Assembly (NCBI RefSeq): GCF_027924965.1 | Contig: NZ_AP027056.1 | Coordinates: 868,001 to 932,000 of the forward strand | Direction of reading: 5' to 3' | Length of the DNA stretch: 64,000 bases | DNA from: Limnohabitans sp. TEGF004 | GTDB taxonomy: Bacteria; Pseudomonadota; Gammaproteobacteria; Burkholderiales; Burkholderiaceae_C | Shown here: positions 1 through 64,000 of the stretch, in pieces | Layout of the letters: each line of letters begins with the position of its first letter | How positions within the stretch are numbered: position 1 is the stretch's first letter | Notes under the pieces: generated by a model | Told to the model about the DNA's origin: nothing | Seen by the model: only the letters and a program-made list of their open reading frames with translations | Databases searched by the model: none | Position numbers and translations under genes: made by a program

Positions 1-1517
1 GCAACCGCTACTCATTGACTGACTCTGACGTGGAGCAATTGGCCCACTACGCCATGGTGATTGAGGCCCATTACGGCCGTCCTATGGACATTGAGTGGGG
101 CAAAGACGGCACAGACGGCCAGCTCTACATCTTGCAAGCGCGCCCAGAGACTGTGAAGAGCCAAGCCAAAGGTCAGTCCGAGTTCCGCTACAAACTCAAA
201 GGTCACAGCACTGTGTTGGCCGAAGGCCGCGCGATTGGCCAAAAGATTGGCACCGGCCCTGTGCGCTTGGTGCACAACATCAGCGAGATGGACACTGTCC
301 AGCCTGGCGACGTGTTGGTGACCGACATGACAGACCCCAACTGGGAACCTGTGATGAAGCGCGCCAGCGCCATCGTGACCAACCGTGGTGGCCGTACTTG
401 CCACGCCGCCATCATTGCGCGTGAGTTGGGTATTCCTGCAGTGGTGGGTTGCGGTGACGCGACCGAGCGCTTGAAAGACGGCACGCTCGTGACTGTGAGT
501 TGCTCAGAAGGCGACACCGGTTTGATCTATGACGGTTTGTTAGAGACTGAAGTGACCGAAGTGCAACGCGGCGAAATGCCCAGCATCAAAACCAAGATCA
601 TGATGAACGTGGGTAACCCACAGTTGGCGTTTGACTTTTGCCAGTTGCCCAACGAAGGTGTGGGCTTGGCCCGTTTGGAGTTCATCATCAACAACAACAT
701 TGGTGTGCACCCTAAGGCGATTCTTGACTACCCGAATGTCGATGCTGATTTGAAGAAGGCGGTTGAGTCCGTGGCCCGCGGTCACGCTTCGCCTCGCGCG
801 TTCTACGTGGACAAAGTGGCCGAAGGCATTGCCACCATCGCTGCGGCGTTCTGGCCAAAGCCAGTCATCGTGCGTATGTCGGACTTCAAGTCCAACGAAT
901 ACCGCAAACTCATTGGTGGCAGCCGCTACGAGCCAGAGGAAGAAAACCCAATGTTGGGCTTCCGTGGCGCCGCACGCTACATCAGCGAAGACTTCGGTGA
1001 AGCCTTTGCGATGGAGTGTGAAGCCATGCGCCGCGTGCGTACCGACATGGGTTTGACCAACGTGCAAGTCATGGTGCCATTCGTGCGTACCTTGGGCCAA
1101 GCAGAGCGTGTGACCAACTTGTTGGCCGAGCACGGCCTGAAGCGCGGCGAGAACGACCTTAAAGTCATCATGATGTGCGAAGTGCCTAGCAACGCCATCC
1201 TCGCTGACGACTTCTTGAAGTTCTTTGACGGCTTCTCGATTGGCTCGAACGACTTGACCCAACTCACCTTGGGCCTGGACCGTGACTCTGGCTTGGAGTT
1301 GTTGGCCGCTGACTTTGACGAGCGCGACCCTGCTGTGAAAGCTTTGCTCAGCAAAGCCATCGCGGCATGTTTGGCGCAAGGCAAGTACGTGGGTATCTGC
1401 GGCCAAGGCCCCAGCGACCACCCCGACTTCGCGCACTGGTTGGCCGATGAGGGCATCAGCTCCATCTCGCTGAACCCAGACAGCGTGATCGACACTTGGA
1501 AATCATTGGCCAAGTAA
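1..1517 (+). CDS. ppsA: Phosphoenolpyruvate synthase, 5'-truncated by the window edge
   Basis: Converts pyruvate, ATP and water to PEP, AMP and phosphate, the entry step of gluconeogenesis from three-carbon acids. The open frame enters at base 3, so about 505 C-terminal residues of a protein of roughly 800 are present. Visible are the end of the ATP-grasp domain ([21 protein letters not shown]), the phosphohistidine domain with its catalytic histidine in [14 protein letters not shown], and the PEP/pyruvate-binding barrel with [19 protein letters not shown] and the catalytic cysteine in [12 protein letters not shown]. The frame ends in TAA without damage. Only the missing 5' end is uncertain. 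Confidence 0.96.
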
Positions 1518-1527
1518 TACCGCTTTG

Positions 1528-1785
1528 ATGCCGCAGCCCTCTACAGCCTCTGACTCAGAGGCGCCGCGTCCCACAACGATCGAAGTCACGGCTTTGCCCA
1601 GACGTGCGTTGTGGGGTGCGGCGGGGCTGGTGGTTTTGACGGTGGGGTCTTTGGGCATGGCTTGGCTCTTGCCAGATGCCACGTTACTGCATTTTTTGTG
1701 GGTGGCGCAAGCCGTGCCTGTTCTGTACTTGCTGCTCGCTTGGTGGGGCACGCAAGCTTCGCATCCGACCGATGATGCGTCTTAA
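1528..1785 (+). CDS. Small two-helix membrane protein preceding the symporter (DUF4212-like partner)
   Basis: 85 residues starting at an ATG; an in-frame TTG one codon upstream is also possible. A polar 25-residue N-terminus is followed by two hydrophobic segments, around residues 30-50 and 55-75. It begins 10 bases after ppsA and its stop overlaps the start of the sodium:solute symporter by 14 bases, which implies translational coupling. Small two-helix proteins commonly precede symporters of this type (DUF4212 and DUF485 families). I base the assignment on size, topology and position, not on a recognised motif, so the family name is tentative. Confidence 0.6.
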   Translation: MPQPSTASDSEAPRPTTIEVTALPRRALWGAAGLVVLTVGSLGMAWLLPDATLLHFLWVAQAVPVLYLLLAWWGTQASHPTDDAS

Positions 1786-3772
1786 GTCTTGGCCTTGGCG
1801 TTTGTTGTTGCTCAGCTTTGCTGGGCTGGTTGTGCTGACACTGTTGTTGCTGCTTGCTGACTTTGCAGGCGTACCCAAGGGCGTTGTGAACGGTTTTTTC
1901 TTGGTGATCTCCATCATCGGTTATGCCGTGATTGGCATGTTTTGCCGCACCACCACGCCTGAAGAATATTTTGTCGCAGGGCGACGCATCAGCGCACCGC
2001 TCAACGGCATGGCGACAGCGGCTGATTGGATTTCTGCCGCCTCGTTCATTGGCCTCACAGGTTTGTTGTTGTCGGATGGCTTTGTCGGCGATGGTCAGCA
2101 TCCCGGCGGCTTGGCTTATTTACTTGGCTGGACAGGCGGTTTTTGTTTGCTCGGTTTTTTATTTGCCGCCAAGCTCAACCTCTCGCAATCCATCACCATC
2201 CCTGATTTCTTAGGCCGTCGCTTTGACAGTGCGGCTGTGCGTTGGTTCGCTGCGTGGGGCGCTATTTTGTGCTCCAGTATTTACTTGGTGGCGCAAATTT
2301 ACGGCATTGGCCTTGTGGCTTCCATGCTCTCGGGCTTGACCTTTGAGTTGGGTGTGTTCTTGGCGTTGGGTGGTGTGTTGCTGTGTTCATTCTTGGGTGG
2401 CATGCGCGCCGTCACTTGGACGCAGGGTGTGCAATGTGTGGTCATCGTGGTGTCGATGGTGGTCCTCGGCATGGCCGTGTCTTTCAAGACGCAAGGTCAT
2501 CCTTTTGTGACGATTGCAGCGGCTCAGTCGTTGCCTGAAATCCAGCAGCGCGCCAAGCAAATTGAAACAGATCCTGCTGAGTTGAGTACGCGTGACATCA
2601 TCAGTTTGCGCATGAGCAATTTGGATGTGAAGATTGCTGAGCCCACATACGCCCGCGAGGTCGAACGCCAAGCTGTGGCTCGTCAAGTGGCAAGGGCCAA
2701 AGCCGAGGGGGCTTCGCTGCGTGAGATTCAAAAGCTAGAGGCCAATCCTGCTTGGCGTGAGACATCGGTGGATCGCTTGGTGGGGGCGTGGCAAGCTGAG
2801 CGCGAGGTGTTGGCTGAGGCCATCTATCGTCCCGTGGGCTTTCAAGTGCCTTTGCTCAATGGCTGGAACCAGGGGTGGTTCAACAGCTTGGGGCTTGTGT
2901 TTTGCTTGATGTTGGGCACGGCTGCGTTGCCACATATTTTGGTGCGCTCTTACACCACGTCTACACCTGCAGAGGCTCAGCGCTCGGTGGTTTGGGCTTT
3001 GGGCATCATCGTGGTGGTTTACCTTTGCGCTTCTGCGCTCGCGGTCTTGCTCAAATCGTTTGTGCTGACCGAGTTGGTCGGCTCGCACTTGGACCAACTG
3101 CCAGATTGGGCGGATCGCTTGAAGCTGCGCAAATTGGCGCTGTTGAGTATTCAAGATTACAACCAAGACGGCATCGTGCAGTTTGCAGACATCCGTTTGT
3201 TCAACGATTACTTGGTGCTGGGCGTGCCAGAGATCACGCACATCTCGTCGGTCTTCACGGGCTTGTTGGCTGCTGGCGCGTTGGCTGCGGCCTTGTCAAC
3301 AGCGGATGGCTTGTTGTTGACCATCTCGAACGCCCTGGCGCAAGACTTGTACTTTCAAACAGCAGAGCCCAATGCGCCCCCGTTGCGCCGTGTGATGTTG
3401 TCCAAAATTTTGCTGATGGTGGTGGCACTGATGGCTGCTTGGTTTGCCACTAACCGCCCCGTGAGTATTTTATTTTGGGTCACATGTGCGTTTTCTTTGG
3501 CCGCGGCCACGTTTTTCCCCGTGCTGTTGCTGGGCATTTACTGGCGCGGCATGAACCGTGTAGGGGCTTTGATGGCCATGGTGTCTGGGTTGGTCGTCAC
3601 TTTGTATTACATCGCGGTCAACCACCCTTGGTTACAAATGCGCTTTCAACTGCAGGCCGCTGACACCTTGTGGTTTGGACTTGACCCCGTGTGCGCGGGC
3701 GTTTTTGGGGTGCCCGTAGGGCTGTTACTTGGCGTGGCGGGCAGCAAGCTCTCGAACACGCTAAAAAATTGA
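1772..3772 (+). CDS. Sodium:solute symporter, VC_2705 subfamily (probable organic acid uptake)
   Basis: A multi-spanning inner-membrane SSS-family transporter of about 666 residues. It has the family features EEYFVAGRRISAPLNGMATAADWISAASFIG near the N-terminus and LAAALSTADGLLLTISNALAQDLY late in the protein. A soluble insert around residues 255-350 separates two groups of helices, as in the acetate/pyruvate-type VC_2705 subfamily. Before a late helix lies DYNQDGIVQFAD, matching a canonical EF-hand calcium loop. I chose the ATG at 1772 because it precedes the first helix and overlaps the small upstream gene; ATG 1775 is equally possible. Substrate is inferred: the ppsA neighbour suits uptake of gluconeogenic acids. 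Confidence 0.85.
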   Translation: MMRLKSWPWRLLLLSFAGLVVLTLLLLLADFAGVPKGVVNGFFLVISIIGYAVIGMFCRTTTPEEYFVAGRRISAPLNGMATAADWISAASFIGLTGLLLSDGFVGDGQHPGGLAYLLGWTGGFCLLGFLFAAKLNLSQSITIPDFLGRRFDSAAVRWFAAWGAILCSSIYLVAQIYGIGLVASMLSGLTFELGVFLALGGVLLCSFLGGMRAVTWTQGVQCVVIVVSMVVLGMAVSFKTQGHPFVTIAAAQSLPEIQQRAKQIETDPAELSTRDIISLRMSNLDVKIAEPTYAREVERQAVARQVARAKAEGASLREIQKLEANPAWRETSVDRLVGAWQAEREVLAEAIYRPVGFQVPLLNGWNQGWFNSLGLVFCLMLGTAALPHILVRSYTTSTPAEAQRSVVWALGIIVVVYLCASALAVLLKSFVLTELVGSHLDQLPDWADRLKLRKLALLSIQDYNQDGIVQFADIRLFNDYLVLGVPEITHISSVFTGLLAAGALAAALSTADGLLLTISNALAQDLYFQTAEPNAPPLRRVMLSKILLMVVALMAAWFATNRPVSILFWVTCAFSLAAATFFPVLLLGIYWRGMNRVGALMAMVSGLVVTLYYIAVNHPWLQMRFQLQAADTLWFGLDPVCAGVFGVPVGLLLGVAGSKLSNTLKN

Positions 3773-3773
3773 C

Positions 3774-3779
3774 TATAAT
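3774..3779 (+). promoter_or_regulatory. Probable -10 element for the rpsF operon
   Basis: A perfect TATAAT lies immediately after the symporter stop and 67 bases before rpsF. I see no good -35 hexamer 16-18 bases upstream, so the call rests on the -10 element and position. Confidence 0.5.
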
Positions 3780-3845
3780 CGTGGGCTTTTCCCTTGCTGC
3801 CCGCGTCAGACGCCGTAGGCAGCTTCACATCCACAAGGAGTGTCC

Positions 3846-4211
3846 ATGCGTCATTACGAAATCATTTTGTTGATCCACCCGGATCAAAGCGAACAAGTTC
3901 CAGCCATGCTGGAGCGTTACAAAGGCATGATCACCGCAGGTGGTGGTGCTATTCATCGTACGGAAGACTGGGGTCGCCGCCAGTTGGCCTACATGATCAA
4001 CAAGCTTGCCAAAGCTCACTACATTTGCTTGAACATCGAAGCTAGCCAAGCTGTGATGTCTGAACTCGAACACGCGTTCAAGTTCAACGATGCTGTGTTG
4101 CGCCACATGACTGTCTTGCGTAAGAAGGCCGACACCGCGCCTTCCATCATGATGAAGACAGTCGAGCGCGAAGAAGCTCGCAAGAACCAGCAAGCTGAGT
4201 TCGCGGGCTAA
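3846..4211 (+). CDS. rpsF: 30S ribosomal protein S6
   Basis: S6 sits on the platform of the 30S subunit and pairs with S18. The protein has 121 residues and begins [19 protein letters not shown], typical of S6, with [18 protein letters not shown] in the middle. I use the ATG at 3846 because AAGGAG ends five bases before it; the GTG two codons earlier lies inside that ribosome-binding site. Its C-terminal extension after the core is short. It starts the rpsF-priB-rpsR-rplI cluster, a conserved bacterial order. Confidence 0.97.
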
Positions 4212-4231
4212 TTGCTGACTCATTACAAGGT

Positions 4232-4522
4232 TTGAACCACGTTGTTTTGAATGCTTGTGTTGTGGAGGCTTCGGCCCTGCGATACACCCCAGCCGGTTTA
4301 CCCGCCATTGATTTGAGTCTCGAACACGAGTCTGAAATACAAGAAGCAGGGCAAAAGCGACAAGTCAAAGCAACCGTCAAAACAGTCGCCTTGGGATCTT
4401 TAGCTGAGCGTCTCGCTCAACTTCCCCTCGGTAGCCTTTGGCAGTTCAGCGGCTTTTTGGCCTCACCTCGTAACAGCAAAAACGTCGTTTTTCATATTCA
4501 AGATTTTCAGCAAATTTCATAG
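4232..4522 (+). CDS. priB: Primosomal replication protein N (PriB), OB-fold
   Basis: PriB is a small dimeric single-strand-DNA-binding protein that stabilises PriA at stalled forks. The 96-residue sequence reads NHVVLNACVVE...LRYTPAGLPAIDLSLEH and ends in VVFHIQDFQQ, the beta-strand pattern of the PriB/SSB OB fold. Position between rpsF and rpsR is the usual one. The start is the TTG at 4232 with AAGG just upstream. The spacing is very short, so initiation may depend on coupling to rpsF. The TTG at 4247 is an alternative. Confidence 0.9.
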   Translation: MNHVVLNACVVEASALRYTPAGLPAIDLSLEHESEIQEAGQKRQVKATVKTVALGSLAERLAQLPLGSLWQFSGFLASPRNSKNVVFHIQDFQQIS

Positions 4523-4534
4523 GAGGCCCAGATC

Positions 4535-4816
4535 ATGGCCACATTCAAGAAATTCAACAAAGACAAGCGTCCAAAGCGCAACACGCAATCATTGCTTTTC
4601 AAGCGCAAGCGCTTCTGCCGCTTCACCGTCACTGGCGTTGAAGAAATCGACTACAAAGACGTCGACACATTGCGTGACTTCATTGCCGAAAACGGCAAGA
4701 TCATTCCCGCACGCCTCACCGGCACACGCGCCATTTACCAACGTCAGCTGAACACTGCCATCAAGCGCGCGCGCTTCTTGGCCTTGGTGCCATACAGCGA
4801 CCAGCACAAGATCTAA
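4535..4816 (+). CDS. rpsR: 30S ribosomal protein S18
   Basis: 93 residues with the S18 core [10 protein letters not shown]...[14 protein letters not shown] and [19 protein letters not shown] strong AGGAGG precedes the ATG. The N-terminus is longer than in E. coli S18 by a basic stretch ([12 protein letters not shown]), usual in this group. S18 binds S6 on the platform, which fits co-transcription with rpsF. Confidence 0.97.
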
Positions 4817-4827
4817 GGAGACCGACC

Positions 4828-5280
4828 ATGCAAATTATTCTGCTCGACAAGGTCGTGAACCTCGGCAACCTCGGCGAAATCGTCCGTGTGAAAGATGGTT
4901 ACGCCCGTAACTTTTTGATCCCATCAGGCCGCGCACGTCGCGCCACTGAGACAGCGATCAAAGAATTCGAAGTTCGCCGCGCTGAACTCGAAAAAGCTGC
5001 TGCTGAGAAATTGGCTGCTGCACAAGCTCAAGGCGAAAAATTGGCCGGCAAAGCCGTCAAGATCGGCCAAAAAGCCGGTGTGGATGGCCGCTTGTTTGGC
5101 TCTGTGACCAACCATGACATCGCTGAAGCGTTGACAAAAGAAGGTTTCGCAGTGGCCAAAGCCCAAATCCGCATGCCTCACGGCCCTATCAAGGTTGTGA
5201 GCGACAGCACCGTGGGTGTGGCGTTGCACACCGACGTGATCGTTGAGATCACTGTCTCTGTGTACGGCGAAGCTGCTTAA
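4828..5280 (+). CDS. rplI: 50S ribosomal protein L9
   Basis: 150 residues. The N-terminal domain [19 protein letters not shown] with [17 protein letters not shown] is diagnostic of L9. A long charged helix follows (residues 45-75), then the C-terminal domain with [25 protein letters not shown] lies eight bases upstream. An intrinsic terminator follows, so this is the last gene of the ribosomal cluster. Confidence 0.98.
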
Positions 5281-5298
5281 GCTTTTCTGCATCACATG

Positions 5299-5324
5299 AA
5301 GCCGCTCTTCGGAGCGGCTTTTTT
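5299..5324 (+). terminator. Intrinsic terminator after rplI
   Basis: AAGCCGCTC and GAGCGGCTT form a 9-bp stem with a UUCG-type loop followed by a run of T. Confidence 0.93.
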
Positions 5325-5359
5325 ATTTGTTCTTTGCATTTCCCCAGCTAACCCACCTC

Positions 5360-5380
5360 TTATCCACAGAGTTATCCCAA
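5360..5380 (+). promoter_or_regulatory. DnaA box pair upstream of dnaB
   Basis: TTATCCACA (5360-5368) is a perfect match to the strong DnaA box. TTATCCCAA (5372-5380) is a degenerate second copy in the same orientation, 12 bases on. They lie 47 bases upstream of the dnaB start, in the short gap that must hold its promoter. DnaA control of dnaB is my inference from sequence and position. Confidence 0.6.
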
Positions 5381-5426
5381 GCTTTGAACGCCTCTGGGCT
5401 TAGGATGTGTGTTTTACAGGATCACC

Positions 5427-6839
5427 ATGTCAGCCGCCTCTAACAGCTTTGATGAGAGCTTCTCTCACGACCAGCAAATTGCACAACTGCGCATTCCGCC
5501 GCACTCTATCGAGGCCGAGTCCAGCGTTTTGGGCGGTTTGTTGCTGGACAACGGCGCTTGGGACCGGGTTGGCGACTTGTTGGTAGATGGTGACTTCTAC
5601 CGCTACGAGCACAAGCAGGTGTATGCCGCCATTGGCGCCTTGGTGAACACCAGCCGTCCGGCTGACGTGATCACGGTGTATGAACACTTGCAAGCATTAG
5701 GCAAAGCCGAGGAAATCGGCGGCTTGGGTTACCTCAACGCTTTGGCGCAATACGTGCCGAGCGCCAGCAATATCCGACGTTATGCCGAAATCGTGCGCGA
5801 GCGTTCTATCCTGCGCAAGCTGGTGACGGCCAGCGATGAAATTGCCACCAACGCCTTCAACACGCAGGGCAGAGCGGTGGCCCAAATCTTGGATGAAGCT
5901 GAGCAAAAAATCTTCAACATCGGTGAAGAAGGCTCGCGCATGAAGCAAGGTTTTCAAGCCATGCCGCAGTTGGTAGTTGACTTGTTAGACCGTGTGCAGG
6001 AAATGGCGGACAGCCAGAGCGATATTACGGGTGTACCCACGGGCTTCATTGACTTTGACCGCATGACCTCAGGCTTGCAGCCCGGCGATTTGATTGTGTT
6101 GGCAGCGCGTCCATCCATGGGCAAAACAGCGTTGGCCATCAACATTGCCGAGCATGTGGCCTTGAACGAAGGCTTGCCCGTGGCGGTGTTCTCGATGGAA
6201 ATGGGTGCCGCGCAGTTGGCGGTTCGTATCGTGGGTTCGATTGGCCGTGTGGACCAAGGCCACTTGCGCACGGGCAAGTTGAGCGATGACGAGTGGCCGC
6301 GTCTGACCGAGGCCATTGAGAAGTTACGCAATGTGTCGCTGCACATTGACGAAACACCAGGCTTGACCCCGAGTGAGCTGCGTGCCAACGCGCGTCGCTT
6401 GTCGCGTCAATGCGGCAAGCTTGGTCTCATCGTGGTCGACTATTTGCAGCTCATGAGCGGCTCTAGCAGCAGCGGTGGCGACAACCGTGCCACCGAGATT
6501 GGCGAAATTTCTCGTGGATTGAAAATGCTCGCCAAAGAGCTGCAATGCCCTGTGATCGCCTTGTCCCAGCTCAACCGAAGCGTGGAACAACGCACCGACA
6601 AACGTCCCATGATGAGTGACTTGCGTGAATCGGGTGCGATTGAGCAGGACGCGGACGTGATTATGTTCATTTACCGCGACGATTACTACAACAAAGAATC
6701 CAAAGAACCAGGCGTAGCCGAGGTCATCATCGGTAAGCAGCGTAACGGCCCCACTGGAACCGTCAAGCTGGCTTTCTTGAAGCCACTCACCAAGTTCGAA
6801 AGCTTGGCCAGTGGCTACAGCAGTGGTGGCGACTACTAG
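5427..6839 (+). CDS. dnaB: Replicative DNA helicase DnaB
   Basis: The ring-shaped 5'-3' helicase that unwinds the chromosome fork and recruits primase. It has 470 residues. The N-terminal domain contains RIPPHSIEAESSVLGGLLLD. The RecA-like domain has Walker A ARPSMGKT at residues 227-234, the Walker B-containing LIVVDYLQLM, and SQLNRSVEQRTDKRPMMSDL. The ATG at 5427 is used because an in-frame GTG further up lacks a ribosome-binding site. The gene is separated from rplI by a terminator and has its own DnaA-box-bearing leader. It ends 14 bases from the convergent phoH-like gene, with no obvious terminator between them. Confidence 0.98.
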   Translation: MSAASNSFDESFSHDQQIAQLRIPPHSIEAESSVLGGLLLDNGAWDRVGDLLVDGDFYRYEHKQVYAAIGALVNTSRPADVITVYEHLQALGKAEEIGGLGYLNALAQYVPSASNIRRYAEIVRERSILRKLVTASDEIATNAFNTQGRAVAQILDEAEQKIFNIGEEGSRMKQGFQAMPQLVVDLLDRVQEMADSQSDITGVPTGFIDFDRMTSGLQPGDLIVLAARPSMGKTALAINIAEHVALNEGLPVAVFSMEMGAAQLAVRIVGSIGRVDQGHLRTGKLSDDEWPRLTEAIEKLRNVSLHIDETPGLTPSELRANARRLSRQCGKLGLIVVDYLQLMSGSSSSGGDNRATEIGEISRGLKMLAKELQCPVIALSQLNRSVEQRTDKRPMMSDLRESGAIEQDADVIMFIYRDDYYNKESKEPGVAEVIIGKQRNGPTGTVKLAFLKPLTKFESLASGYSSGGDY

Positions 6840-6853
6840 CTAGCTCTTAAGGC

Positions 6854-8497
6854 TTAAAGCACTTCACTGGCAAAGTCAGCCAAGCGTGAGCGCTCGCCAC
6901 GGGCCAAGGTGATGTGGCCGCCATGTGGCCAACCTTTGAAACGGTCTACCGCATACGTCAGGCCCGATGAGCCTTCTGTCAGGTAAGGCGTGTCGATCTG
7001 TGCCAAGTTGCCCATGCACACAATCTTGGTCCCAGGACCTGCGCGCGTGATGAGCGTTTTCATTTGCTTGGGCGTCAAGTTCTGGGCTTCATCGATGATG
7101 AGGTACTTGTTCAAGAACGTGCGTCCACGCATGAAGTTCAAGCTCTTGATCTTGATGCGGCTGCGAATCAAATCATTGGTCGCGGCACGGCCCCAGTCGC
7201 CCGAGTTGGTGTCGGTCTTGGCCAGCACTTCAAGGTTGTCGTCTAAGGCGCCCATCCATGGACCCATTTTTTCTTCTTCGGTGCCGGGCAAGAAACCAAT
7301 GTCTTCGCCCACGCTCACGGTGGCACGCGTCATGATGATTTCGGTGTAGCGACGGTCGTCCAATACTTGCGTCAGGCCTGCGGCCAAGGCCATCAAGGTC
7401 TTGCCGGTGCCTGCAGTGCCAGTGAGGGTGACGAAGTCAATTTCTGGATCGGTCAGCAAGTTCATCGCGAAGTTTTGTTCGCGGTTGCGGGTGGTCACGC
7501 CCCAGACGGCATTTTTGAGATGCGTGAAGTCTTTGAGCGTTTTCAACACCACGGTGTTGCCGCGAATTTCGGTCACACGGGCATAGAGACTTGGCTCACC
7601 GGCTGACTCGTAATACACAAACTGATTGATGTGCAGGTCGGGTACCAAAGGGCCGCTTAGGCGGTAGAAGGTGTGGCTGCCGCTTTGCCAGCTTTCCACC
7701 TCTTTGGCGTGCTTGAGCCAGAAGTCTTCGGGTAGGGCGATGGCGCCCGAGTAGAGGAGGTCACCGTCTTCCAGAGTCTTGTCGTTTTGGTAGTCCTCAG
7801 CGGCCAGACCCAAGGCGCGTGCTTTGACGCGCATGTTGATGTCTTTGGAGACCAACACCACTTCGCGCGGTGCGTGCTTGATGCGCAGGGCCTCGACCAC
7901 TCCCAAAATTTGGTTGTCGGCTTTGCCTTGGGGCAGGCTAGAAGGCAGGGTGAAATCAAGCGGCTCGGTTTGGAAGAACAAACGGCCCCCCACTTGAATG
8001 TGGCCTGTGCCGTCAAGCTTAATGCCTGTCGTGATGTCTGCGCCGTGCGAAGCCACCAAAGCATCAAGCGAACGGCTGGTTTGGCGCGCGTTGCGCGCCA
8101 CTTCGGTCATGCCTTTTTTGTGGCCATCGAGCTCTTCGAGCACGATCATGGGCAAGAACACATCGTGTTCTTCGAAGCGGAACAAGCACATCGGGTCATG
8201 CATCAACACATTGGTGTCGAGCACAAACAGCTTAGTAGGGCCTGTGTGTTTCTTTTTAGGAGCGGCTGCACGCGCGGGGGCGGCTGCTTTGCGCTCGCCT
8301 TTGTAGGCGGGCATGGGTTCGGATTTGCGTGCGGCGAGTGGCGCTTCTGGTGCTTTGGTGGGCACTGGTGCTTCGACTTCGTGGGTGTCACGGCGCGGTG
8401 CCGATTTGCGTGTGCTGCGCGATTTAGGCGCTGCGGCATCTAAGCCCTCGGTGTTCAACAAAGCGGCACGTTTGGCGGGGGCGGGAGGCAGTGGCAT
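6854..8497 (-). CDS. PIN domain-PhoH ATPase fusion (PhoH2 type)
   Basis: 547 residues in three parts. The first 88 residues are a Pro/Ala/Lys-rich, probably disordered extension. Residues about 89-235 are a PIN ribonuclease domain starting LFVLDTNVLMHDP, with the expected acidic residues (D93, E121-E122). Residues about 330-545 are a PhoH P-loop ATPase with Walker A GTAGTGKT at 360-367 and YLIIDEAQNLTP as the Walker B region. Proteins of this arrangement are proposed RNA helicase/nucleases. It is convergent with dnaB and downstream of bcp, separated from it by a terminator. The physiological substrate is unknown. Confidence 0.9.
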   Translation of the reverse strand: MPLPPAPAKRAALLNTEGLDAAAPKSRSTRKSAPRRDTHEVEAPVPTKAPEAPLAARKSEPMPAYKGERKAAAPARAAAPKKKHTGPTKLFVLDTNVLMHDPMCLFRFEEHDVFLPMIVLEELDGHKKGMTEVARNARQTSRSLDALVASHGADITTGIKLDGTGHIQVGGRLFFQTEPLDFTLPSSLPQGKADNQILGVVEALRIKHAPREVVLVSKDINMRVKARALGLAAEDYQNDKTLEDGDLLYSGAIALPEDFWLKHAKEVESWQSGSHTFYRLSGPLVPDLHINQFVYYESAGEPSLYARVTEIRGNTVVLKTLKDFTHLKNAVWGVTTRNREQNFAMNLLTDPEIDFVTLTGTAGTGKTLMALAAGLTQVLDDRRYTEIIMTRATVSVGEDIGFLPGTEEEKMGPWMGALDDNLEVLAKTDTNSGDWGRAATNDLIRSRIKIKSLNFMRGRTFLNKYLIIDEAQNLTPKQMKTLITRAGPGTKIVCMGNLAQIDTPYLTEGSSGLTYAVDRFKGWPHGGHITLARGERSRLADFASEVL

Positions 8498-8556
8498 AGA
8501 TGAAACTTAAAGAGTTGAAACGCAAAGAAAAAACCGGAATTTAGATTCAAAAAGCG

Positions 8557-8588
8557 AAAAAGCCGCCTGGAGGCCAAGGCGGCTTTTT
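8557..8588. terminator. Intrinsic terminator after bcp
   Basis: AAAAAGCCGCC and GGCGGCTTTTT form an 11-bp stem with a 10-base loop. The T run works in both directions, but only the minus-strand bcp transcript arrives here. Confidence 0.88.
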
Positions 8589-8663
8589 GTTGGAAACGTG
8601 TTCGCTTCTGTCAATGTCATGGAGCCACTATAACCGAGCTCTGTGACAGTTTTAGCGGGGGTA

Positions 8664-9152
8664 TTAAGCAGCGGCTGCAGCGGCTTTCTTCAAAGCCTTG
8701 ACCGCTTTGAGCACTTCGTCCACATGGCCTGGCACTTTGAGGCCGCGCCACTCTTCTTTCAGCAAGCCATCAGCGCCCACCAAGAAGGTGCTGCGCTCAA
8801 TGCCTTTGACTTTTTTGCCGTACATGATTTTGTTTTTCACAACGCCAAACATGTGGCACATTTTTTCTTCTGTGTCAGCAATCAGCTCAAAGGGCAGTTC
8901 GAGTTTGGTTTTGAATTCATCATGCGACTTCATGTTGTCGCGTGACACGCCAAACACCATGGCGCCAGCTTTGACGAAGTCTTTGTACTTGTCGCGGAAC
9001 TGCATGGCCTCTGTGGTGCAGCCAGGTGTGTTGTCCTTTGGGTAAAAGTACAAGACCATCACTTGGCCGTTGTGCGAGGTGTTGCTTACCTTAATGCCGC
9101 CTGTGGCGTTGGCTTCAAATTCGGGGAGGGGTTTGTTGACAACAATTGCCAT
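8664..9152 (-). CDS. bcp: Thioredoxin-dependent peroxiredoxin (Bcp/PrxQ family)
   Basis: Reduces hydroperoxides in the cytoplasm. The 162-residue protein has the peroxidatic cysteine in PKDNTPGCTTEA, followed by the usual FGVSRDN and STFLVGADG. The position five residues after the peroxidatic cysteine, which holds the resolving cysteine in E. coli Bcp, is methionine here. A second cysteine is present in EEKMCHMFGV. The chain ends in KKAAAAAA. I chose the ATG at 9152 over the TTG three codons upstream because the latter adds residues absent from the family. Confidence 0.93.
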   Translation of the reverse strand: MAIVVNKPLPEFEANATGGIKVSNTSHNGQVMVLYFYPKDNTPGCTTEAMQFRDKYKDFVKAGAMVFGVSRDNMKSHDEFKTKLELPFELIADTEEKMCHMFGVVKNKIMYGKKVKGIERSTFLVGADGLLKEEWRGLKVPGHVDEVLKAVKALKKAAAAAA

Positions 9153-9182
9153 AGCGCTCAATCAGGTGTGACAGTTCAAACG

Positions 9183-9224
9183 GCCGGATGAAGGAGGCGA
9201 CTGTCGAGACAGCCCCCTTCCGGC
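9183..9224 (-). other. Long imperfect stem-loop between the Mth938-like gene and bcp
   Basis: On the minus strand GCCGGA and TCCGGC form the base, AGGGGGC and GCCTCCT the middle, and CTGT/ACAG the tip. No T run follows on the minus strand, so it is not a standard terminator. It may be a leader structure of bcp or a processing site. Confidence 0.4.
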
Positions 9225-9301
9225 AACCCACTATTTTAACTTAGAAACCTAGGCTTGCATACGAATCAACGCATCAAGCAGATGCGCGGCGAAGCGTGTT
9301 C

Positions 9302-9688
9302 TTAATTCTTACTTGTAGAAGCTTCGATTAATAATGCCGCCGCTACTTTGCGGCCTTCGCCCGCCAAGATGTTGTAAGTGCGGCAAGCCGCTTGTGTATC
9401 CATGGTCTCTAGACCTAAGCGGCGCTGCATCAAGCCCACTTGCCATTCGGGCTTGGGGAAACGCAAACGTTCACCGCTGCCAAAGATCACCAACTCCACA
9501 TCTAACTCGGCCAGTTGTGCGAAGTGTTGTGGGCCTAAATCTTCAAAACTTTGGCAATCCCAATCGAGGCGCAGCCCCTCGGAGGTGATCAGCACACTGT
9601 GCGCGATTTTTTCGCCTTGGATGGCAATCCATCCTGGGCCATAGGCGGTGACGGACTGGGTCTCGATGCGATCGGGTTGTAATTTCAT
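9302..9688 (-). CDS. Mth938-like domain protein (DUF498, Xcc1710-like)
   Basis: 128 residues starting MKLQPDRIETQSVTAYGPGW. The strand pattern with VTAYGPGWIAIQGEKIAHSVLIT and LVIFGSGERLRFPKPEWQ is characteristic of the small Mth938/DUF498 fold, whose bacterial members have no settled function (related to the NDUFAF3 complex I assembly factor). The frame extends 33 codons upstream, but the ATG at 9688 matches the family start. It is divergent from alaA, sharing a 64-base promoter region. Confidence 0.82.
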   Translation of the reverse strand: MKLQPDRIETQSVTAYGPGWIAIQGEKIAHSVLITSEGLRLDWDCQSFEDLGPQHFAQLAELDVELVIFGSGERLRFPKPEWQVGLMQRRLGLETMDTQAACRTYNILAGEGRKVAAALLIEASTSKN

Positions 9689-9752
9689 AAATGCCTTGAG
9701 ATCTGTGGTCAAATTATAGGTTTCACCCTGTAAAAGAGCCCTCGGAGGGACT

Positions 9753-10976
9753 TTGAAGAAGATCCAAAAATCCAACAAGCTGTCCAACGTCTGTTATGAC
9801 ATTCGCGGTCCCATCATGGACCGAGCGCGTCAAATGGAGGAGGAAGGCCACAAGATCATCAAACTCAACATCGGCAACTTGGCCGTGTTTGGCTTTGATG
9901 CGCCTGAAGAAATTCAGCAAGACATGATCCGCAACCTGCCCACCTCGGCGGGTTACTCGGACAGCAAAGGCATTTTTGGCGCCCGCAAAGCGGTGATGCA
10001 CGAGACGCAAAAGCAAGGCATCAAAGGCGTCACGCTCGATGACATTTACTTGGGCAATGGCGCGAGTGAACTCATCGTCATGGCCACCAACGGCTTGCTG
10101 AATAACGGCGACGAGTTGCTGTTGCCTGCGCCCGACTATCCGTTGTGGACTGCAGCGGTCAGCTTGTCTGGCGGCACACCCGTGCACTATGTGTGTGACG
10201 AAGCGAATGGTTGGATGCCTGACATCGAAGACATTCGTTCGAAGATCACCAAGAACACCAAGGGTATTGTGGTCATTAACCCCAACAACCCAACGGGTGC
10301 TTTGTATTCAGACGAATTGCTGATGCAAATCGTCGACCTCGCACGCAAGCATGGCTTGATCATTTTTGCCGACGAGGTGTACGACAAAGTTTTGTACGAC
10401 GGCGTCAAACACACGCCGCTTGGCAGCTTGAGCGAAGACGTGTTGACGCTCACCTTCAACTCGCTGTCCAAGAGCTACCGCTCATGCGGCTATCGCGCGG
10501 GTTGGCTGGTGGTGTCGGGTGACAAAAAGCCTGCAGCCGATTACATCGAGGGCCTCAACATGCTCTCGAACATGCGCTTGTGTGCCAACGTGCCAGGCCA
10601 GTGGGCCATTCAAACCGCCTTGGGCGGCTACCAAAGCATCAACGATTTGGTGGGCGAGGGCGGCCGTTTGCGCAAGCAACGTGACTTGGCCTATGAACTC
10701 ATTACCGCCATTCCTGGCGTGACATGCGTGAAGCCGCAAGCCGCGCTGTACATGTTCCCGCGCTTGGATCCCAAGGTGTACCCCATCAAAGATGACCAAC
10801 AGTTTTTCTTAGAGTTGCTCCAAGAAACCAAGGTCATGTTGGTGCAGGGCACGGGCTTTAACTGGAAGACCACGGACCACTTCCGTATCGTGTTCTTGCC
10901 CCACGAAGACGACTTGCGTGAGGCCATCTCACGCATCGCAAAATTCTTAGAAAACTACCGAAACAGAAAAGCATGA
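9753..10976 (+). CDS. alaA: Glutamate-pyruvate aminotransferase AlaA
   Basis: A PLP-dependent class I aminotransferase making alanine from pyruvate and glutamate. The 407-residue sequence follows E. coli AlaA closely: SNKLSNVCYDIRGP, KLNIGNLAVFGFDAPEEI, PAPDYPLWTAAVSLSGG, VVINPNNPTGALYS and IIFADEVYDKVLYD. The PLP lysine is in NSLSKSYRSCGYRAGW. The start is TTG at 9753, with GGAGG four bases upstream. It heads a seven-gene run, overlapping hom by four bases. Some annotations call such proteins AlaC, but the N-terminus is of AlaA type. Confidence 0.92.
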   Translation: MKKIQKSNKLSNVCYDIRGPIMDRARQMEEEGHKIIKLNIGNLAVFGFDAPEEIQQDMIRNLPTSAGYSDSKGIFGARKAVMHETQKQGIKGVTLDDIYLGNGASELIVMATNGLLNNGDELLLPAPDYPLWTAAVSLSGGTPVHYVCDEANGWMPDIEDIRSKITKNTKGIVVINPNNPTGALYSDELLMQIVDLARKHGLIIFADEVYDKVLYDGVKHTPLGSLSEDVLTLTFNSLSKSYRSCGYRAGWLVVSGDKKPAADYIEGLNMLSNMRLCANVPGQWAIQTALGGYQSINDLVGEGGRLRKQRDLAYELITAIPGVTCVKPQAALYMFPRLDPKVYPIKDDQQFFLELLQETKVMLVQGTGFNWKTTDHFRIVFLPHEDDLREAISRIAKFLENYRNRKA

Positions 10977-12283
10977 AACCGATTCAAGTTGGCCTCTTAG
11001 GCATTGGCACTGTGGGCAGCGGCACTTACGAAGTGCTCAAACGCAATCAAGAAGAAATCCAACGTCGCGCCGGTCGCGGCATTGAAGTCACGATGGTGGC
11101 TGACCTCGATGTGGCACGTGCCAAAAGCATCGTGGGTGTGAATGTGCAAGTGGTGGACGATGCGCGCAAGATCATTGCCAACCCAGATATCGACATCGTG
11201 GTCGAACTCATTGGTGGCTACGGCATCGCCAAACAACTCGTGCTCGAAGCCATCGAAGCGGGTAAGCATGTGGTGACAGCCAACAAGGCATTGCTCGCCG
11301 TGCACGGCACAGAAATCTTCGCCGCCGCCCACAAAAAGGGCGTGATGGTGGCGTTTGAAGCTGCAGTTGCTGGCGGTATTCCCATCATCAAAGCTTTGCG
11401 CGAAGGCCTGACGGCCAACCGCATTCAGTGGCTGGCCGGCATCATCAACGGCACGACCAACTTCATCTTGTCGGAGATGCGCGACAAGGGTTTGACCTTT
11501 GACGACGTGCTCAAGCAAGCGCAAGCCTTGGGCTATGCCGAAGCTGACCCGACCTTCGACATCGAAGGTGTGGACGCCGCGCACAAAGCCACGCTCATGT
11601 CGGCCATTGCGTTTGGCGTACCTGTGCAGTTTGACAAGGCCTATGTCGAAGGCATCACCAAGCTCGAATCACAAGACATCAAGTACGCCGAACAACTCGG
11701 TTACCGCATCAAGCTCTTGGGTATTTCCAAGCGCACCGCTGCAGGCATTGAGCTGCGCGTGCATCCTTGCTTGGTGCCCGCCAAGCGTTTGATTGCCAAC
11801 GTTGAAGGTGCGATGAATGCGGTGATGGTGCACGCTGACGCCGTGGGCACCACGCTGTATTACGGCAAAGGCGCTGGCAGCGAGCCCACTGCCAGCGCGG
11901 TGATCGCCGACTTGGTGGACATCACACGTTTGCATACCGCAGACCCACTCAACCGAGTGCCGCATTTGGCCTTCCAGCCAGACGCGATGAGCAACTTGCC
12001 GATTCTGCCAATGGCCCAAGTGGTCACCAGCTACTACCTGCGTTTGCGCGTGGCCGATCAAGCGGGTGTGCTCGCCAAGGTCACAGGTATTTTGGCCAAC
12101 GCCGACATCAGCATTGATGCCGTGTTGCAGCGCGAAGCCGGTGAGGGCGAGAGCCACACCGACCTCATCATCTTGACCCACGATTGCGTGGAAGCCAAGA
12201 TGAATGAAGCCCTTGCTGAAATGCAAAAGCTGACCACCGTGTTGGCCCCGATCACCCGCATCCGCAAAGAAGAGTTGAACTGA
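10973..12283 (+). CDS. hom: Homoserine dehydrogenase
   Basis: Reduces aspartate semialdehyde to homoserine, the branch to threonine and methionine. The 436-residue protein has the nucleotide-binding GLLGIGTVGSGTYEVL at its start. The catalytic domain contains AGIINGTTNFILSEM and ALGYAEADPTFDIEGVDAAHK. A C-terminal ACT domain (from about residue 350, YYLRLRVADQAGVLAKVTGI) probably senses threonine. It is the monofunctional form with no aspartokinase fusion. ATGA overlap with alaA and one-base overlap with thrC imply coupled translation. Confidence 0.97.
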   Translation: MKPIQVGLLGIGTVGSGTYEVLKRNQEEIQRRAGRGIEVTMVADLDVARAKSIVGVNVQVVDDARKIIANPDIDIVVELIGGYGIAKQLVLEAIEAGKHVVTANKALLAVHGTEIFAAAHKKGVMVAFEAAVAGGIPIIKALREGLTANRIQWLAGIINGTTNFILSEMRDKGLTFDDVLKQAQALGYAEADPTFDIEGVDAAHKATLMSAIAFGVPVQFDKAYVEGITKLESQDIKYAEQLGYRIKLLGISKRTAAGIELRVHPCLVPAKRLIANVEGAMNAVMVHADAVGTTLYYGKGAGSEPTASAVIADLVDITRLHTADPLNRVPHLAFQPDAMSNLPILPMAQVVTSYYLRLRVADQAGVLAKVTGILANADISIDAVLQREAGEGESHTDLIILTHDCVEAKMNEALAEMQKLTTVLAPITRIRKEELN

Positions 12284-13716
12284 TGCTGTATTTGTCCACG
12301 CGCGGCCATGCCGAGCGCAAGCGTTTTTGTGAAATCCTCCTCGAGGGCTTGGCCCCCGATGGTGGTTTGTATTTGCCCGAGCACTACCCACAGGTGGACG
12401 ATGCAGCGCTCACGCGTTTGCGCAACACGTTCAACACACAAGGCTACGCAGCATTGGCATTTGAAGTGCTGTCGCTCTACATCGACGACATTCCTGCGGC
12501 TGACTTAAAAGCCTTGTGCGCCAAGACCTACACCAAAGAGGTTTACGGCACCGAGGCCATCGTGCCTCTGCGCAAGTTAGAAGACGGCTTGTGGGTCGAG
12601 GCTTTGTCCAACGGACCAACGCTCGCGTTCAAAGACATGGCCATGCAACTGCTGGGCAACTTGTTTGAATACGAGTTGGCACGCCGTGGCGAAGAATTGA
12701 ACATTTTTGGCGCGACCAGTGGCGACACTGGCAGCGCGGCCGAATACGCCATGCGTGGCAAAAAAGGTGTGCGCGTGTTCATGACCAGCCCACACGGCCG
12801 CATGAGCCCGTTCCAACAAGCGCAAATGTTCAGCTTGATGGATGAGAACATCCACAACATCGCCATCGAAGGCGTGTTTGACGATTGCCAAGACTTGGTC
12901 AAGGCCGTGTCCAACGATTTGGACTTCAAAACCAAATACAAAATTGGCACGGTCAACTCCATCAACTGGGCGCGTTTGTTGGCCCAAGTGGTGTACTATT
13001 TCGCAGGCTATTTCCAAGCGACCACCGCCAACAGCCAAAAGGTGAGCTTCACTGTGCCGAGTGGCAACTTTGGAAACGTCTGCGCAGGCCATGTGGCCCG
13101 CATGATGGGCTTGCCTGTGGACACCTTGGTGGCTGCCACCAACGAAAACGATGTGCTCGACGAGTTCTTCCGCACCGGCGTGTACCGCGTGCGCGGAAGT
13201 GCTGACACGCACGAAACCTCTAGCCCATCGATGGATATTTCCAAGGCCAGCAACTTCGAACGCTTTGTGTTCGATTTACTCGGTCGCGACGCGGCGCTCA
13301 CCAAAGACTTGTTTGGACCACAAATCTCGAAGAACGGCAAGTTCGACCTGAGTGGCAATCCACACTTTGCAGAAGCAGCAGCGCGTTACGGTTTTGCCAG
13401 CGGCAAGAGCACACATGCCAACCGATTGGCCACCATCCAAGACGTGCACAAACGCTTTGGCGAGATGATCGACACGCACACCGCCGACGGCGTGAAAGTG
13501 GCGCGTGAACACATCAAGGCTGGCGTGCCGATGATCGTGCTGGAAACTGCTTTGCCCATCAAATTTGCGGCCACCATCGTGGAAGCCTTGGGCCAAGAGC
13601 CCCATCGGCCGGCCAAGTTTGAAGGCATCGAAGCCTTGCCTAAGCGCGTGCAGGTGATGAAGGCAGATGTGGCGCAAATTAAGGCGTACATCACCCAGCA
13701 TTGCGACCACGCATGA
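12283..13716 (+). CDS. thrC: Threonine synthase
   Basis: Converts O-phosphohomoserine to threonine using PLP. The 477-residue length and N-terminus (STRGHAERKRFCEILLEGLAPDGGLYLPE) fit the long ThrC form. The PLP lysine lies in GPTLAFKDMAMQLLG, and the phosphate loop region is FGATSGDTGSAAEYA. The start codon shares one base with the hom stop, and the last bases overlap mobB by four. Confidence 0.97.
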   Translation: MLYLSTRGHAERKRFCEILLEGLAPDGGLYLPEHYPQVDDAALTRLRNTFNTQGYAALAFEVLSLYIDDIPAADLKALCAKTYTKEVYGTEAIVPLRKLEDGLWVEALSNGPTLAFKDMAMQLLGNLFEYELARRGEELNIFGATSGDTGSAAEYAMRGKKGVRVFMTSPHGRMSPFQQAQMFSLMDENIHNIAIEGVFDDCQDLVKAVSNDLDFKTKYKIGTVNSINWARLLAQVVYYFAGYFQATTANSQKVSFTVPSGNFGNVCAGHVARMMGLPVDTLVAATNENDVLDEFFRTGVYRVRGSADTHETSSPSMDISKASNFERFVFDLLGRDAALTKDLFGPQISKNGKFDLSGNPHFAEAAARYGFASGKSTHANRLATIQDVHKRFGEMIDTHTADGVKVAREHIKAGVPMIVLETALPIKFAATIVEALGQEPHRPAKFEGIEALPKRVQVMKADVAQIKAYITQHCDHA

Positions 13717-14243
13717 AAGTCGTCGCCTTTGCTGGTTACTCCGGCTCAGGAAAAACCACTTTGGTGGAGCAGCTGATTGGCTGTATGCGCATGAAAGGTT
13801 TGCGCGTGTCTGTGGTCAAACACGCGCATCACAACTTTGACATCGACAAGCCCGGCAAAGACAGCTGGCGTCACCGCGAAGCAGGCGCGTTTGAGGTGCT
13901 GGTGGCATCGAACCAACGCTTGGTATTGCAGCGTCAGTTTGAACAACCTGCGCAGCTCTCGGTGCACCACCTGTTGGCCGAGGTGTACGACGGCGTCGAT
14001 TGGGTCTTGGTCGAGGGCTTTAAGAAAAGCGATTTGCTCAAGGTTGAGGTTTGGCGTAAAGCGTCTGAGCAGCCTGTGCGTTACCCGCATGATGACTTTG
14101 TGGTGGCCATTGCCACTGATTCACCGCAAGACATGCCAGAGGCCACGCAGCGTCCTGTGCTTGATTTGAATGACCCCTATGCCATCACCGAATGGTTGGT
14201 GGCCAACGAAGACCGTTTCGAATACAACCCACCTTTGCTATGA
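13713..14243 (+). CDS. mobB: Molybdopterin-guanine dinucleotide biosynthesis adaptor MobB
   Basis: 176-residue P-loop GTPase with Walker A GYSGSGKTTL at residues 8-17, VVKHAHHNFDIDKPGKDSWR and WVLVEGFKKSDLLKVEV, the MobB signature. It assists MobA in attaching nucleotide to molybdopterin. The ATG at 13713 overlaps the thrC stop (ATGA), and its own stop overlaps moeA in the same way. No mobA is present in the window. Confidence 0.93.
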   Translation: MKVVAFAGYSGSGKTTLVEQLIGCMRMKGLRVSVVKHAHHNFDIDKPGKDSWRHREAGAFEVLVASNQRLVLQRQFEQPAQLSVHHLLAEVYDGVDWVLVEGFKKSDLLKVEVWRKASEQPVRYPHDDFVVAIATDSPQDMPEATQRPVLDLNDPYAITEWLVANEDRFEYNPPLL

Positions 14244-15481
14244 CCCGTCCTGCTTTGCTTTCACTCGATGACGCGTTGCCGCAATTGCTGGCGCAAGCTG
14301 TTGCATTGCCTCGCGTAGAAACCGTGTCGACGTTTGAGGCCGATGGTCGCGTGCTCGTACAAGACGTGGTTGCCGCCTTGCAAGTGCCCCCGCAAGACAA
14401 CAGTTCGATGGATGGTTATGCCGTGCGTGCGTCTGATTGCGCGCAAGCAGATGCTGTGTCGCGCGTGACGCAACGCATTCCCGCTGGCACACACGGCACG
14501 CAGCTCAATGCGGGTGAGGCTGCCCGTATCTTCACCGGCGCACCCATCCCGCCTGGTGCTGATGCTGTGGTCATGCAAGAGGACTGCGAAGCCTTAGAGG
14601 GCGATCAAGTCAAGGTGAGCAAGGCTGTGCCGGCAGGACAGTGGATTCGCCGCTCGGGCGAAGACGTCACACGCGGTGCGACGGTGCTGAGTAAGGGTAC
14701 ACGCTTGACACCCGCTGAGTTGGGCTTGGCCGCCAGCATTGGATTGGCTCAGTTGCAGGTGTCCGCACGCCCGCGTGTGGCGTTGTTCTCCACGGGTGAT
14801 GAGTTGGTCATGCCTGGCGATGTAGCCCCTGAGGCTATGCCCGCTGGTGCAATTTACAACTCCAACCGTTTTTTCTTGCGCGCCATGTTGCAGCGCTTGG
14901 GCTGCGAGGTGACTGACCTTGGCATCGTGCCCGACAAACGCGAGGCCACCATCGCCGCTTTGCGCGATGCGGCCCAGCACCATGATTTGATTCTCACCAG
15001 CGGCGGCGTGTCGGTGGGCGAAGAAGACCACATCAAACCTGCTGTGGAAAGCTTGGGCGAATTGAACCTGTGGCAACTGGCCATCAAACCTGGCAAACCC
15101 TTTGCCTATGGCAAGGTGAACCGTGATGCTGATAGTGATGACTGCCACTTCATGGGCTTGCCCGGCAACCCAGTGTCCAGCTTTGTCACCTTCTTGTTGT
15201 TGGTGCGTCCGTTTGTGTTGGCTCTGCAAGGCGTCACGAAGACCGACATCGCACGCACTGAAATAACAGCGCACTTCGATTGGCCCCGGGCTGACAAACG
15301 CCGCGAGTTTTTGCGTGTCAAACGCAATGCCCAAGGTGGTCTCGATTTGTTCCCGAACCAAAGCTCCGGTGTGCTCACCTCGGCGGTGTGGGGCGATGGC
15401 GTGGTGGATAACCCTGCTGGTCAAACCATTGCCAAAGGCGATACCGTTCGCTTTATTTCCTTTGCGGAGTGGCTGGCATGA
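14240..15481 (+). CDS. moeA: Molybdopterin molybdenumtransferase MoeA
   Basis: Inserts molybdate into adenylylated molybdopterin. The 413-residue protein has PQDNSSMDGYAVRA, FTGAPIPPGADAVVMQED, and the MPT-binding LFSTGDELV and LTSGGVSVGEEDHIKPAV. The C-terminal domain contains MGLPGNPVSSFVTF and RREFLRV. The ATG at 14240 overlaps the mobB stop. A longer in-frame start inside mobB is rejected because it adds 16 unrelated residues. Confidence 0.95.
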   Translation: MTRPALLSLDDALPQLLAQAVALPRVETVSTFEADGRVLVQDVVAALQVPPQDNSSMDGYAVRASDCAQADAVSRVTQRIPAGTHGTQLNAGEAARIFTGAPIPPGADAVVMQEDCEALEGDQVKVSKAVPAGQWIRRSGEDVTRGATVLSKGTRLTPAELGLAASIGLAQLQVSARPRVALFSTGDELVMPGDVAPEAMPAGAIYNSNRFFLRAMLQRLGCEVTDLGIVPDKREATIAALRDAAQHHDLILTSGGVSVGEEDHIKPAVESLGELNLWQLAIKPGKPFAYGKVNRDADSDDCHFMGLPGNPVSSFVTFLLLVRPFVLALQGVTKTDIARTEITAHFDWPRADKRREFLRVKRNAQGGLDLFPNQSSGVLTSAVWGDGVVDNPAGQTIAKGDTVRFISFAEWLA

Positions 15482-15741
15482 GCGTGACCTACAGCGTGAA
15501 CCTCAAGTACTTTGCGTCCATTCGCGAAGCCATTGGGCAGGGCAGCGAAAGCGTGAGCACACAAGCCGCCACGCTCAAAGCTTTGCGTGATGAACTGATT
15601 GCTCGCGGTGGCGCTTACGCCGAAGTGCTGGCCCATGGCCGCGCCGTGCGCATGGCCTTAAACCAAGATCTGTGCGAAGACACGGCTATGTTGAGCGAAG
15701 GCTGCGAAGTGGCCTTCTTCCCGCCCGTCACCGGCGGTTAA
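15478..15741 (+). CDS. moaD: Molybdopterin synthase sulfur carrier subunit MoaD
   Basis: 87 residues with a ubiquitin-like fold ending in PPVTGG, whose terminal Gly-Gly is thiocarboxylated and carries sulfur to MoaE. NLKYFASIREAIGQG and ALNQDLCEDTAMLSEGCEVAFFPP are typical. It starts at an ATG overlapping the moeA stop by four bases. Confidence 0.94.
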   Translation: MSVTYSVNLKYFASIREAIGQGSESVSTQAATLKALRDELIARGGAYAEVLAHGRAVRMALNQDLCEDTAMLSEGCEVAFFPPVTGG

Positions 15742-15756
15742 CGCAGAAGGCAAACC

Positions 15757-16239
15757 ATGTCCTTCACCGTCAGCATCCAAACCCAAGACTTTGATGTGAG
15801 CCAAGAGCTTGCCGCCTTGCGTACGGGCGATGCGCGGGTGGGGGCGGTGTGCTCGTTTTTAGGTACAGTGCGCGAGCGCAATGACGGCAGCTCGGTCGCC
15901 AGCATGGAGCTAGAGCATTACCCCGGCATGACCGAGAAGTCCATCTCGGCCATGATGGACGAAGCCAAGAAACGCTTTGACATCTTTGCTGCGCGTGTGA
16001 TCCACCGCGTGGGTTTGTTGCACCCAGAAGATCAAATCGTCTTCGTGGCGGTGACCTCTGCCCACCGCGGCGAGAGCTTCAAGGCTTGCGAGTTTTTGAT
16101 GGACTACCTCAAAACCCAAGCGCCATTTTGGAAAAAAGAAGTCACGCCCGAAGGCGCACGCTGGGTCGATGCCCGTGTGAGTGACGACCAAGCCTTGGCT
16201 CGTTGGGGCATACAAGCCAGCAATACCGTCGCGCCTTAA
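15757..16239 (+). CDS. moaE: Molybdopterin synthase catalytic subunit MoaE
   Basis: 160 residues. Together with MoaD it converts precursor Z (cPMP) to molybdopterin. Recognisable are GAVCSFLGTVRERNDG, MELEHYPGMTEKSI, HRVGLLHPEDQIVFVAVTSAHRGESFKAC, and the lysines of APFWKKEVTPEGARWVDAR near the active site. It is 15 bases from moaD and last in the alaA-moaE run. Confidence 0.95.
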   Translation: MSFTVSIQTQDFDVSQELAALRTGDARVGAVCSFLGTVRERNDGSSVASMELEHYPGMTEKSISAMMDEAKKRFDIFAARVIHRVGLLHPEDQIVFVAVTSAHRGESFKACEFLMDYLKTQAPFWKKEVTPEGARWVDARVSDDQALARWGIQASNTVAP

Positions 16240-16329
16240 CGGTGTGCGCCACCGCACGGACAAAGGCGTGGGCGAATGGTTGAATCTGCGGTGCTTTGAT
16301 CCACGTCAAAGCCGACTGTTCTAGGCCCA

Positions 16330-16357
16330 CTTGAAATAGCGGCCAGTAGCCTCAAAT
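16330..16357 (+). promoter_or_regulatory. Sigma-32 (heat-shock) type promoter of clpB
   Basis: CTTGAAA (16330-16336) matches the sigma-32 -35 box. CCTCAAAT (16350-16357), 14 bases after CTTGAA, is a partial match to the CCCCATNT -10 box. It lies 34 bases upstream of clpB, a classical heat-shock gene. Confidence 0.65.
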
Positions 16358-16390
16358 ACTGACTAATTCAACAAATAACTCGGAGTTTCC

Positions 16391-18994
16391 ATGCGTATTG
16401 ACAAACTCACCACCAAGTTTCAAGAAGCTTTGGGCGATGCCCAGTCGCTCGCCCTCGGGGGCGACCACGCCTACATCGAGCCGTCCCATGTGTTGGTCGC
16501 CATGCTGCGCCAAGACGATGGCCCTAAATCCCTGTTGCAGCGCGCGGGTGCCAATGTGTCGGGCTTGCTGTCCTCAGCCGAAGACGCGATGAACCGATTG
16601 CCCAAAGTCGAAGGCCAAGAGCAGGTGCAAGTGGGGCGCGACACCGTGTCCTTGATTCAGGCCGCTGAAAAAGAAGCCATCAAACGCGGCGACCAGTTTG
16701 TAGCCAGCGAATTGTTCTTGTTGGCCATGTGCGACAACAAAGGCAACTGGGGCAAGCTCGCCACGCAAAACGGCCTAAATCGTAAATCGCTAGAGGCCGC
16801 GGTCACAGCCGTGCGCGGTGGCCAAAAAGTGGACAACGCCGAGAGCGAAGGCCAACGCGAATCGCTCAAAAAATACTGCATGGACCTGACTGAGCGTGCG
16901 CGGCTTGGCAAGCTCGATCCCGTGATTGGCCGTGACGATGAAATTCGCCGTGCCATTCAAGTGCTGCAACGTCGCAGCAAAAACAACCCCGTGCTCATCG
17001 GTGAGCCAGGCGTGGGCAAGACCGCGATTGTCGAGGGCTTGGCACAGCGCATCGTGGCAGGCGAGGTGCCTGATTCGCTCAAAGGCAAACGCGTGTTGTC
17101 GCTCGACATGGCCTCATTGCTGGCCGGCGCGAAATACCGTGGTGAGTTTGAAGAGCGCTTGAAAAGTGTGCTCAAAGAATTGGCGCAAGACGAAGGCCAA
17201 ACCATTGTGTTCATCGACGAGCTCCACACCATGGTGGGTGCTGGCAAGGCCGAAGGCGCGATGGACGCAGGCAACATGCTCAAACCCGCTTTGGCGCGTG
17301 GCGAGCTGCACTGCGTGGGCGCGACCACCTTGGATGAATACCGCAAGTACATCGAAAAAGATGCAGCTTTAGAGCGTCGTTTTCAAAAAATCATCGTGGG
17401 CGAACCTTCGGTCGAAGCCACCATTGCCATTTTGCGTGGCTTGCAAGAGAAGTACGAAGTGCACCATGGGGTAGAGATCACCGATCCCGCCATCGTGGCA
17501 GCGGCCGAGTTGAGCCACCGCTACATCACCGACCGCTTCTTGCCCGACAAAGCGATTGACTTGATTGACGAGGCAGCCGCCAAAATCAAAATTGAAATCG
17601 ACTCTAAGCCCGAGGTAATGGACAAGCTCGACCGCCGCCTGATTCAGCTCAAGATTGAGCGCGAAGCCGTGCGCAAAGAAAAAGACGAAGCGTCTAAGAA
17701 GCGCATGGAGCTGCTCGAAGAAGAGATTGAAAAGATTGGCAAAGAGTACGCCGATCTGGACGAGATTTGGAAGGCCGAAAAATCATCTGCCCACGGCGGT
17801 GCGCAACTCAAAGAAGAGATTGACCGTTTGCGTCATCAAATTGAAGAGCTCACGCGCAAGGGCGAGTTCAACAAAGTAGCCGAGTTGCAATACGGCAAAT
17901 TACCCGAGCTTGAAAAGCGCATGAAGGAAGCCAACGCGCGCGAAAGCGGCAAGGCCAATGCGGCAGGCGGTAACCGCTTGCTGCGCACGCAAGTGGGTGC
18001 TGAAGAAATTGCAGAAGTGGTGGCGCGTGCCACAGGCATCCCTGTGTCCAAGCTGATGCAAGGCGAGCGCGACAAGCTCTTGCAAATGGAAGACAAGTTG
18101 CATGACCGTGTGGTGGGCCAAGAAGAGGCCATCACGGCGGTGGCCAACGCCATTCGCCGCTCGCGTGCTGGTTTGGGTGACCCCAATCGTCCGACAGGCT
18201 CGTTCTTGTTCCTTGGCCCAACCGGTGTGGGTAAAACTGAGCTGTGCAAGGCTTTGGCCGGCTTCTTGTTTGACAGCGAAGACCACATGATTCGCATCGA
18301 CATGAGCGAGTTCATGGAGAAGCATTCGGTCAGCCGCTTGGTGGGTGCGCCCCCTGGCTATGTGGGCTACGACGAGGGCGGCTATTTGACCGAAGCCGTG
18401 CGCCGCAACCCCTACAGCGTGTTGCTGCTGGACGAGGTGGAGAAGGCTCATCCTGATGTGTTCAACATCTTGCTGCAAGTGCTTGACGACGGCCGTTTGA
18501 CCGATGGCCAAGGCCGTACGGTGGACTTTAAAAACACCGTCATCGTTATGACCTCTAACATCGGCTCGCCCATCATCCAAAGCATGGTGGGGCAAGACCC
18601 GCAAGACATCAAAGATGCGGTGTGGGATGAACTCAAGTCGCACTTCCGTCCTGAGTTCTTGAACCGCATTGACGAGACCGTGGTGTTCCACGCTTTGGAT
18701 GCCGAGCACATCACCAGCATTGCGGGCATTCAGCTCAAAATCTTGGGTGCACGATTGACCAAGATGGACTTGACCTTGGATGTGTCACTCGCCGCATTGG
18801 CCGAGCTGGCCAAGGTGGGCTTTGACCCCGTGTTTGGTGCGCGTCCGTTGAAGCGTGCCATTCAACAGCGCATTGAGAACCCGTTGTCGAAGTTGCTGCT
18901 GGAGGGCAAGTTCTTGCCCAAAGACACGATTGCGGTCAACGTCGATCCCGTGCGTGCGCCCGGCGAGTTTGCCTTCACCAAAGCCGAGGTTTGA
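16391..18994 (+). CDS. clpB: ATP-dependent chaperone ClpB (protein disaggregase)
   Basis: Hexameric AAA+ machine that resolubilises aggregates with DnaK. The 867 residues comprise an N-domain, NBD1 with Walker [12 protein letters not shown] near residue 205, a coiled-coil middle domain (about 405-525; [18 protein letters not shown]), and NBD2 with [14 protein letters not shown] near 610 and the pore loop [17 protein letters not shown]. Length and order are standard. A sigma-32-like promoter precedes it and a terminator follows. Confidence 0.98.
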
Positions 18995-19064
18995 CACTCG
19001 GCAGCTAAGTGGGCTTGCCCCTTGTCGGGTCAGGGGGCTTGTCCCTCAGTCGACCGCGTTCATC

Positions 19065-19111
19065 AAGCGCAGCAGTTAGGATGTTTCATCCCACACTGCT
19101 GCGCTTTTTTT
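19065..19111 (+). terminator. Intrinsic terminator after clpB, abutting the next start codon
   Basis: AAGCGCAGCAG (19065-19075) and CTGCTGCGCTT (19096-19106) form an 11-bp stem with a 20-base loop, followed by a T run ending at 19111. The next base starts the MFS gene. Confidence 0.85.
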
Positions 19112-20320
19112 ATGACTTCCTTAAACCCCGCATCCAACCCTTGGCGCGATGATGCTGCCGTCATTGGCTTGGTGGGCGTTGCACACGCCAGCTCGCACTT
19201 CTCGCACCTGTTGTTGCCCCTCATGTTCCCGGTGTTCATCAGCACGTTTGGCTTGAGCTATTCGGAGCTTGGGTTTTTGATGACGGTGTTTTTTGTCGTC
19301 TCGGGGATCGGCCAAGCCTCAGCGGGTTTTGTGGTGGACCGTTTGGGTGCACGCCCCGTGTTGTTTGTTGCGTTGTTGTTGATGGCCGCAGGCTGTTTGG
19401 TCGTGTCGGTAGCTGACAGCTATGTGGGGCTGATGTTGGGCGCTGCGTTGCTAGGGCTGGGCAACTGTTCGTTTCATCCGGTGGACTTCACCATCCTCAA
19501 CCAAAAAGTGTCCGCGCCTCGCTTGGGCTATGCCTTCAGCGCACACGGGCTAACGGGTAATTTGGGCTGGGCACTGGCGCCCGTGTTCATGGTGGGCTTG
19601 AGTGCAGCGTTTGATTGGCGCACGGCCTATGTGTGTGCTGCCCTCTTGTTTGTTGCGATCTTGGCAGTGTTGCTGTGGCAGCGTGATTTACTACACGCTG
19701 ATGTGGTGAGCCACAAGCCCACGGCGGGAGACGCCAGTACTTTGGACTTTTTAAAAATCCCCGTGGTGTGGTGGTGCTTTGGTTTTTTCTTGCTCTCCAC
19801 CATGACCCTGGCCGTGGTGCAAAGCTTTGCTGTGTCAATTTTGCAAGCACTGCACCACGTCACCTTTGAAGCGGCCACCTTCACCTTGACGGCGTACATG
19901 CTGTGCGCCGCAGCTGGCATGTTTGTAGGCGGCTTTGTGGCTGCACGTTGGCCTCGCCAAAGTGACAAGGTGGTGGCAGGCTGCATGACAGCAGGTGCCA
20001 TTTGTATGGCCTTGTGTGGCAGTGGGTGGTTGAGTGCAGAACTCACCATGGTCATCTTGGCCGCCACGGGTTTGGCCATTGGCGTTGGCGGTCCATCGCG
20101 TGACATGATGATCAAGAAAGCCACGCCCAAGGGAGCCACAGGTCGCGTGTATGGCATGGTGTATTCGGGGTTGGACACGGGCTTTGCCATTTCACCATTG
20201 ATCTTTGGTGTCTTCATGGATCACGGCTGGTACGGTGCCACCTTGCTAGGCGCCGCTGTGGTGTTGATGCTCAGTGTGGGCGTGGCGCTGGGGGTGGGGC
20301 GCAGAACTGCGCATGTCTGA
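19112..20320 (+). CDS. MFS transporter
   Basis: 402 residues with about 12 hydrophobic segments. The N-terminal half has VGVAHASSHFSHLLLPLMFP and ELGFLMTVFFVVSGIGQASAG, then the motif A-like FVVDRLGARPVLF. GLGNCSFHPVDF and ATGRVYGMVYSGLDTGFAISP occur later. It resembles the fosmidomycin-resistance-like group of MFS permeases, but I cannot name a substrate. The ATG at 19112 directly follows the clpB terminator T run, leaving no room for a normal ribosome-binding site. No later ATG would keep the first helix intact. Confidence 0.85.
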   Translation: MTSLNPASNPWRDDAAVIGLVGVAHASSHFSHLLLPLMFPVFISTFGLSYSELGFLMTVFFVVSGIGQASAGFVVDRLGARPVLFVALLLMAAGCLVVSVADSYVGLMLGAALLGLGNCSFHPVDFTILNQKVSAPRLGYAFSAHGLTGNLGWALAPVFMVGLSAAFDWRTAYVCAALLFVAILAVLLWQRDLLHADVVSHKPTAGDASTLDFLKIPVVWWCFGFFLLSTMTLAVVQSFAVSILQALHHVTFEAATFTLTAYMLCAAAGMFVGGFVAARWPRQSDKVVAGCMTAGAICMALCGSGWLSAELTMVILAATGLAIGVGGPSRDMMIKKATPKGATGRVYGMVYSGLDTGFAISPLIFGVFMDHGWYGATLLGAAVVLMLSVGVALGVGRRTAHV

Positions 20321-20338
20321 TTGACATGTACAGGCCAT

Positions 20339-20365
20339 AAAAAAGGGACCGTGAGGTCCCTTTTT
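20339..20365. terminator. Bidirectional terminator between the MFS gene and the SWIB gene
   Basis: AAAAAGGGACC, loop GTGA, GGTCCCTTTTT, with A and T runs on the two sides so that it serves both convergent genes. Confidence 0.9.
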
Positions 20366-20384
20366 CATTGAGGCAGAGTCTGAA

Positions 20385-20933
20385 TTACTTCAGGTGCTTG
20401 CCGATCAAGCCAGCCAATTCAAACATGGTGACTTGGGCTTTGCCAAACACTTGCTTGAGCTTGTCGTCAGCGTTGATGTTGCGCTTGTTGACTTTGTCTT
20501 GCAGACCGTGCTTTTTGATGTACGTCCACATTTTGCTCACGACTTCAGTGCGTGGCACTGCAGTGTTACCGATCACAGCAGCCAATGCGGCGCTAGGTGT
20601 GAGGGCTTTCATGAACGCAGCATTGGGCGTGCGCTTCTTTGCAGGTGCTTTTTTGGCCGCAGCTTTTTTAGCTGGGGCTTTCTTGGCGACAACCTTTTTA
20701 GCAGCAACTTTTTTGGCTACTGGCTTTTTAGCGGGGGCAGCTTTCTTCGCTGGGGCTTTTTTAGCAACTACTTTTTTAGCGGCAGGCTTCTTAGCCGCTA
20801 CTTTTTTAGCAGGTGCAGCTTTTTTCGCCGCTACTTTTTTAGCAGGTGCAGCTTTTTTCGCTGCTACTTTTTTAGCTGGAGCAGCTTTCTTTGCTGCCAC
20901 TTTTTTAGCCGGAGCTTTTTTTGCAGTTGCCAT
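20385..20933 (-). CDS. SWIB/MDM2-domain protein with histone H1-like Lys/Ala tail
   Basis: 182 residues in two clear parts. Residues 1-100 are almost only Lys, Ala, Pro and Val in repeats such as KKVAAKKAAPA, resembling the tails of bacterial histone H1-like proteins. Residues 101-182 (TPNAAFMKALTPSAALAAVI, MWTYIKKHGLQD, FGKAQVTMFELAGLIGKHLK) form a SWIB/MDM2 domain. The protein is probably nucleoid-associated, the tail binding DNA or RNA. AAGGA precedes the ATG at 20933; the frame has an in-frame start 11 codons further up. The repetitive tail is prone to slippage and length variation. The role is inferred from domain content. Confidence 0.88.
   Translation of the reverse strand: MATAKKAPAKKVAAKKAAPAKKVAAKKAAPAKKVAAKKAAPAKKVAAKKPAAKKVVAKKAPAKKAAPAKKPVAKKVAAKKVVAKKAPAKKAAAKKAPAKKRTPNAAFMKALTPSAALAAVIGNTAVPRTEVVSKMWTYIKKHGLQDKVNKRNINADDKLKQVFGKAQVTMFELAGLIGKHLK
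20634..20933 (-). repeat. Degenerate Lys/Ala-coding repeats
   Basis: Imperfect tandem repeats coding for units like KKVAAKKAAPA run through the 5' half of the SWIB gene. They show as repeated GCTTTTTT- and ACTTTTTTAGC-type segments on the plus strand. This is low-complexity coding sequence, not a CRISPR. Confidence 0.8.
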
Positions 20934-21150
20934 GGTTGATTTCCTTCTAGAAGTTTTTGTTTGCAAGCCTTAGAGATATCGCTCTAGAGCAATGCGGATG
21001 CTAATTGAGAACGCACGTCTTTCCAAGCTAAAAACAACTTTTTCATTGGAGGATGTTGTTTTTTGCGAGGGGTTGTCATGACATGCCCAGTGTGTCTGTG
21101 CCAGCGACGCATGTTCTGAATCAGGACTGTGCTGTCGCGCTTGCTCATAT

Positions 21151-21180
21151 TTGAAAAATCATTTCATATTGCAATATATA
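21151..21180 (+). promoter_or_regulatory. Candidate sigma-70 promoter of aceA
   Basis: TTGAAA (21151-21156) and TATATA (21175-21180) are separated by 18 bases. The interval also contains the 12-bp palindrome ATATTGCAATAT (21166-21177). The PhaR-type box lies just downstream, where it would cover the transcription start. Confidence 0.5.
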
Positions 21181-21184
21181 GATA

Positions 21185-21197
21185 TGCTGCGGTGCAA
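21185..21197 (+). promoter_or_regulatory. PhaR/PhbF-type operator upstream of aceA
   Basis: TGCTGCGGTGCAA fits the TG-N-TGC-N3-GCAA motif reported for the PHB regulator PhbF/PhaR of Herbaspirillum (recalled, not searched). The same pattern lies upstream of phaZ, and the two share TGYTGCRGTGCAATAT. Confidence 0.55.
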
Positions 21198-21280
21198 TAT
21201 TTTTTCTTGATATGAGAAATCAAGTTCCACAATGCAGAATAAGTTCAGTAACATATTGATTTGATTGAATAAAAATAAAT

Positions 21281-21322
21281 TCTTATATAAGACATAAGAC
21301 GCGAATCAAGTCTTCTATAAGA
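21281..21322. promoter_or_regulatory. Tandem palindromes TCTT-N-TATAAGA upstream of aceA
   Basis: TCTTATATAAGA (21281-21292) and TCTTCTATAAGA (21311-21322) are two near-identical dyads 30 bases apart, about three helical turns, upstream of aceA. They look like a pair of sites for one dimeric regulator, which I cannot identify from the window alone. Confidence 0.55.
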
Positions 21323-21368
21323 CTTATAGTCGATCCATCGATAACCACTTAACTTTCTGGAGCGAACC

Positions 21369-22700
21369 ATGCCTCAATCACTGAACGAACAACTCAGCCG
21401 CGAACAACAAATCGCCGCCCTCGAAAAAGACTGGGCGACCAACCCACGCTGGAAAGGCGTGAAGCGTGGTTACTCTGCTGCTGACGTCGTGCGCTTGCGC
21501 GGCAGCATGCCTATCGAGCACACACTTGCCAAGCGCGGTGCAGAAAAGCTCTGGGAAAAAGTCAACGGTGGCGCCAAGAAAGGCTACGTCAACGCATTCG
21601 GCGCGATCTCTGCTGGTCAAGCCATGCAACAAGCCAAAGCTGGCTTGGAAGCTGTGTACTTGTCAGGCTGGCAAGTTGCTGCTGACGGCAACACATCTGA
21701 AACCATGTACCCAGACCAATCGCTCTACGCGTACGACTCTGTGCCAACCATGGTTCGCCGCATCAACAACACATTCAAACGCGCTGACGAAATTCAATGG
21801 GGCCGTGGCATCAACCCAGGCGACAAAGAATTCATCGACTACTTCTTGCCAATCGTGGCTGACGCTGAAGCCGGTTTCGGTGGCGTGCTGAACGCTTTCG
21901 AATTGATGAAGAACATGATCACTGCTGGCGCTGCTGGCGTTCACTTCGAAGACCAATTGGCTGCTGTGAAGAAATGCGGTCACATGGGCGGCAAAGTGTT
22001 GGTGCCAACACAAGAAGCTTGCGAGAAATTGATCTCTGCACGTTTCGCTGCTGACGTCATGGGTACATCCACCATCGTGTTGGCACGTACCGATGCTGAA
22101 GCTGCTAACTTGATCACTTCTGACCACGACGCCAACGACAAGCCATTCTTGACAGGCGAGCGTACTCAAGAAGGTTTCTACCGCGTCAAAAACGGTTTGG
22201 AACAAGCCATCAGCCGCGGCGTTGCATACGCTCCTTACGCTGACTTGGTGTGGTGCGAAACAGGCGTGCCAGATATCGGCTTCGCTCGCGAATTCGCACA
22301 AGCTGTGCACGCTGCATGCCCAGGCAAGCTGTTGTCTTACAACTGCTCACCTTCTTTCAACTGGAAGAAGAACCTCAACGACAGCCAAATCGCTTCGTTC
22401 CAAGAAGACTTGTCAGCATTGGGTTACAAATACCAGTTCATCACATTGGCTGGTATCCACATCAACTGGTACAACACCTTCCAGTTTGCCAATGCATACG
22501 CCAACGGCGAAGGCATGAAGCACTACGTCAACATGGTGCAAGAGCCTGAGTTCGCAGCGCGCGACAAGGGTTACACCTTCGTGTCACACCAACAAGAAGT
22601 GGGCGCAGGCTACTTCGACGACGTCACTACCGTGATTCAAGGCGGTTCATCTTCTGTGAAAGCCCTCACAGGTTCTACTGAAGAAGAACAGTTCCACTAA
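21369..22700 (+). CDS. aceA: Isocitrate lyase
   Basis: Cleaves isocitrate to glyoxylate and succinate, the first step of the glyoxylate shunt needed for growth on acetate or on PHB-derived acetyl-CoA. The 443-residue protein has [29 protein letters not shown] and [13 protein letters not shown]. The catalytic loop cysteine is in [27 protein letters not shown] ([13 protein letters not shown]) and [14 protein letters not shown] also fit. No malate synthase gene is in the window. A diverged copy of its last 76 codons and terminator lies 2.6 kb downstream. Confidence 0.98.
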
Positions 22701-22795
22701 GCACTTCAATTGAGAGATGGTCTGTAAGGGCTGTCTCTTGGATTGAACAAGGTTTGAGACCACTCAGCGTGAAAGCGTTGGGTGGTTTTTTCTTG
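22472..22795 (+). repeat. Direct repeat, copy 1: 3' end of intact aceA and its terminator
   Basis: The last 76 codons of aceA with the following 95 bases, including the terminator, recur at 25107-25430 with high identity. Over the coding part I count nine synonymous changes, one Glu-to-Lys change and loss of the stop codon in copy 2. Confidence 0.9.
22759..22791 (+). terminator. Intrinsic terminator after aceA
   Basis: ACCACTCAGCG pairs with CGTTGGGTGGT (G-T pairs allowed), followed by six T. Confidence 0.85.
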
Positions 22796-22850
22796 GGTAA
22801 AGTGTTTGTGATTAAATTTGTCAGATCAACATTAATTTATCTTGGTCCTT

Positions 22851-23738
22851 ATGAAAATACTTCTCCAACTAGCTTTTTCAATATTCCTCGGGCTCGCTTC
22901 AACGACAGCCAGATCGCAAGCGTTAGATGTCGAGACGATTCAAATTGATCTTGGCCGTGAGTATGGACTTTTCAGCAAGTCACCTGCAGTGCTGAGGGCG
23001 ATATCCGCGAATGTTGAAAATACAAAACCAAAAACCGCAGTCCTGTTTTTTACAGGATGGCCAGGGATTCTTTGGATACCTGAAAAACTTGATCCTCAAA
23101 GATTTCTAAAAGCCGCAAGCAGAAGCGGCTTGTATGCTTTTACCAAGATTGATTTTTTCCCCTCTAAAGGCGTGACCTTTGTAGCTGTAGATTGCCCAAC
23201 AGATCAGTGGGGTAGTAGCGTTAGATCTGCTGATCCTTTTGGCTGTAGTGACACTTACCGTTCATCAGAGCAGCACGCCGCAGACATCTCTCAATTAATC
23301 AAACATCTGAAAGATCAAAAAGGAATTGAGCGAGTTTTCATTTGGGGCCACAGTTACGGAAGCGTATCTTCACGCTGGCTAGCTACCCGATTGGGTGACC
23401 AAATTCAAGGAAGCATTCATTCCGCTTCTATGTCTATTTCGGGTGGTGGGCGATTTTTTGATTACGGTCGCTCCATTAAACAGATGGATATGAGTAAGGC
23501 GAGTGCGCCTTGGGTTTTCGTTCACAACGAATCTGACGCCTGTGCTGGTACCGCCTATGCACCGATACAAGCGATTGCAGGAAAAAATCTCATCACAGTT
23601 CGAGGCGGTATTCCTGAAGGGGACCCATGTAGAGCAGGTCACTATCACTCTTACCAAGGACGGGAGCTTGATGCTTTGGAAGCTATAGCAGATTGGATGA
23701 TGACAGGCAAGATTGCTGAGTTTGTTGGTAATCCGTGA
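22851..23738 (+). CDS. Secreted alpha/beta-hydrolase-like protein
   Basis: 295 residues starting with a cleavable signal peptide (MKILLQLAFSIFLGLAS, ending near ARSQA). The nucleophile elbow GHSYGS is in FIWGHSYGSVSSRWLA, around residue 167. Candidate acid and histidine residues are in HNESDACAG and GHYHSYQGRE. Four cysteines (VDCP, FGCS, DACAG, DPCRA) may form disulfides in the periplasm. The fold is recognisable, the substrate is not. Base composition and codon use (AAA, AAT, CTT, AGA) are clearly AT-richer than the neighbours. It lies inside the aceA-repeat islet, which suggests horizontal acquisition. Confidence 0.72.
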   Translation: MKILLQLAFSIFLGLASTTARSQALDVETIQIDLGREYGLFSKSPAVLRAISANVENTKPKTAVLFFTGWPGILWIPEKLDPQRFLKAASRSGLYAFTKIDFFPSKGVTFVAVDCPTDQWGSSVRSADPFGCSDTYRSSEQHAADISQLIKHLKDQKGIERVFIWGHSYGSVSSRWLATRLGDQIQGSIHSASMSISGGGRFFDYGRSIKQMDMSKASAPWVFVHNESDACAGTAYAPIQAIAGKNLITVRGGIPEGDPCRAGHYHSYQGRELDALEAIADWMMTGKIAEFVGNP

Positions 23739-23864
23739 ATGCCAGCATCGCTCAAGAATACAGAGCGGTATTCGCATCTATCGCAAGAGACGCTTTCTGC
23801 TGCGGCTGATTCAGTGGCTCAAGCTATAGATGTGAACTGGGACCCTGTGGGGGCTCGTAGTTAG
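23739..23864 (+). pseudogene. C-terminal remnant of a tyrosine recombinase/phage integrase
   Basis: A 41-codon frame directly after the hydrolase stop and in the same phase reads SLKNTERYSHLSQETLSAA and continues to NWDPVGARS. This resembles the end of tyrosine integrases, where the nucleophilic tyrosine sits in a TxRYSHLS context. The upstream catalytic domain is missing. A terminator follows at once. The fragment is short, so assignment rests on one motif, but its position in a repeat-flanked islet supports it. Confidence 0.6.
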
Positions 23865-23865
23865 G

Positions 23866-23907
23866 AAACCCCAGCTCACTTACACAATTGGTGAGCTGGG
23901 TTTTTTT
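23866..23907. terminator. Bidirectional terminator
   Basis: AAACCCCAGCTCAC and GTGAGCTGGGTTTTTTT pair around an 11-base loop. It serves the hydrolase/integrase side and the convergent membrane-protein gene. Confidence 0.9.
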
Positions 23908-23909
23908 GA

Positions 23910-24785
23910 TTAGCCGCGAGTCAAATACACCTTAACAAAGCTGCTTTTCAGCGTGGCAGCTTTTGTGGGGAGTACCTCTTTTTCACCGCGGAGAGCCGAT
24001 TGCTGAAGGCTGTCTAAGTTCGCTCGAATGGCTTTAATTTCAGGGTCATTGGCAACTTCTTCAACGGCCTTCAGTTTGCCAGACACTTCTTCATACAGTG
24101 TCGTTGTTTTGCTGGCATCTTTGTGTTCAGCAGCTTCAAGAATAAGCTCCATTGCATCGTGGAAATCAATCAATGCGATAGATAGCATTGAAAAACCATT
24201 GCGTTTAAAAAGTTCTTGAAAAACAGGACGAACCTTCTCAAGGTCTAGGTGTGCTTGGTGTAAGTCACCAGTGCGAACTAAAACTTCAACGTCACGAAGA
24301 ATGGTGCTGACAGTTTTTAGATCACTATCGAATTGCTTATCTGTTTTTAATGCAAATGGTCGATAGTTCGCGTATTTAAGTTGGAACTCAGAATAGGCTG
24401 GAGCCCATTTTTCATAGTTGGCGATTGCTGATGAGCGCTCGCCTTTGCCTGTCAAAAATAGCGTTTGCTTGTAATGGTTGTTCATTTGATTGAAGTCTTC
24501 AAGGAAGTTCTTCTTTGTGAACCAAGCGCTTGCATACGCAGCACTACAAACAATGAGTGCTAAAACGAGCCATGCTTTCGTGCTGACCGACGATGCAGCA
24601 TTTGTTTTGCAATGTACCAATCGATATAGTGGGCAGAAGCTGAAGACTGCGCTAACAAGCATGATTGCACCTGCGATGTAGCTAGCGATCATCCATGGCT
24701 GTGCTAGCCAGAAGAATGACATGACGATGAACATTGTGCCAATTGCGATTCGAATGAATTGATCTAATTTACCGACGTTCTTCAT
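23910..24785 (-). CDS. DUF2892-like membrane protein with C-terminal helical periplasmic domain
   Basis: 291 residues. Residues 1-62 resemble the YgaP/DUF2892 two-helix membrane domain: MKNVGKLDQFIRIAIG, two hydrophobic segments, then CPLYRLVHCKT. A third membrane helix follows (about 70-90). The remaining 200 residues are mostly helical and charged, with DLHQAHLDLEKVRPVFQELF and FHDAMELILEAAEHKD. They recall four-helix-bundle periplasmic domains but contain no CxxCH haem motif. AAGGATC precedes the ATG. Composition is AT-rich like the neighbouring hydrolase. Function unknown. Confidence 0.7.
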   Translation of the reverse strand: MKNVGKLDQFIRIAIGTMFIVMSFFWLAQPWMIASYIAGAIMLVSAVFSFCPLYRLVHCKTNAASSVSTKAWLVLALIVCSAAYASAWFTKKNFLEDFNQMNNHYKQTLFLTGKGERSSAIANYEKWAPAYSEFQLKYANYRPFALKTDKQFDSDLKTVSTILRDVEVLVRTGDLHQAHLDLEKVRPVFQELFKRNGFSMLSIALIDFHDAMELILEAAEHKDASKTTTLYEEVSGKLKAVEEVANDPEIKAIRANLDSLQQSALRGEKEVLPTKAATLKSSFVKVYLTRG

Positions 24786-25106
24786 TTTTTGATCCTTCTA
24801 AGTTTTTATATTAAAGCATGCTTATATTTATATTGCTTCCTCTTGAACGAGGCTTTACCTTGGCTTAACAAAGCGCAGGGGCGTTGGAAACGTGTTGATA
24901 ATTTTTCCCCTCCATCCTTCCCCCAACTTCTACCGATGAAAATTTGGTGGGAGGTCACCCCTAACGAGTTTTGGTGCCCCCGATCTGGAAAATCAGCTCT
25001 GTTTCTGGTGTGACTTTGGGATGCCGGTGCGTGGTGTCCTTTTAGTGCCGCCGTTTTATCCCTAAGCTAATGAAACTATTAGAGTTTTCAACTGGCTCGG
25101 AAGGAT
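24786..25106. other. Non-coding stretch at the right end of the islet
   Basis: About 320 bases with no credible gene. The left end is the AT-rich promoter region of the DUF2892-like gene. The rest is of mixed composition and I recognise nothing in it. TTCAACTGG just before the repeat also occurs (as TCAACTGG) before copy 1 in aceA, so the junction is slightly ragged. Confidence 0.5.
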
Positions 25107-25347
25107 CAACACGTTCCAGTTCGCCAATGCCTACGCTAACGGCGAAGGCATGAAGCACTACGTCAACATGGTGCAAGAGCCTGAATTCGCAGCACGCGAC
25201 AAGGGTTACACCTTCGTGTCACACCAACAAGAAGTGGGCGCAGGCTACTTCGACGACGTGACTACTGTGATCCAAGGCGGTTCATCTTCTGTGAAAGCCC
25301 TCACAGGTTCTACTGAAGAAAAACAGTTCCACCAAGCACGTCAATGA
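25107..25347 (+). pseudogene. aceA 3'-end fragment (isocitrate lyase pseudogene)
   Basis: Codes [20 protein letters not shown] through to [20 protein letters not shown], the last 76 residues of isocitrate lyase plus four read-through codons, because the original stop is changed to CAA. There is no start region or promoter. Changes relative to the intact gene are nearly all synonymous, so this end diverged while still part of a working gene and was later cut off. Confidence 0.9.
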
Positions 25348-25393
25348 AGAGATGGCCTGAGAAGGCTGTCTCTTGGTTTAAATAGGGCTTGAG

Positions 25394-25426
25394 ACCACTC
25401 AGCGCGCGAGCGTTGGGTGGTTTTTT
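25394..25426 (+). terminator. Duplicated aceA terminator
   Basis: ACCACTCAGCGC and GCGTTGGGTGGT with T6, the counterpart of the terminator at 22759-22791. Confidence 0.82.
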
Positions 25427-25436
25427 ATTCAGACGG

Positions 25437-25790
25437 TCAGCGCTTGCATTTGTAGACCGCAAATATCTGCTTGCCAAATTCTGGTGTGGCGTCTTTCACC
25501 AGCGTGTCGCCGCCTAATTCCACCGCATTGTTTTGCCCAAGCTGCAGCAAGTTGGCCTCTACGGCATCCGCGTCGCGGTTGTAGATGCCCACTTTGGTGA
25601 CGACAATTACATTGACTTTGCCAAGTGACTGACAGTGTGTCACTTGATTGGTCTTCATCAGCAATACGCGTTCAGAGCCCGCGGCTGGTTTGAGGAAGCT
25701 GTTGGCGCACCCCATCAACAAGGATGTCGAGATGATGCAGCCACTGAGAAGCTTCAACTTCGTTGTGCATATTCCTGCATTGAGTGTCAT
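25437..25790 (-). CDS. Small lipoprotein, DUF4156-like
   Basis: 117 residues with an N-terminal signal and lipobox LLMGCANS (lipidated Cys around residue 28). The domain has VTHCQSLGKVNVIVV, the DADAVEANLLQLGQNNAVELGGDTLV pattern of DUF4156, and a final YKCKR cysteine, probably a disulfide partner of HCQS. Likely membrane-anchored and facing the periplasm. Downstream of the XRE gene on the same strand (15 bases), so perhaps co-transcribed. Function unknown. Confidence 0.72.
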   Translation of the reverse strand: MTLNAGICTTKLKLLSGCIISTSLLMGCANSFLKPAAGSERVLLMKTNQVTHCQSLGKVNVIVVTKVGIYNRDADAVEANLLQLGQNNAVELGGDTLVKDATPEFGKQIFAVYKCKR

Positions 25791-25805
25791 GTGGTGAATA
25801 GCCTC

Positions 25806-26078
25806 TTATTTTGAATTAATGTGCATATCAATTGGTGCTAACAGCATCCATGGCTCAACGCCTAAAGTTTCGGCGAGGCGTTCGATATTAGCCAACGACA
25901 CGTTCCAAACACTTCGCTCGACCGCTGACACATAAGTTCTGTCGAGATCGCAGGAGAGGGCTAATTTTTCTTGCGACCATCCTTTTTCAACCCGCAGCGT
26001 CCGGATATGCCATGCAAGTACTCCGCGGAGGTCATTTTTCGCGGGTTTCTTTTTGGGAGGAGTTGGTTTGGCTGACAC
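25806..26078 (-). CDS. XRE-family HTH regulator
   Basis: 90 residues. After a basic, proline-rich start (KPTPPKKKPAKND) comes a Cro/C1-type helix-turn-helix: LRGVLAWHIRTLRVEKGWSQEKLALSCDLDRTYVSAVERS and SLANIERLAETLGVEPWMLL. The start is GTG at 26078. Small single-domain regulators of this sort often occur in accessory DNA. Target unknown; it may control the adjacent lipoprotein genes. Confidence 0.85.
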   Translation of the reverse strand: MSAKPTPPKKKPAKNDLRGVLAWHIRTLRVEKGWSQEKLALSCDLDRTYVSAVERSVWNVSLANIERLAETLGVEPWMLLAPIDMHINSK

Positions 26079-26183
26079 CCTAGAAGCATCCCAATATGCT
26101 AAGCTTGCATCTACGGAGTTTGCTTCTCAAATGAAGGTGTCCGTTTAAAACGAAATGAACTTTTTAAAGAATTTGGAAAAAAT

Positions 26184-26525
26184 ATGAAAAATACATACCT
26201 TTTTTTGTTGGTAGTTGTTGCGTCATTGATCGGTTGCGCGTCACCAACGGTTGTTCAGAGCATGAAACCTGGTGACGCGGGTTTGTCTTGTGCTCAATTG
26301 CAAAATGAATACTCAGATGCAGATCGCTTCAAAAAAGAAGCAGAGGGCGAAAAGGGCGTAACGGGTGGTAACGCAGCGCGCTTGCTGTTTTGGCCAGCCA
26401 TCATCGGCACATATATGAATGCAAACGAAGCGATTGCAGCGGCAGAAAACCGTAAGGTTAATTTGGCTAATTTGATGAATCAAAAGAGTTGCCAAGTACC
26501 TGGTTCGTACCAAAGTCAAAAGTGA
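26184..26525 (+). CDS. Small lipoprotein of unknown function
   Basis: 113 residues with a signal peptide and lipobox LIGCAS (Cys at 18). The mature part has LSCAQLQNEYSDADRFKKEAEGEKG, a short hydrophobic stretch AARLLFWPAIIGTYMNANEAI, and NRKVNLANLMNQKSC. The two non-lipid cysteines could pair. The pattern resembles small proteobacterial lipoproteins with a glycine-zipper-like segment, but I do not recognise a named family. Divergent from the XRE gene. Confidence 0.75.
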   Translation: MKNTYLFLLVVVASLIGCASPTVVQSMKPGDAGLSCAQLQNEYSDADRFKKEAEGEKGVTGGNAARLLFWPAIIGTYMNANEAIAAAENRKVNLANLMNQKSCQVPGSYQSQK

Positions 26526-26596
26526 GAAATTTTTTGTAACCTGCATCTGTGAGGCTCAGCGCTAAAATCATTGCTTGGCGTTTAGGCACTCATTCC

Positions 26597-26622
26597 AAGC
26601 GCGGCCTTTGCCGCGCTTTTTT
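26597..26622 (+). terminator. Terminator or attenuator hairpin just upstream of thrS
   Basis: AAGCGCGGC, loop CTTT, GCCGCGCTT, then T6, ending 12 bases before the thrS start. GCTTGG (26573-26578) can pair with CCAAGC (26595-26600), which overlaps the 5' arm, so two exclusive folds are possible. Confidence 0.75.
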
Positions 26623-26634
26623 CATTGAAAACAC

Positions 26635-28542
<1,908 letters not shown>

Positions 28543-28618
28543 TTTCATTTAGGAATTGCCAAGAGTTGTGCGTCGCACACGTGTGTCGGTTTGTTTTTGA
28601 TTTTTAAGGATAGTCACC

Positions 28619-29218
28619 ATCGCTACAGAATTTCGCGACCGCCGCCAGCGCGAGGAACGCAAACACCGCCTTAACCGGGAAATCATGGCCCCGGAAGTCC
28701 GCCTTTCAGGTCCTGACAACGAACCCCTCGGTATCGTGAGCTTGGCTGATGCCTTGCGTATGGCCGGTGAGATTGACGTTGACTTGGTTGAAATTGCCGC
28801 CACGGCTGTGCCGCCGGTGTGCCGTTTGATGGACTACGGTAAGTTCAAGTACCAAGAGCAAAAGAAGGCTGCCGAAGCGAAGTCCAAGCAAAAGGTCATC
28901 GAGGTCAAGGAAATCAAGTTCCGTCCCGGTACCGATGATGGTGACTACAACATCAAGATGCGCAACATCAAGCGCTTCTTAGATGACGGTGACAAATGCA
29001 AGATCACGCTGCGCTTTCGTGGCCGCGAGATCACGCATCAAGAAATCGGTATGGCGCTGTTGCAGCGCATCCGTGATGAGTTGGCGGACCTGATCGTTGT
29101 TGAGCAGTTCCCCAAGCTTGAAGGGCGTCAGATGATCATGATGATCGCGCCTGGTAAGAAGAAATCGGGTGGCGCCGCCAAACCCGCTGCAGAAGCTGCT
29201 CCGGCAGCGTCTGCATAA
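28619..29218 (+). CDS. infC: Translation initiation factor IF-3 (rare AUC start)
   Basis: IF-3 binds the 30S subunit and discriminates against non-standard start codons. The conserved N-terminus [20 protein letters not shown] begins right after an ATC codon at 28619, with TAAGGA eight bases upstream. I take ATC as the start, by analogy with the AUU start of E. coli infC, which allows autoregulation. This gives 199 residues. The first ATG (28685) would remove 22 conserved residues. The core has [25 protein letters not shown] and [26 protein letters not shown]. Confidence 0.93.
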
Positions 29219-29254
29219 AAGGCGACGCAGATTAGTGTCTCGGGGCTTACAAGA

Positions 29255-29271
29255 CTACGCACCCTGCGTAG
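29255..29271 (+). other. Stem-loop in the rpmI leader
   Basis: CTACGCA and TGCGTAG pair around a CCC loop, 35 bases upstream of rpmI. There is no T run. The leader of rpmI-rplT is where L20 autoregulation acts in other bacteria, so this may be part of such a site. Confidence 0.4.
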
Positions 29272-29305
29272 GCGCCTCGCGAGCACAAATTAAAGGAGCA
29301 TCTAA

Positions 29306-29509
29306 ATGCCCAAAATGAAGACCAAAAGCAGCGCTAAAAAGCGCTTCCGCGTTCGTCCAGGCGGTACCGTTAAACGCGGTCAAGCCTTCAAACGTCACAT
29401 CTTGACTAAGAAGACGACCAAGAACAAGCGTCACTTGCGTGGTGCAGTGAATGTGCATGAGACCAACATGGGTCACATGGCGCAAATGCTGCCCAAGTGC
29501 GGCCTGTAA
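29306..29509 (+). CDS. rpmI: 50S ribosomal protein L35
   Basis: 67 residues, [20 protein letters not shown] with [18 protein letters not shown], diagnostic of L35. AAAGGAG precedes the start. Followed by rplT after 26 bases, the standard pairing. Confidence 0.98.
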
Positions 29510-29535
29510 TTAACTGACGAACAAGGAGAAAAAAT

Positions 29536-29895
29536 ATGCCTCGCGTTAAACGTGGTGTTACGGCCCGTGCCCGTCACAAAAAAGTTCTGGCTTTAGCCAA
29601 AGGTTTCCGCGGTCGTCGCGGTAACGTCTTCCGCATCGCTAAACAAGCGGTGATGAAGGCTGGTCAATATGCTTACCGCGACCGCCGCACTAAAAAGCGC
29701 GTGTTCCGTCAGCTGTGGATCGCTCGTATCAATGCTGCTGCACGTCAGTGCGGTCTGACATACAGCCAATTCGCCAACGGCCTGAAAAAGGCAGCGATCG
29801 AAATCGACCGCAAGATGTTGGCCGACTTGGCCGTTCACGACATGGCTGCTTTCGCCAGTATCGTGAATCAAGTCAAAGCCAAATTGGCCGCTTGA
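29536..29895 (+). CDS. rplT: 50S ribosomal protein L20
   Basis: 119 residues beginning [20 protein letters not shown], with [19 protein letters not shown] and the C-terminal globular part [20 protein letters not shown]20 is an early-assembly protein and often represses its own operon. AAGGAG precedes the ATG. Confidence 0.98.
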
Positions 29896-29921
29896 TAGTC
29901 AAGGGTTAACCACCCACGAGT

Positions 29922-29959
29922 AAAGGGGTTGGGGCTACACAGCTTCAATCCCTTTTTTT
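29922..29959 (+). terminator. Hairpin with T run between rplT and pheS
   Basis: AAAGGGGTTG pairs with CAATCCCTTT (one G-T pair) around a 14-base loop, then T7. It lies 24 bases before pheS, so it could partly terminate after rplT or act as an attenuator. I see no phenylalanine-rich leader peptide like E. coli pheM. Confidence 0.7.
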
Positions 29960-29983
29960 GTTTTCTCCTCTCCCCAAATTCTT

Positions 29984-31036
29984 ATGAACGAGTTGGACTC
30001 TCTGGTCGCCAGTGCCCAGGCCCTGTTTGCACAAAGCACCACACCGGCTGATCTTGAAAACGCCAAGGCCCAGTTCTTGGGCAAGTCAGGCCGCATCACC
30101 GAGATGATGAAAGGCATGGCCGCATTGAGCGTCGAAGAAAAGAAATCGACCGGTGCCGCCATCAACGTGGCCAAGCAAGCGATTGAAGCCGCGCTCACGG
30201 CACGCCGCCAAGCCTTGGCCGATGCCGAACTCGAGACCCAACTCAAAGCCGAAGCCTTGGATGTGACCTTGCCCGGTCGCGCTCGCATGGCTGGTGGCTT
30301 GCACCCTGTGACCATCACACTTGAACGCGTCGAAGCCATTTTTGGATCGATGGGTTTCGAAGTGGCCCAAGGCCCAGAGATCGAAACCGATTGGTTCAAC
30401 TTCACCGCGCTCAACACGCCGGAAGACCATCCTGCACGCTCCATGCACGACACCTTCTATGTGGAAGGTGGCAGCGCCGAAGCGCCCAACTTGTTGCGCA
30501 CACACACCAGCCCCATGCAAGTGCGCCACGCCGTGCAACACGTCAAGCGCTACCAAGCACGTTTGGATGCCGGTCAAGGCATGCCCGAAATTCGCGTCAT
30601 CGCACCCGGCCGCACCTACCGTGTGGACAGCGATGCCACGCACTCGCCCATGTTCCATCAATGCGAAGGCTTGTGGATTGGTGAGAATGTGAGTTTCAAA
30701 GACCTCAAAGTGGTCATCACCGATTTCTGCCGCACTTACTTTGAGAGCGACGATTTGGTGCTGCGCTTTCGCCCCAGCTTCTTCCCATTCACAGAGCCCA
30801 GCGCTGAGATTGACATCCAATTCCAAAGCGGCGCTTTGGCGGGCCGTTGGCTCGAAGTGGGTGGCTCAGGCCAAGTGCATCCGAACGTGGTGCGCAACAT
30901 GGGCCTCGATCCTGAGCGTTTCATCGGCTTTGCCTTTGGCATGGGTATGGACCGTTTCACCATGCTGCGTTACGGCGTGAACGACTTGCGCTTGTTCTTC
31001 GATGGCGACATTCGCTTCTTGAGCCAGTTCCAATAA
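29984..31036 (+). CDS. pheS: Phenylalanyl-tRNA synthetase alpha subunit
   Basis: Catalytic subunit of the alpha2-beta2 synthetase. The 350 residues comprise an N-terminal coiled coil (residues 1-90) and a class II core with [44 protein letters not shown] and the motif 3 region [20 protein letters not shown]. Directly upstream of pheT (24 bases). Confidence 0.98.
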
Positions 31037-31060
31037 CTTCACGCACACACGAGATTCATC

Positions 31061-33487
31061 ATGCAATTCCCCGAATCCTGGTTGCGCGAATTCTGCAACC
31101 CCTCACTCACCACCCAAGAGCTGGCCGACATATTGACCATGGCCGGTTTGGAAGTGGAAGAACTCCAACCCGTTGCACCGCCTTTCACAGGCATCGTCGT
31201 CGGTGAAATCAAAGAAGCCGTGCAGCATCCAGACGCTGACCGCTTGCGCATTTGCCAAGTGGACGTGGGGCAGGGCGCATTGCTCAACATCGTGTGCGGC
31301 GCACCGAATGCACGCGTGGGCATCAAAATTCCATGTGCCACTGTTGGCGCTGAACTGCCGCCCGGCGAAGACGGCAAGCCTTTCAAAATCAAAGTGGGCA
31401 AGCTGCGTGGCGTGGAAAGTCAAGGCATGTTGTGTTCGGCCAAAGAACTCAAAATTGCTGACGACAACGGTGGCTTGCTTGAGTTGCCAGCCGATGCACC
31501 TTTGGGTCAAAACATCCGCGAGTACCTGAACCTCGACGACACCTTGATGACATGCAAGCTCACGCCTAACTTGGCGCATTGCTTGAGCGTGTACGGCATT
31601 GCCCGCGAAGTGTCAGCCCTCACAGGTGCACCTTTGAAGGCGCCTACTTTCTCAAGCATCGCCGCGACAAACCAAGACACCTTGGCTGTGAAGATCAGCG
31701 CGTCTGATTTGTGCGGCCGTTTCTCTGGCCGCGTGGTGCGTGGCGTGAATACCAAGGCACAAACCCCTGCATGGATGGTGAACCACTTGGCCCGCTGCGG
31801 TCAGCGCAGCGTGAGCCCCTTGGTCGACATCTCCAACTACGTGATGTTCGAGCTGGGTCGTCCTTCACACATCTTTGATCTCGACAAAATTCAAGGCGGC
31901 TTGGAGGTGCGTTGGGGCAAAGCCGGTGAACAGCTTAAGCTCTTGAACGGCAACACCGTGACCGTGGACGACAAAGTGGGCGTCATCGCTGACGCGCATC
32001 AAGTCGAGTCACTCGCTGGCATCATGGGCGGCGACGCCACTGCCGTGAATGACGACACGCAAAACATTTATATCGAAGCCGCCTTCTGGTGGCCCTCGGC
32101 CATTGCAGGCCGCTCACGCCGCTTCAACTTCAGCACCGATGCTGGCCACCGCTTTGAACGTGGTGTGGATCCTGAGTTGACGGTGGAGCACATCGAGCGC
32201 ATCACCCAGTTGGTGATCGACATTTGCGGCACACCCAACACGACCGTGGGCCCGGTTGATGATCAACGTGTGAACATGCCTGTGGCCAAGCCTGTCACGT
32301 TGCGCGTGGCACGTGCTGAAAAAGTCATTGGCATGCCGCTGACCCAGCAACGCGTGGCGGATGCTTTGCGTGGCTTGGGCTTGCCCGTGACAGAAGGCGA
32401 AGGTGTTGTCACCGTGCAGCCCCCATCCTTCCGTTTCGATTTACAAATCGAAGAAGACCTGATCGAAGAAGTGGCGCGCATGGTGGGTTACAACAACCTG
32501 CCCACCACGCCACCGTTGGCACCCATCACGGCCAGCGCGTGTCAAGAAGCGCAACGTAGCCCACACGCTTTGCGCCACCACTTGGCAGCTTTGGGCTACC
32601 AAGAAACCATCAACTACAGCTTTGTGGATGAGCGTTGGGAGCACGAGTTGGCAGGCAATGCCAACCCCATCAAATTGCTCAACCCCATTGCCAGCCAAAT
32701 GAGCGTGATGCGGTCCACCTTATTGGGCTCCTTGCTCAACGTGGTGAAGTTCAACGTCGATCGCAAGGCCTCACGCGTGCGCGTGTTTGAGCTGGGTCGC
32801 GTGTTTCACAAAGACGCTTCGGTGCAAAACACAGACACCACCGTGCAAGGCTTTGACCAGCCCATGCAAGTGGCAGGCATTGCTTTTGGCAGCGCTGCAC
32901 CTTTGCAATGGGGCACCAAAGAACAAGCCGCAGACTTCTTCGACGTGAAAGCTGATGTGGAAGCTCTGTTGGCCCCCGCTGTCCCGCAGTTTGAAGCGGC
33001 TGAGCACCCAGCCATGCACCCCGGCCGTTGTGCCAAGGTGTTGGTCAATGGCCAAGCCGTGGGTCATGTGGGTGAGTTGCACCCACGCTGGCGTCAAAGC
33101 TGGGACTTGGCCCAAGCCCCTGTGATGTTTGAGCTCTCGCTCGATGCCGTGTTGCACCGCGATGTGCCCAAGTCCACCGGTGTGGCCAAGTTCCCTAACG
33201 TCGAGCGCGACATTGCTGTGATCGTCAAAGACAGCGTCACGCACGCCCAATTGATGGCTGCCGTGCACGCCGCCAAAACACAAGGTTTGCTGCGCAACGC
33301 CGTGTTGTTTGACGTGTATCGCCCCAAGGCTGAAAGTGCCGCCATGGCAATGGACGAGAAGAGCTTGGCCGTGCGCCTCACGCTCAACAGCGATGAAGCT
33401 ACGTTGAACGAAGCCCAAATCGAAGGTGTGGTGCAAGCCGTGCTGGCCGAATTGGCCGCTCAAGTCTCTGCGCGTTTGCGCGCTTGA
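31061..33487 (+). CDS. pheT: Phenylalanyl-tRNA synthetase beta subunit
   Basis: 808 residues. MQFPESWLREFCNPSLTTQE is the usual start. A tRNA-binding OB domain follows (IVVGEIKEAVQHPDADRLRICQVDVG), then the B3/B4 editing region (SNYVMFELGRPSHIFDLDKI) and the B5 domain. The C-terminal ferredoxin-like anticodon domain has STGVAKFPNVERDIAVIV. Length is normal for the family. Confidence 0.98.
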   Translation: MQFPESWLREFCNPSLTTQELADILTMAGLEVEELQPVAPPFTGIVVGEIKEAVQHPDADRLRICQVDVGQGALLNIVCGAPNARVGIKIPCATVGAELPPGEDGKPFKIKVGKLRGVESQGMLCSAKELKIADDNGGLLELPADAPLGQNIREYLNLDDTLMTCKLTPNLAHCLSVYGIAREVSALTGAPLKAPTFSSIAATNQDTLAVKISASDLCGRFSGRVVRGVNTKAQTPAWMVNHLARCGQRSVSPLVDISNYVMFELGRPSHIFDLDKIQGGLEVRWGKAGEQLKLLNGNTVTVDDKVGVIADAHQVESLAGIMGGDATAVNDDTQNIYIEAAFWWPSAIAGRSRRFNFSTDAGHRFERGVDPELTVEHIERITQLVIDICGTPNTTVGPVDDQRVNMPVAKPVTLRVARAEKVIGMPLTQQRVADALRGLGLPVTEGEGVVTVQPPSFRFDLQIEEDLIEEVARMVGYNNLPTTPPLAPITASACQEAQRSPHALRHHLAALGYQETINYSFVDERWEHELAGNANPIKLLNPIASQMSVMRSTLLGSLLNVVKFNVDRKASRVRVFELGRVFHKDASVQNTDTTVQGFDQPMQVAGIAFGSAAPLQWGTKEQAADFFDVKADVEALLAPAVPQFEAAEHPAMHPGRCAKVLVNGQAVGHVGELHPRWRQSWDLAQAPVMFELSLDAVLHRDVPKSTGVAKFPNVERDIAVIVKDSVTHAQLMAAVHAAKTQGLLRNAVLFDVYRPKAESAAMAMDEKSLAVRLTLNSDEATLNEAQIEGVVQAVLAELAAQVSARLRA

Positions 33488-33513
33488 TGTTCACACGTTA
33501 ACAAGAGAACCGT

Positions 33514-33849
33514 ATGGAACTTTCTTTTGAGAGCTTAGAAACGCCAGCCTTGACCAAAGCGCAGTTGGCTGATTTGTTGTTTGAGCAAATCGGTTTGAAC
33601 AAGCGTGAGTCCAAAGACATGATTGATGCCTTCTTTGATCTCATCGCACAAAGTTTGGTCGATGGCACCGATGTGAAAATTTCAAGCTTCGGCAATTTTC
33701 AGATTCGCACCAAGGCACCACGACCTGGTCGTAACCCGCGCACAGGGGAGTCAATTCCGATTGAGGCGCGACGTGCGGTGACTTTCCATGCGAGTCACAA
33801 ATTGAAAGAGCAAATACAGGGCGACAGTAATTCCAAAGTTGACAACTGA
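33514..33849 (+). CDS. ihfA: Integration host factor alpha subunit
   Basis: 111-residue DNA-bending protein of the HU/IHF family. It has TKAQLADLLFEQIGLNKRESKDMIDAFF and the DNA-intercalating arm NPRTGESIPIEARRAVTF with the key proline. It lies downstream of pheT as in many proteobacteria and is followed by a terminator. Confidence 0.96.
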   Translation: MELSFESLETPALTKAQLADLLFEQIGLNKRESKDMIDAFFDLIAQSLVDGTDVKISSFGNFQIRTKAPRPGRNPRTGESIPIEARRAVTFHASHKLKEQIQGDSNSKVDN

Positions 33850-33852
33850 TTG

Positions 33853-33882
33853 AAAAAGAGGCCGAGCAGGCCTCTTTTTTTT
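33853..33882 (+). terminator. Intrinsic terminator after ihfA
   Basis: AAAAAGAGGCC, loop GAGCA, GGCCTCTTTTTTTT. Confidence 0.93.
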
Positions 33883-33961
33883 GATAAAACTGTCAGGCGA
33901 TAAGATTCAGGGCTGTTCTTCGTGTAACCTCTGCGGTCCCGTTTACAAGCTACTGATTTTC

Positions 33962-34426
33962 ATGGAGAAATCCCTCCTTCCTCCCATTCCAGCCAAGCGC
34001 TATTTCACCATTGGTGAAGTGAGCGAGTTGTGCGGCGTCAAGCCGCACGTGCTGCGCTATTGGGAGCAGGAATTCACGCAGCTGCGTCCCATGAAGCGTC
34101 GCGGTAATCGCCGCTATTACCAGCGCCACGAAGTGCTGATGATTCGCCGCATCCGCGACCTCTTGTATGACCAAGGCTTCACCATCACCGGTGCACGCAA
34201 CAAGCTGCAAGAGCTGGTGCAGTCTGAGCGCGAGCGTCGTCGCGTGGGCGGTGAGTTGATTGATGTGGACTTGCCCGATGACGATGGGTTTGACGACGAC
34301 TTGGATGTCGACTCAGACGACGCGCACGAATTGCCACCGCTCGCGTTGAGCAGCAGCGACGAAGCGCTGCAAACCTTGCGCAAAGAACTCACACAAATTC
34401 GCGACTTGCTCTCTGAGCTGCACTGA
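33962..34426 (+). CDS. MerR-family regulator (ihfA-adjacent type)
   Basis: 154 residues. The N-terminal winged helix-turn-helix reads YFTIGEVSELCGVKPHVLRYWEQEF...MKRRGNRRYYQRHEVLMIRRIRDLL. A basic helix follows and then an acidic C-terminus (VDLPDDDGFDDDLDVDSDD). It has no metal-binding cysteines in a C-terminal effector loop, so it is not a metal sensor. Genes of this kind follow ihfA in many beta- and gammaproteobacteria; function is not established. I use ATG 33962, since the longer frame runs back into the ihfA terminator. Confidence 0.88.
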   Translation: MEKSLLPPIPAKRYFTIGEVSELCGVKPHVLRYWEQEFTQLRPMKRRGNRRYYQRHEVLMIRRIRDLLYDQGFTITGARNKLQELVQSERERRRVGGELIDVDLPDDDGFDDDLDVDSDDAHELPPLALSSSDEALQTLRKELTQIRDLLSELH

Positions 34427-34434
34427 GTAAGCGT

Positions 34435-34440
34435 TATAAT
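34435..34440 (+). promoter_or_regulatory. -10 element of the tRNA-Pro gene
   Basis: TATAAT 13 bases upstream of the tRNA. The -35 region is poor. Confidence 0.5.
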
Positions 34441-34452
34441 TTCAGCCTGATT

Positions 34453-34529
34453 CGGTGTGTGGCGCAGCCTGGTAGCGCACTTGCATGGGGTGCAAGGGGT
34501 CGAAGGTTCGAATCCTTTCACACCGACCA
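34453..34529 (+). tRNA. tRNA-Pro (anticodon GGG)
   Basis: 77 bases with a full cloverleaf. The acceptor stem is CGGTGTG/CACACCG, the D stem GCGC/GCGC, the anticodon stem CTTGC/GCAAG with loop ATGGGGT (anticodon GGG), and the T arm has TTCGAAT. The discriminator A and an encoded CCA follow. It reads CCC and CCU proline codons. Confidence 0.96.
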
Positions 34530-34537
34530 AAATGACC

Positions 34538-34569
34538 AAGGGCTAGCAATGCAAATTGCTAGCCCTTTT
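34538..34569 (+). terminator. Terminator after tRNA-Pro
   Basis: AAGGGCTAGCAAT and ATTGCTAGCCCTT form a perfect 13-bp stem around GCAA, followed by T-rich sequence. Confidence 0.9.
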
Positions 34570-34596
34570 GTCTTTTCTGGCGTCGCTCAATGCGCG

Positions 34597-35145
34597 TCAA
34601 ACAATGTCGACGTGGTGCAGCTCAAACTTGCCCGTCTTCGCATCTGCAAAGTAGTGCTGCAAAGTTTCTTTGACGGTGCGAAACGCAATCTCGTCCCAAG
34701 GTATTTCATGCTCAGCAAACAAACGCGCTTCTTGCGTTTCGTGGCCGGGGTCAAAGGTGTCGCTGGTGAGTTGTGCACGGTAAAAGAAATGCACTTGGCC
34801 CACGCGTGTGACGTTCATTAGCGTGAACAGCTCTTGCATTTCAAACTGCGCGCCGGCTTCTTCCACCGTTTCACGCGCTGCGCCTTGCGCCACGGTTTCG
34901 TTCAGTTCCATGAAGCCCGCAGGCAGCGTCCACTTGCCCAAGCGTGGTTCGATGTTGCGTTTGCACAGCAGCACTTTGTCGCCCCACACTGGCACGGTGC
35001 CCACCACGTTGAGTGGGTTCTCGTAGTGGATGGTGTGGCACGCGTTGCAGACCGCACGCTCGCGCGTGTCGCCATCGTCGGGCAGGCGGTAGGTCACCGC
35101 GCTGCCGCAGGCTTTGCAATGTTGGATGAGCGGGCGGTGCAGCAT
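34597..35145 (-). CDS. NUDIX hydrolase with N-terminal zinc ribbon
   Basis: 182 residues. The zinc-ribbon cysteines are CKACG (near residue 10) and CNACH (near 33). The Nudix box GFMELNETVAQGAARETVEEAG contains the catalytic REXXEE-type core. The arrangement resembles NudC-like or ADP-ribose-type pyrophosphohydrolases that act on nucleotide diphosphate derivatives; I cannot name the substrate. It is four bases from the FAH-family gene on the same strand. Confidence 0.88.
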   Translation of the reverse strand: MLHRPLIQHCKACGSAVTYRLPDDGDTRERAVCNACHTIHYENPLNVVGTVPVWGDKVLLCKRNIEPRLGKWTLPAGFMELNETVAQGAARETVEEAGAQFEMQELFTLMNVTRVGQVHFFYRAQLTSDTFDPGHETQEARLFAEHEIPWDEIAFRTVKETLQHYFADAKTGKFELHHVDIV

Positions 35146-35149
35146 GGCG

Positions 35150-35845
35150 TTAGACCAGGCGAACTTTGAGCTCGCCCAAGCCGCTCACCGCACCCACCAT
35201 GGTGTCGCCCGCCACCACCGCACCCACGCCTTCGGGGGTACCGGTGTAAATCAAATCACCGGGTTGCAGCTCCCATGCGGCAGACACATGCTCGATGGTT
35301 TCAGCGATGTTCCAAATGAGTTGGCTCACACTGCTGCGTTGACGGTCTTGGCCGTTGACTTGCACATAAATCTCAGCGTGTGCCACATCGCCCGCAAGTG
35401 CTGCGGGGGTGATAGGGCCAATGGGCGCGCTGTGGTCAAAGCCTTTGCCAATGCACCAAGGGCGGCCTTGTTTTTTCATGTCGTTTTGCAAATCGCGGCG
35501 TGTCATGTCCAAGCCCACGGCGTAGCCGTAGATGTGGCTCATTGCATCTGCGGCTTGGATGTTCTTGCCGCCTTTGCCAATGGCCACCACCAACTCAATT
35601 TCGTGGTGCAAATTTTTGGTGAGACTGGGGTAGAGCATGTCACCCGTTTCACCCGCATTGACCACCAACACAGCGTCTGCAGGCTTCATGAAGAAGAAGG
35701 GCGGCTCACGGCCTGTGAAGCCCATCTCTTTGGCGTGTTCTTCGTAGTTGCGGCCCACGCAGTAAATGCGGTGCACAGGAAAACGTTCAGCTTTGCCCAC
35801 CACGGGCACAGACACAACGGGCGTAGGTTCAAACGCATAGCTCAT
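35150..35845 (-). CDS. Fumarylacetoacetate hydrolase-family protein (fumarylpyruvate hydrolase-like)
   Basis: 231 residues of the FAH fold. Key features are VHRIYCVGRNYEEHAKEMG, the metal-binding LHHEIELVVAIGKGG and YAVGLDMTRRDLQ, and LIYTGTPEGVGAV at the end. The FFFMKPADAV region resembles fumarylpyruvate hydrolase, which cleaves fumarylpyruvate to fumarate and pyruvate in gentisate breakdown. No gentisate dioxygenase is in the window, so the exact substrate is inferred from family resemblance. Confidence 0.8.
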   Translation of the reverse strand: MSYAFEPTPVVSVPVVGKAERFPVHRIYCVGRNYEEHAKEMGFTGREPPFFFMKPADAVLVVNAGETGDMLYPSLTKNLHHEIELVVAIGKGGKNIQAADAMSHIYGYAVGLDMTRRDLQNDMKKQGRPWCIGKGFDHSAPIGPITPAALAGDVAHAEIYVQVNGQDRQRSSVSQLIWNIAETIEHVSAAWELQPGDLIYTGTPEGVGAVVAGDTMVGAVSGLGELKVRLV

Positions 35846-35867
35846 AGCGTGCTCCAGTTGAAAAGAC

Positions 35868-36173
35868 TTAGCCTTGTGATTTGCTCACGAGCTCGAAGTG
35901 CTCCACGATGGGAGGCTGTGCAAAGAAGGGGCCTACGATGGCGCGCCACTCGCCAAAGGCAGGGGACTCACGGAAGTCCACGGTGTGGTTTTCAAGCGTG
36001 GTCCAAAAAATTTGCAGCAGATAGCGCTCGGGTGACTCGATGCCACGGTTGATTTTGAAGCCCTGAAAGCCTTTGGCCTTGGCGATGACGGTGTTCACGC
36101 CGCGTTGGATGGCTTCGTCAAATGCGGCTTGTTGACCGGGTTGAATGCGAATGTCGACGAGTTCGAGAATCAT
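35868..36173 (-). CDS. Antibiotic-biosynthesis-monooxygenase (ABM) domain protein
   Basis: 101 residues with a ferredoxin-like beta-alpha-beta pattern: MILELVDIRIQPGQQAAFDEAI, GFQGFKINRGIESPERYLLQIFW, and HTVDFRESPAFGEWRAIVGPFF. Stand-alone proteins of this fold include small monooxygenases and haem- or quinol-related enzymes, and many have no known substrate. The start at 36173 is preferred over a longer frame overlapping the divergent pgeF start. First of the minus-strand trio with the FAH and NUDIX genes. Confidence 0.75.
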   Translation of the reverse strand: MILELVDIRIQPGQQAAFDEAIQRGVNTVIAKAKGFQGFKINRGIESPERYLLQIFWTTLENHTVDFRESPAFGEWRAIVGPFFAQPPIVEHFELVSKSQG

Positions 36174-36260
36174 GGTGTGTGTCTTGCAAGTTAAAACTGA
36201 GCCCAAGTCTACCGTCACAGCGCCCAGCCAGCCGTCGCATTCGGGATATCCTTTCGCCTT

Positions 36261-37061
36261 ATGAGCCACACATCTGATACGACCACACCGCCTTTGTTTT
36301 GGCCCATGGATTGGGCATTGCCTGCGGGTGTGCAAGCGCTCTGCACCACGCGTGTGGGCGGTGTGTCGCAAGCTCCGTTTGATGGTTTCAATTTGGGGGA
36401 CCACGTACAAGACGACACACAGGCTGTCGCGCAAAACCGCGCTTTGCTACAAGCGCAGCTGGGGGGGGCGCGGCCTGTGTTTCTCAGTCAAGTGCACGGC
36501 GTGGAGGTGGCTCAGCTCAGCGCCGTGACGCCCGATGGCACAGAAGCTGATGCTTGCCTCACGCAAGAGTCCCGAGTGGCTTGCACCATCATGGTGGCCG
36601 ATTGTTTGCCTTTGTTGTTCACCGATGATGCTGGCCAAGTGGTGGCTGCCGCACATGCTGGATGGCGTGGCTTAGCTTCGGGTGTGATTGAACAAACGGT
36701 GAATGGGGTGTGTGCACAAGCAGGCGTGTTTGCAGCGCAAGTGCGTGTGTGGCTGGGACCATGCATTGGCTCTGATGCGTTTGAGGTGGGGGACGATGTG
36801 CGTGTGGCGTTTACTTCGGGCGATGCTGTAGACCCAACCCAAGCCCGAGGTTTTTTCAAACCGCACCCATCTCACGCAGGCAAATGGTTGGCTGATCTTG
36901 CAGGCTTGGCGCGTTTGCGCTTGCAGGCTTTAGGCGTTACGTCGATCGCAGGCAACGACAGCACGCCCGAGTGGTGCACGGTCGCGCAGCGCTCAAGGCT
37001 CTTTTCGTACCGGCGCGATGGTGTCACCGGACGCTTTGCCGTGTGTATTTGGCGCAACTGA
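36261..37061 (+). CDS. pgeF: PgeF/YfiH multicopper-like protein (peptidoglycan editing, purine nucleoside phosphorylase fold)
   Basis: 266 residues of the DUF152/laccase-domain family. It shows the metal-ligand motifs FLSQVHGVEVAQL, MVADCLPLLF, AAHAGWRGLASGVI and VWLGPCIGSDAFEVG, with the final EWCTVAQRSRLFSYRRDG. E. coli YfiH (PgeF) prevents misincorporation of the wrong amino acid into peptidoglycan, while other members have nucleoside phosphorylase activity. Its 3' end overlaps the convergent membrane gene by 69 bases. Confidence 0.9.
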   Translation: MSHTSDTTTPPLFWPMDWALPAGVQALCTTRVGGVSQAPFDGFNLGDHVQDDTQAVAQNRALLQAQLGGARPVFLSQVHGVEVAQLSAVTPDGTEADACLTQESRVACTIMVADCLPLLFTDDAGQVVAAAHAGWRGLASGVIEQTVNGVCAQAGVFAAQVRVWLGPCIGSDAFEVGDDVRVAFTSGDAVDPTQARGFFKPHPSHAGKWLADLAGLARLRLQALGVTSIAGNDSTPEWCTVAQRSRLFSYRRDGVTGRFAVCIWRN

Positions 37062-37310
37062 AGCGCCATCACCGCCAGCGTTTTGTATACCGTTTGCCGC
37101 AAGCGCTTGTTCGCGTTCTGCGGCTTCTTTTGCCTTGATGGCACGGCGCCTTGCAGGCGTGCCCATGATGTAGCCGACCACGCCCATGGGTAATAAGCCA
37201 TAGAGCAAGAAAGTAAACAGGGCGCCAAGCAAAGAGCCCACTGGGCTTGTCGCTTCAGCGATTGCCATCATCAAAGCCACGTAAATCCACGCGATCAGGA
37301 CCAAATACAT
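36993..37310 (-). CDS. Small membrane protein of unknown function
   Basis: 105 residues. Two hydrophobic helices (about 1-20 and 28-50, the latter LLGALFTFLLYGLLPMGVVGYIMG) are followed by a charged tail (ARRRAIKAKEAAEREQ) and a low-complexity C-terminus. The last 23 codons lie inside the 3' end of pgeF on the other strand. Membrane location is clear; function is not. Confidence 0.65.
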   Translation of the reverse strand: MYLVLIAWIYVALMMAIAEATSPVGSLLGALFTFLLYGLLPMGVVGYIMGTPARRRAIKAKEAAEREQALAANGIQNAGGDGASVAPNTHGKASGDTIAPVRKEP

Positions 37311-37416
37311 CTAGGGGTTTTCTCTTGAGTTTGATATCTGTCAGAAATTCGAAGGTAAATCACTGACATACTGGTGACAGTTAAAAAGACAACTGCGACT
37401 GTATAGGAGATGTGCG

Positions 37417-39093
37417 ATGGATCAGAATGCGGCCCTCAAGAGCCTAGGGGATAGCTGGCTCAAAGCTTTGGCCTCATTTCAAACAATCGGCGGTGGTGGA
37501 GATGCAAAAACGCCTTCGTTGAGCTTCTCGCCAGACAAACTGGAAGCCCTGCAAAAGCAGTACATCGAAGAAGCCACTGACTTGTGGAACCAAAGTTTGC
37601 ACGGCAAACCAGAAGTGAAAGACCGCCGTTTCAAAGGCGATGCATGGGCACACAACCCCATGGCCGCATTCACCGCGGCGGCGTATTTGCTCAACACCCG
37701 CACGATGATGGCGCTCACCGAAGCCGCCGAAACTGACGCCAAAACCAAAGCACGTATTCAATTCGCCGTTGAGCAATGGGCTGCTGCTGCTGCGCCTAGC
37801 AACTACTTGGCACTCAACGCAGAAGCTCAGCAAAAAGCGATTGAGACCAAAGGCGAGAGCATTTCCAAAGGCATTCAAAACTTGTTGCACGACATGCAGC
37901 AAGGCCATGTGTCGATGACCGACGAAAGCCTGTTTGAAGTGGGCAAAAACGTGGCCACCACCGAAGGCAAAGTGGTGTTTGAAAACGAGTTTTTCCAGTT
38001 ACTCGAATACAAGCCACTCACCGCCAAGGTGTATGAGCGTCCGTTCTTGTTCATCCCGCCTTGCATCAACAAGTTCTATATCTTGGACTTGCAGCCTGAA
38101 AACTCATTCATCCGCTACGCCGTGGCCCAAGGTCATCGCACGTTTGTGGTGAGCTGGCGCAATCCTGATGAAAGCCTACGCAACACCACATGGGACAACT
38201 ATGTGGAGGATGTGGCCATTCAAGCCATCAAGGTGGTACAAGAAATTGGCGGCGCAAAGCAAATTAATGCTCTGGGTTTCTGCGTGGGCGGCACCATTCT
38301 TTCTAATGCGCTGGCTGTGCTGGCCGCGCGTGGCGAAAAACCAGTGGCCAGCGCAACTTTGTTGACTACGCTGATTGACTTCACAGACACCGGCATCTTG
38401 GATGTGTTCATTGACGAAGGGTTTGTGAAGTACCGCGAAGGCCAGTTTGCCGAAGGCGGGCTGATGAAGGGCAAAGACATGGCGTCGACCTTCAGCTTCT
38501 TGCGCCCCAACGATTTGGTGTGGAACTACGTGGTTGGCAACTACCTCAAAGGTGAAACACCGCCACCGTTTGACTTGCTTTACTGGAACAGCGATTCCAC
38601 CAACTTACCCGGCCCCATGTATGCCTGGTACTTGCGCAACACCTACCTTGAGAATAACCTCATCAAGCCTGGCAAAGCCATGGTGTGCGGCGAGAAGATT
38701 GACTTGCGCAAGGTGGACATGCCCATCTACATCTACGGCTCGCGTGAAGACCACATCGTGCCGATTGGCGGCGCGTATGCCAGCACACATGTGTTCCCTG
38801 GCAAGAAGCGTTTTGTGATGGGGGCCTCTGGCCACATCGCAGGCGTGATCAATCCACCCGCGGCCAAGAAGCGTTGTTACTGGACGGGCAGCGAAACCAG
38901 TTTCCCCAAAGACGCTGAGCAATGGATTGCCAAATCCAAAGAGCACGCTGGCAGTTGGTGGACCGATTGGTCTGCTTGGCTCAAAACACACGCAGGCAAA
39001 CAAATCGCAGCACCCAAAGCCTACGGCAAGGGCAAGCACAAAGCGATTGAGGTCGCACCCGGTCGTTACGTCAAAGAACGCGCCAGTCATTAA
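37417..39093 (+). CDS. phaC: Class I poly(3-hydroxyalkanoate) synthase
   Basis: Polymerises 3-hydroxybutyryl-CoA into PHB at the granule surface. The 558 residues include the PhaC N-terminal domain (GDAWAHNPMAAFTAAAYLLNTR) and an alpha/beta-hydrolase core. The nucleophile Cys289 is in GFCVGGT, the catalytic aspartate in GSREDHIVP, and the histidine in GASGHIAGVINPP. It is slightly shorter than the R. eutropha enzyme at the N-terminus. AGGAG precedes the ATG. It leads the phaC-phaA-phaB order. Confidence 0.96.
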   Translation: MDQNAALKSLGDSWLKALASFQTIGGGGDAKTPSLSFSPDKLEALQKQYIEEATDLWNQSLHGKPEVKDRRFKGDAWAHNPMAAFTAAAYLLNTRTMMALTEAAETDAKTKARIQFAVEQWAAAAAPSNYLALNAEAQQKAIETKGESISKGIQNLLHDMQQGHVSMTDESLFEVGKNVATTEGKVVFENEFFQLLEYKPLTAKVYERPFLFIPPCINKFYILDLQPENSFIRYAVAQGHRTFVVSWRNPDESLRNTTWDNYVEDVAIQAIKVVQEIGGAKQINALGFCVGGTILSNALAVLAARGEKPVASATLLTTLIDFTDTGILDVFIDEGFVKYREGQFAEGGLMKGKDMASTFSFLRPNDLVWNYVVGNYLKGETPPPFDLLYWNSDSTNLPGPMYAWYLRNTYLENNLIKPGKAMVCGEKIDLRKVDMPIYIYGSREDHIVPIGGAYASTHVFPGKKRFVMGASGHIAGVINPPAAKKRCYWTGSETSFPKDAEQWIAKSKEHAGSWWTDWSAWLKTHAGKQIAAPKAYGKGKHKAIEVAPGRYVKERASH

Positions 39094-39127
39094 TTTTTAA
39101 AAACTTCTTATATTTTTGGAGACACAC

Positions 39128-40306
39128 ATGGAAGACATCGTCATCGTTTCAGCCGCACGCACAGCCGTGGGCAAGTTTGGTGGTTCACTCGCCAAAATCG
39201 CAGCCACTGAGCTGGGCTCTATCGTCATTCGTGAAGCCTTGGCGCGTGCCAAGGTTGATCCTGCGATGGTGGGCGAAGTCATCATGGGCCAAGTGCTGGC
39301 TGCTGGCGCTGGCCAAAACCCTGCGCGTCAAGCCTTGATCAAGTCTGGCATTCCCAATGCAGTGCCTGCTTTGACCATTAACGCGGTATGCGGCTCTGGC
39401 CTCAAAGCCGTGATGTTGGCTGCACAAGCTGTGGCGTATGGCGACAGCGACATCGTGGTGGCCGGTGGCCAAGAAAACATGAGCGCTTCAGGCCATGTGC
39501 TGCTGGGTTCACGTGATGGTCAACGCATGGGCAACTGGAACATGATTGACACCATGATCGTCGACGGTTTGTGGGACGTGTACAACCAGTACCACATGGG
39601 CATCACGGCTGAGAACGTGGCCAAAGAATTCCACATCACCCGCGACATGCAAGACGCACTGGCTTTGGCCAGCCAGCAAAAAGCATCGGCAGCCCAAGAC
39701 GCTGGCAAGTTCAAAGACGAAATCGTGTCGGTGAACATTCCCCAACGCAAGGGTGACCCCGTGGTGTTCAACGCCGACGAATACATCAACAAAAAAACCA
39801 CCGCCGAAGCCTTGGCCGGTTTGCGCCCAGCGTTTGACAAAGCAGGTTCCGTGACAGCCGGTAACGCATCAGGCATCAACGACGGCGCTGCCGCTGTGGT
39901 GGTGATGACGGCTAAGAAAGCAGCTGCTTTGGGCCTCACTCCTTTGGCTCGCATCGCCGCATTCGGCACCAGCGGTTTAGACCCAAAAATCATGGGCATG
40001 GGCCCTGTGTCTGCTTCACGCAAAGCTTTGGAGCGTGCAGGCTGGAAAGCATCAGATGTGGACCTGTTCGAACTCAACGAAGCTTTCGCTGCACAAGCTT
40101 GCGCCGTGAACCAACAGTTGGACATCGACCCAGCCAAGGTCAACGTCAACGGTGGCGCGATTGCCATTGGTCACCCCATCGGTGCATCCGGTTGCCGCAT
40201 CTTGGTGACTTTGCTGCACGAAATGCAACGCACCAACGCCAAGAAAGGCTTGGCCGCGCTGTGTATCGGTGGCGGCATGGGCGTGTCGTTGGCACTCGAG
40301 CGTTGA
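39128..40306 (+). CDS. phaA: Acetyl-CoA acetyltransferase (beta-ketothiolase)
   Basis: Condenses two acetyl-CoA to acetoacetyl-CoA, the first step to PHB. 392 residues with acylation Cys88 in TINAVCGSGLKAV, GGQENMSASGHVL, NGGAIAIGHPIGASGCRI and the C-terminal cysteine in LCIGGGMGVSLAL. GGAG precedes the ATG at 39128; a start four codons earlier is less likely. Short gap from phaC. Confidence 0.96.
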   Translation: MEDIVIVSAARTAVGKFGGSLAKIAATELGSIVIREALARAKVDPAMVGEVIMGQVLAAGAGQNPARQALIKSGIPNAVPALTINAVCGSGLKAVMLAAQAVAYGDSDIVVAGGQENMSASGHVLLGSRDGQRMGNWNMIDTMIVDGLWDVYNQYHMGITAENVAKEFHITRDMQDALALASQQKASAAQDAGKFKDEIVSVNIPQRKGDPVVFNADEYINKKTTAEALAGLRPAFDKAGSVTAGNASGINDGAAAVVVMTAKKAAALGLTPLARIAAFGTSGLDPKIMGMGPVSASRKALERAGWKASDVDLFELNEAFAAQACAVNQQLDIDPAKVNVNGGAIAIGHPIGASGCRILVTLLHEMQRTNAKKGLAALCIGGGMGVSLALER

Positions 40307-40378
40307 TGCAGCGTTGATTCGCACTTCACTCGAATTCAGATTTCTTTCACTAAAAACTCATAAATCAGGAGACAAAAA

Positions 40379-41116
40379 ATGAGCAAAAAAGTAGCGTACG
40401 TCACAGGTGGCATGGGTGGCATCGGAACCGCGATCTGCCAACGTCTGCACAAAGAAGGCTTCACCGTGATCGCCGGTTGCGGTCCAACCCGTGATTTCAA
40501 CAAATGGTTGGATGAGCAAAAAGCTTTGGGCTTTACCTTCTACGCATCCGTCGGCAACGTGGGTGATTGGGATTCCACGGTCGAAGCTTTCACCAAAGCC
40601 AAAGCCGAGCACGGCCCCATCGACGTGTTGGTGAACAACGCCGGTATCACCAAGGACCGCATGTTCTTGAAGATGACACGCGAAGATTGGGATGCGGTGA
40701 TGAACACCAACCTCGATTCGATGTTCAACGTCACCAAGCAAGTGGTGCCAGACATGGTCGAACGTGGCTGGGGTCGCATCATCAACATCTCATCGGTGAA
40801 CGGTGAAAAAGGCCAAGCGGGTCAAACCAACTACTCGGCTGCCAAGGCCGGTATGCACGGTTTCTCCATGGCGTTGGCGCAAGAGCTGGCCACCAAAGGC
40901 GTGACGGTCAACACCGTGTCACCTGGCTACATCGGTACAGACATGGTCAACGCCATTCGTCCTGATGTGCTGGAAAAAATTGTGGCCACGGTGCCCGTCA
41001 AGCGTTTGGGCAAGCCTGCCGAAATCGCGTCCATCATTGCGTGGATGGCCAGCGAAGACGGTGGCTACACCACCGGCGCTGACTTCGCCGTGAACGGTGG
41101 TTTGCACATGGGTTAA
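40379..41116 (+). CDS. phaB: Acetoacetyl-CoA reductase
   Basis: NADPH-dependent reduction of acetoacetyl-CoA to (R)-3-hydroxybutyryl-CoA. 245-residue short-chain dehydrogenase with AYVTGGMGGIGTAICQRL (cofactor loop), VLVNNAGITKDRMFLKM, and the active-site YSAAKAG (Tyr/Lys). VNTVSPGYIGTDMV is typical of PhaB. Last gene of the PHB synthesis cluster, followed by a terminator. Confidence 0.96.
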   Translation: MSKKVAYVTGGMGGIGTAICQRLHKEGFTVIAGCGPTRDFNKWLDEQKALGFTFYASVGNVGDWDSTVEAFTKAKAEHGPIDVLVNNAGITKDRMFLKMTREDWDAVMNTNLDSMFNVTKQVVPDMVERGWGRIINISSVNGEKGQAGQTNYSAAKAGMHGFSMALAQELATKGVTVNTVSPGYIGTDMVNAIRPDVLEKIVATVPVKRLGKPAEIASIIAWMASEDGGYTTGADFAVNGGLHMG

Positions 41117-41134
41117 GCCTTTGTGGCTTCCATG

Positions 41135-41161
41135 AAAAAGCCCGCTCGAAGCGGGCTTTTT
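41135..41161. terminator. Bidirectional terminator after phaB
   Basis: AAAAAGCCCGCT, loop CGA, AGCGGGCTTTTT. It lies between phaB and the convergent SPFH-gene end. Confidence 0.93.
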
Positions 41162-41179
41162 CACGTCTAGCAAAACCGT

Positions 41180-42088
41180 TTATTTGTTGAGCTTGACCAT
41201 CTGCATGGCCGAGGCAATCAAGCCCGATACTTCGGTCATGTTGCTGGGCACGATGAGGGTGGTGGTGGCATCTGATGCCACTTTCCCGTATGCCTGCACG
41301 GCTTGCTCGGCCACTTTGAGTTGCACCGCTTGTTCACCGCCGGGCTGGCGAATGGCGGCGGCAATACGTTCAATCGCTTGTGCCGTGGCATCGGCCACTG
41401 CGGTGATGGAAGCGGCTTCACCTTGGGCCTTGTTGATGGCCGCTTGCTTCTCACCTTCAGAGCGCGCAATGAAAGCTTCGCGTTCACCCGTGGCAATGTT
41501 GATTTGTTCTTGACGACGGCCTTCTGAGGCGGCGATCAGCGCACGCTTTTCACGCTCAGCCGTGATTTGCGATTGCATGGCATGCAAGATTTCTTTGGGC
41601 GGCGTCAGGTCTTTGATTTCGTAGCGCAACACTTTCACACCCCAGTTCAAGGCGGCTTCGTCAATCGCAGCCACCACTTGCGCGTTGATGATGTCGCGTT
41701 CTTCAAAGGTCTTGTCGAGTTCGAGTTTGCCAATCACGCTGCGCAAGCTGGTTTGTGCCAGTTGCGTCACGGCCATGATGTAGTTGGACGAGCCGTAGCT
41801 CGCCAAGCGCGGGTCGGTCACTTGGAAATACAAAATGCCATCGACTTGCAGTTGCGTGTTGTCACGTGTGATGCAAATCTGACTGGGCACATCGAGCGGA
41901 ATTTCTTTGAGGCTGTGCTTTTGAATCACGTTATCAATGAAGGGCACGACAAAGTTCAAGCCCGGTGTGAGGCTGGCGTGGTACTTGCCCAAACGCTCAA
42001 CCACCCAAGCGTTTTGCTGGGGCACGACTTTGACCGTTTTGACGATGAACAAAACGGCGATGGCCAAAAAGAGAATTGCGATTTCCAT
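41180..42088 (-). CDS. SPFH/band-7 membrane scaffold protein (QmcA/stomatin-like)
   Basis: 302 residues. One N-terminal membrane helix (residues 1-20) is followed by the SPFH domain (VVPQQNAWVVERLGKYHASL, PGLNFVVPFIDNV, RDIINAQVVAAIDEAA). A coiled coil rich in Ala/Glu comes next (EREKRALIAASEGRRQEQIN), then the C-terminal oligomer region. Such proteins build membrane-associated cages and work with NfeD proteins. The NfeD gene lies 20 bases upstream on the same strand. Confidence 0.93.
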   Translation of the reverse strand: MEIAILFLAIAVLFIVKTVKVVPQQNAWVVERLGKYHASLTPGLNFVVPFIDNVIQKHSLKEIPLDVPSQICITRDNTQLQVDGILYFQVTDPRLASYGSSNYIMAVTQLAQTSLRSVIGKLELDKTFEERDIINAQVVAAIDEAALNWGVKVLRYEIKDLTPPKEILHAMQSQITAEREKRALIAASEGRRQEQINIATGEREAFIARSEGEKQAAINKAQGEAASITAVADATAQAIERIAAAIRQPGGEQAVQLKVAEQAVQAYGKVASDATTTLIVPSNMTEVSGLIASAMQMVKLNK

Positions 42089-42108
42089 AGCTGAGCCTTT
42101 GAGAGAAG

Positions 42109-42525
42109 TTAAATTTTTTCCAGCACCAAGCGGTTGCCTTGCATCTCACTGATGCGGTGCAAGCCAGGTTCGGGTGTCGCGTTCGCCGCACACACAGCAG
42201 TCCATTGCGCGCCACGGTGTTTGACTTGGGCGTGGCCTTGGGTGTCCCACGCATCTACCGTCACGGTCTCGCCAATGTCGAGGTGCACATTGCTGTCTTG
42301 TGCGTCGTTGCTGAGTGGTTTTTTCAAGTGCCACAGCACGGCAGCACCACCGCCCACGACTGCCGCTGTGACGATTTGCCAAGTGAGCGTGCCGTCTGCA
42401 TAGGCTGTCAGCGCAGCGGCAGTAGCGCCTAGCGAGAGCATGAGCAAATAAAACGTGCCGGTCAGCAGTTCGGCCATCACGAGCACGCCTGCGACGATCA
42501 ACCAGAGGGTTGGGTTATCCATCAT
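42109..42525 (-). CDS. NfeD-family membrane protein
   Basis: 138 residues with three or four hydrophobic segments in the first 68 residues (MDNPTLWLIVAGVLVMAELL, TGTFYLLMLSLGATAAALTA). A C-terminal OB-like domain follows (VHLDIGETVTVDAWDTQGHAQVKHRG). This is the short NfeD type without protease domain, and it partners the SPFH protein downstream. Either of the two adjacent ATG codons could be the start. Confidence 0.9.
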   Translation of the reverse strand: MMDNPTLWLIVAGVLVMAELLTGTFYLLMLSLGATAAALTAYADGTLTWQIVTAAVVGGGAAVLWHLKKPLSNDAQDSNVHLDIGETVTVDAWDTQGHAQVKHRGAQWTAVCAANATPEPGLHRISEMQGNRLVLEKI

Positions 42526-42603
42526 TCACACCTTGAACTAAATATTTTTAGGTACATCACCATTGTGCCTAATTTGAAAAGAGTGGCACGGGATAATTAA
42601 GGC

Positions 42604-43614
42604 ATGAATTTTCCCGATGCCTCGCTTTGGCGCACGTCCGTCGCCCCCATGATGGATTGGACTGATCGCCACTGCCGCTATTTCCACCGCCTGCTCAGCC
42701 GCAACACTTTGCTCTACACCGAGATGGTCACCACCGGTGCGCTTCGCCATGGCGATACACAGCGGCATTTGCGCTTCAACGCGGAAGAGCATCCGGTGGC
42801 TTTGCAGCTGGGTGGCAGCGACGCGGCTGATTTGGCGCACGGTGCGAAGTTGGGCGAGCAATGGGGCTACAACGAAATCAACCTCAATTGCGGCTGCCCG
42901 TCTGACCGAGTGCAGCGTGGCGCGTTTGGCGCGTGTTTGATGAACGAGCCACGCACCGTGGCCGATGGCGTGAAAGCCATGATGGATGTGGTGAGCATTC
43001 CTGTCACCGTCAAGCACCGCATTGGCATTGACCGCATCGAGAGCTACGACTTTGTGCGCGACTTTGTGGGTACGGTCAGCGATGCGGGGTGCAAGGTGTT
43101 CATCGTGCACGCACGAAATGCGTGGCTCGATGGTTTGAGTCCCAAAGAAAACCGCGAAGTGCCGCCGCTGCGCTACGAGTTGGGTTACCAGCTGAAAAAA
43201 GACTTTCCCAACTTGGTGATCGCCATCAACGGCGGCATCACCACCAATGCGCAAATGGCCGAGCACTTGCAGCATGTCGATGGTGTGATGTTGGGGCGCG
43301 AAGCCTATTACCGTCCGTGGCTGATGACGACGTGGGATGCCGAGTTTTACAACGACCCGCACGAGACACTCAGCCGCGAAGCGGTGGAGGAGGCGATGGT
43401 CGCTTACATGGAGAGAGCTCAAGCAGAAGATGGTTGCCCTTGGTATCCGATTGCACGTCACATGCTAGGGCTATTTCATGGCCAACGCGGTGCGCGTTTG
43501 TGGCGTCAGGTATGGAGCAACCACAAGCTCAAACCATTGCCACCGCGTGAAGTGCTGAAAATTGCCCGTGAGGCTTTGGCTCGCGGCGCGGAACATCCCG
43601 CAGAAACAAACTGA
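42604..43614 (+). CDS. dusA: tRNA-dihydrouridine(20/20a) synthase DusA
   Basis: FMN enzyme reducing uridine in the tRNA D-loop. 336 residues with VAPMMDWTDRHCRYFHRLLS, LLYTEMVTTGALRHGD, EHPVALQLGGSDAADLA and catalytic Cys in INLNCGCPSDRVQRGAFGAC. GLSPKENREVPPL and HARNAWL are DusA-specific and separate it from DusB/DusC. Divergent from the NfeD gene. Confidence 0.95.
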   Translation: MNFPDASLWRTSVAPMMDWTDRHCRYFHRLLSRNTLLYTEMVTTGALRHGDTQRHLRFNAEEHPVALQLGGSDAADLAHGAKLGEQWGYNEINLNCGCPSDRVQRGAFGACLMNEPRTVADGVKAMMDVVSIPVTVKHRIGIDRIESYDFVRDFVGTVSDAGCKVFIVHARNAWLDGLSPKENREVPPLRYELGYQLKKDFPNLVIAINGGITTNAQMAEHLQHVDGVMLGREAYYRPWLMTTWDAEFYNDPHETLSREAVEEAMVAYMERAQAEDGCPWYPIARHMLGLFHGQRGARLWRQVWSNHKLKPLPPREVLKIAREALARGAEHPAETN

Positions 43615-43626
43615 CAGTATGGCGCT

Positions 43627-44262
43627 TTAGCTGGCGGCCTCTAAGCCGTTGGCAAAGTGTTCGTTCATGCGCTGCACCGTCAGTGCTGCGTCACGTGCCA
43701 TCAACGCATCCATGATGGCTTGGTGCTCTTTGAGCGATTCTTCGAGGCGGCCGTTTTTGAACAACGAGTTGTGACGGTTGAGCTTCATCACCTTGCGCAA
43801 GTCCGCCACCATTTGGTCGCGCCAACGGTTGTTGGCGATTTCCAGCAAGCGCATGTGAAAGCGCTCGTTGATTTCAAAGAACTTTTCTCGGTCAGCCACA
43901 GCGGCCGTGAGCTCGGCGTGCAGGGCTTGCAAATCTTTGAGCTGCTCATCGCTGGCGTCTTTGGCCACCACGCCTGCAGCATCTGACTCCAGCAAAGAGA
44001 GCAGGTGGTACACATCGCGTTGGTCTTTTTCGTTGACCTCGGTCACATACGCACCGCGGCGCACTTTCATGGTCACCAAGCCTTCAGCGGCCAGCACCTT
44101 GAGGGCTTCGCGCATGGGCGTGCGGCTGATGCCGTATTCCTCGGCCAAGCGCATCTCGTCAATCCAGCTGCCGGGCTCTAATTCGGCCGCAAAAATACGC
44201 TGACGCAGCAGTTCAGCGACTTCTTCGTACAGGGCGCGAGGGGTGAGGGTGACGGCGGACAT
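43627..44262 (-). CDS. GntR-family regulator (FCD subfamily), divergent from scpA
   Basis: 211 residues. The winged HTH is LYEEVAELLRQRIFAAELEPG...LAEEYGISRTPMREALKVLAAEGLVTMKVRRGAYV. The all-helical FCD effector domain has ERFHMRLLEIANNRWRDQM with metal/acid-binding positions. It is transcribed away from the methylmalonyl-CoA mutase operon, the usual layout for a local regulator; the ligand may be a propionate-pathway acid or acyl-CoA (inference). The start at 44262 follows family length; an in-frame start further up lies in the operator region. Confidence 0.88.
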   Translation of the reverse strand: MSAVTLTPRALYEEVAELLRQRIFAAELEPGSWIDEMRLAEEYGISRTPMREALKVLAAEGLVTMKVRRGAYVTEVNEKDQRDVYHLLSLLESDAAGVVAKDASDEQLKDLQALHAELTAAVADREKFFEINERFHMRLLEIANNRWRDQMVADLRKVMKLNRHNSLFKNGRLEESLKEHQAIMDALMARDAALTVQRMNEHFANGLEAAS

Positions 44263-44277
44263 GGACTCGAATTGTAA

Positions 44278-44321
44278 GCTGATATAAGATTTTGAATCAA
44301 TAATTATGAATGATATGATTC
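44278..44321. promoter_or_regulatory. Operator-like elements in the gntR/scpA divergent promoter
   Basis: GCTGATATAAGA (44278-44289) matches the aceA palindrome TCTTATATAAGA at 10 of 12 positions. GAATCA (44294-44299) and TGATTC (44316-44321) form a second dyad. Both lie in the AT-rich 133-base gap between gntR and scpA. Confidence 0.45.
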
Positions 44322-44328
44322 TGTAACA

Positions 44329-44365
44329 GATCAAAACCCTAGGTTAACCTTGGGTTTCTTTGATC
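44329..44365. promoter_or_regulatory. Large dyad upstream of scpA
   Basis: AAACCC-TA-GGTTAACC-TT-GGGTTT (44334-44357) is a 24-base near-perfect palindrome flanked by GATCAAA and TTTGATC. It could be a protein-binding operator or a leader hairpin. No T run follows, so it is not a terminator. Confidence 0.5.
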
Positions 44366-44395
44366 GCTGCACACCCCTTTCAAGAGTGATTTGCC

Positions 44396-46569
<2,174 letters not shown>

Positions 46570-46573
<4 letters not shown>

Positions 46574-47583
46574 CGCCTGCACAGTTGCTCGATGGACTGT
46601 TGCAGGGCAACCCGCCCGTGCAACGCCGTGCGATGGCCAAAGCAATCACCTTGCTGGAGTCCACGCGCACGGATCATCGCGCATCTGCGGATGAGTTACT
46701 CACCGCCATGTTGCCGCACACGGGCAAGTCGTTTCGACTGGGCATCAGTGGTGTGCCGGGTGTGGGCAAGTCCACCTTTATCGAAGCGTTGGGTTTGTAT
46801 TTGATTGGTCAAGGCCACCGTGTGGCGGTGTTGACTATTGACCCATCGTCGACAGTATCTGGCGGCTCCATTTTGGGTGACAAGACCCGCATGGAGTTTT
46901 TGAGTGTGCACGACCAAGCCTACATTCGACCCAGCCCATCGAGTGGCACCTTGGGTGGTGTGGCCGAAAAAACGCGTGAGTCGATGTTGGTCTGCGAAGC
47001 CGCAGGTTACGACGTGGTGATTGTGGAAACCGTGGGTGTGGGCCAAAGCGAAACCGCTGTGGCCAACATGACCGATATGTTTGTGTTGCTGCAGTTGCCC
47101 AATGCAGGCGACGATTTGCAAGCCATCAAAAAAGGCGTGATGGAGATTGCCGATTTGGTGGTCATCAACAAAGCAGACATCGACGCCATCGCAGCCACAC
47201 GTGCCGAGCTGCAAATCACCAGCGCTTTGCAGTTGTTGGGCATGCACGGTGGCTCGGGCCACGCGCACCGCAACATCGAGGTGTGGCACCCCAAGGTGGT
47301 GCAACTCAGCGCGTTACTGGGCCAAGGCGTGGATGTATTTTGGGCAGCGGTGGGTGAGTTTCAAACCATTCAAAAACAAAACGGCCGCTTCTCTGAGCGC
47401 CGCCAAAACCAAGCCCTGTCATGGATGTGGGAACGCATCGATGCAGGCTTGAAACAAAACTTTAGAGCGCAGCCGCGTGTGCAAACGTTGCTGCCCCAAT
47501 TGAGTCAACAAGTCGCGGCGGGCCAGCTGGCCGCCTCGACGGCTTCCCGTCAACTGCTCAGCGCTTATCAAGCGCAGGGTTAA
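46570..47583 (+). CDS. meaB: Methylmalonyl-CoA mutase-associated GTPase MeaB (ArgK family)
   Basis: G-protein chaperone that loads and protects the cobalamin of the mutase. 337 residues with P-loop [14 protein letters not shown] near residue 62, [31 protein letters not shown] and VVINKADID. The start is GTG at 46570, overlapping the scpA stop by four bases, so it is translationally coupled to its client. Confidence 0.95.
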
Positions 47584-47618
47584 TTTGAAAATCTTCCTGG
47601 AGTAAAGAAAGAGCAACC

Positions 47619-49151
<1,533 letters not shown>

Positions 49152-49171
49152 GCCGCTAGGAGAAGAAGAAC

Positions 49172-51220
49172 ATGTTTACAAAAATTCTGATTGCAAACCG
49201 TGGCGAAATCGCATGCCGCGTCATCGCCACCGCTCACAAAATGGGCATCAAAACCGTGGCCGTTTACTCTGAAGCCGACAAAGAAGCACGTCATGTGCAA
49301 CTGGCTGATGAAGCTGTGTTGATTGGCCCAGCGGCCTCGCGCGAGTCTTACCTCGTGGCTGACAAAATCATCGCGGCAGCCAAGGCAACTGGCGCACAAG
49401 CTATTCACCCTGGCTACGGCTTTTTGAGTGAGAACGCCGAGTTCTCAAAGCGCTGCGAAGACGAAGGCATTGCCTTCATCGGCCCACGCCACTTCTCAAT
49501 CTCCGCCATGGGCGACAAGATTGAATCCAAGAAGTTGGCTGGTGCTGCGGGCGTGAACTGCATTCCTGGCTACAACGACGCCATCGACACCGCTGAAGAA
49601 GCGGTGAAGATTGCCCAAGGCATTGGCTACCCCGTCATGATCAAGGCCTCAGCTGGTGGCGGTGGTAAAGGCTTGCGCGTTGCATTCAACGACAAAGAGG
49701 CCTTTGAAGGTTTCACCTCTTGCCGTAATGAAGCTCGCAATAGCTTTGGCGATGACCGCGTGTTCATCGAGAAGTTTGTCGAAGAGCCGCGCCACATCGA
49801 AATCCAAGTGCTGGGCGACAGCCACGGCAACGTGGTGTTCTTGAACGAGCGCGAGTGCTCGATTCAACGCCGTCACCAAAAAGTGATTGAAGAAGCGCCA
49901 TCACCCTTCATCAGCGAAGCCACGCGCAAAGCCATGGGCGAGCAAGCCGTGCAGTTGGCCAAGGCGGTGAAATACCAATCCGCAGGTACGGTGGAGTTTG
50001 TGGTCGGCAAAGACCAAAGCTTCTACTTCCTCGAGATGAACACACGTTTGCAGGTGGAACACCCTGTGACCGAAGCCATCACAGGCCTCGACTTGGTCGA
50101 GCAAATGATTCGCGTGGCAGCAGGTGAAAAACTCACACTGACGCAAGTCGATGTCAAACGCAATGGTTGGGCTATTGAGTGCCGTATCAACGCCGAAGAC
50201 CCGTTCCGCAACTTCTTGCCTTCCACTGGCCGTTTGGTGCGTTTCCAAACGCCAAAACAAACCATGTTCCAAGGCAACACCGCTGACTTGCTCGGCGTGC
50301 GTGTGGACACCGGTGTGCAAGACGGTGGCGAGATTCCGATGTTCTACGACTCGATGATCGCCAAGCTCATCGTGCACGGCAAAGACCGCAACGACGCGAT
50401 TGCCAAAATGCGCGAAGCACTGAACGGCTTTGTGATTCGCGGCATCAGCTCGAACATCCCATTCCAAGCCGCTTTGTTGGCGCATCCCAAGTTTGTCTCG
50501 GGTGACTTCAACACGGGCTTCATTGCTGAGCAATACGCGCACGGCTTCCGCGCTGAAGACGTGCCACACGAAGACCACGACTTCTTGGCTGCCTTGGCTG
50601 CGTTTGTGCGTCGTAAATCTCGCGAACGTGCCGCAGGTTTGAGCGGTCAGCTGCCTGGCTACGACGTGCAAATTGGTCAAGACTACGCAGTGGTCGAGTT
50701 GGGCCAAGGCGGCAACAACCGCTACGTGTTAGTGCATGTGGACGAGTTCATCGGCAAACCCGGTGTGGCGCAAATCACCATCGCTGGAAAAACTTACGCG
50801 ATCGAAAGCAAGTCACGTTTGAACGATATTCGCATCGAAGGCACTTGCAACGGCAAGCCTTTCACAGCGCAAGTCGAGCGCGGCACTTTGAAAAACCCAT
50901 TGGCTTTGCAAGTGCAGCACAACGGCACGCGCATCGAAGCTTTGGTGATGTCGCCACGCATGGCCGAGTTGCACAAGCTCATGCCATTCAAAGCACCACC
51001 AGACTTGAGTAAGTACGTGTTGTCGCCCATGCCTGGCTTGTTGGTCGAAGTGTCTGTGACACCTGGCCAAAAAGTGCAAGCGGGTGAGCGCGTCGCCGTC
51101 ATCGAAGCGATGAAGATGGAAAACGTGTTGTTTGCAGCTGCAGACGGCGTGGTCAAAAAAGTGGTGGCCGCTAAGGGCGAATCATTGACTGTGGACCAGA
51201 TGATTGTGGAGTTCGAATAA
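49172..51220 (+). CDS. pccA: Propionyl-CoA carboxylase alpha subunit (biotin carboxylase and carrier)
   Basis: 682 residues. The biotin carboxylase domain (1-450) has [18 protein letters not shown], the ATP-grasp glycine loop [13 protein letters not shown], and [19 protein letters not shown] interaction domain follows. The C-terminal biotinyl domain has the lysine in [11 protein letters not shown], about 35 residues from the end. Its stop overlaps the VOC gene start by one base. Confidence 0.97.
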
Positions 51221-51702
51221 TGGCTCGTCCATTCAAAGTTCTCGGTATTCAACAAATCGCCATCGGCGGCCCTGACAAGGGCCGCTTGAAAAAGCTGTGG
51301 GTTGACATGTTTGGCCTCGAAGTCACGGGCACGTTTCAAAGCGAACGCGAGAACGTGGACGAAGACATCTGTGCCATCGGCGCCGGCCCTTTCAAGGTCG
51401 AAGTCGATTTGATGCAGCCCATGGACATCGAGAAAAAGCCTGCGGTTCACGCCACGCCGTTGAACCACATTGGCTTGTGGATCGATGACCTGCCCGTGGC
51501 TGTGGAATGGCTCACGGCGCAAGGTGTGCGCTTTGCACCCGGCGGCATCCGCAAGGGCGCGGCTGGCTTTGACATCACCTTCATGCACCCCAAGGCGAAC
51601 GACGAGTTTCCCATTGGTGGTGAAGGCGTGTTGATTGAGCTGGTGCAAGCGCCACCTGAAGTGGTGAAGGCCTTTGCAGCTTTGGCGGCTTCGCACGCTT
51701 AA
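51220..51702 (+). CDS. VOC-family protein, probable methylmalonyl-CoA epimerase
   Basis: 160 residues with two beta-alpha-beta-beta-beta halves of the vicinal oxygen chelate fold. Metal-ligand candidates are in [21 protein letters not shown] and [10 protein letters not shown]. The epimerase interconverting (S)- and (R)-methylmalonyl-CoA is the one step of the pathway otherwise missing here, and the gene is coupled to pccA. In the first strand the usual histidine is glutamine (QQIAIG), a ligand known in some VOC enzymes, so the exact reaction is probable rather than certain. Confidence 0.75.
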
Positions 51703-51713
51703 ACTTTGGCAAC

Positions 51714-51751
51714 AAAAAGCCGTGATTGCTTAGGCAGTCACGGCTTTTTTG
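51714..51751 (+). terminator. Terminator after the propionyl-CoA operon
   Basis: AAAAAGCCGTGA and TCACGGCTTTTTT pair, with an inner TTGC/GCAG extension. Its 3' 22 bases recur exactly in the terminator at 59432-59466. Confidence 0.93.
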
Positions 51752-51778
51752 TTGCCAGAAAAATGGCGTGAAGCTTGA

Positions 51779-52219
51779 TCAATCAGGGGTTCTGTAAATC
51801 TTTTGCAGCAAACGCATCAATGTTTTTTGCTCTGCTGCACTGAGTTGATGCGCGGCGCTGGCGTCTGATTCAATGGCAGCCAGTTCTGCTTTTTGCATGA
51901 GTTGCTGGCCTTTTTTGGTGAGCGACAAACCCATGGCTCGTCCATCCGTGGGGTGAGGGGTGCGCTCGATCAAATCGCGTTTTTCAAACGCTTTCAAGAA
52001 TCCCACCATGTTGGGCGGCAAGATGTTGAGCGCATTACACAGCTCACGCGAGGTGATGCCTGGGTTATGCCCAATCAATGACAGCACCGAAAAATCGACG
52101 GGACGAAGATCAAACTCAGCCATGCGCTCGATGAAGCGGCTGATGATGGTCAGTGTGGCGCGGCGGGTGTTGTAGCCGAGGAGGGTTTCGAGGTAACGGG
52201 TGTCTATCTTGTCGGTCAT
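51779..52219 (-). CDS. MarR-family regulator of the hydroxycinnamate-type operon
   Basis: 146 residues with the MarR winged helix: FSVLSLIGHNPGITSRELCNALNILPPNMVGFLKAFEKRDLIERTPHPTDGRAMGLSLTKKG. It overlaps the acyl-CoA dehydrogenase stop by four bases and ends the minus-strand catabolic operon. CouR/FerR-type MarR proteins repress coumarate and ferulate genes and respond to the hydroxycinnamoyl-CoA; the role here is inferred from context. Confidence 0.87.
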   Translation of the reverse strand: MTDKIDTRYLETLLGYNTRRATLTIISRFIERMAEFDLRPVDFSVLSLIGHNPGITSRELCNALNILPPNMVGFLKAFEKRDLIERTPHPTDGRAMGLSLTKKGQQLMQKAELAAIESDASAAHQLSAAEQKTLMRLLQKIYRTPD

Positions 52220-53925
52220 GCTGGTTTGAATTGTGCGCGAATTATGTTCAAGCGCATTTCAAACTCTGGCAGTACCCAAGCACGCAAGGCAGCCGCAGGT
52301 GCATGCCAACGGGCAGCATCGGTGGGCTGAGCAGCTTCAATGCGCGTCCAGCTCCAAGCCAGCAAGGCGAGGGTGGCCACACGCAAATAGTCACCGGCAA
52401 TCCAGCTCAAGGTCACACTGCCATCGGGGCGTGTGTGCACTTGCGTGGCTTGTTGGGTGATGTCACGCAGTTGTGCAAACAAGTGCAGCACTTGCGCTTC
52501 GTGCGGTGCTTGCGCATTCAAGCCTGCGGACAGTTCGTCCAACATGGCATTCAAAGCGACACCGCCATCGCCCAAGACTTTGCGCATCAGCAAGTCAATG
52601 GCTTGAATTTCGTTGGTGCCTTCGTAAATCATGGCGATGCGGGCATCACGCACGTTTTGCTCAATGCCCCATTCACTCACATAGCCGTGGCCGCCAAACA
52701 CTTGCAAGCAGTCGCTCGCACCGTGGAAACCTTGCTCGGTGCAAGCCGCTTTCAAGATGGGCGTGGTCAGTGCGCACCAGCGCTGCGCAGATTCGCGCTG
52801 CGCTGCATCGGGGTGATGCTTGGCAATGTCCAATGCGAGACCAGTTTGGTAAGCCAACACGCGTGAGCCATCAATCCACGCACGCTGTGTGTCCAAGATG
52901 CGGCGCATGGCGGGGTGTTCAATGATGAAGTCGGTGGGCTCACCCTTCACACCTGCAGGTTTGGGCGCGCGCATTTGACGGCGCTCGTGTGCATACGCAT
53001 TGGCTTTTTGCCAAGCGGCGTCCAACAGGCCAACGCCTTGCAGGCCCACATGCAGGCGCGCGGCGTTCATCATCACAAACATAGCGTTGAGGCCTTTGCC
53101 CACTTCTCCAACCAACCAGCCTTTGGCTTCGTCAAAGCGCATCACACAAGTGGGGCTGCCGTGGATGCCCATTTTTTCTTCGATGCGTTCGCAATGCACC
53201 GCACTGCACGAGCCATCGGCATAAAACTTGGGCACCAAAAAGAGTGACAAACCTTTGGGGCCTGCCGGTGCCTCGGGCAAGCGTGCCAACACCAAGTGCA
53301 CGATGTTTTCGGTCAGGTCGTGGTCGCCGCCAGAAATGAAAATTTTGGTGCCGCTGATGTGGTAGCTGCCATCCGCTTGCGGCACGGCTTTGGTACGTGC
53401 CAGCCCCAAGTCGCTGCCCGCATGGGGCTCGGTCAAGCACATCGTAGCCAGCCATTCGCCTGTGCCTACTTTGCTGAGGTACTGTGCTTTCAGCTCGTCG
53501 CTGGCGTGGTGCTTGATGCACTCATATGCGCCGTGCAACAAACCGGGCGCCATGGTCCAGCCATGGTTGGCAGCAGAGAGCCACTCGTACAACACGCTCT
53601 CAAGCACGGCAGGTAGGCTTTGACCGCCATCTTCGGTGGCTGTGCACAAAGATGCCCAGCCCGATTGCCAAAACGCTTGGTACGCGTCTTTGAAACCAGG
53701 CGGCATGGTCACATGCCCTTGGTTGAATTGTGCGCCGACTTCATCGCCGACGCGATTGAGTGGCGCGATTTCGTTGGCCACAAATTTGCCAGCTTCGTCG
53801 AGCACTTGGTTCATCAAGTCGGCATCAACTTCCGCAAACGCTGGTAATTCAGCAATGCGTTGTGGCACATGAAGCACCTTCTCCAAAATGAATTGGATAT
53901 CTTCAAGACGGGGTTGGTAGTTCAT
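52216..53925 (-). CDS. Acyl-CoA dehydrogenase (long, DmdC/FadE-like type)
   Basis: 569 residues, longer than the usual 380-400 because of an extra C-terminal helical region. FAD-binding and active-site signatures are WLATMCLTEPHAGSDLG, YHISGTKIFISGGDHD, GCxQVFGGHGYV-like (CLQVFGGHGYVSEWGIEQN) and the catalytic glutamate in IAMIYEGTNEIQAIDLL. In this operon it could oxidise a saturated side chain such as dihydrocinnamoyl-CoA to the enoyl form. That substrate is an inference. Confidence 0.9.
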   Translation of the reverse strand: MNYQPRLEDIQFILEKVLHVPQRIAELPAFAEVDADLMNQVLDEAGKFVANEIAPLNRVGDEVGAQFNQGHVTMPPGFKDAYQAFWQSGWASLCTATEDGGQSLPAVLESVLYEWLSAANHGWTMAPGLLHGAYECIKHHASDELKAQYLSKVGTGEWLATMCLTEPHAGSDLGLARTKAVPQADGSYHISGTKIFISGGDHDLTENIVHLVLARLPEAPAGPKGLSLFLVPKFYADGSCSAVHCERIEEKMGIHGSPTCVMRFDEAKGWLVGEVGKGLNAMFVMMNAARLHVGLQGVGLLDAAWQKANAYAHERRQMRAPKPAGVKGEPTDFIIEHPAMRRILDTQRAWIDGSRVLAYQTGLALDIAKHHPDAAQRESAQRWCALTTPILKAACTEQGFHGASDCLQVFGGHGYVSEWGIEQNVRDARIAMIYEGTNEIQAIDLLMRKVLGDGGVALNAMLDELSAGLNAQAPHEAQVLHLFAQLRDITQQATQVHTRPDGSVTLSWIAGDYLRVATLALLAWSWTRIEAAQPTDAARWHAPAAALRAWVLPEFEMRLNIIRAQFKPA

Positions 53926-53945
53926 GTGTGTGCTCTAGGGGTTGA

Positions 53946-54950
53946 TCAAGATTCAGCGGTGAAGCCAATGCGTTTGACGAGTGGGCCCCACACGTCGTAT
54001 TGCTTCTTCATGTCGCGCACCATGTCTTCGGGGGTGCCGCCGACAGGCACCAAGCCAGAGAGTGCCAAGCTGTCGATGACCACTTTGTCTTTCAAAGCAA
54101 CGTTGATGGCGGCATTGGCAGCAGCCACGGTGTTGGCAGGTGTTTTGGCGGGCGCGTAGAAACCGAACCACTCCTCAATCACCAAGTCAGGGAACCCTTG
54201 TTCGGCAAAGGTTGGAACATCTGGCAAGAAGGGTGAACGCTTGGCACCAGAGGTGGCGATCACGCGCAACTTGCCAGCTTTGTGGTTGGCCAAGAAATCA
54301 CCGTGTGGGGTGATCATGGCGGCGAGCTGGCCGCCAATGACATCGGTGACACCAGGCACAGAACCGCGGTAGGGGATGTGCTTGAGTTCAACACCTGTGT
54401 TGATGCTCAACAACGCGCCCAAGAAATGAGGGGTAGAGCCCGCAGCGGGCGATCCGTAGCTGGCATCGTTTGGATTGGCTTTGGCCCAAGCCAAAAAGTC
54501 TTTCACGTTTTTCACAGAGGCGGGCACCATGGGGCCAACAGCCAAACCATGCGTCAGCATAGATGCGATCGCAACAGGCACGAAGTCTTTGAACGGGTCG
54601 TAGCTGAGCTTGCTGTAGATGTGTGGATAGATCGACATCATGGAGTAAGGCGTGAGCAACAAAGTGCCGCCATCGGCGGGAGCAATCTTGACGGCCTCAA
54701 CAGCGATGCGACCTGCAGCACCGGTTTTGTTTTCGACGACGCCAGCGTTTTTGCTGTACGCGCCGTTGCCCAGCTTGTCGCCGATACGGCGGCTGGTCAC
54801 GTCAGCGGTGCCACCGGCAGGAAAGCCGTTGATGATTTTGATTTGCTCCAAAGGCAGTGCACCGCTTTGTGCAAAAGCACTGAAGGGCGCAATGGCGGCC
54901 ATCGCGACGGGCGTGAGGGCGGTTTGGATGAATTGACGACGATTGCTCAT
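53946..54950 (-). CDS. Tripartite tricarboxylate transporter substrate-binding protein (Bug/TctC family)
   Basis: 334 residues. The signal sequence MSNRRQFIQTALTPVAMAAI...AFAQ has an Arg-Arg start. The mature Bug fold begins IKIINGFPAGGTADVTSR, followed by MLTHGLAVGPMVPASVKN, YGSPAAGSTPHFLGALL and FLPDVPTFAEQGFPDLV. No TctA or TctB membrane component is nearby, so it is an orphan binding protein, common in Burkholderiales. Operon context suggests an aromatic acid ligand. Confidence 0.9.
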   Translation of the reverse strand: MSNRRQFIQTALTPVAMAAIAPFSAFAQSGALPLEQIKIINGFPAGGTADVTSRRIGDKLGNGAYSKNAGVVENKTGAAGRIAVEAVKIAPADGGTLLLTPYSMMSIYPHIYSKLSYDPFKDFVPVAIASMLTHGLAVGPMVPASVKNVKDFLAWAKANPNDASYGSPAAGSTPHFLGALLSINTGVELKHIPYRGSVPGVTDVIGGQLAAMITPHGDFLANHKAGKLRVIATSGAKRSPFLPDVPTFAEQGFPDLVIEEWFGFYAPAKTPANTVAAANAAINVALKDKVVIDSLALSGLVPVGGTPEDMVRDMKKQYDVWGPLVKRIGFTAES

Positions 54951-54994
54951 GGTTTGTCTCCTAGCTATGGTGAGTTGAGTGAAGGGTGATCGGT

Positions 54995-55759
54995 TTAACG
55001 CGGTGCCATACGTAGCGCACCGTCCAAGCGAATGACTTCGCCGTTCAAATGGTCGTTGGTCACGATATGGCAAGCGAGCTGGGCAAACTCTTCGGGTTTA
55101 CCCAAGCGCGAAGGAAAGGGAATCGATGCGGCCAATGACTGTTGCACCGCCTCAGGCAATGTCTTCATCAGTGGTGTGGCAAACAAGCCGGGGGCGATGG
55201 TGCACACGCGAATGCCGTGTTGCGCCAAGTCACGCGCCATGGGCAAGGTCATGCTGACCAAGCCGCCTTTGGAGGCGCTGTAGGCTTGTTGGCCCACTTG
55301 TCCGTCGAAGGCTGCGACCGATGCGGTGAACATCATCACCCCGCGTTGGCCATCGATGCCTGCTGGTAACTTGGCGCATTCAGCGGCAAACAAACGGCTG
55401 ATGTTGTACGCGCCCACAAGGTTGACATTGACCACGCGTGCAAAATCTTCCAATGGTGCTGCATTGCCGTCTTTGCCCACGATGCGTTTGGCGGTGCCAA
55501 TGCCTGCAATGTTCATCAAGATGCGGGCAGGGCCATGCGCTGCAGTGGCTTTGGCCAAGGCTGCTTGCACGCTGTCGGTGTTTGTGATGTCGCATTGGCA
55601 AGCAACGCCGCCGATGTCTGCGGCCACTTTTTCAGCGAGCTCTAAGTTCACGTCGATGACGGCGACTTTGGCGCCCAGTCGCGCCAGTTCGCGTGCGGTG
55701 GCTTCACCGAGGCCTGATGCGCCACCGGTGACTAAAACGGCTTGTCCTTGAATGTCCAT
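54995..55759 (-). CDS. Short-chain dehydrogenase, 3-hydroxyacyl-CoA dehydrogenase type 2-like
   Basis: 254 residues with VLVTGGASGLGEATAREL, LMNIAGIGTA, and active-site YSASKGG; the end DHLNGEVIRLDGALRMAPR is typical of HSD10-like enzymes. It probably oxidises the 3-hydroxyacyl-CoA made by the adjacent hydratase, giving a 3-ketoacyl-CoA for the divergent amidohydrolase. 12 bases from the ligase gene. Confidence 0.88.
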   Translation of the reverse strand: MDIQGQAVLVTGGASGLGEATARELARLGAKVAVIDVNLELAEKVAADIGGVACQCDITNTDSVQAALAKATAAHGPARILMNIAGIGTAKRIVGKDGNAAPLEDFARVVNVNLVGAYNISRLFAAECAKLPAGIDGQRGVMMFTASVAAFDGQVGQQAYSASKGGLVSMTLPMARDLAQHGIRVCTIAPGLFATPLMKTLPEAVQQSLAASIPFPSRLGKPEEFAQLACHIVTNDHLNGEVIRLDGALRMAPR

Positions 55760-55771
55760 GTGCGTTGTCCT

Positions 55772-57625
55772 TTACTGAGGCAGCAAGATGTTGGGGGCGG
55801 TGCCTTCGTGCATGGCTTGCACCAAAGCATCGCGGTGTTTGAGCACAGCGCGTTGGTTGATAGAGCCTTTGTCGGTCACTTCACCTTTGTCGATGGAGGG
55901 CGGCTCGCTCAGCAACACTGCACGCGCAATGCGCGAGGCACTGCCGGTGGCGGTTTCAGCCAAGTGGTTGAGCACACCTTGAAAGTGCGCCACCACGGGG
56001 GCGCTGGCCAGCACATCGGCCATGCTGGCGTTTGCACTTAAACCACTCAGGCCACGCACAGCGGCGGTTGGAAAAATCATGGCGCCCACTTCTTTGCGGT
56101 TCAAGCCTGTGACCACCACGTCTTGGATGTACGGCGCACCGGCGCCAATCACTTTGGCGCGCAAAGGGCCCACGCTCACAAAGGTGCCTGTGGCGAGTTT
56201 GAAGTCTTCGGCGATGCGGCCATCAAACCGCAGGCCTTGGTGCACATCGGACTCATCAATCCACTTCACCGCATCGCCTGTGCAGAAGAAGCCTTCTTCG
56301 TCAAAGTGGTCGCGTGTCTCTTCGGGCGCGCGCCAGTAGCCGGGCGTGATGTTGGGGCCTTTGTAGCGAATTTCGATTTTGTCGCCGTCAGGAATGAGCT
56401 TGATTTCCAAGCCGGGTGTGGGTACGCCCAGGTCGGCGGTTTTCACATGCGGGTTGGTGACAAACAAAGCGAAGGGGCCAGACTCGGTCATGCCCAAGCC
56501 TGTGGTCATGGCAATGCGTTCACCCACTTCGCGCTCTTGGCTGGCGTACAGGCTGTCCCAAATAGGCTGAGCCATGGCGGCGCCTGCATAGAAAAACATG
56601 TTGACGCGGCTGAGCAAGTTTTTGCGCAGCACATCGTCGGTTTGCATCGCGCTGGCAATGGCTTCAAAACCAGTGGGCACGTTGAAGTAAACCGTGGGGG
56701 CAATCTCGCGCAAATTGCGCAAGGTTTCTTGTATCAATGCGGGCGTGGGTTTGCCATCGTCAATGTAGAGCGTGCCGCCGTTGTAGATGACCATGCCGAA
56801 GTTGTGATTGCCACCGAAGGTGTGGTTCCATGGCAACCAGTCGATCAGCACAGGTGGCTGCTCGGCCAACAAGGGCATGGATTGGCACATCTGCTGTTGG
56901 TTGGCGCACCACATGCGTTGTGTGTTCATCACTGCTTTGGGCAGCTTGGTAGAGCCTGAGGTGAACAAAAATTTGGCGATGGTGTCTGGGCCTGTGGCTT
57001 GCATGGCTGCATCCACGGCAGGTGTGATGGGGGTGGCCAACAGATCTGCAAACGAGGTGTTGGTGTGGCCTTCTGCGGTGCCGTGCGTCAGCACCACTTC
57101 CACATCAGAGGCCACTGCTGTTTGAATGGCTTTGCCGTAGCGCGCGGCATCAGCGGCAAACACCAAACCTGGCGTGAGTGTGCTGAGGATGTGGCGCAGC
57201 TTGTCGTAGTCTTGGCTGATGGTCGAGTAGGCGGGCGATGCAGGGCAATACGGCACACCGGCCACCATGCAACCCAAAGCCATCAAAGCGTGTTCAAGGT
57301 CGTTCTCGGACAAGATCACCACAGGGCGATCGGCGTTGAGCCCGCGGTTGATCAAACCTTGCGCGATGCGGCGTGCTGCATCGAGTGCTTGCGAGAAGCT
57401 GATGTGTTGCCAGTCACCCGAAGTGCCATCTGCATTTTTAACGCGACGCGCAAACAAAGTTTGCTCGGGCTTTTCTTTGGCCCAGTGCACCAAGCGGTCG
57501 GTCATGCGTTCGGCATAGGGCGCGAGTGCTTGGTCGGCCATCATGTAGCGCACGCCGTTTTGGCCTTCGCGCATCTTCACGCGCGTGACACCAAACTTCA
57601 TGGGGCGAAATTTCACTGCAGTCAT
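55772..57625 (-). CDS. Feruloyl-CoA synthase-like AMP-forming ligase
   Basis: 617 residues of the adenylate-forming superfamily. The AMP-binding P-loop is FLFTSGSTKLPKAVMNTQRM, with the DWLPWNHTFGGNHNFGMV segment typical of feruloyl-CoA synthases and the adenine-site TTGLGMTESGPFALF. The C-terminal hinge is FCTGDAVKWIDESDVHQGLRFDGR. It would activate a hydroxycinnamic or related aryl acid with CoA and ATP. It sits between hydratase and dehydrogenase genes, consistent with side-chain shortening. Confidence 0.87.
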   Translation of the reverse strand: MTAVKFRPMKFGVTRVKMREGQNGVRYMMADQALAPYAERMTDRLVHWAKEKPEQTLFARRVKNADGTSGDWQHISFSQALDAARRIAQGLINRGLNADRPVVILSENDLEHALMALGCMVAGVPYCPASPAYSTISQDYDKLRHILSTLTPGLVFAADAARYGKAIQTAVASDVEVVLTHGTAEGHTNTSFADLLATPITPAVDAAMQATGPDTIAKFLFTSGSTKLPKAVMNTQRMWCANQQQMCQSMPLLAEQPPVLIDWLPWNHTFGGNHNFGMVIYNGGTLYIDDGKPTPALIQETLRNLREIAPTVYFNVPTGFEAIASAMQTDDVLRKNLLSRVNMFFYAGAAMAQPIWDSLYASQEREVGERIAMTTGLGMTESGPFALFVTNPHVKTADLGVPTPGLEIKLIPDGDKIEIRYKGPNITPGYWRAPEETRDHFDEEGFFCTGDAVKWIDESDVHQGLRFDGRIAEDFKLATGTFVSVGPLRAKVIGAGAPYIQDVVVTGLNRKEVGAMIFPTAAVRGLSGLSANASMADVLASAPVVAHFQGVLNHLAETATGSASRIARAVLLSEPPSIDKGEVTDKGSINQRAVLKHRDALVQAMHEGTAPNILLPQ

Positions 57626-57650
57626 GGTTTGTCTCCGGTTGCGGCTGTGA

Positions 57651-58427
57651 TCAGCTCTTTTGAACCTTGGCGGCGCGGCCTTCTAAGAAATCACGCACAC
57701 GCTGCTTGGCTTCGGGGGCCGCTTGTGCAATCGCCGACATCATGGATTCGGTGATGAAGCCTTGGTCCGCAGGTTGCTCCGCAATGCGTGGCAACACATT
57801 CATCAAGGCGTAGTTGGTGAGTGGGGCATTGCTGCCAATGCGTTGTGCCAACTCGAAGGCTTTGTCAAACGATGTGCCAGTGGGTACCAGGTATTGCGCA
57901 AAACCAGCACGCTCGCCGTCCACCGCGTTGTAGACGCGGCCGGTCATCATCATGTCTGTCATACGCGCGACGCCAATCAAACGAGGGATACGCACGGCAC
58001 CGCCACCGCCCACGAAAATACCGCGTGTGCCTTCGGGCAGTGCGTAAAAGGTGCTTTCATCTGCTACGCGGATGTGGCATGCGCTGGCTAGTTCTAAACC
58101 ACCGCCCACCACTGCGCCATGCAAGGCAGCGACGACAGGCACGGGGCCGTATTGCAAACGCTCCAAGGCGTAGTGCCATGAACGTGAGTGGTGCATGCCT
58201 TGGCCGGCATCGCGTTCTTTCAAATCGCTCAAGTCCAAGCCCGCGCAGAAATGGTCACCATCGCCTGCGATGACAGCGGCTTTCGCGTTCTCGGGCAGGT
58301 TCTCAAAAATATGACGCAGAGAGGCAATCAAGGCATCGTTGAGAGCGTTGCGCTTTGCTGGGCGTGTCAAACGGATGACCGCGATGTCGCCGCGCATTTC
58401 AAAGTGGATGTCTGAGTTTTGATTCAT
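57651..58427 (-). CDS. Enoyl-CoA hydratase (crotonase family)
   Basis: 258 residues. The oxyanion-hole segments are DHFCAGLDLSDL and GAVVGGGLELASACHI. Both catalytic glutamates of true hydratases are present, in GGGLELA and ALPEGTRGIFVGGGG. It therefore looks like a hydratase feeding beta-oxidation rather than the vanillin-forming hydratase-lyase, whose sequence is quite different. First gene of the minus-strand operon. The start at 58427 is chosen to fit family length. Confidence 0.88.
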   Translation of the reverse strand: MNQNSDIHFEMRGDIAVIRLTRPAKRNALNDALIASLRHIFENLPENAKAAVIAGDGDHFCAGLDLSDLKERDAGQGMHHSRSWHYALERLQYGPVPVVAALHGAVVGGGLELASACHIRVADESTFYALPEGTRGIFVGGGGAVRIPRLIGVARMTDMMMTGRVYNAVDGERAGFAQYLVPTGTSFDKAFELAQRIGSNAPLTNYALMNVLPRIAEQPADQGFITESMMSAIAQAAPEAKQRVRDFLEGRAAKVQKS

Positions 58428-58472
58428 GGTCGGGTTTGCTCGTGGTTGCTTTTGATCTGGAAATGAATTATG

Positions 58473-58487
58473 GTTATGTCTAATAAC
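58473..58487. promoter_or_regulatory. Candidate MarR operator between hydratase and amidohydrolase genes
   Basis: GTTAT-N5-ATAAC is a 15-base inverted repeat inside the 119-base AT-rich divergent promoter region, placed to control both directions. Confidence 0.45.
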
Positions 58488-58546
58488 TAAATAATTGGGA
58501 CTTACCCTAAACTTGTTGGAAAATAAAACCACTCTGGAGATTGACC

Positions 58547-59416
58547 ATGGACTACAAAAATCTGATTGCCATTGACATTCACACCCACGCCGAGGTGAGT
58601 TGTCGCAACCCCTTTGACAACTACGGCGAGGAGTACGACCGCGCAGCCGATAAATACTTTGGCTCCAGCCATCGCCCCACGATTGACGAAACCGTGGCGT
58701 ACTACCGGGAGCACAAAATGGGCTTGGTCATGTTCACGGTGGACAGCGAATCCCAGACAGGGCGTCGTCGCATTTCGAACGAAGAGATTGCAGATGCGGC
58801 CAAAAAGAACAGCGACATGATGGTGGCCTTTGCAAGCATCGACCCGCACAAAGGCAAGATGGGCGCGCGCGAAGCCGAGCGCCTGATCAAAGAAGATGGC
58901 ATCAAGGGCTTCAAATTTCACCCCACGGTGCAGGGCTATCACCCCTACGACAAGATGGCTTGGCCCATCTATGAAGTGATCAACGAATACAAACTACCCG
59001 CCATCTTCCACACAGGCCACAGCGGCATTGGCAGCGGCATGCGTTGTGGTGGCGGCTTGCGTTTGGCCTACAGCAACCCCATGCATTTGGATGATGTAGC
59101 GATTGATTGGCCTGACATGCAAATCGTCATGGCGCACCCCAGCTTCCCTTGGCAAGACGAGGCCTTGAGCGTGGCCACCCACAAGCCCAACGTGTGGATT
59201 GACCTCTCAGGCTGGAGCCCCAAGTACTTCCCCAAGCAACTCATCCAATACGCCAACACCTTGTTGAAAGACCGCGTGTTGTTTGGCAGTGACTACCCGC
59301 TGATCACGCCTGAGCGCTGGATGAAAGACTTTGAGGTCGCAGGCTTCAAGCCCGAGGTGATGCCCGGCATCTTGAAAGACAACGCGGTGCGTTTGTTGGG
59401 CCTCGACAAAGCCTAA
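58547..59416 (+). CDS. Metal-dependent amidohydrolase, CouO-like 4-hydroxyphenyl-beta-ketoacyl-CoA hydrolase
   Basis: 289 residues of the amidohydrolase-2 family. Metal ligands are visible in IDIHTHAEV, FKFHPTVQGYHPYD, IFHTGHSG, IVMAHPSFPW and FGSDYPLITPERW. In Rhodococcus, CouO of this family removes acetyl-CoA from the beta-ketoacyl-CoA of p-coumarate degradation (recalled knowledge). The divergent ligase, hydratase and dehydrogenase genes make the same role likely here. CTGGAGA precedes the ATG at 58547. Confidence 0.8.
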   Translation: MDYKNLIAIDIHTHAEVSCRNPFDNYGEEYDRAADKYFGSSHRPTIDETVAYYREHKMGLVMFTVDSESQTGRRRISNEEIADAAKKNSDMMVAFASIDPHKGKMGAREAERLIKEDGIKGFKFHPTVQGYHPYDKMAWPIYEVINEYKLPAIFHTGHSGIGSGMRCGGGLRLAYSNPMHLDDVAIDWPDMQIVMAHPSFPWQDEALSVATHKPNVWIDLSGWSPKYFPKQLIQYANTLLKDRVLFGSDYPLITPERWMKDFEVAGFKPEVMPGILKDNAVRLLGLDKA

Positions 59417-59431
59417 GTGTTTTTACAAATT

Positions 59432-59466
59432 AAAAGCCGTGGCTGCGATGCAGTCACGGCTTTTTT
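59432..59466 (+). terminator. Terminator after the amidohydrolase gene
   Basis: AAAAGCCGTGGCTGC and GCAGTCACGGCTTTTTT pair with one mismatch. It closely resembles the terminator at 51714-51751. Confidence 0.92.
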
Positions 59467-59487
59467 GTTGCGTTCCAAGAGTCTCTT

Positions 59488-60690
59488 TTATTCGTTCATG
59501 TGCACGCGTTTGGCAAGTTGATATGCCAGCAAAGACGCACAGGTTGCCACGACGGCACACAGCCAATAGTGCGTGACTTGTCCGCTCGGTTCGTTCTGTA
59601 GCAGCATGCCGCCGACCCAGGCTGCTACCCCCATGGAGAACGATTGAACCGCACCGTTGAGTGACATGAACGTGCCACGGAATTTAGGATTGGCTGCCGA
59701 GGTGAGCAAGGCCATGCCTGGAATCATGCGTGCGTTCATGGCGAAGAACAAAGTGCTGGTGACCAGCAACACCACATACAGCGGCACAGGCTCGATCAAC
59801 GTGATGGCAAACATCGGAATGATTGAGAACAGCACCGCGCGTTGAAACGTTTCACGCTTGCCCAAGCGGTCTGTGACGCCGCCCACCCAGCGACCGCTGA
59901 ACAGGGTGACCACACCGCCACAAAAGTACAGCCACGGAATCTCGTGGGGGGCCATCACCTGGTTGTTTTGCAAATACAGCGTGATGTACGGAATGATGGT
60001 GAAGGCGGCAAACATCATGGTGGCTGATAACAGCAAGGCCATGCGTTGGTTGGGCTCGCTCAGCACTTGGCCCATGGCGTGCAGCACATGTTTGTCTTTG
60101 GCGTGGGCCACATGGGCATCTAACTTGGGCACGCTGTAGTTGGCCAACACGCCCACAGCGATGCACATCACACCAATTCCAAAGAAGGCGGTGTGCCAAC
60201 CCCAGAGGTTGGCAAACAGCAAACCGGCAGGCACGCCAGCCACGGTGGCCACAGAGAACGACGTCATCACAATGCCGGTGGCGCGACCACGGCGTTCGAA
60301 CGGCACCACGTCGCCAATGATGGTTTGCGTCATGGTGGACAGCACGCCTCCAAAAAAGCCAGAGGCAATGCGTGCGGCCATCAGCCAGCCATAGGTGGGT
60401 GCAATGCCGCAGGCCACGGTGGTGAGGGCGAACAACACATAGAGCGTGAGCAACAAACGCTTGCGGTCAAAGCGGTCAATGAAAGTGGTGGCAAACAAGC
60501 CAGACAGGCCCGCCGCCACGGTGTAGGCCGAGACCAACAAACCAAACTCCGCGAAGCTGATTGCAAACAAGCTGGTCAGCTGTGGGCCGAGCGGCATCAT
60601 GATCATGAAGTCCACGATGTGTGTGAACTGAATGCCGGCGAGCGACAAAAGAAGCAGAAGTTCTCTGCGTGCAGTGAGTTGGGTGTGCAT
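59488..60690 (-). CDS. MFS transporter (DHA1-like)
   Basis: 400 residues with about 12 membrane segments. FTHIVDFMIMMPLGPQLTSLF and LLVSAYTVAAGLSGLFATTFIDRFDRKRLLL are the N-terminal helices with motif A. GFFGGVLSTMTQTIIGDVVPFERRGRATGIVM follows. It resembles drug/sugar-efflux MFS permeases of the DHA1 group; substrate unknown. Single gene between the amidohydrolase terminator and the RnfB-like gene. Confidence 0.88.
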   Translation of the reverse strand: MHTQLTARRELLLLLSLAGIQFTHIVDFMIMMPLGPQLTSLFAISFAEFGLLVSAYTVAAGLSGLFATTFIDRFDRKRLLLTLYVLFALTTVACGIAPTYGWLMAARIASGFFGGVLSTMTQTIIGDVVPFERRGRATGIVMTSFSVATVAGVPAGLLFANLWGWHTAFFGIGVMCIAVGVLANYSVPKLDAHVAHAKDKHVLHAMGQVLSEPNQRMALLLSATMMFAAFTIIPYITLYLQNNQVMAPHEIPWLYFCGGVVTLFSGRWVGGVTDRLGKRETFQRAVLFSIIPMFAITLIEPVPLYVVLLVTSTLFFAMNARMIPGMALLTSAANPKFRGTFMSLNGAVQSFSMGVAAWVGGMLLQNEPSGQVTHYWLCAVVATCASLLAYQLAKRVHMNE

Positions 60691-60747
60691 TGAAATGTCA
60701 GGTATCGCGGGGAGGGCAGAAGGTGCCCTTTGATGCCGCTGTGTCAG

Positions 60748-61407
60748 TCAAGCTTTGGTGGCTTGGCGGACTTTGGCTTTGGCGAGTGCAGCCTCAATGA
60801 TCGCACGTTTGCGATCGACCTCGGGTGCGTGCTCGGTCCCTTTGGTGTGTGCGGGCAGGTCGGCAAGTTTTTTCACAGCTTTGGCTTGCAAGCGCTCGTC
60901 ATGTTCTACTGCCTCACGCTTCAAACGGGCAAGGCGTGTGTCGTAGCGCTGACGCGCGAGGTTAGCCAGTTCTTGCGGCCATGAGGCCCAACCGCTGAGG
61001 TTGATGTCGATGGGTTCGAGTGAGATGCAGTCCACAGGGCAAGCAGGAATGCAGAGCTCGCAGCCCGTGCAATAACTTTCCACCACGGTGTGCATGCGCT
61101 TGTTGGCGCCGATGATTGCATCGGTTGGGCATACCGCAATGCACAGCGTGCAGCCAATGCACCACGCCTCGTCAATGATGGCGATGGTGCGCGGGCCTTC
61201 TAAGCCGTTTTCTGGGTTCAGGGGTAGGGCAGGCTTGCCTGTGAGGGCTGCCAGCCGTTCAACGCCTTCTGTGCCGCCTGGTGGGCACTGGTTGATGTCA
61301 GCCTCGCCTTGGGTGATGGCCTCGGCGTATTGCTGACAGTCAGGGTAGCCACAACGCGTGCATTGCGTTTGTGGCAGGGCGTTGTTGAGCTGTTCGACCA
61401 GACTCAC
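60748..61407 (-). CDS. RnfB/RsxB-like electron-transport ferredoxin (soluble form)
   Basis: 219 residues. A four-cysteine Fe-S domain opens the protein ([26 protein letters not shown]), followed by two [4Fe-4S] ferredoxin motifs, [16 protein letters not shown] and [16 protein letters not shown]. The N-terminal membrane helix of classical RnfB is absent, and a charged helical tail follows. No other rnf genes are near. The start is GTG, overlapping the phaZ stop by four bases. Partner unknown. Confidence 0.87.
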
Positions 61408-62831
61408 TTTTGTGCGGCAGCAGCTTTTTTAGCGGCAGGCTTGGCAACGGCTTTGACCGGTGCAGCTTTAGCAGCCACAGGTGCCGCCTTCTTCACTGCG
61501 GGGATAGCTTTCTTCGCCACAGCTTTGGGCTTGGCTGCAACCGCCTTCACAACGCCTTTGCCTTGGCCTTTGTTGTGTTCCAAGATGAAGCTCTTGACGT
61601 GTGGGTACACCACATCGCGCCAACGGCGGCCACTGAAGATGCCGTAGTGGCCTGCGCCTTTGGCTTCGAGGTGGTGGTGTTCTTGGCGCACGATGCCGCT
61701 GCACAGCTTGTGCGCGGCTTCGGTTTGGCCTGAGCCAGAGATGTCGTCCAACTCACCTTCCACAGTCAACAACGCTGTGGTGCGAATGTCTTGTGGGCGC
61801 ACCAACTCAAGCTTGCCTTGTGGGTTTTTGATTTCCCATGTGCCGCGCACCAGTTTGAAGTCTTGGAACACCGTGTTGATGGTTTCCAAGTAGTAATCGG
61901 CATCCATGTCGAGCACCGCGTTGTACTCGTCATAGAAATCGCGGTGTGAGTCGACGCTGGAGTTATCGCCCTTGATCAAGTCTTTGAAGTAGTCGTAATG
62001 GCTCTTCAAGTGACGATCGGGGTTCATGGCCACGAAGCCCGTGTGCTGCAAGAAGCCGGGGTAAACGCGACGGCCTGCACCTGGGAAGTTGTCGGGCACG
62101 CGGTAGATCACGTTGTTTTCGAACCAGCTGTGGCTCTTGTTCATCGCCAAGTTGTTCACCGCTGTGGGGGATTTGGTGGCATCAATCGGGCCGCCCATCA
62201 TGGTCATGGTGATGGGGGTCTTCTCGCCACGGCTGGCCATCAATGACACAGCAGCCAACACGGGCACGGTGGGTTGGCACACGCTCATGATGTGGCAGTT
62301 GCCGTATTTGCTTTGCAAATCACGGATGAACTCTTGCACGTAGTTCACGTAGTCGTCGAGGTGGAATTCACCATCGCTCAGTGGGACCAAGCGTGCATTC
62401 TTCCAGTCGGTGATGTAGACCTTGTGGTCTTTGAGCATGGTTTTGACGGTGTCGCGCAGCAAGGTGGCGTAGTGGCCAGACAAGGGGGCCACGATCAGCA
62501 CCACAGGTTGTGCTTTGAGTTTGGTCAGTGTGGCGGCGGCGTCGGTGAAGCGCTTGAAGCGGCGCAGCTCACAAAACGGTTTGTCCATTTCGATGCGTTC
62601 GTGAATGGCAACCTCTGTGCCTTCGACTTCGACAGATTTGATGCCGAATTGTGGCTTTTCGTAGTCTTTGCCTAAGCGGTAGAGCAAGTCATAACCGGCG
62701 GATACGCGCTGAGCCATCGGGTTTTGTGCAATGGGGGAGTTGGTTTGGCCGTAAAGTTTGGAGGCGGCTTGCGCAAAGTCTGCGAACGGCTCCATCAGGC
62801 TACGTTGCGTCTCGAAGATTTGGTAAAGCAT
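61404..62831 (-). CDS. phaZ: Intracellular PHB depolymerase with Lys/Ala-rich C-terminal tail
   Basis: 475 residues. The core begins [19 protein letters not shown] and contains the active-site cysteine in [43 protein letters not shown] holds the probable acid and [17 protein letters not shown] the histidine. This matches intracellular PhaZ enzymes that mobilise native PHB granules. From about residue 427 the chain is a basic low-complexity tail ([20 protein letters not shown] and on), not part of the catalytic family. A PhaR-type box lies 17 bases upstream. Overlaps the RnfB-like gene by four bases. Confidence 0.92.
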
Positions 62832-62847
62832 GGTGTTGTCTCAAAAA

Positions 62848-62860
62848 TGTTGCAGTGCAA
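62848..62860. promoter_or_regulatory. PhaR/PhbF-type operator between phaZ and the DODA-type gene
   Basis: TGTTGCAGTGCAA fits TG-N-TGC-N3-GCAA exactly. It overlaps a candidate phaZ -10 (TATATT on the minus strand, 62859-62864) and is the counterpart of the box upstream of aceA. Confidence 0.6.
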
Positions 62861-62935
62861 TATAGCGCACTTACTTGGTTGAAAATGGAGTTTGTCCTCC
62901 AATTGACATAAAGCAGGCACCGACGAAGGCTACTG

Positions 62936-63757
62936 ATGAATTCATACATAAATATTACACGCATGCCGGTGCTGTTTGTCGGCCACGGCAGCCCTATGAA
63001 TGTGATCGAGGACAGCCCTTATCGCCGCGCATGGCAAGACTTGGGCGCCCAGTTTGGCCTGCGTTGGCCCAAGCCCAAACTGATTTTGTGCATTTCTGCG
63101 CATTGGATCACCGAAGGTTGGTGGATGACGGGTATGGCTCAGCCCAAAACCATTCACGACTTTGGTGGTTTTCCGCAAGAACTGTTTGACCAGCAATATC
63201 CAGCACCCGGTGCGCCTGAGTGGGCTGCGCACACAGCGCAACAGTTGCGTCAGCCAAACAATGGTCAACCCGTGGGCGTGGACATGACCACCTGGGGCTT
63301 AGACCACGGCGCGTGGGGGGTGCTCAAGCCCATGTTTCCTGCTGCAGATATTCCTGTGGTGCAACTTAGCATCGACTACCACCGCCCGCCCACAGAGCAC
63401 TTTGCACTTGGGCAGCAGCTGCGTGCATTTCGTGAACAAGGCGTGCTCATCTTGGCCAGTGGCAACACCGTGCACAACTTGCGCACCATGAACCGTTCAG
63501 CGCCTGATAACCAAGCTTATGAATGGGCCATTGAGTTTGACCAATGGGTGGCAGAGCAAATTACAAACGGTCACCCCGAGGCTTTGGTGGACTTTCAAGC
63601 TCAAGGTGACATAGCGAAGATGTCGCACCCTAGCTACGACCACTTCTTGCCTTTGCTCTACGCCGCAGGCGCGGTAGAGGCGGGTGAGCCGGTTGAGTTT
63701 TTCAACGAGGGGTATCAGTTCGCTTCGATTGCCATGCGCTCTGTGATTTGGGGTTAA
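62936..63757 (+). CDS. DODA-type extradiol aromatic ring-opening dioxygenase family protein
   Basis: 273 residues of the class III extradiol (LigB/DODA/YgiD) superfamily. Zn/Fe ligands are suggested by VLFVGHGSPMNVI, LCISAHWITEGWW, TTWGLDHGAWGVLKPMFP and LILASGNTVHNLR. Related proteins include 4,5-DOPA dioxygenase and YgiD. Whether it cleaves catechols here is not shown. The ATG at 62936 has GAAGG six bases upstream; ATG 62963 is the alternative start. Divergent from phaZ. Confidence 0.87.
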   Translation: MNSYINITRMPVLFVGHGSPMNVIEDSPYRRAWQDLGAQFGLRWPKPKLILCISAHWITEGWWMTGMAQPKTIHDFGGFPQELFDQQYPAPGAPEWAAHTAQQLRQPNNGQPVGVDMTTWGLDHGAWGVLKPMFPAADIPVVQLSIDYHRPPTEHFALGQQLRAFREQGVLILASGNTVHNLRTMNRSAPDNQAYEWAIEFDQWVAEQITNGHPEALVDFQAQGDIAKMSHPSYDHFLPLLYAAGAVEAGEPVEFFNEGYQFASIAMRSVIWG

Positions 63758-63809
63758 GCAGAGTTTCGTTGAGTGGGCTGCGCTTAGCTAGCGGTGTTTA
63801 AGCCAATGA

Positions 63810-63835
63810 AAAAAGGGCCTGTGAAGGCCCTTTTT
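63810..63835. terminator. Bidirectional terminator between the dioxygenase gene and the aminotransferase gene
   Basis: AAAAAGGGCCT, loop GTGA, AGGCCCTTTTT. A second perfect hairpin, TGCACGC-GAG-GCGTGCA (63842-63858), lies next to it on the aminotransferase side. Confidence 0.92.
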
Positions 63836-63870
63836 CTTGGCTGCACGCGAGGCGTGCAATCGATGTGCAG

Positions 63871-64000
63871 TTACATCACTTTTGCGATAGCTTGGCACAC
63901 GTAGTCGATGTTTTTGCTGTTCAACGCAGCCACGCACATGCGGCCGGTGTCGGTGCCGTACACACCAAACTCAGAACGCAAGCGAACCATTTGGTCCTTG
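63871..64000 (-). CDS. Aromatic amino acid aminotransferase, C-terminal end only (cut by window edge)
   Basis: The last 43 codons on the minus strand read KDQMVRLRSEFGVYGTDTGR, then MCVAALNSKNIDYVCQAIAK and VM before TAA. The RxEFGVYxxxxGRMCVAALN pattern is the conserved end of class I aspartate/aromatic aminotransferases (AspC/TyrB). The reaction cannot be narrowed further from this piece. Confidence 0.88.
   Translation of the reverse strand, partial: KDQMVRLRSEFGVYGTDTGRMCVAALNSKNIDYVCQAIAKVM

Follow-up and report, generated by a model that had tools for sequence, protein, structure and literature searches.

An islet at the 3′ end of aceA in Limnohabitans sp. TEGF004 as a probable decayed integrase element that brought its own replacement gene end

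A stretch of 64,000 nucleotides from Limnohabitans sp. TEGF004 (the window; positions below are counted from its first letter) holds an islet that is very probably a decayed tyrosine-integrase element, of a kind that inserts in the 3′ end of the isocitrate lyase gene aceA and brings a replacement end with it. The last ~76 codons of aceA and its terminator are repeated, headless, at 25107-25430, and we read the window's aceA as a host 5′ part joined to an element-supplied replacement 3′ end. From annotation alone the stranded tail would pass for a pseudogene or a duplication. The features of the locus are:

21369..22700, + strand: aceA, isocitrate lyase, complete open reading frame of 443 codons with the Pfam ICL domain
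22472..22795, + strand: repeat copy 1, attL side, with core, putative replacement end and terminator
22503..22523, + strand: candidate crossover block, aceA copy (0 mismatches in nine attL/attR pairs)
22842..23738, + strand: cargo gene, alpha/beta hydrolase-fold protein of 298 aa, TTG start as listed (Abhydrolase_1, Hydrolase_4)
23739..23864, + strand: tyrosine integrase C-terminal remnant, 41 codons and stop, by alignment to a full-length integrase
23910..24785, − strand: cargo gene, membrane protein of 291 aa with a YgaP-like transmembrane domain, by family match
24894..25106: right end of the element, adjoining the stranded tail; 24894-25713 is 83% identical to L033:6896-7723 of the genus genome G048
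25107..25430, + strand: repeat copy 2, attR side, with core and the putatively resident, stranded aceA 3′ end, without stop codon
25138..25158, + strand: candidate crossover block, stranded copy (same nine-pair comparison)
25437..25790, − strand: resident flank, a DUF4156 lipoprotein-like gene, which directly follows aceA in the empty sites of G058, G053, G033 and G009

Queried with the 324-base repeat, the window's genome gives two matches, the repeat itself and a copy 92% identical over 323 bases, where an earlier, sequence-only reading of this DNA had placed the duplication. Codon by codon, the two tails differ exactly as that reading had counted, by nine synonymous differences, one missense change (E to K) and one lost stop, and a strong hairpin followed by T's is kept in both copies. 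The islet had also been called AT-rich, which is correct as a description (41-50% GC in 500-base windows, compared with 50-58% for aceA, its upstream neighbours and thrS), but the resident stretch 25500-26500 is itself at 44-52%, so that GC alone is not a marker of the islet. The integrase-like remnant is borne out, with 37 of its 41 residues (23739-23861) aligning at 46% identity (E 1e-4) to the C-terminus of a full-length integrase from the same site, while a Pfam scan of the remnant itself assigned no family; the surrounding 23745-23881 is 88% identical to L033:4669-4804 of G048. Both cargo genes are sporadic in the genus: at E 1e-20, relatives of the hydrolase occur in 4 of the 83 other genus genomes (5 of 84 counting the window) and relatives of the membrane protein in none of the 83 (1 of 84 counting the window). 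On the 3′ side of the stranded tail, 25806-26525 holds an HTH regulator and a 113-aa lipoprotein-like gene in continuous alignment with G058; this gene pair is absent between DUF4156 and thrS in G053, G033, G009 and G048.

The contrast between occupied and empty sites on which the sequence-only reading had staked its interpretation is present in the genus. Among the 18 single-copy genus loci fetched for this comparison, 13 run from an islet-free aceA end straight into the thrS flank, and the empty site of G058 gives one 95% alignment across 25107-32000. In two others (G050 and G010) aceA and thrS are separated by other genes, with the second aceA tail absent, and the sequence fetched for G047, G060 and G017 (three of the 18) contained no thrS match. 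The G050 locus, with ~2.9 kb of other open reading frames (one of 576 aa) between aceA and thrS at L039:5990-8882 and no second tail, represents a history of its own at this position.

An aceA tail was matched in 52 of 84 genus genomes (E 1e-20), four of which gave two matches, and a true second tail is present in three of these four: the window, G048 and G023. The double tail of G079 was rejected as a contig overlap, both contigs showing identical aceA sequence before the tail. On a contig of G055 that lacks the remainder of aceA, a headless tail follows a full-length integrase, and the aceA tail sequence of this genome equals that of the MAG Limnohabitans sp. Baikal-deep-G96 (L030, L076). 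At the family level the tail was matched in 379 of 399 genomes (E 1e-10), six of them with two matches; five of the six are of the element type (the window, G106, G196, G300 and G372), and the sixth pair belongs to G150. We take G106 and G300 as Ramlibacter sp. H39-3-26 and Delftia tsuruhatensis NBRC 16741, and G478 as Hydrogenophaga palleronii NBRC 102513. A scan of named genomes with the integrase confirmed 20 loci, 12 of them at least 55% identical to the query. In eight of the 12, those with an integrase identity of 62% or more, the retrieved sequence includes an aceA tail; among them are Comamonas testosteroni SWCO2, C. suwonensis EJ-4, Acidovorax radicis N35, Limnohabitans sp. 2KL-1 and H. 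palleronii, the 15.4-kb contig of which has both ends inside the repeat; the retrieved sequence of the other four (55-58%) contains no aceA tail. Headless tails also occur in G510 and G511, from the genus of G196, with aceA and the stranded tail on separate contigs in G511. In all, 15 genomes carry a headless aceA tail, from Limnohabitans, Comamonas, Delftia, Acidovorax, Ramlibacter, Hydrogenophaga and further relatives.

Two loci show other arrangements. Contig L077 of Limnohabitans sp. 2KL-1 has three aceA ends (1232-1407, 11418-11731 and 12738-12923), one fused and two stranded; the last of these is eroded (78% identity with the fused copy), and the arrangement resembles the outcome of two successive insertions. 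In G499 a decayed aceA tail (L111:4438-4629), with transposase-like open reading frames beside it, lies ~1.5 Mb from an intact aceA; it has the appearance of a relic of such an element that was displaced.

In 14 of the 15 genomes the left edge of the tail falls at one and the same codon, a shared boundary of the sort that the sequence-only reading had suggested looking for; it is eroded in the fifteenth, G510. In the nine complete pairs, identity is 20-35% in the 60 bases before this edge and 93-100% in the 60 bases after it, and the same edge is readable in five further genomes. The two tails in which it is missing, one in G510 and the other the second stranded tail of 2KL-1, both look eroded. 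Differences between the copies are depleted near the edge, with 16 of 100 at positions 6-74 against a simulated mean of 31 (P 0.0004 in 5000 simulation runs, with each site weighted by its diversity among 45 distinct aceA tails and the cut at position 75 set after a first look at the data). Because differences are rare in the left ~70 bp, the crossover would be placed there. A 21-base block is mismatch-free in nine of nine attL/attR pairs (P 0.014), making 22503-22523 and 25138-25158 the best candidate for the crossover point, with one site in the window suggesting a crossover to the left of the block. The fused aceA ends in a stop in all nine pairs, and the stranded tail is without one in two of the nine. 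The repeat had been described as longer than a usual att core; its length stands, but a short core followed by a replacement end that the element carried describes it better than a single long att core.

The origin of the two ends is clear in G196, where the fused end is the element's and the stranded end the resident's. Compared with 14 relatives, its stranded-end untranslated region is ~92% identical over ~135 bases, whereas the fused-end untranslated region resembles theirs over the first 41 bases only; its coding tails do not discriminate resident from brought copy. In the window the same assignment has the untranslated region and the genes farther downstream in its favour, and would make the stranded copy the resident one: the stranded untranslated region, DUF4156 and thrS all have G058 as nearest relative. 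This test draws on ~90 untranslated bases together with the downstream genes, and it answers in part the earlier suggestion to ask which copy matches the relatives, since G053 is the nearest relative for the coding part of either copy, as for the aceA body (97.9%), and these parts do not discriminate. The fused-copy untranslated region is nearest G053 (92.2%) and equally the second copy of G048 (92.2%), the pheS-side genes are nearest G033 and G053, and the upstream MFS gene is nearest G033. The genus evidently recombines, and with nearest relatives so mixed along its length the window alone is a less clean case than G196 and does not decide between the copies. For G106, a genus search returned G106 alone, and hence no host comparison was available there.

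The integrases at aceA form a group of their own. Four of four scanned carry Arm-DNA-bind_3 and Phage_integrase domains, and in a tree drawn midpoint-rooted the nine full-length integrases at aceA share one side of a branch with support 100/99, the other side being four sister integrases (55-58% identical). No aceA is present in the retrieved sequence around these four sisters, two of which lie ~0.5 kb from tRNA-Lys genes that may be their insertion site. At six of the nine aceA loci a gap of about 230-250 bases separates the end of the integrase gene from the tail. The gene is broken in G048 and G372, is reduced to 41 codons in the window, and was searched for but not found in G023. Among the 399 family genomes, three have an integrase of at least 62% identity, and all three have a doubled aceA end. 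Where the integrase is 41-55% identical to the query (13 loci), no aceA was seen within a flank of at most 1.5 kb, a weak check in that it recovered the tail at only one of three known aceA-type loci, the tails of the others lying 3.5 and 6 kb away. Occupied and empty sites over several genera, together with nine full-length integrases and four sisters, form a set in which a change of target would be traceable and testable.

Cargo differs among the aceA elements. Common to those compared are a 144-187 aa protein without known function (in six), another small protein of this kind (in four), a regulator (in four) and a DUF3631 protein (in three). Of the primase/helicase-like genes that lie upstream of the integrase, four were scanned, and three of these gave a Pfam match (DUF3631, DUF5906/D5, Prim-Pol/PriCT_2). 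The window islet has none of the shared element genes beyond the integrase end, and its right end resembles that of G048. None of the selected element proteins that were scanned matched a phage structural family, and no phage structural genes were recognised on reading the open reading frame lists of the elements. In the Delftia tsuruhatensis NBRC 16741 element SIR2 and HerA genes lie side by side and match PADLOC strongly (L067:3679-6501), a candidate anti-phage defence cargo, and the G048 islet has, after the broken integrase, two open reading frames that by eye are like an IS3-type transposase pair (L033:4949-6096). Near the right end, the G-rich motif GGTGGGTGGT is unusual (found in 2% or fewer of 300 control windows) at the far position in eight of 13 loci and at the near position in three of 13, the motif having been picked from the same sequences; the window's own copy lies outside the searched interval. 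This is no more than suggestive of an integrase arm site.

That an element entered the 3′ end of aceA with a replacement end had been proposed from the window itself, and the proposal is upheld by the empty and occupied sites, the constant edge, the integrase clade and the untranslated end of G196. In the course of events that we infer, a circular form of the element would have carried the headless last ~76 codons of aceA with the terminator, and the integrase would have recombined this circle with the resident aceA near the left edge of the carried copy. That exchange would have given aceA a complete 3′ end of element origin and stranded its own former end on the far side of the element, at 25107-25430. 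Later the integrase would have been cut down to its C-terminus, other cargo would have come to lie in the element and the stranded stop would have been lost.

Homologous recombination, offered earlier as the alternative, fares less well, as it predicts neither a constant edge nor a dedicated integrase. A version without any integrase, in which homologous recombination, or a tandem duplication of the aceA-thrS region with later deletion, left part of a second aceA end and unrelated genes in between, could draw on the 324 bp of the repeat, which far exceed a usual att core, and on the two identical coding tails of Delftia. We regard it as very improbable in view of a left edge constant in 14 genomes, integrases of one clade at nine of these loci, cargo that is different each time and the alien untranslated end on the aceA of G196. 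It is also possible, but unlikely, that the aceA body, fused end and islet were swapped into the window together by homologous recombination from a G053-like occupied donor. The pattern of nearest relatives has something of this, G053 for the aceA body and fused untranslated region (97.9% and 92.2%) and G058 for the stranded untranslated region, DUF4156 and thrS. However, G053 itself is empty, the untranslated region amounts to just 90 bases that the second copy of G048 matches equally (92.2%), the upstream and pheS-side segments are nearest yet another relative, G033, and an earlier site-specific insertion would still be required in the donor. Insertion of an integrase element carrying its own aceA end therefore enters this account as well.

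On a larger scale, aceA might be the long-term docking site of one Comamonadaceae integrase clade that repeatedly swaps the last ~65 codons and the terminator between species, a conjecture that we consider doubtful. If it were true, the element family would be a vehicle of isocitrate lyase allele replacement, perhaps tuning the glyoxylate shunt, and the two stranded tails of 2KL-1 would record two successive swaps.

Phage records give little sign of a close relative. Against the integrase 1209 of them matched, all below 60% identity, with 29% the best among the matches listed. The aceA tail had five matches, including two 501-kb records annotated as isocitrate lyase and two without annotation; the match in Phage C48C1 closes a gene of 1.2 kb, which rules it out as a headless tail. 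In the literature searched (titles and the starts of abstracts) we found no report of aceA as an attachment site, and in the accessible part of PMC8191103 the sole mention of aceA is in an expression table. According to the available part of a study resting on a database of 1,757,053 predicted islands (PMC12884075), many islands restore the gene that they enter. That database may hold elements of the present type.

The principle is already known from the cryptic prophage e14 in icd of Escherichia coli, which likewise enters a 3′ end, supplies a replacement and leaves the old end headless, and aceA as the target is new so far as the searched literature shows. Phage 21 inserts at icd, as e14 does. 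The headless repeat of e14 is given as 163 bp in the part of PMC6379469 available. The aceA elements differ from e14 in their target and hosts and, as known from open reading frame lists and selected scans, in their primase/helicase-like genes and varied cargo. Elements with an Arm-DNA-bind_3 tyrosine integrase are what we take the P4-type class to denote, and with P4-type elements and islands the aceA elements share the Arm-DNA-bind_3 and Phage_integrase domains and the upstream primase/helicase-like gene. Their site, in contrast, is the end of a protein-coding gene, which adds aceA to the protein-coding gene ends used by integrases that rebuild the gene.
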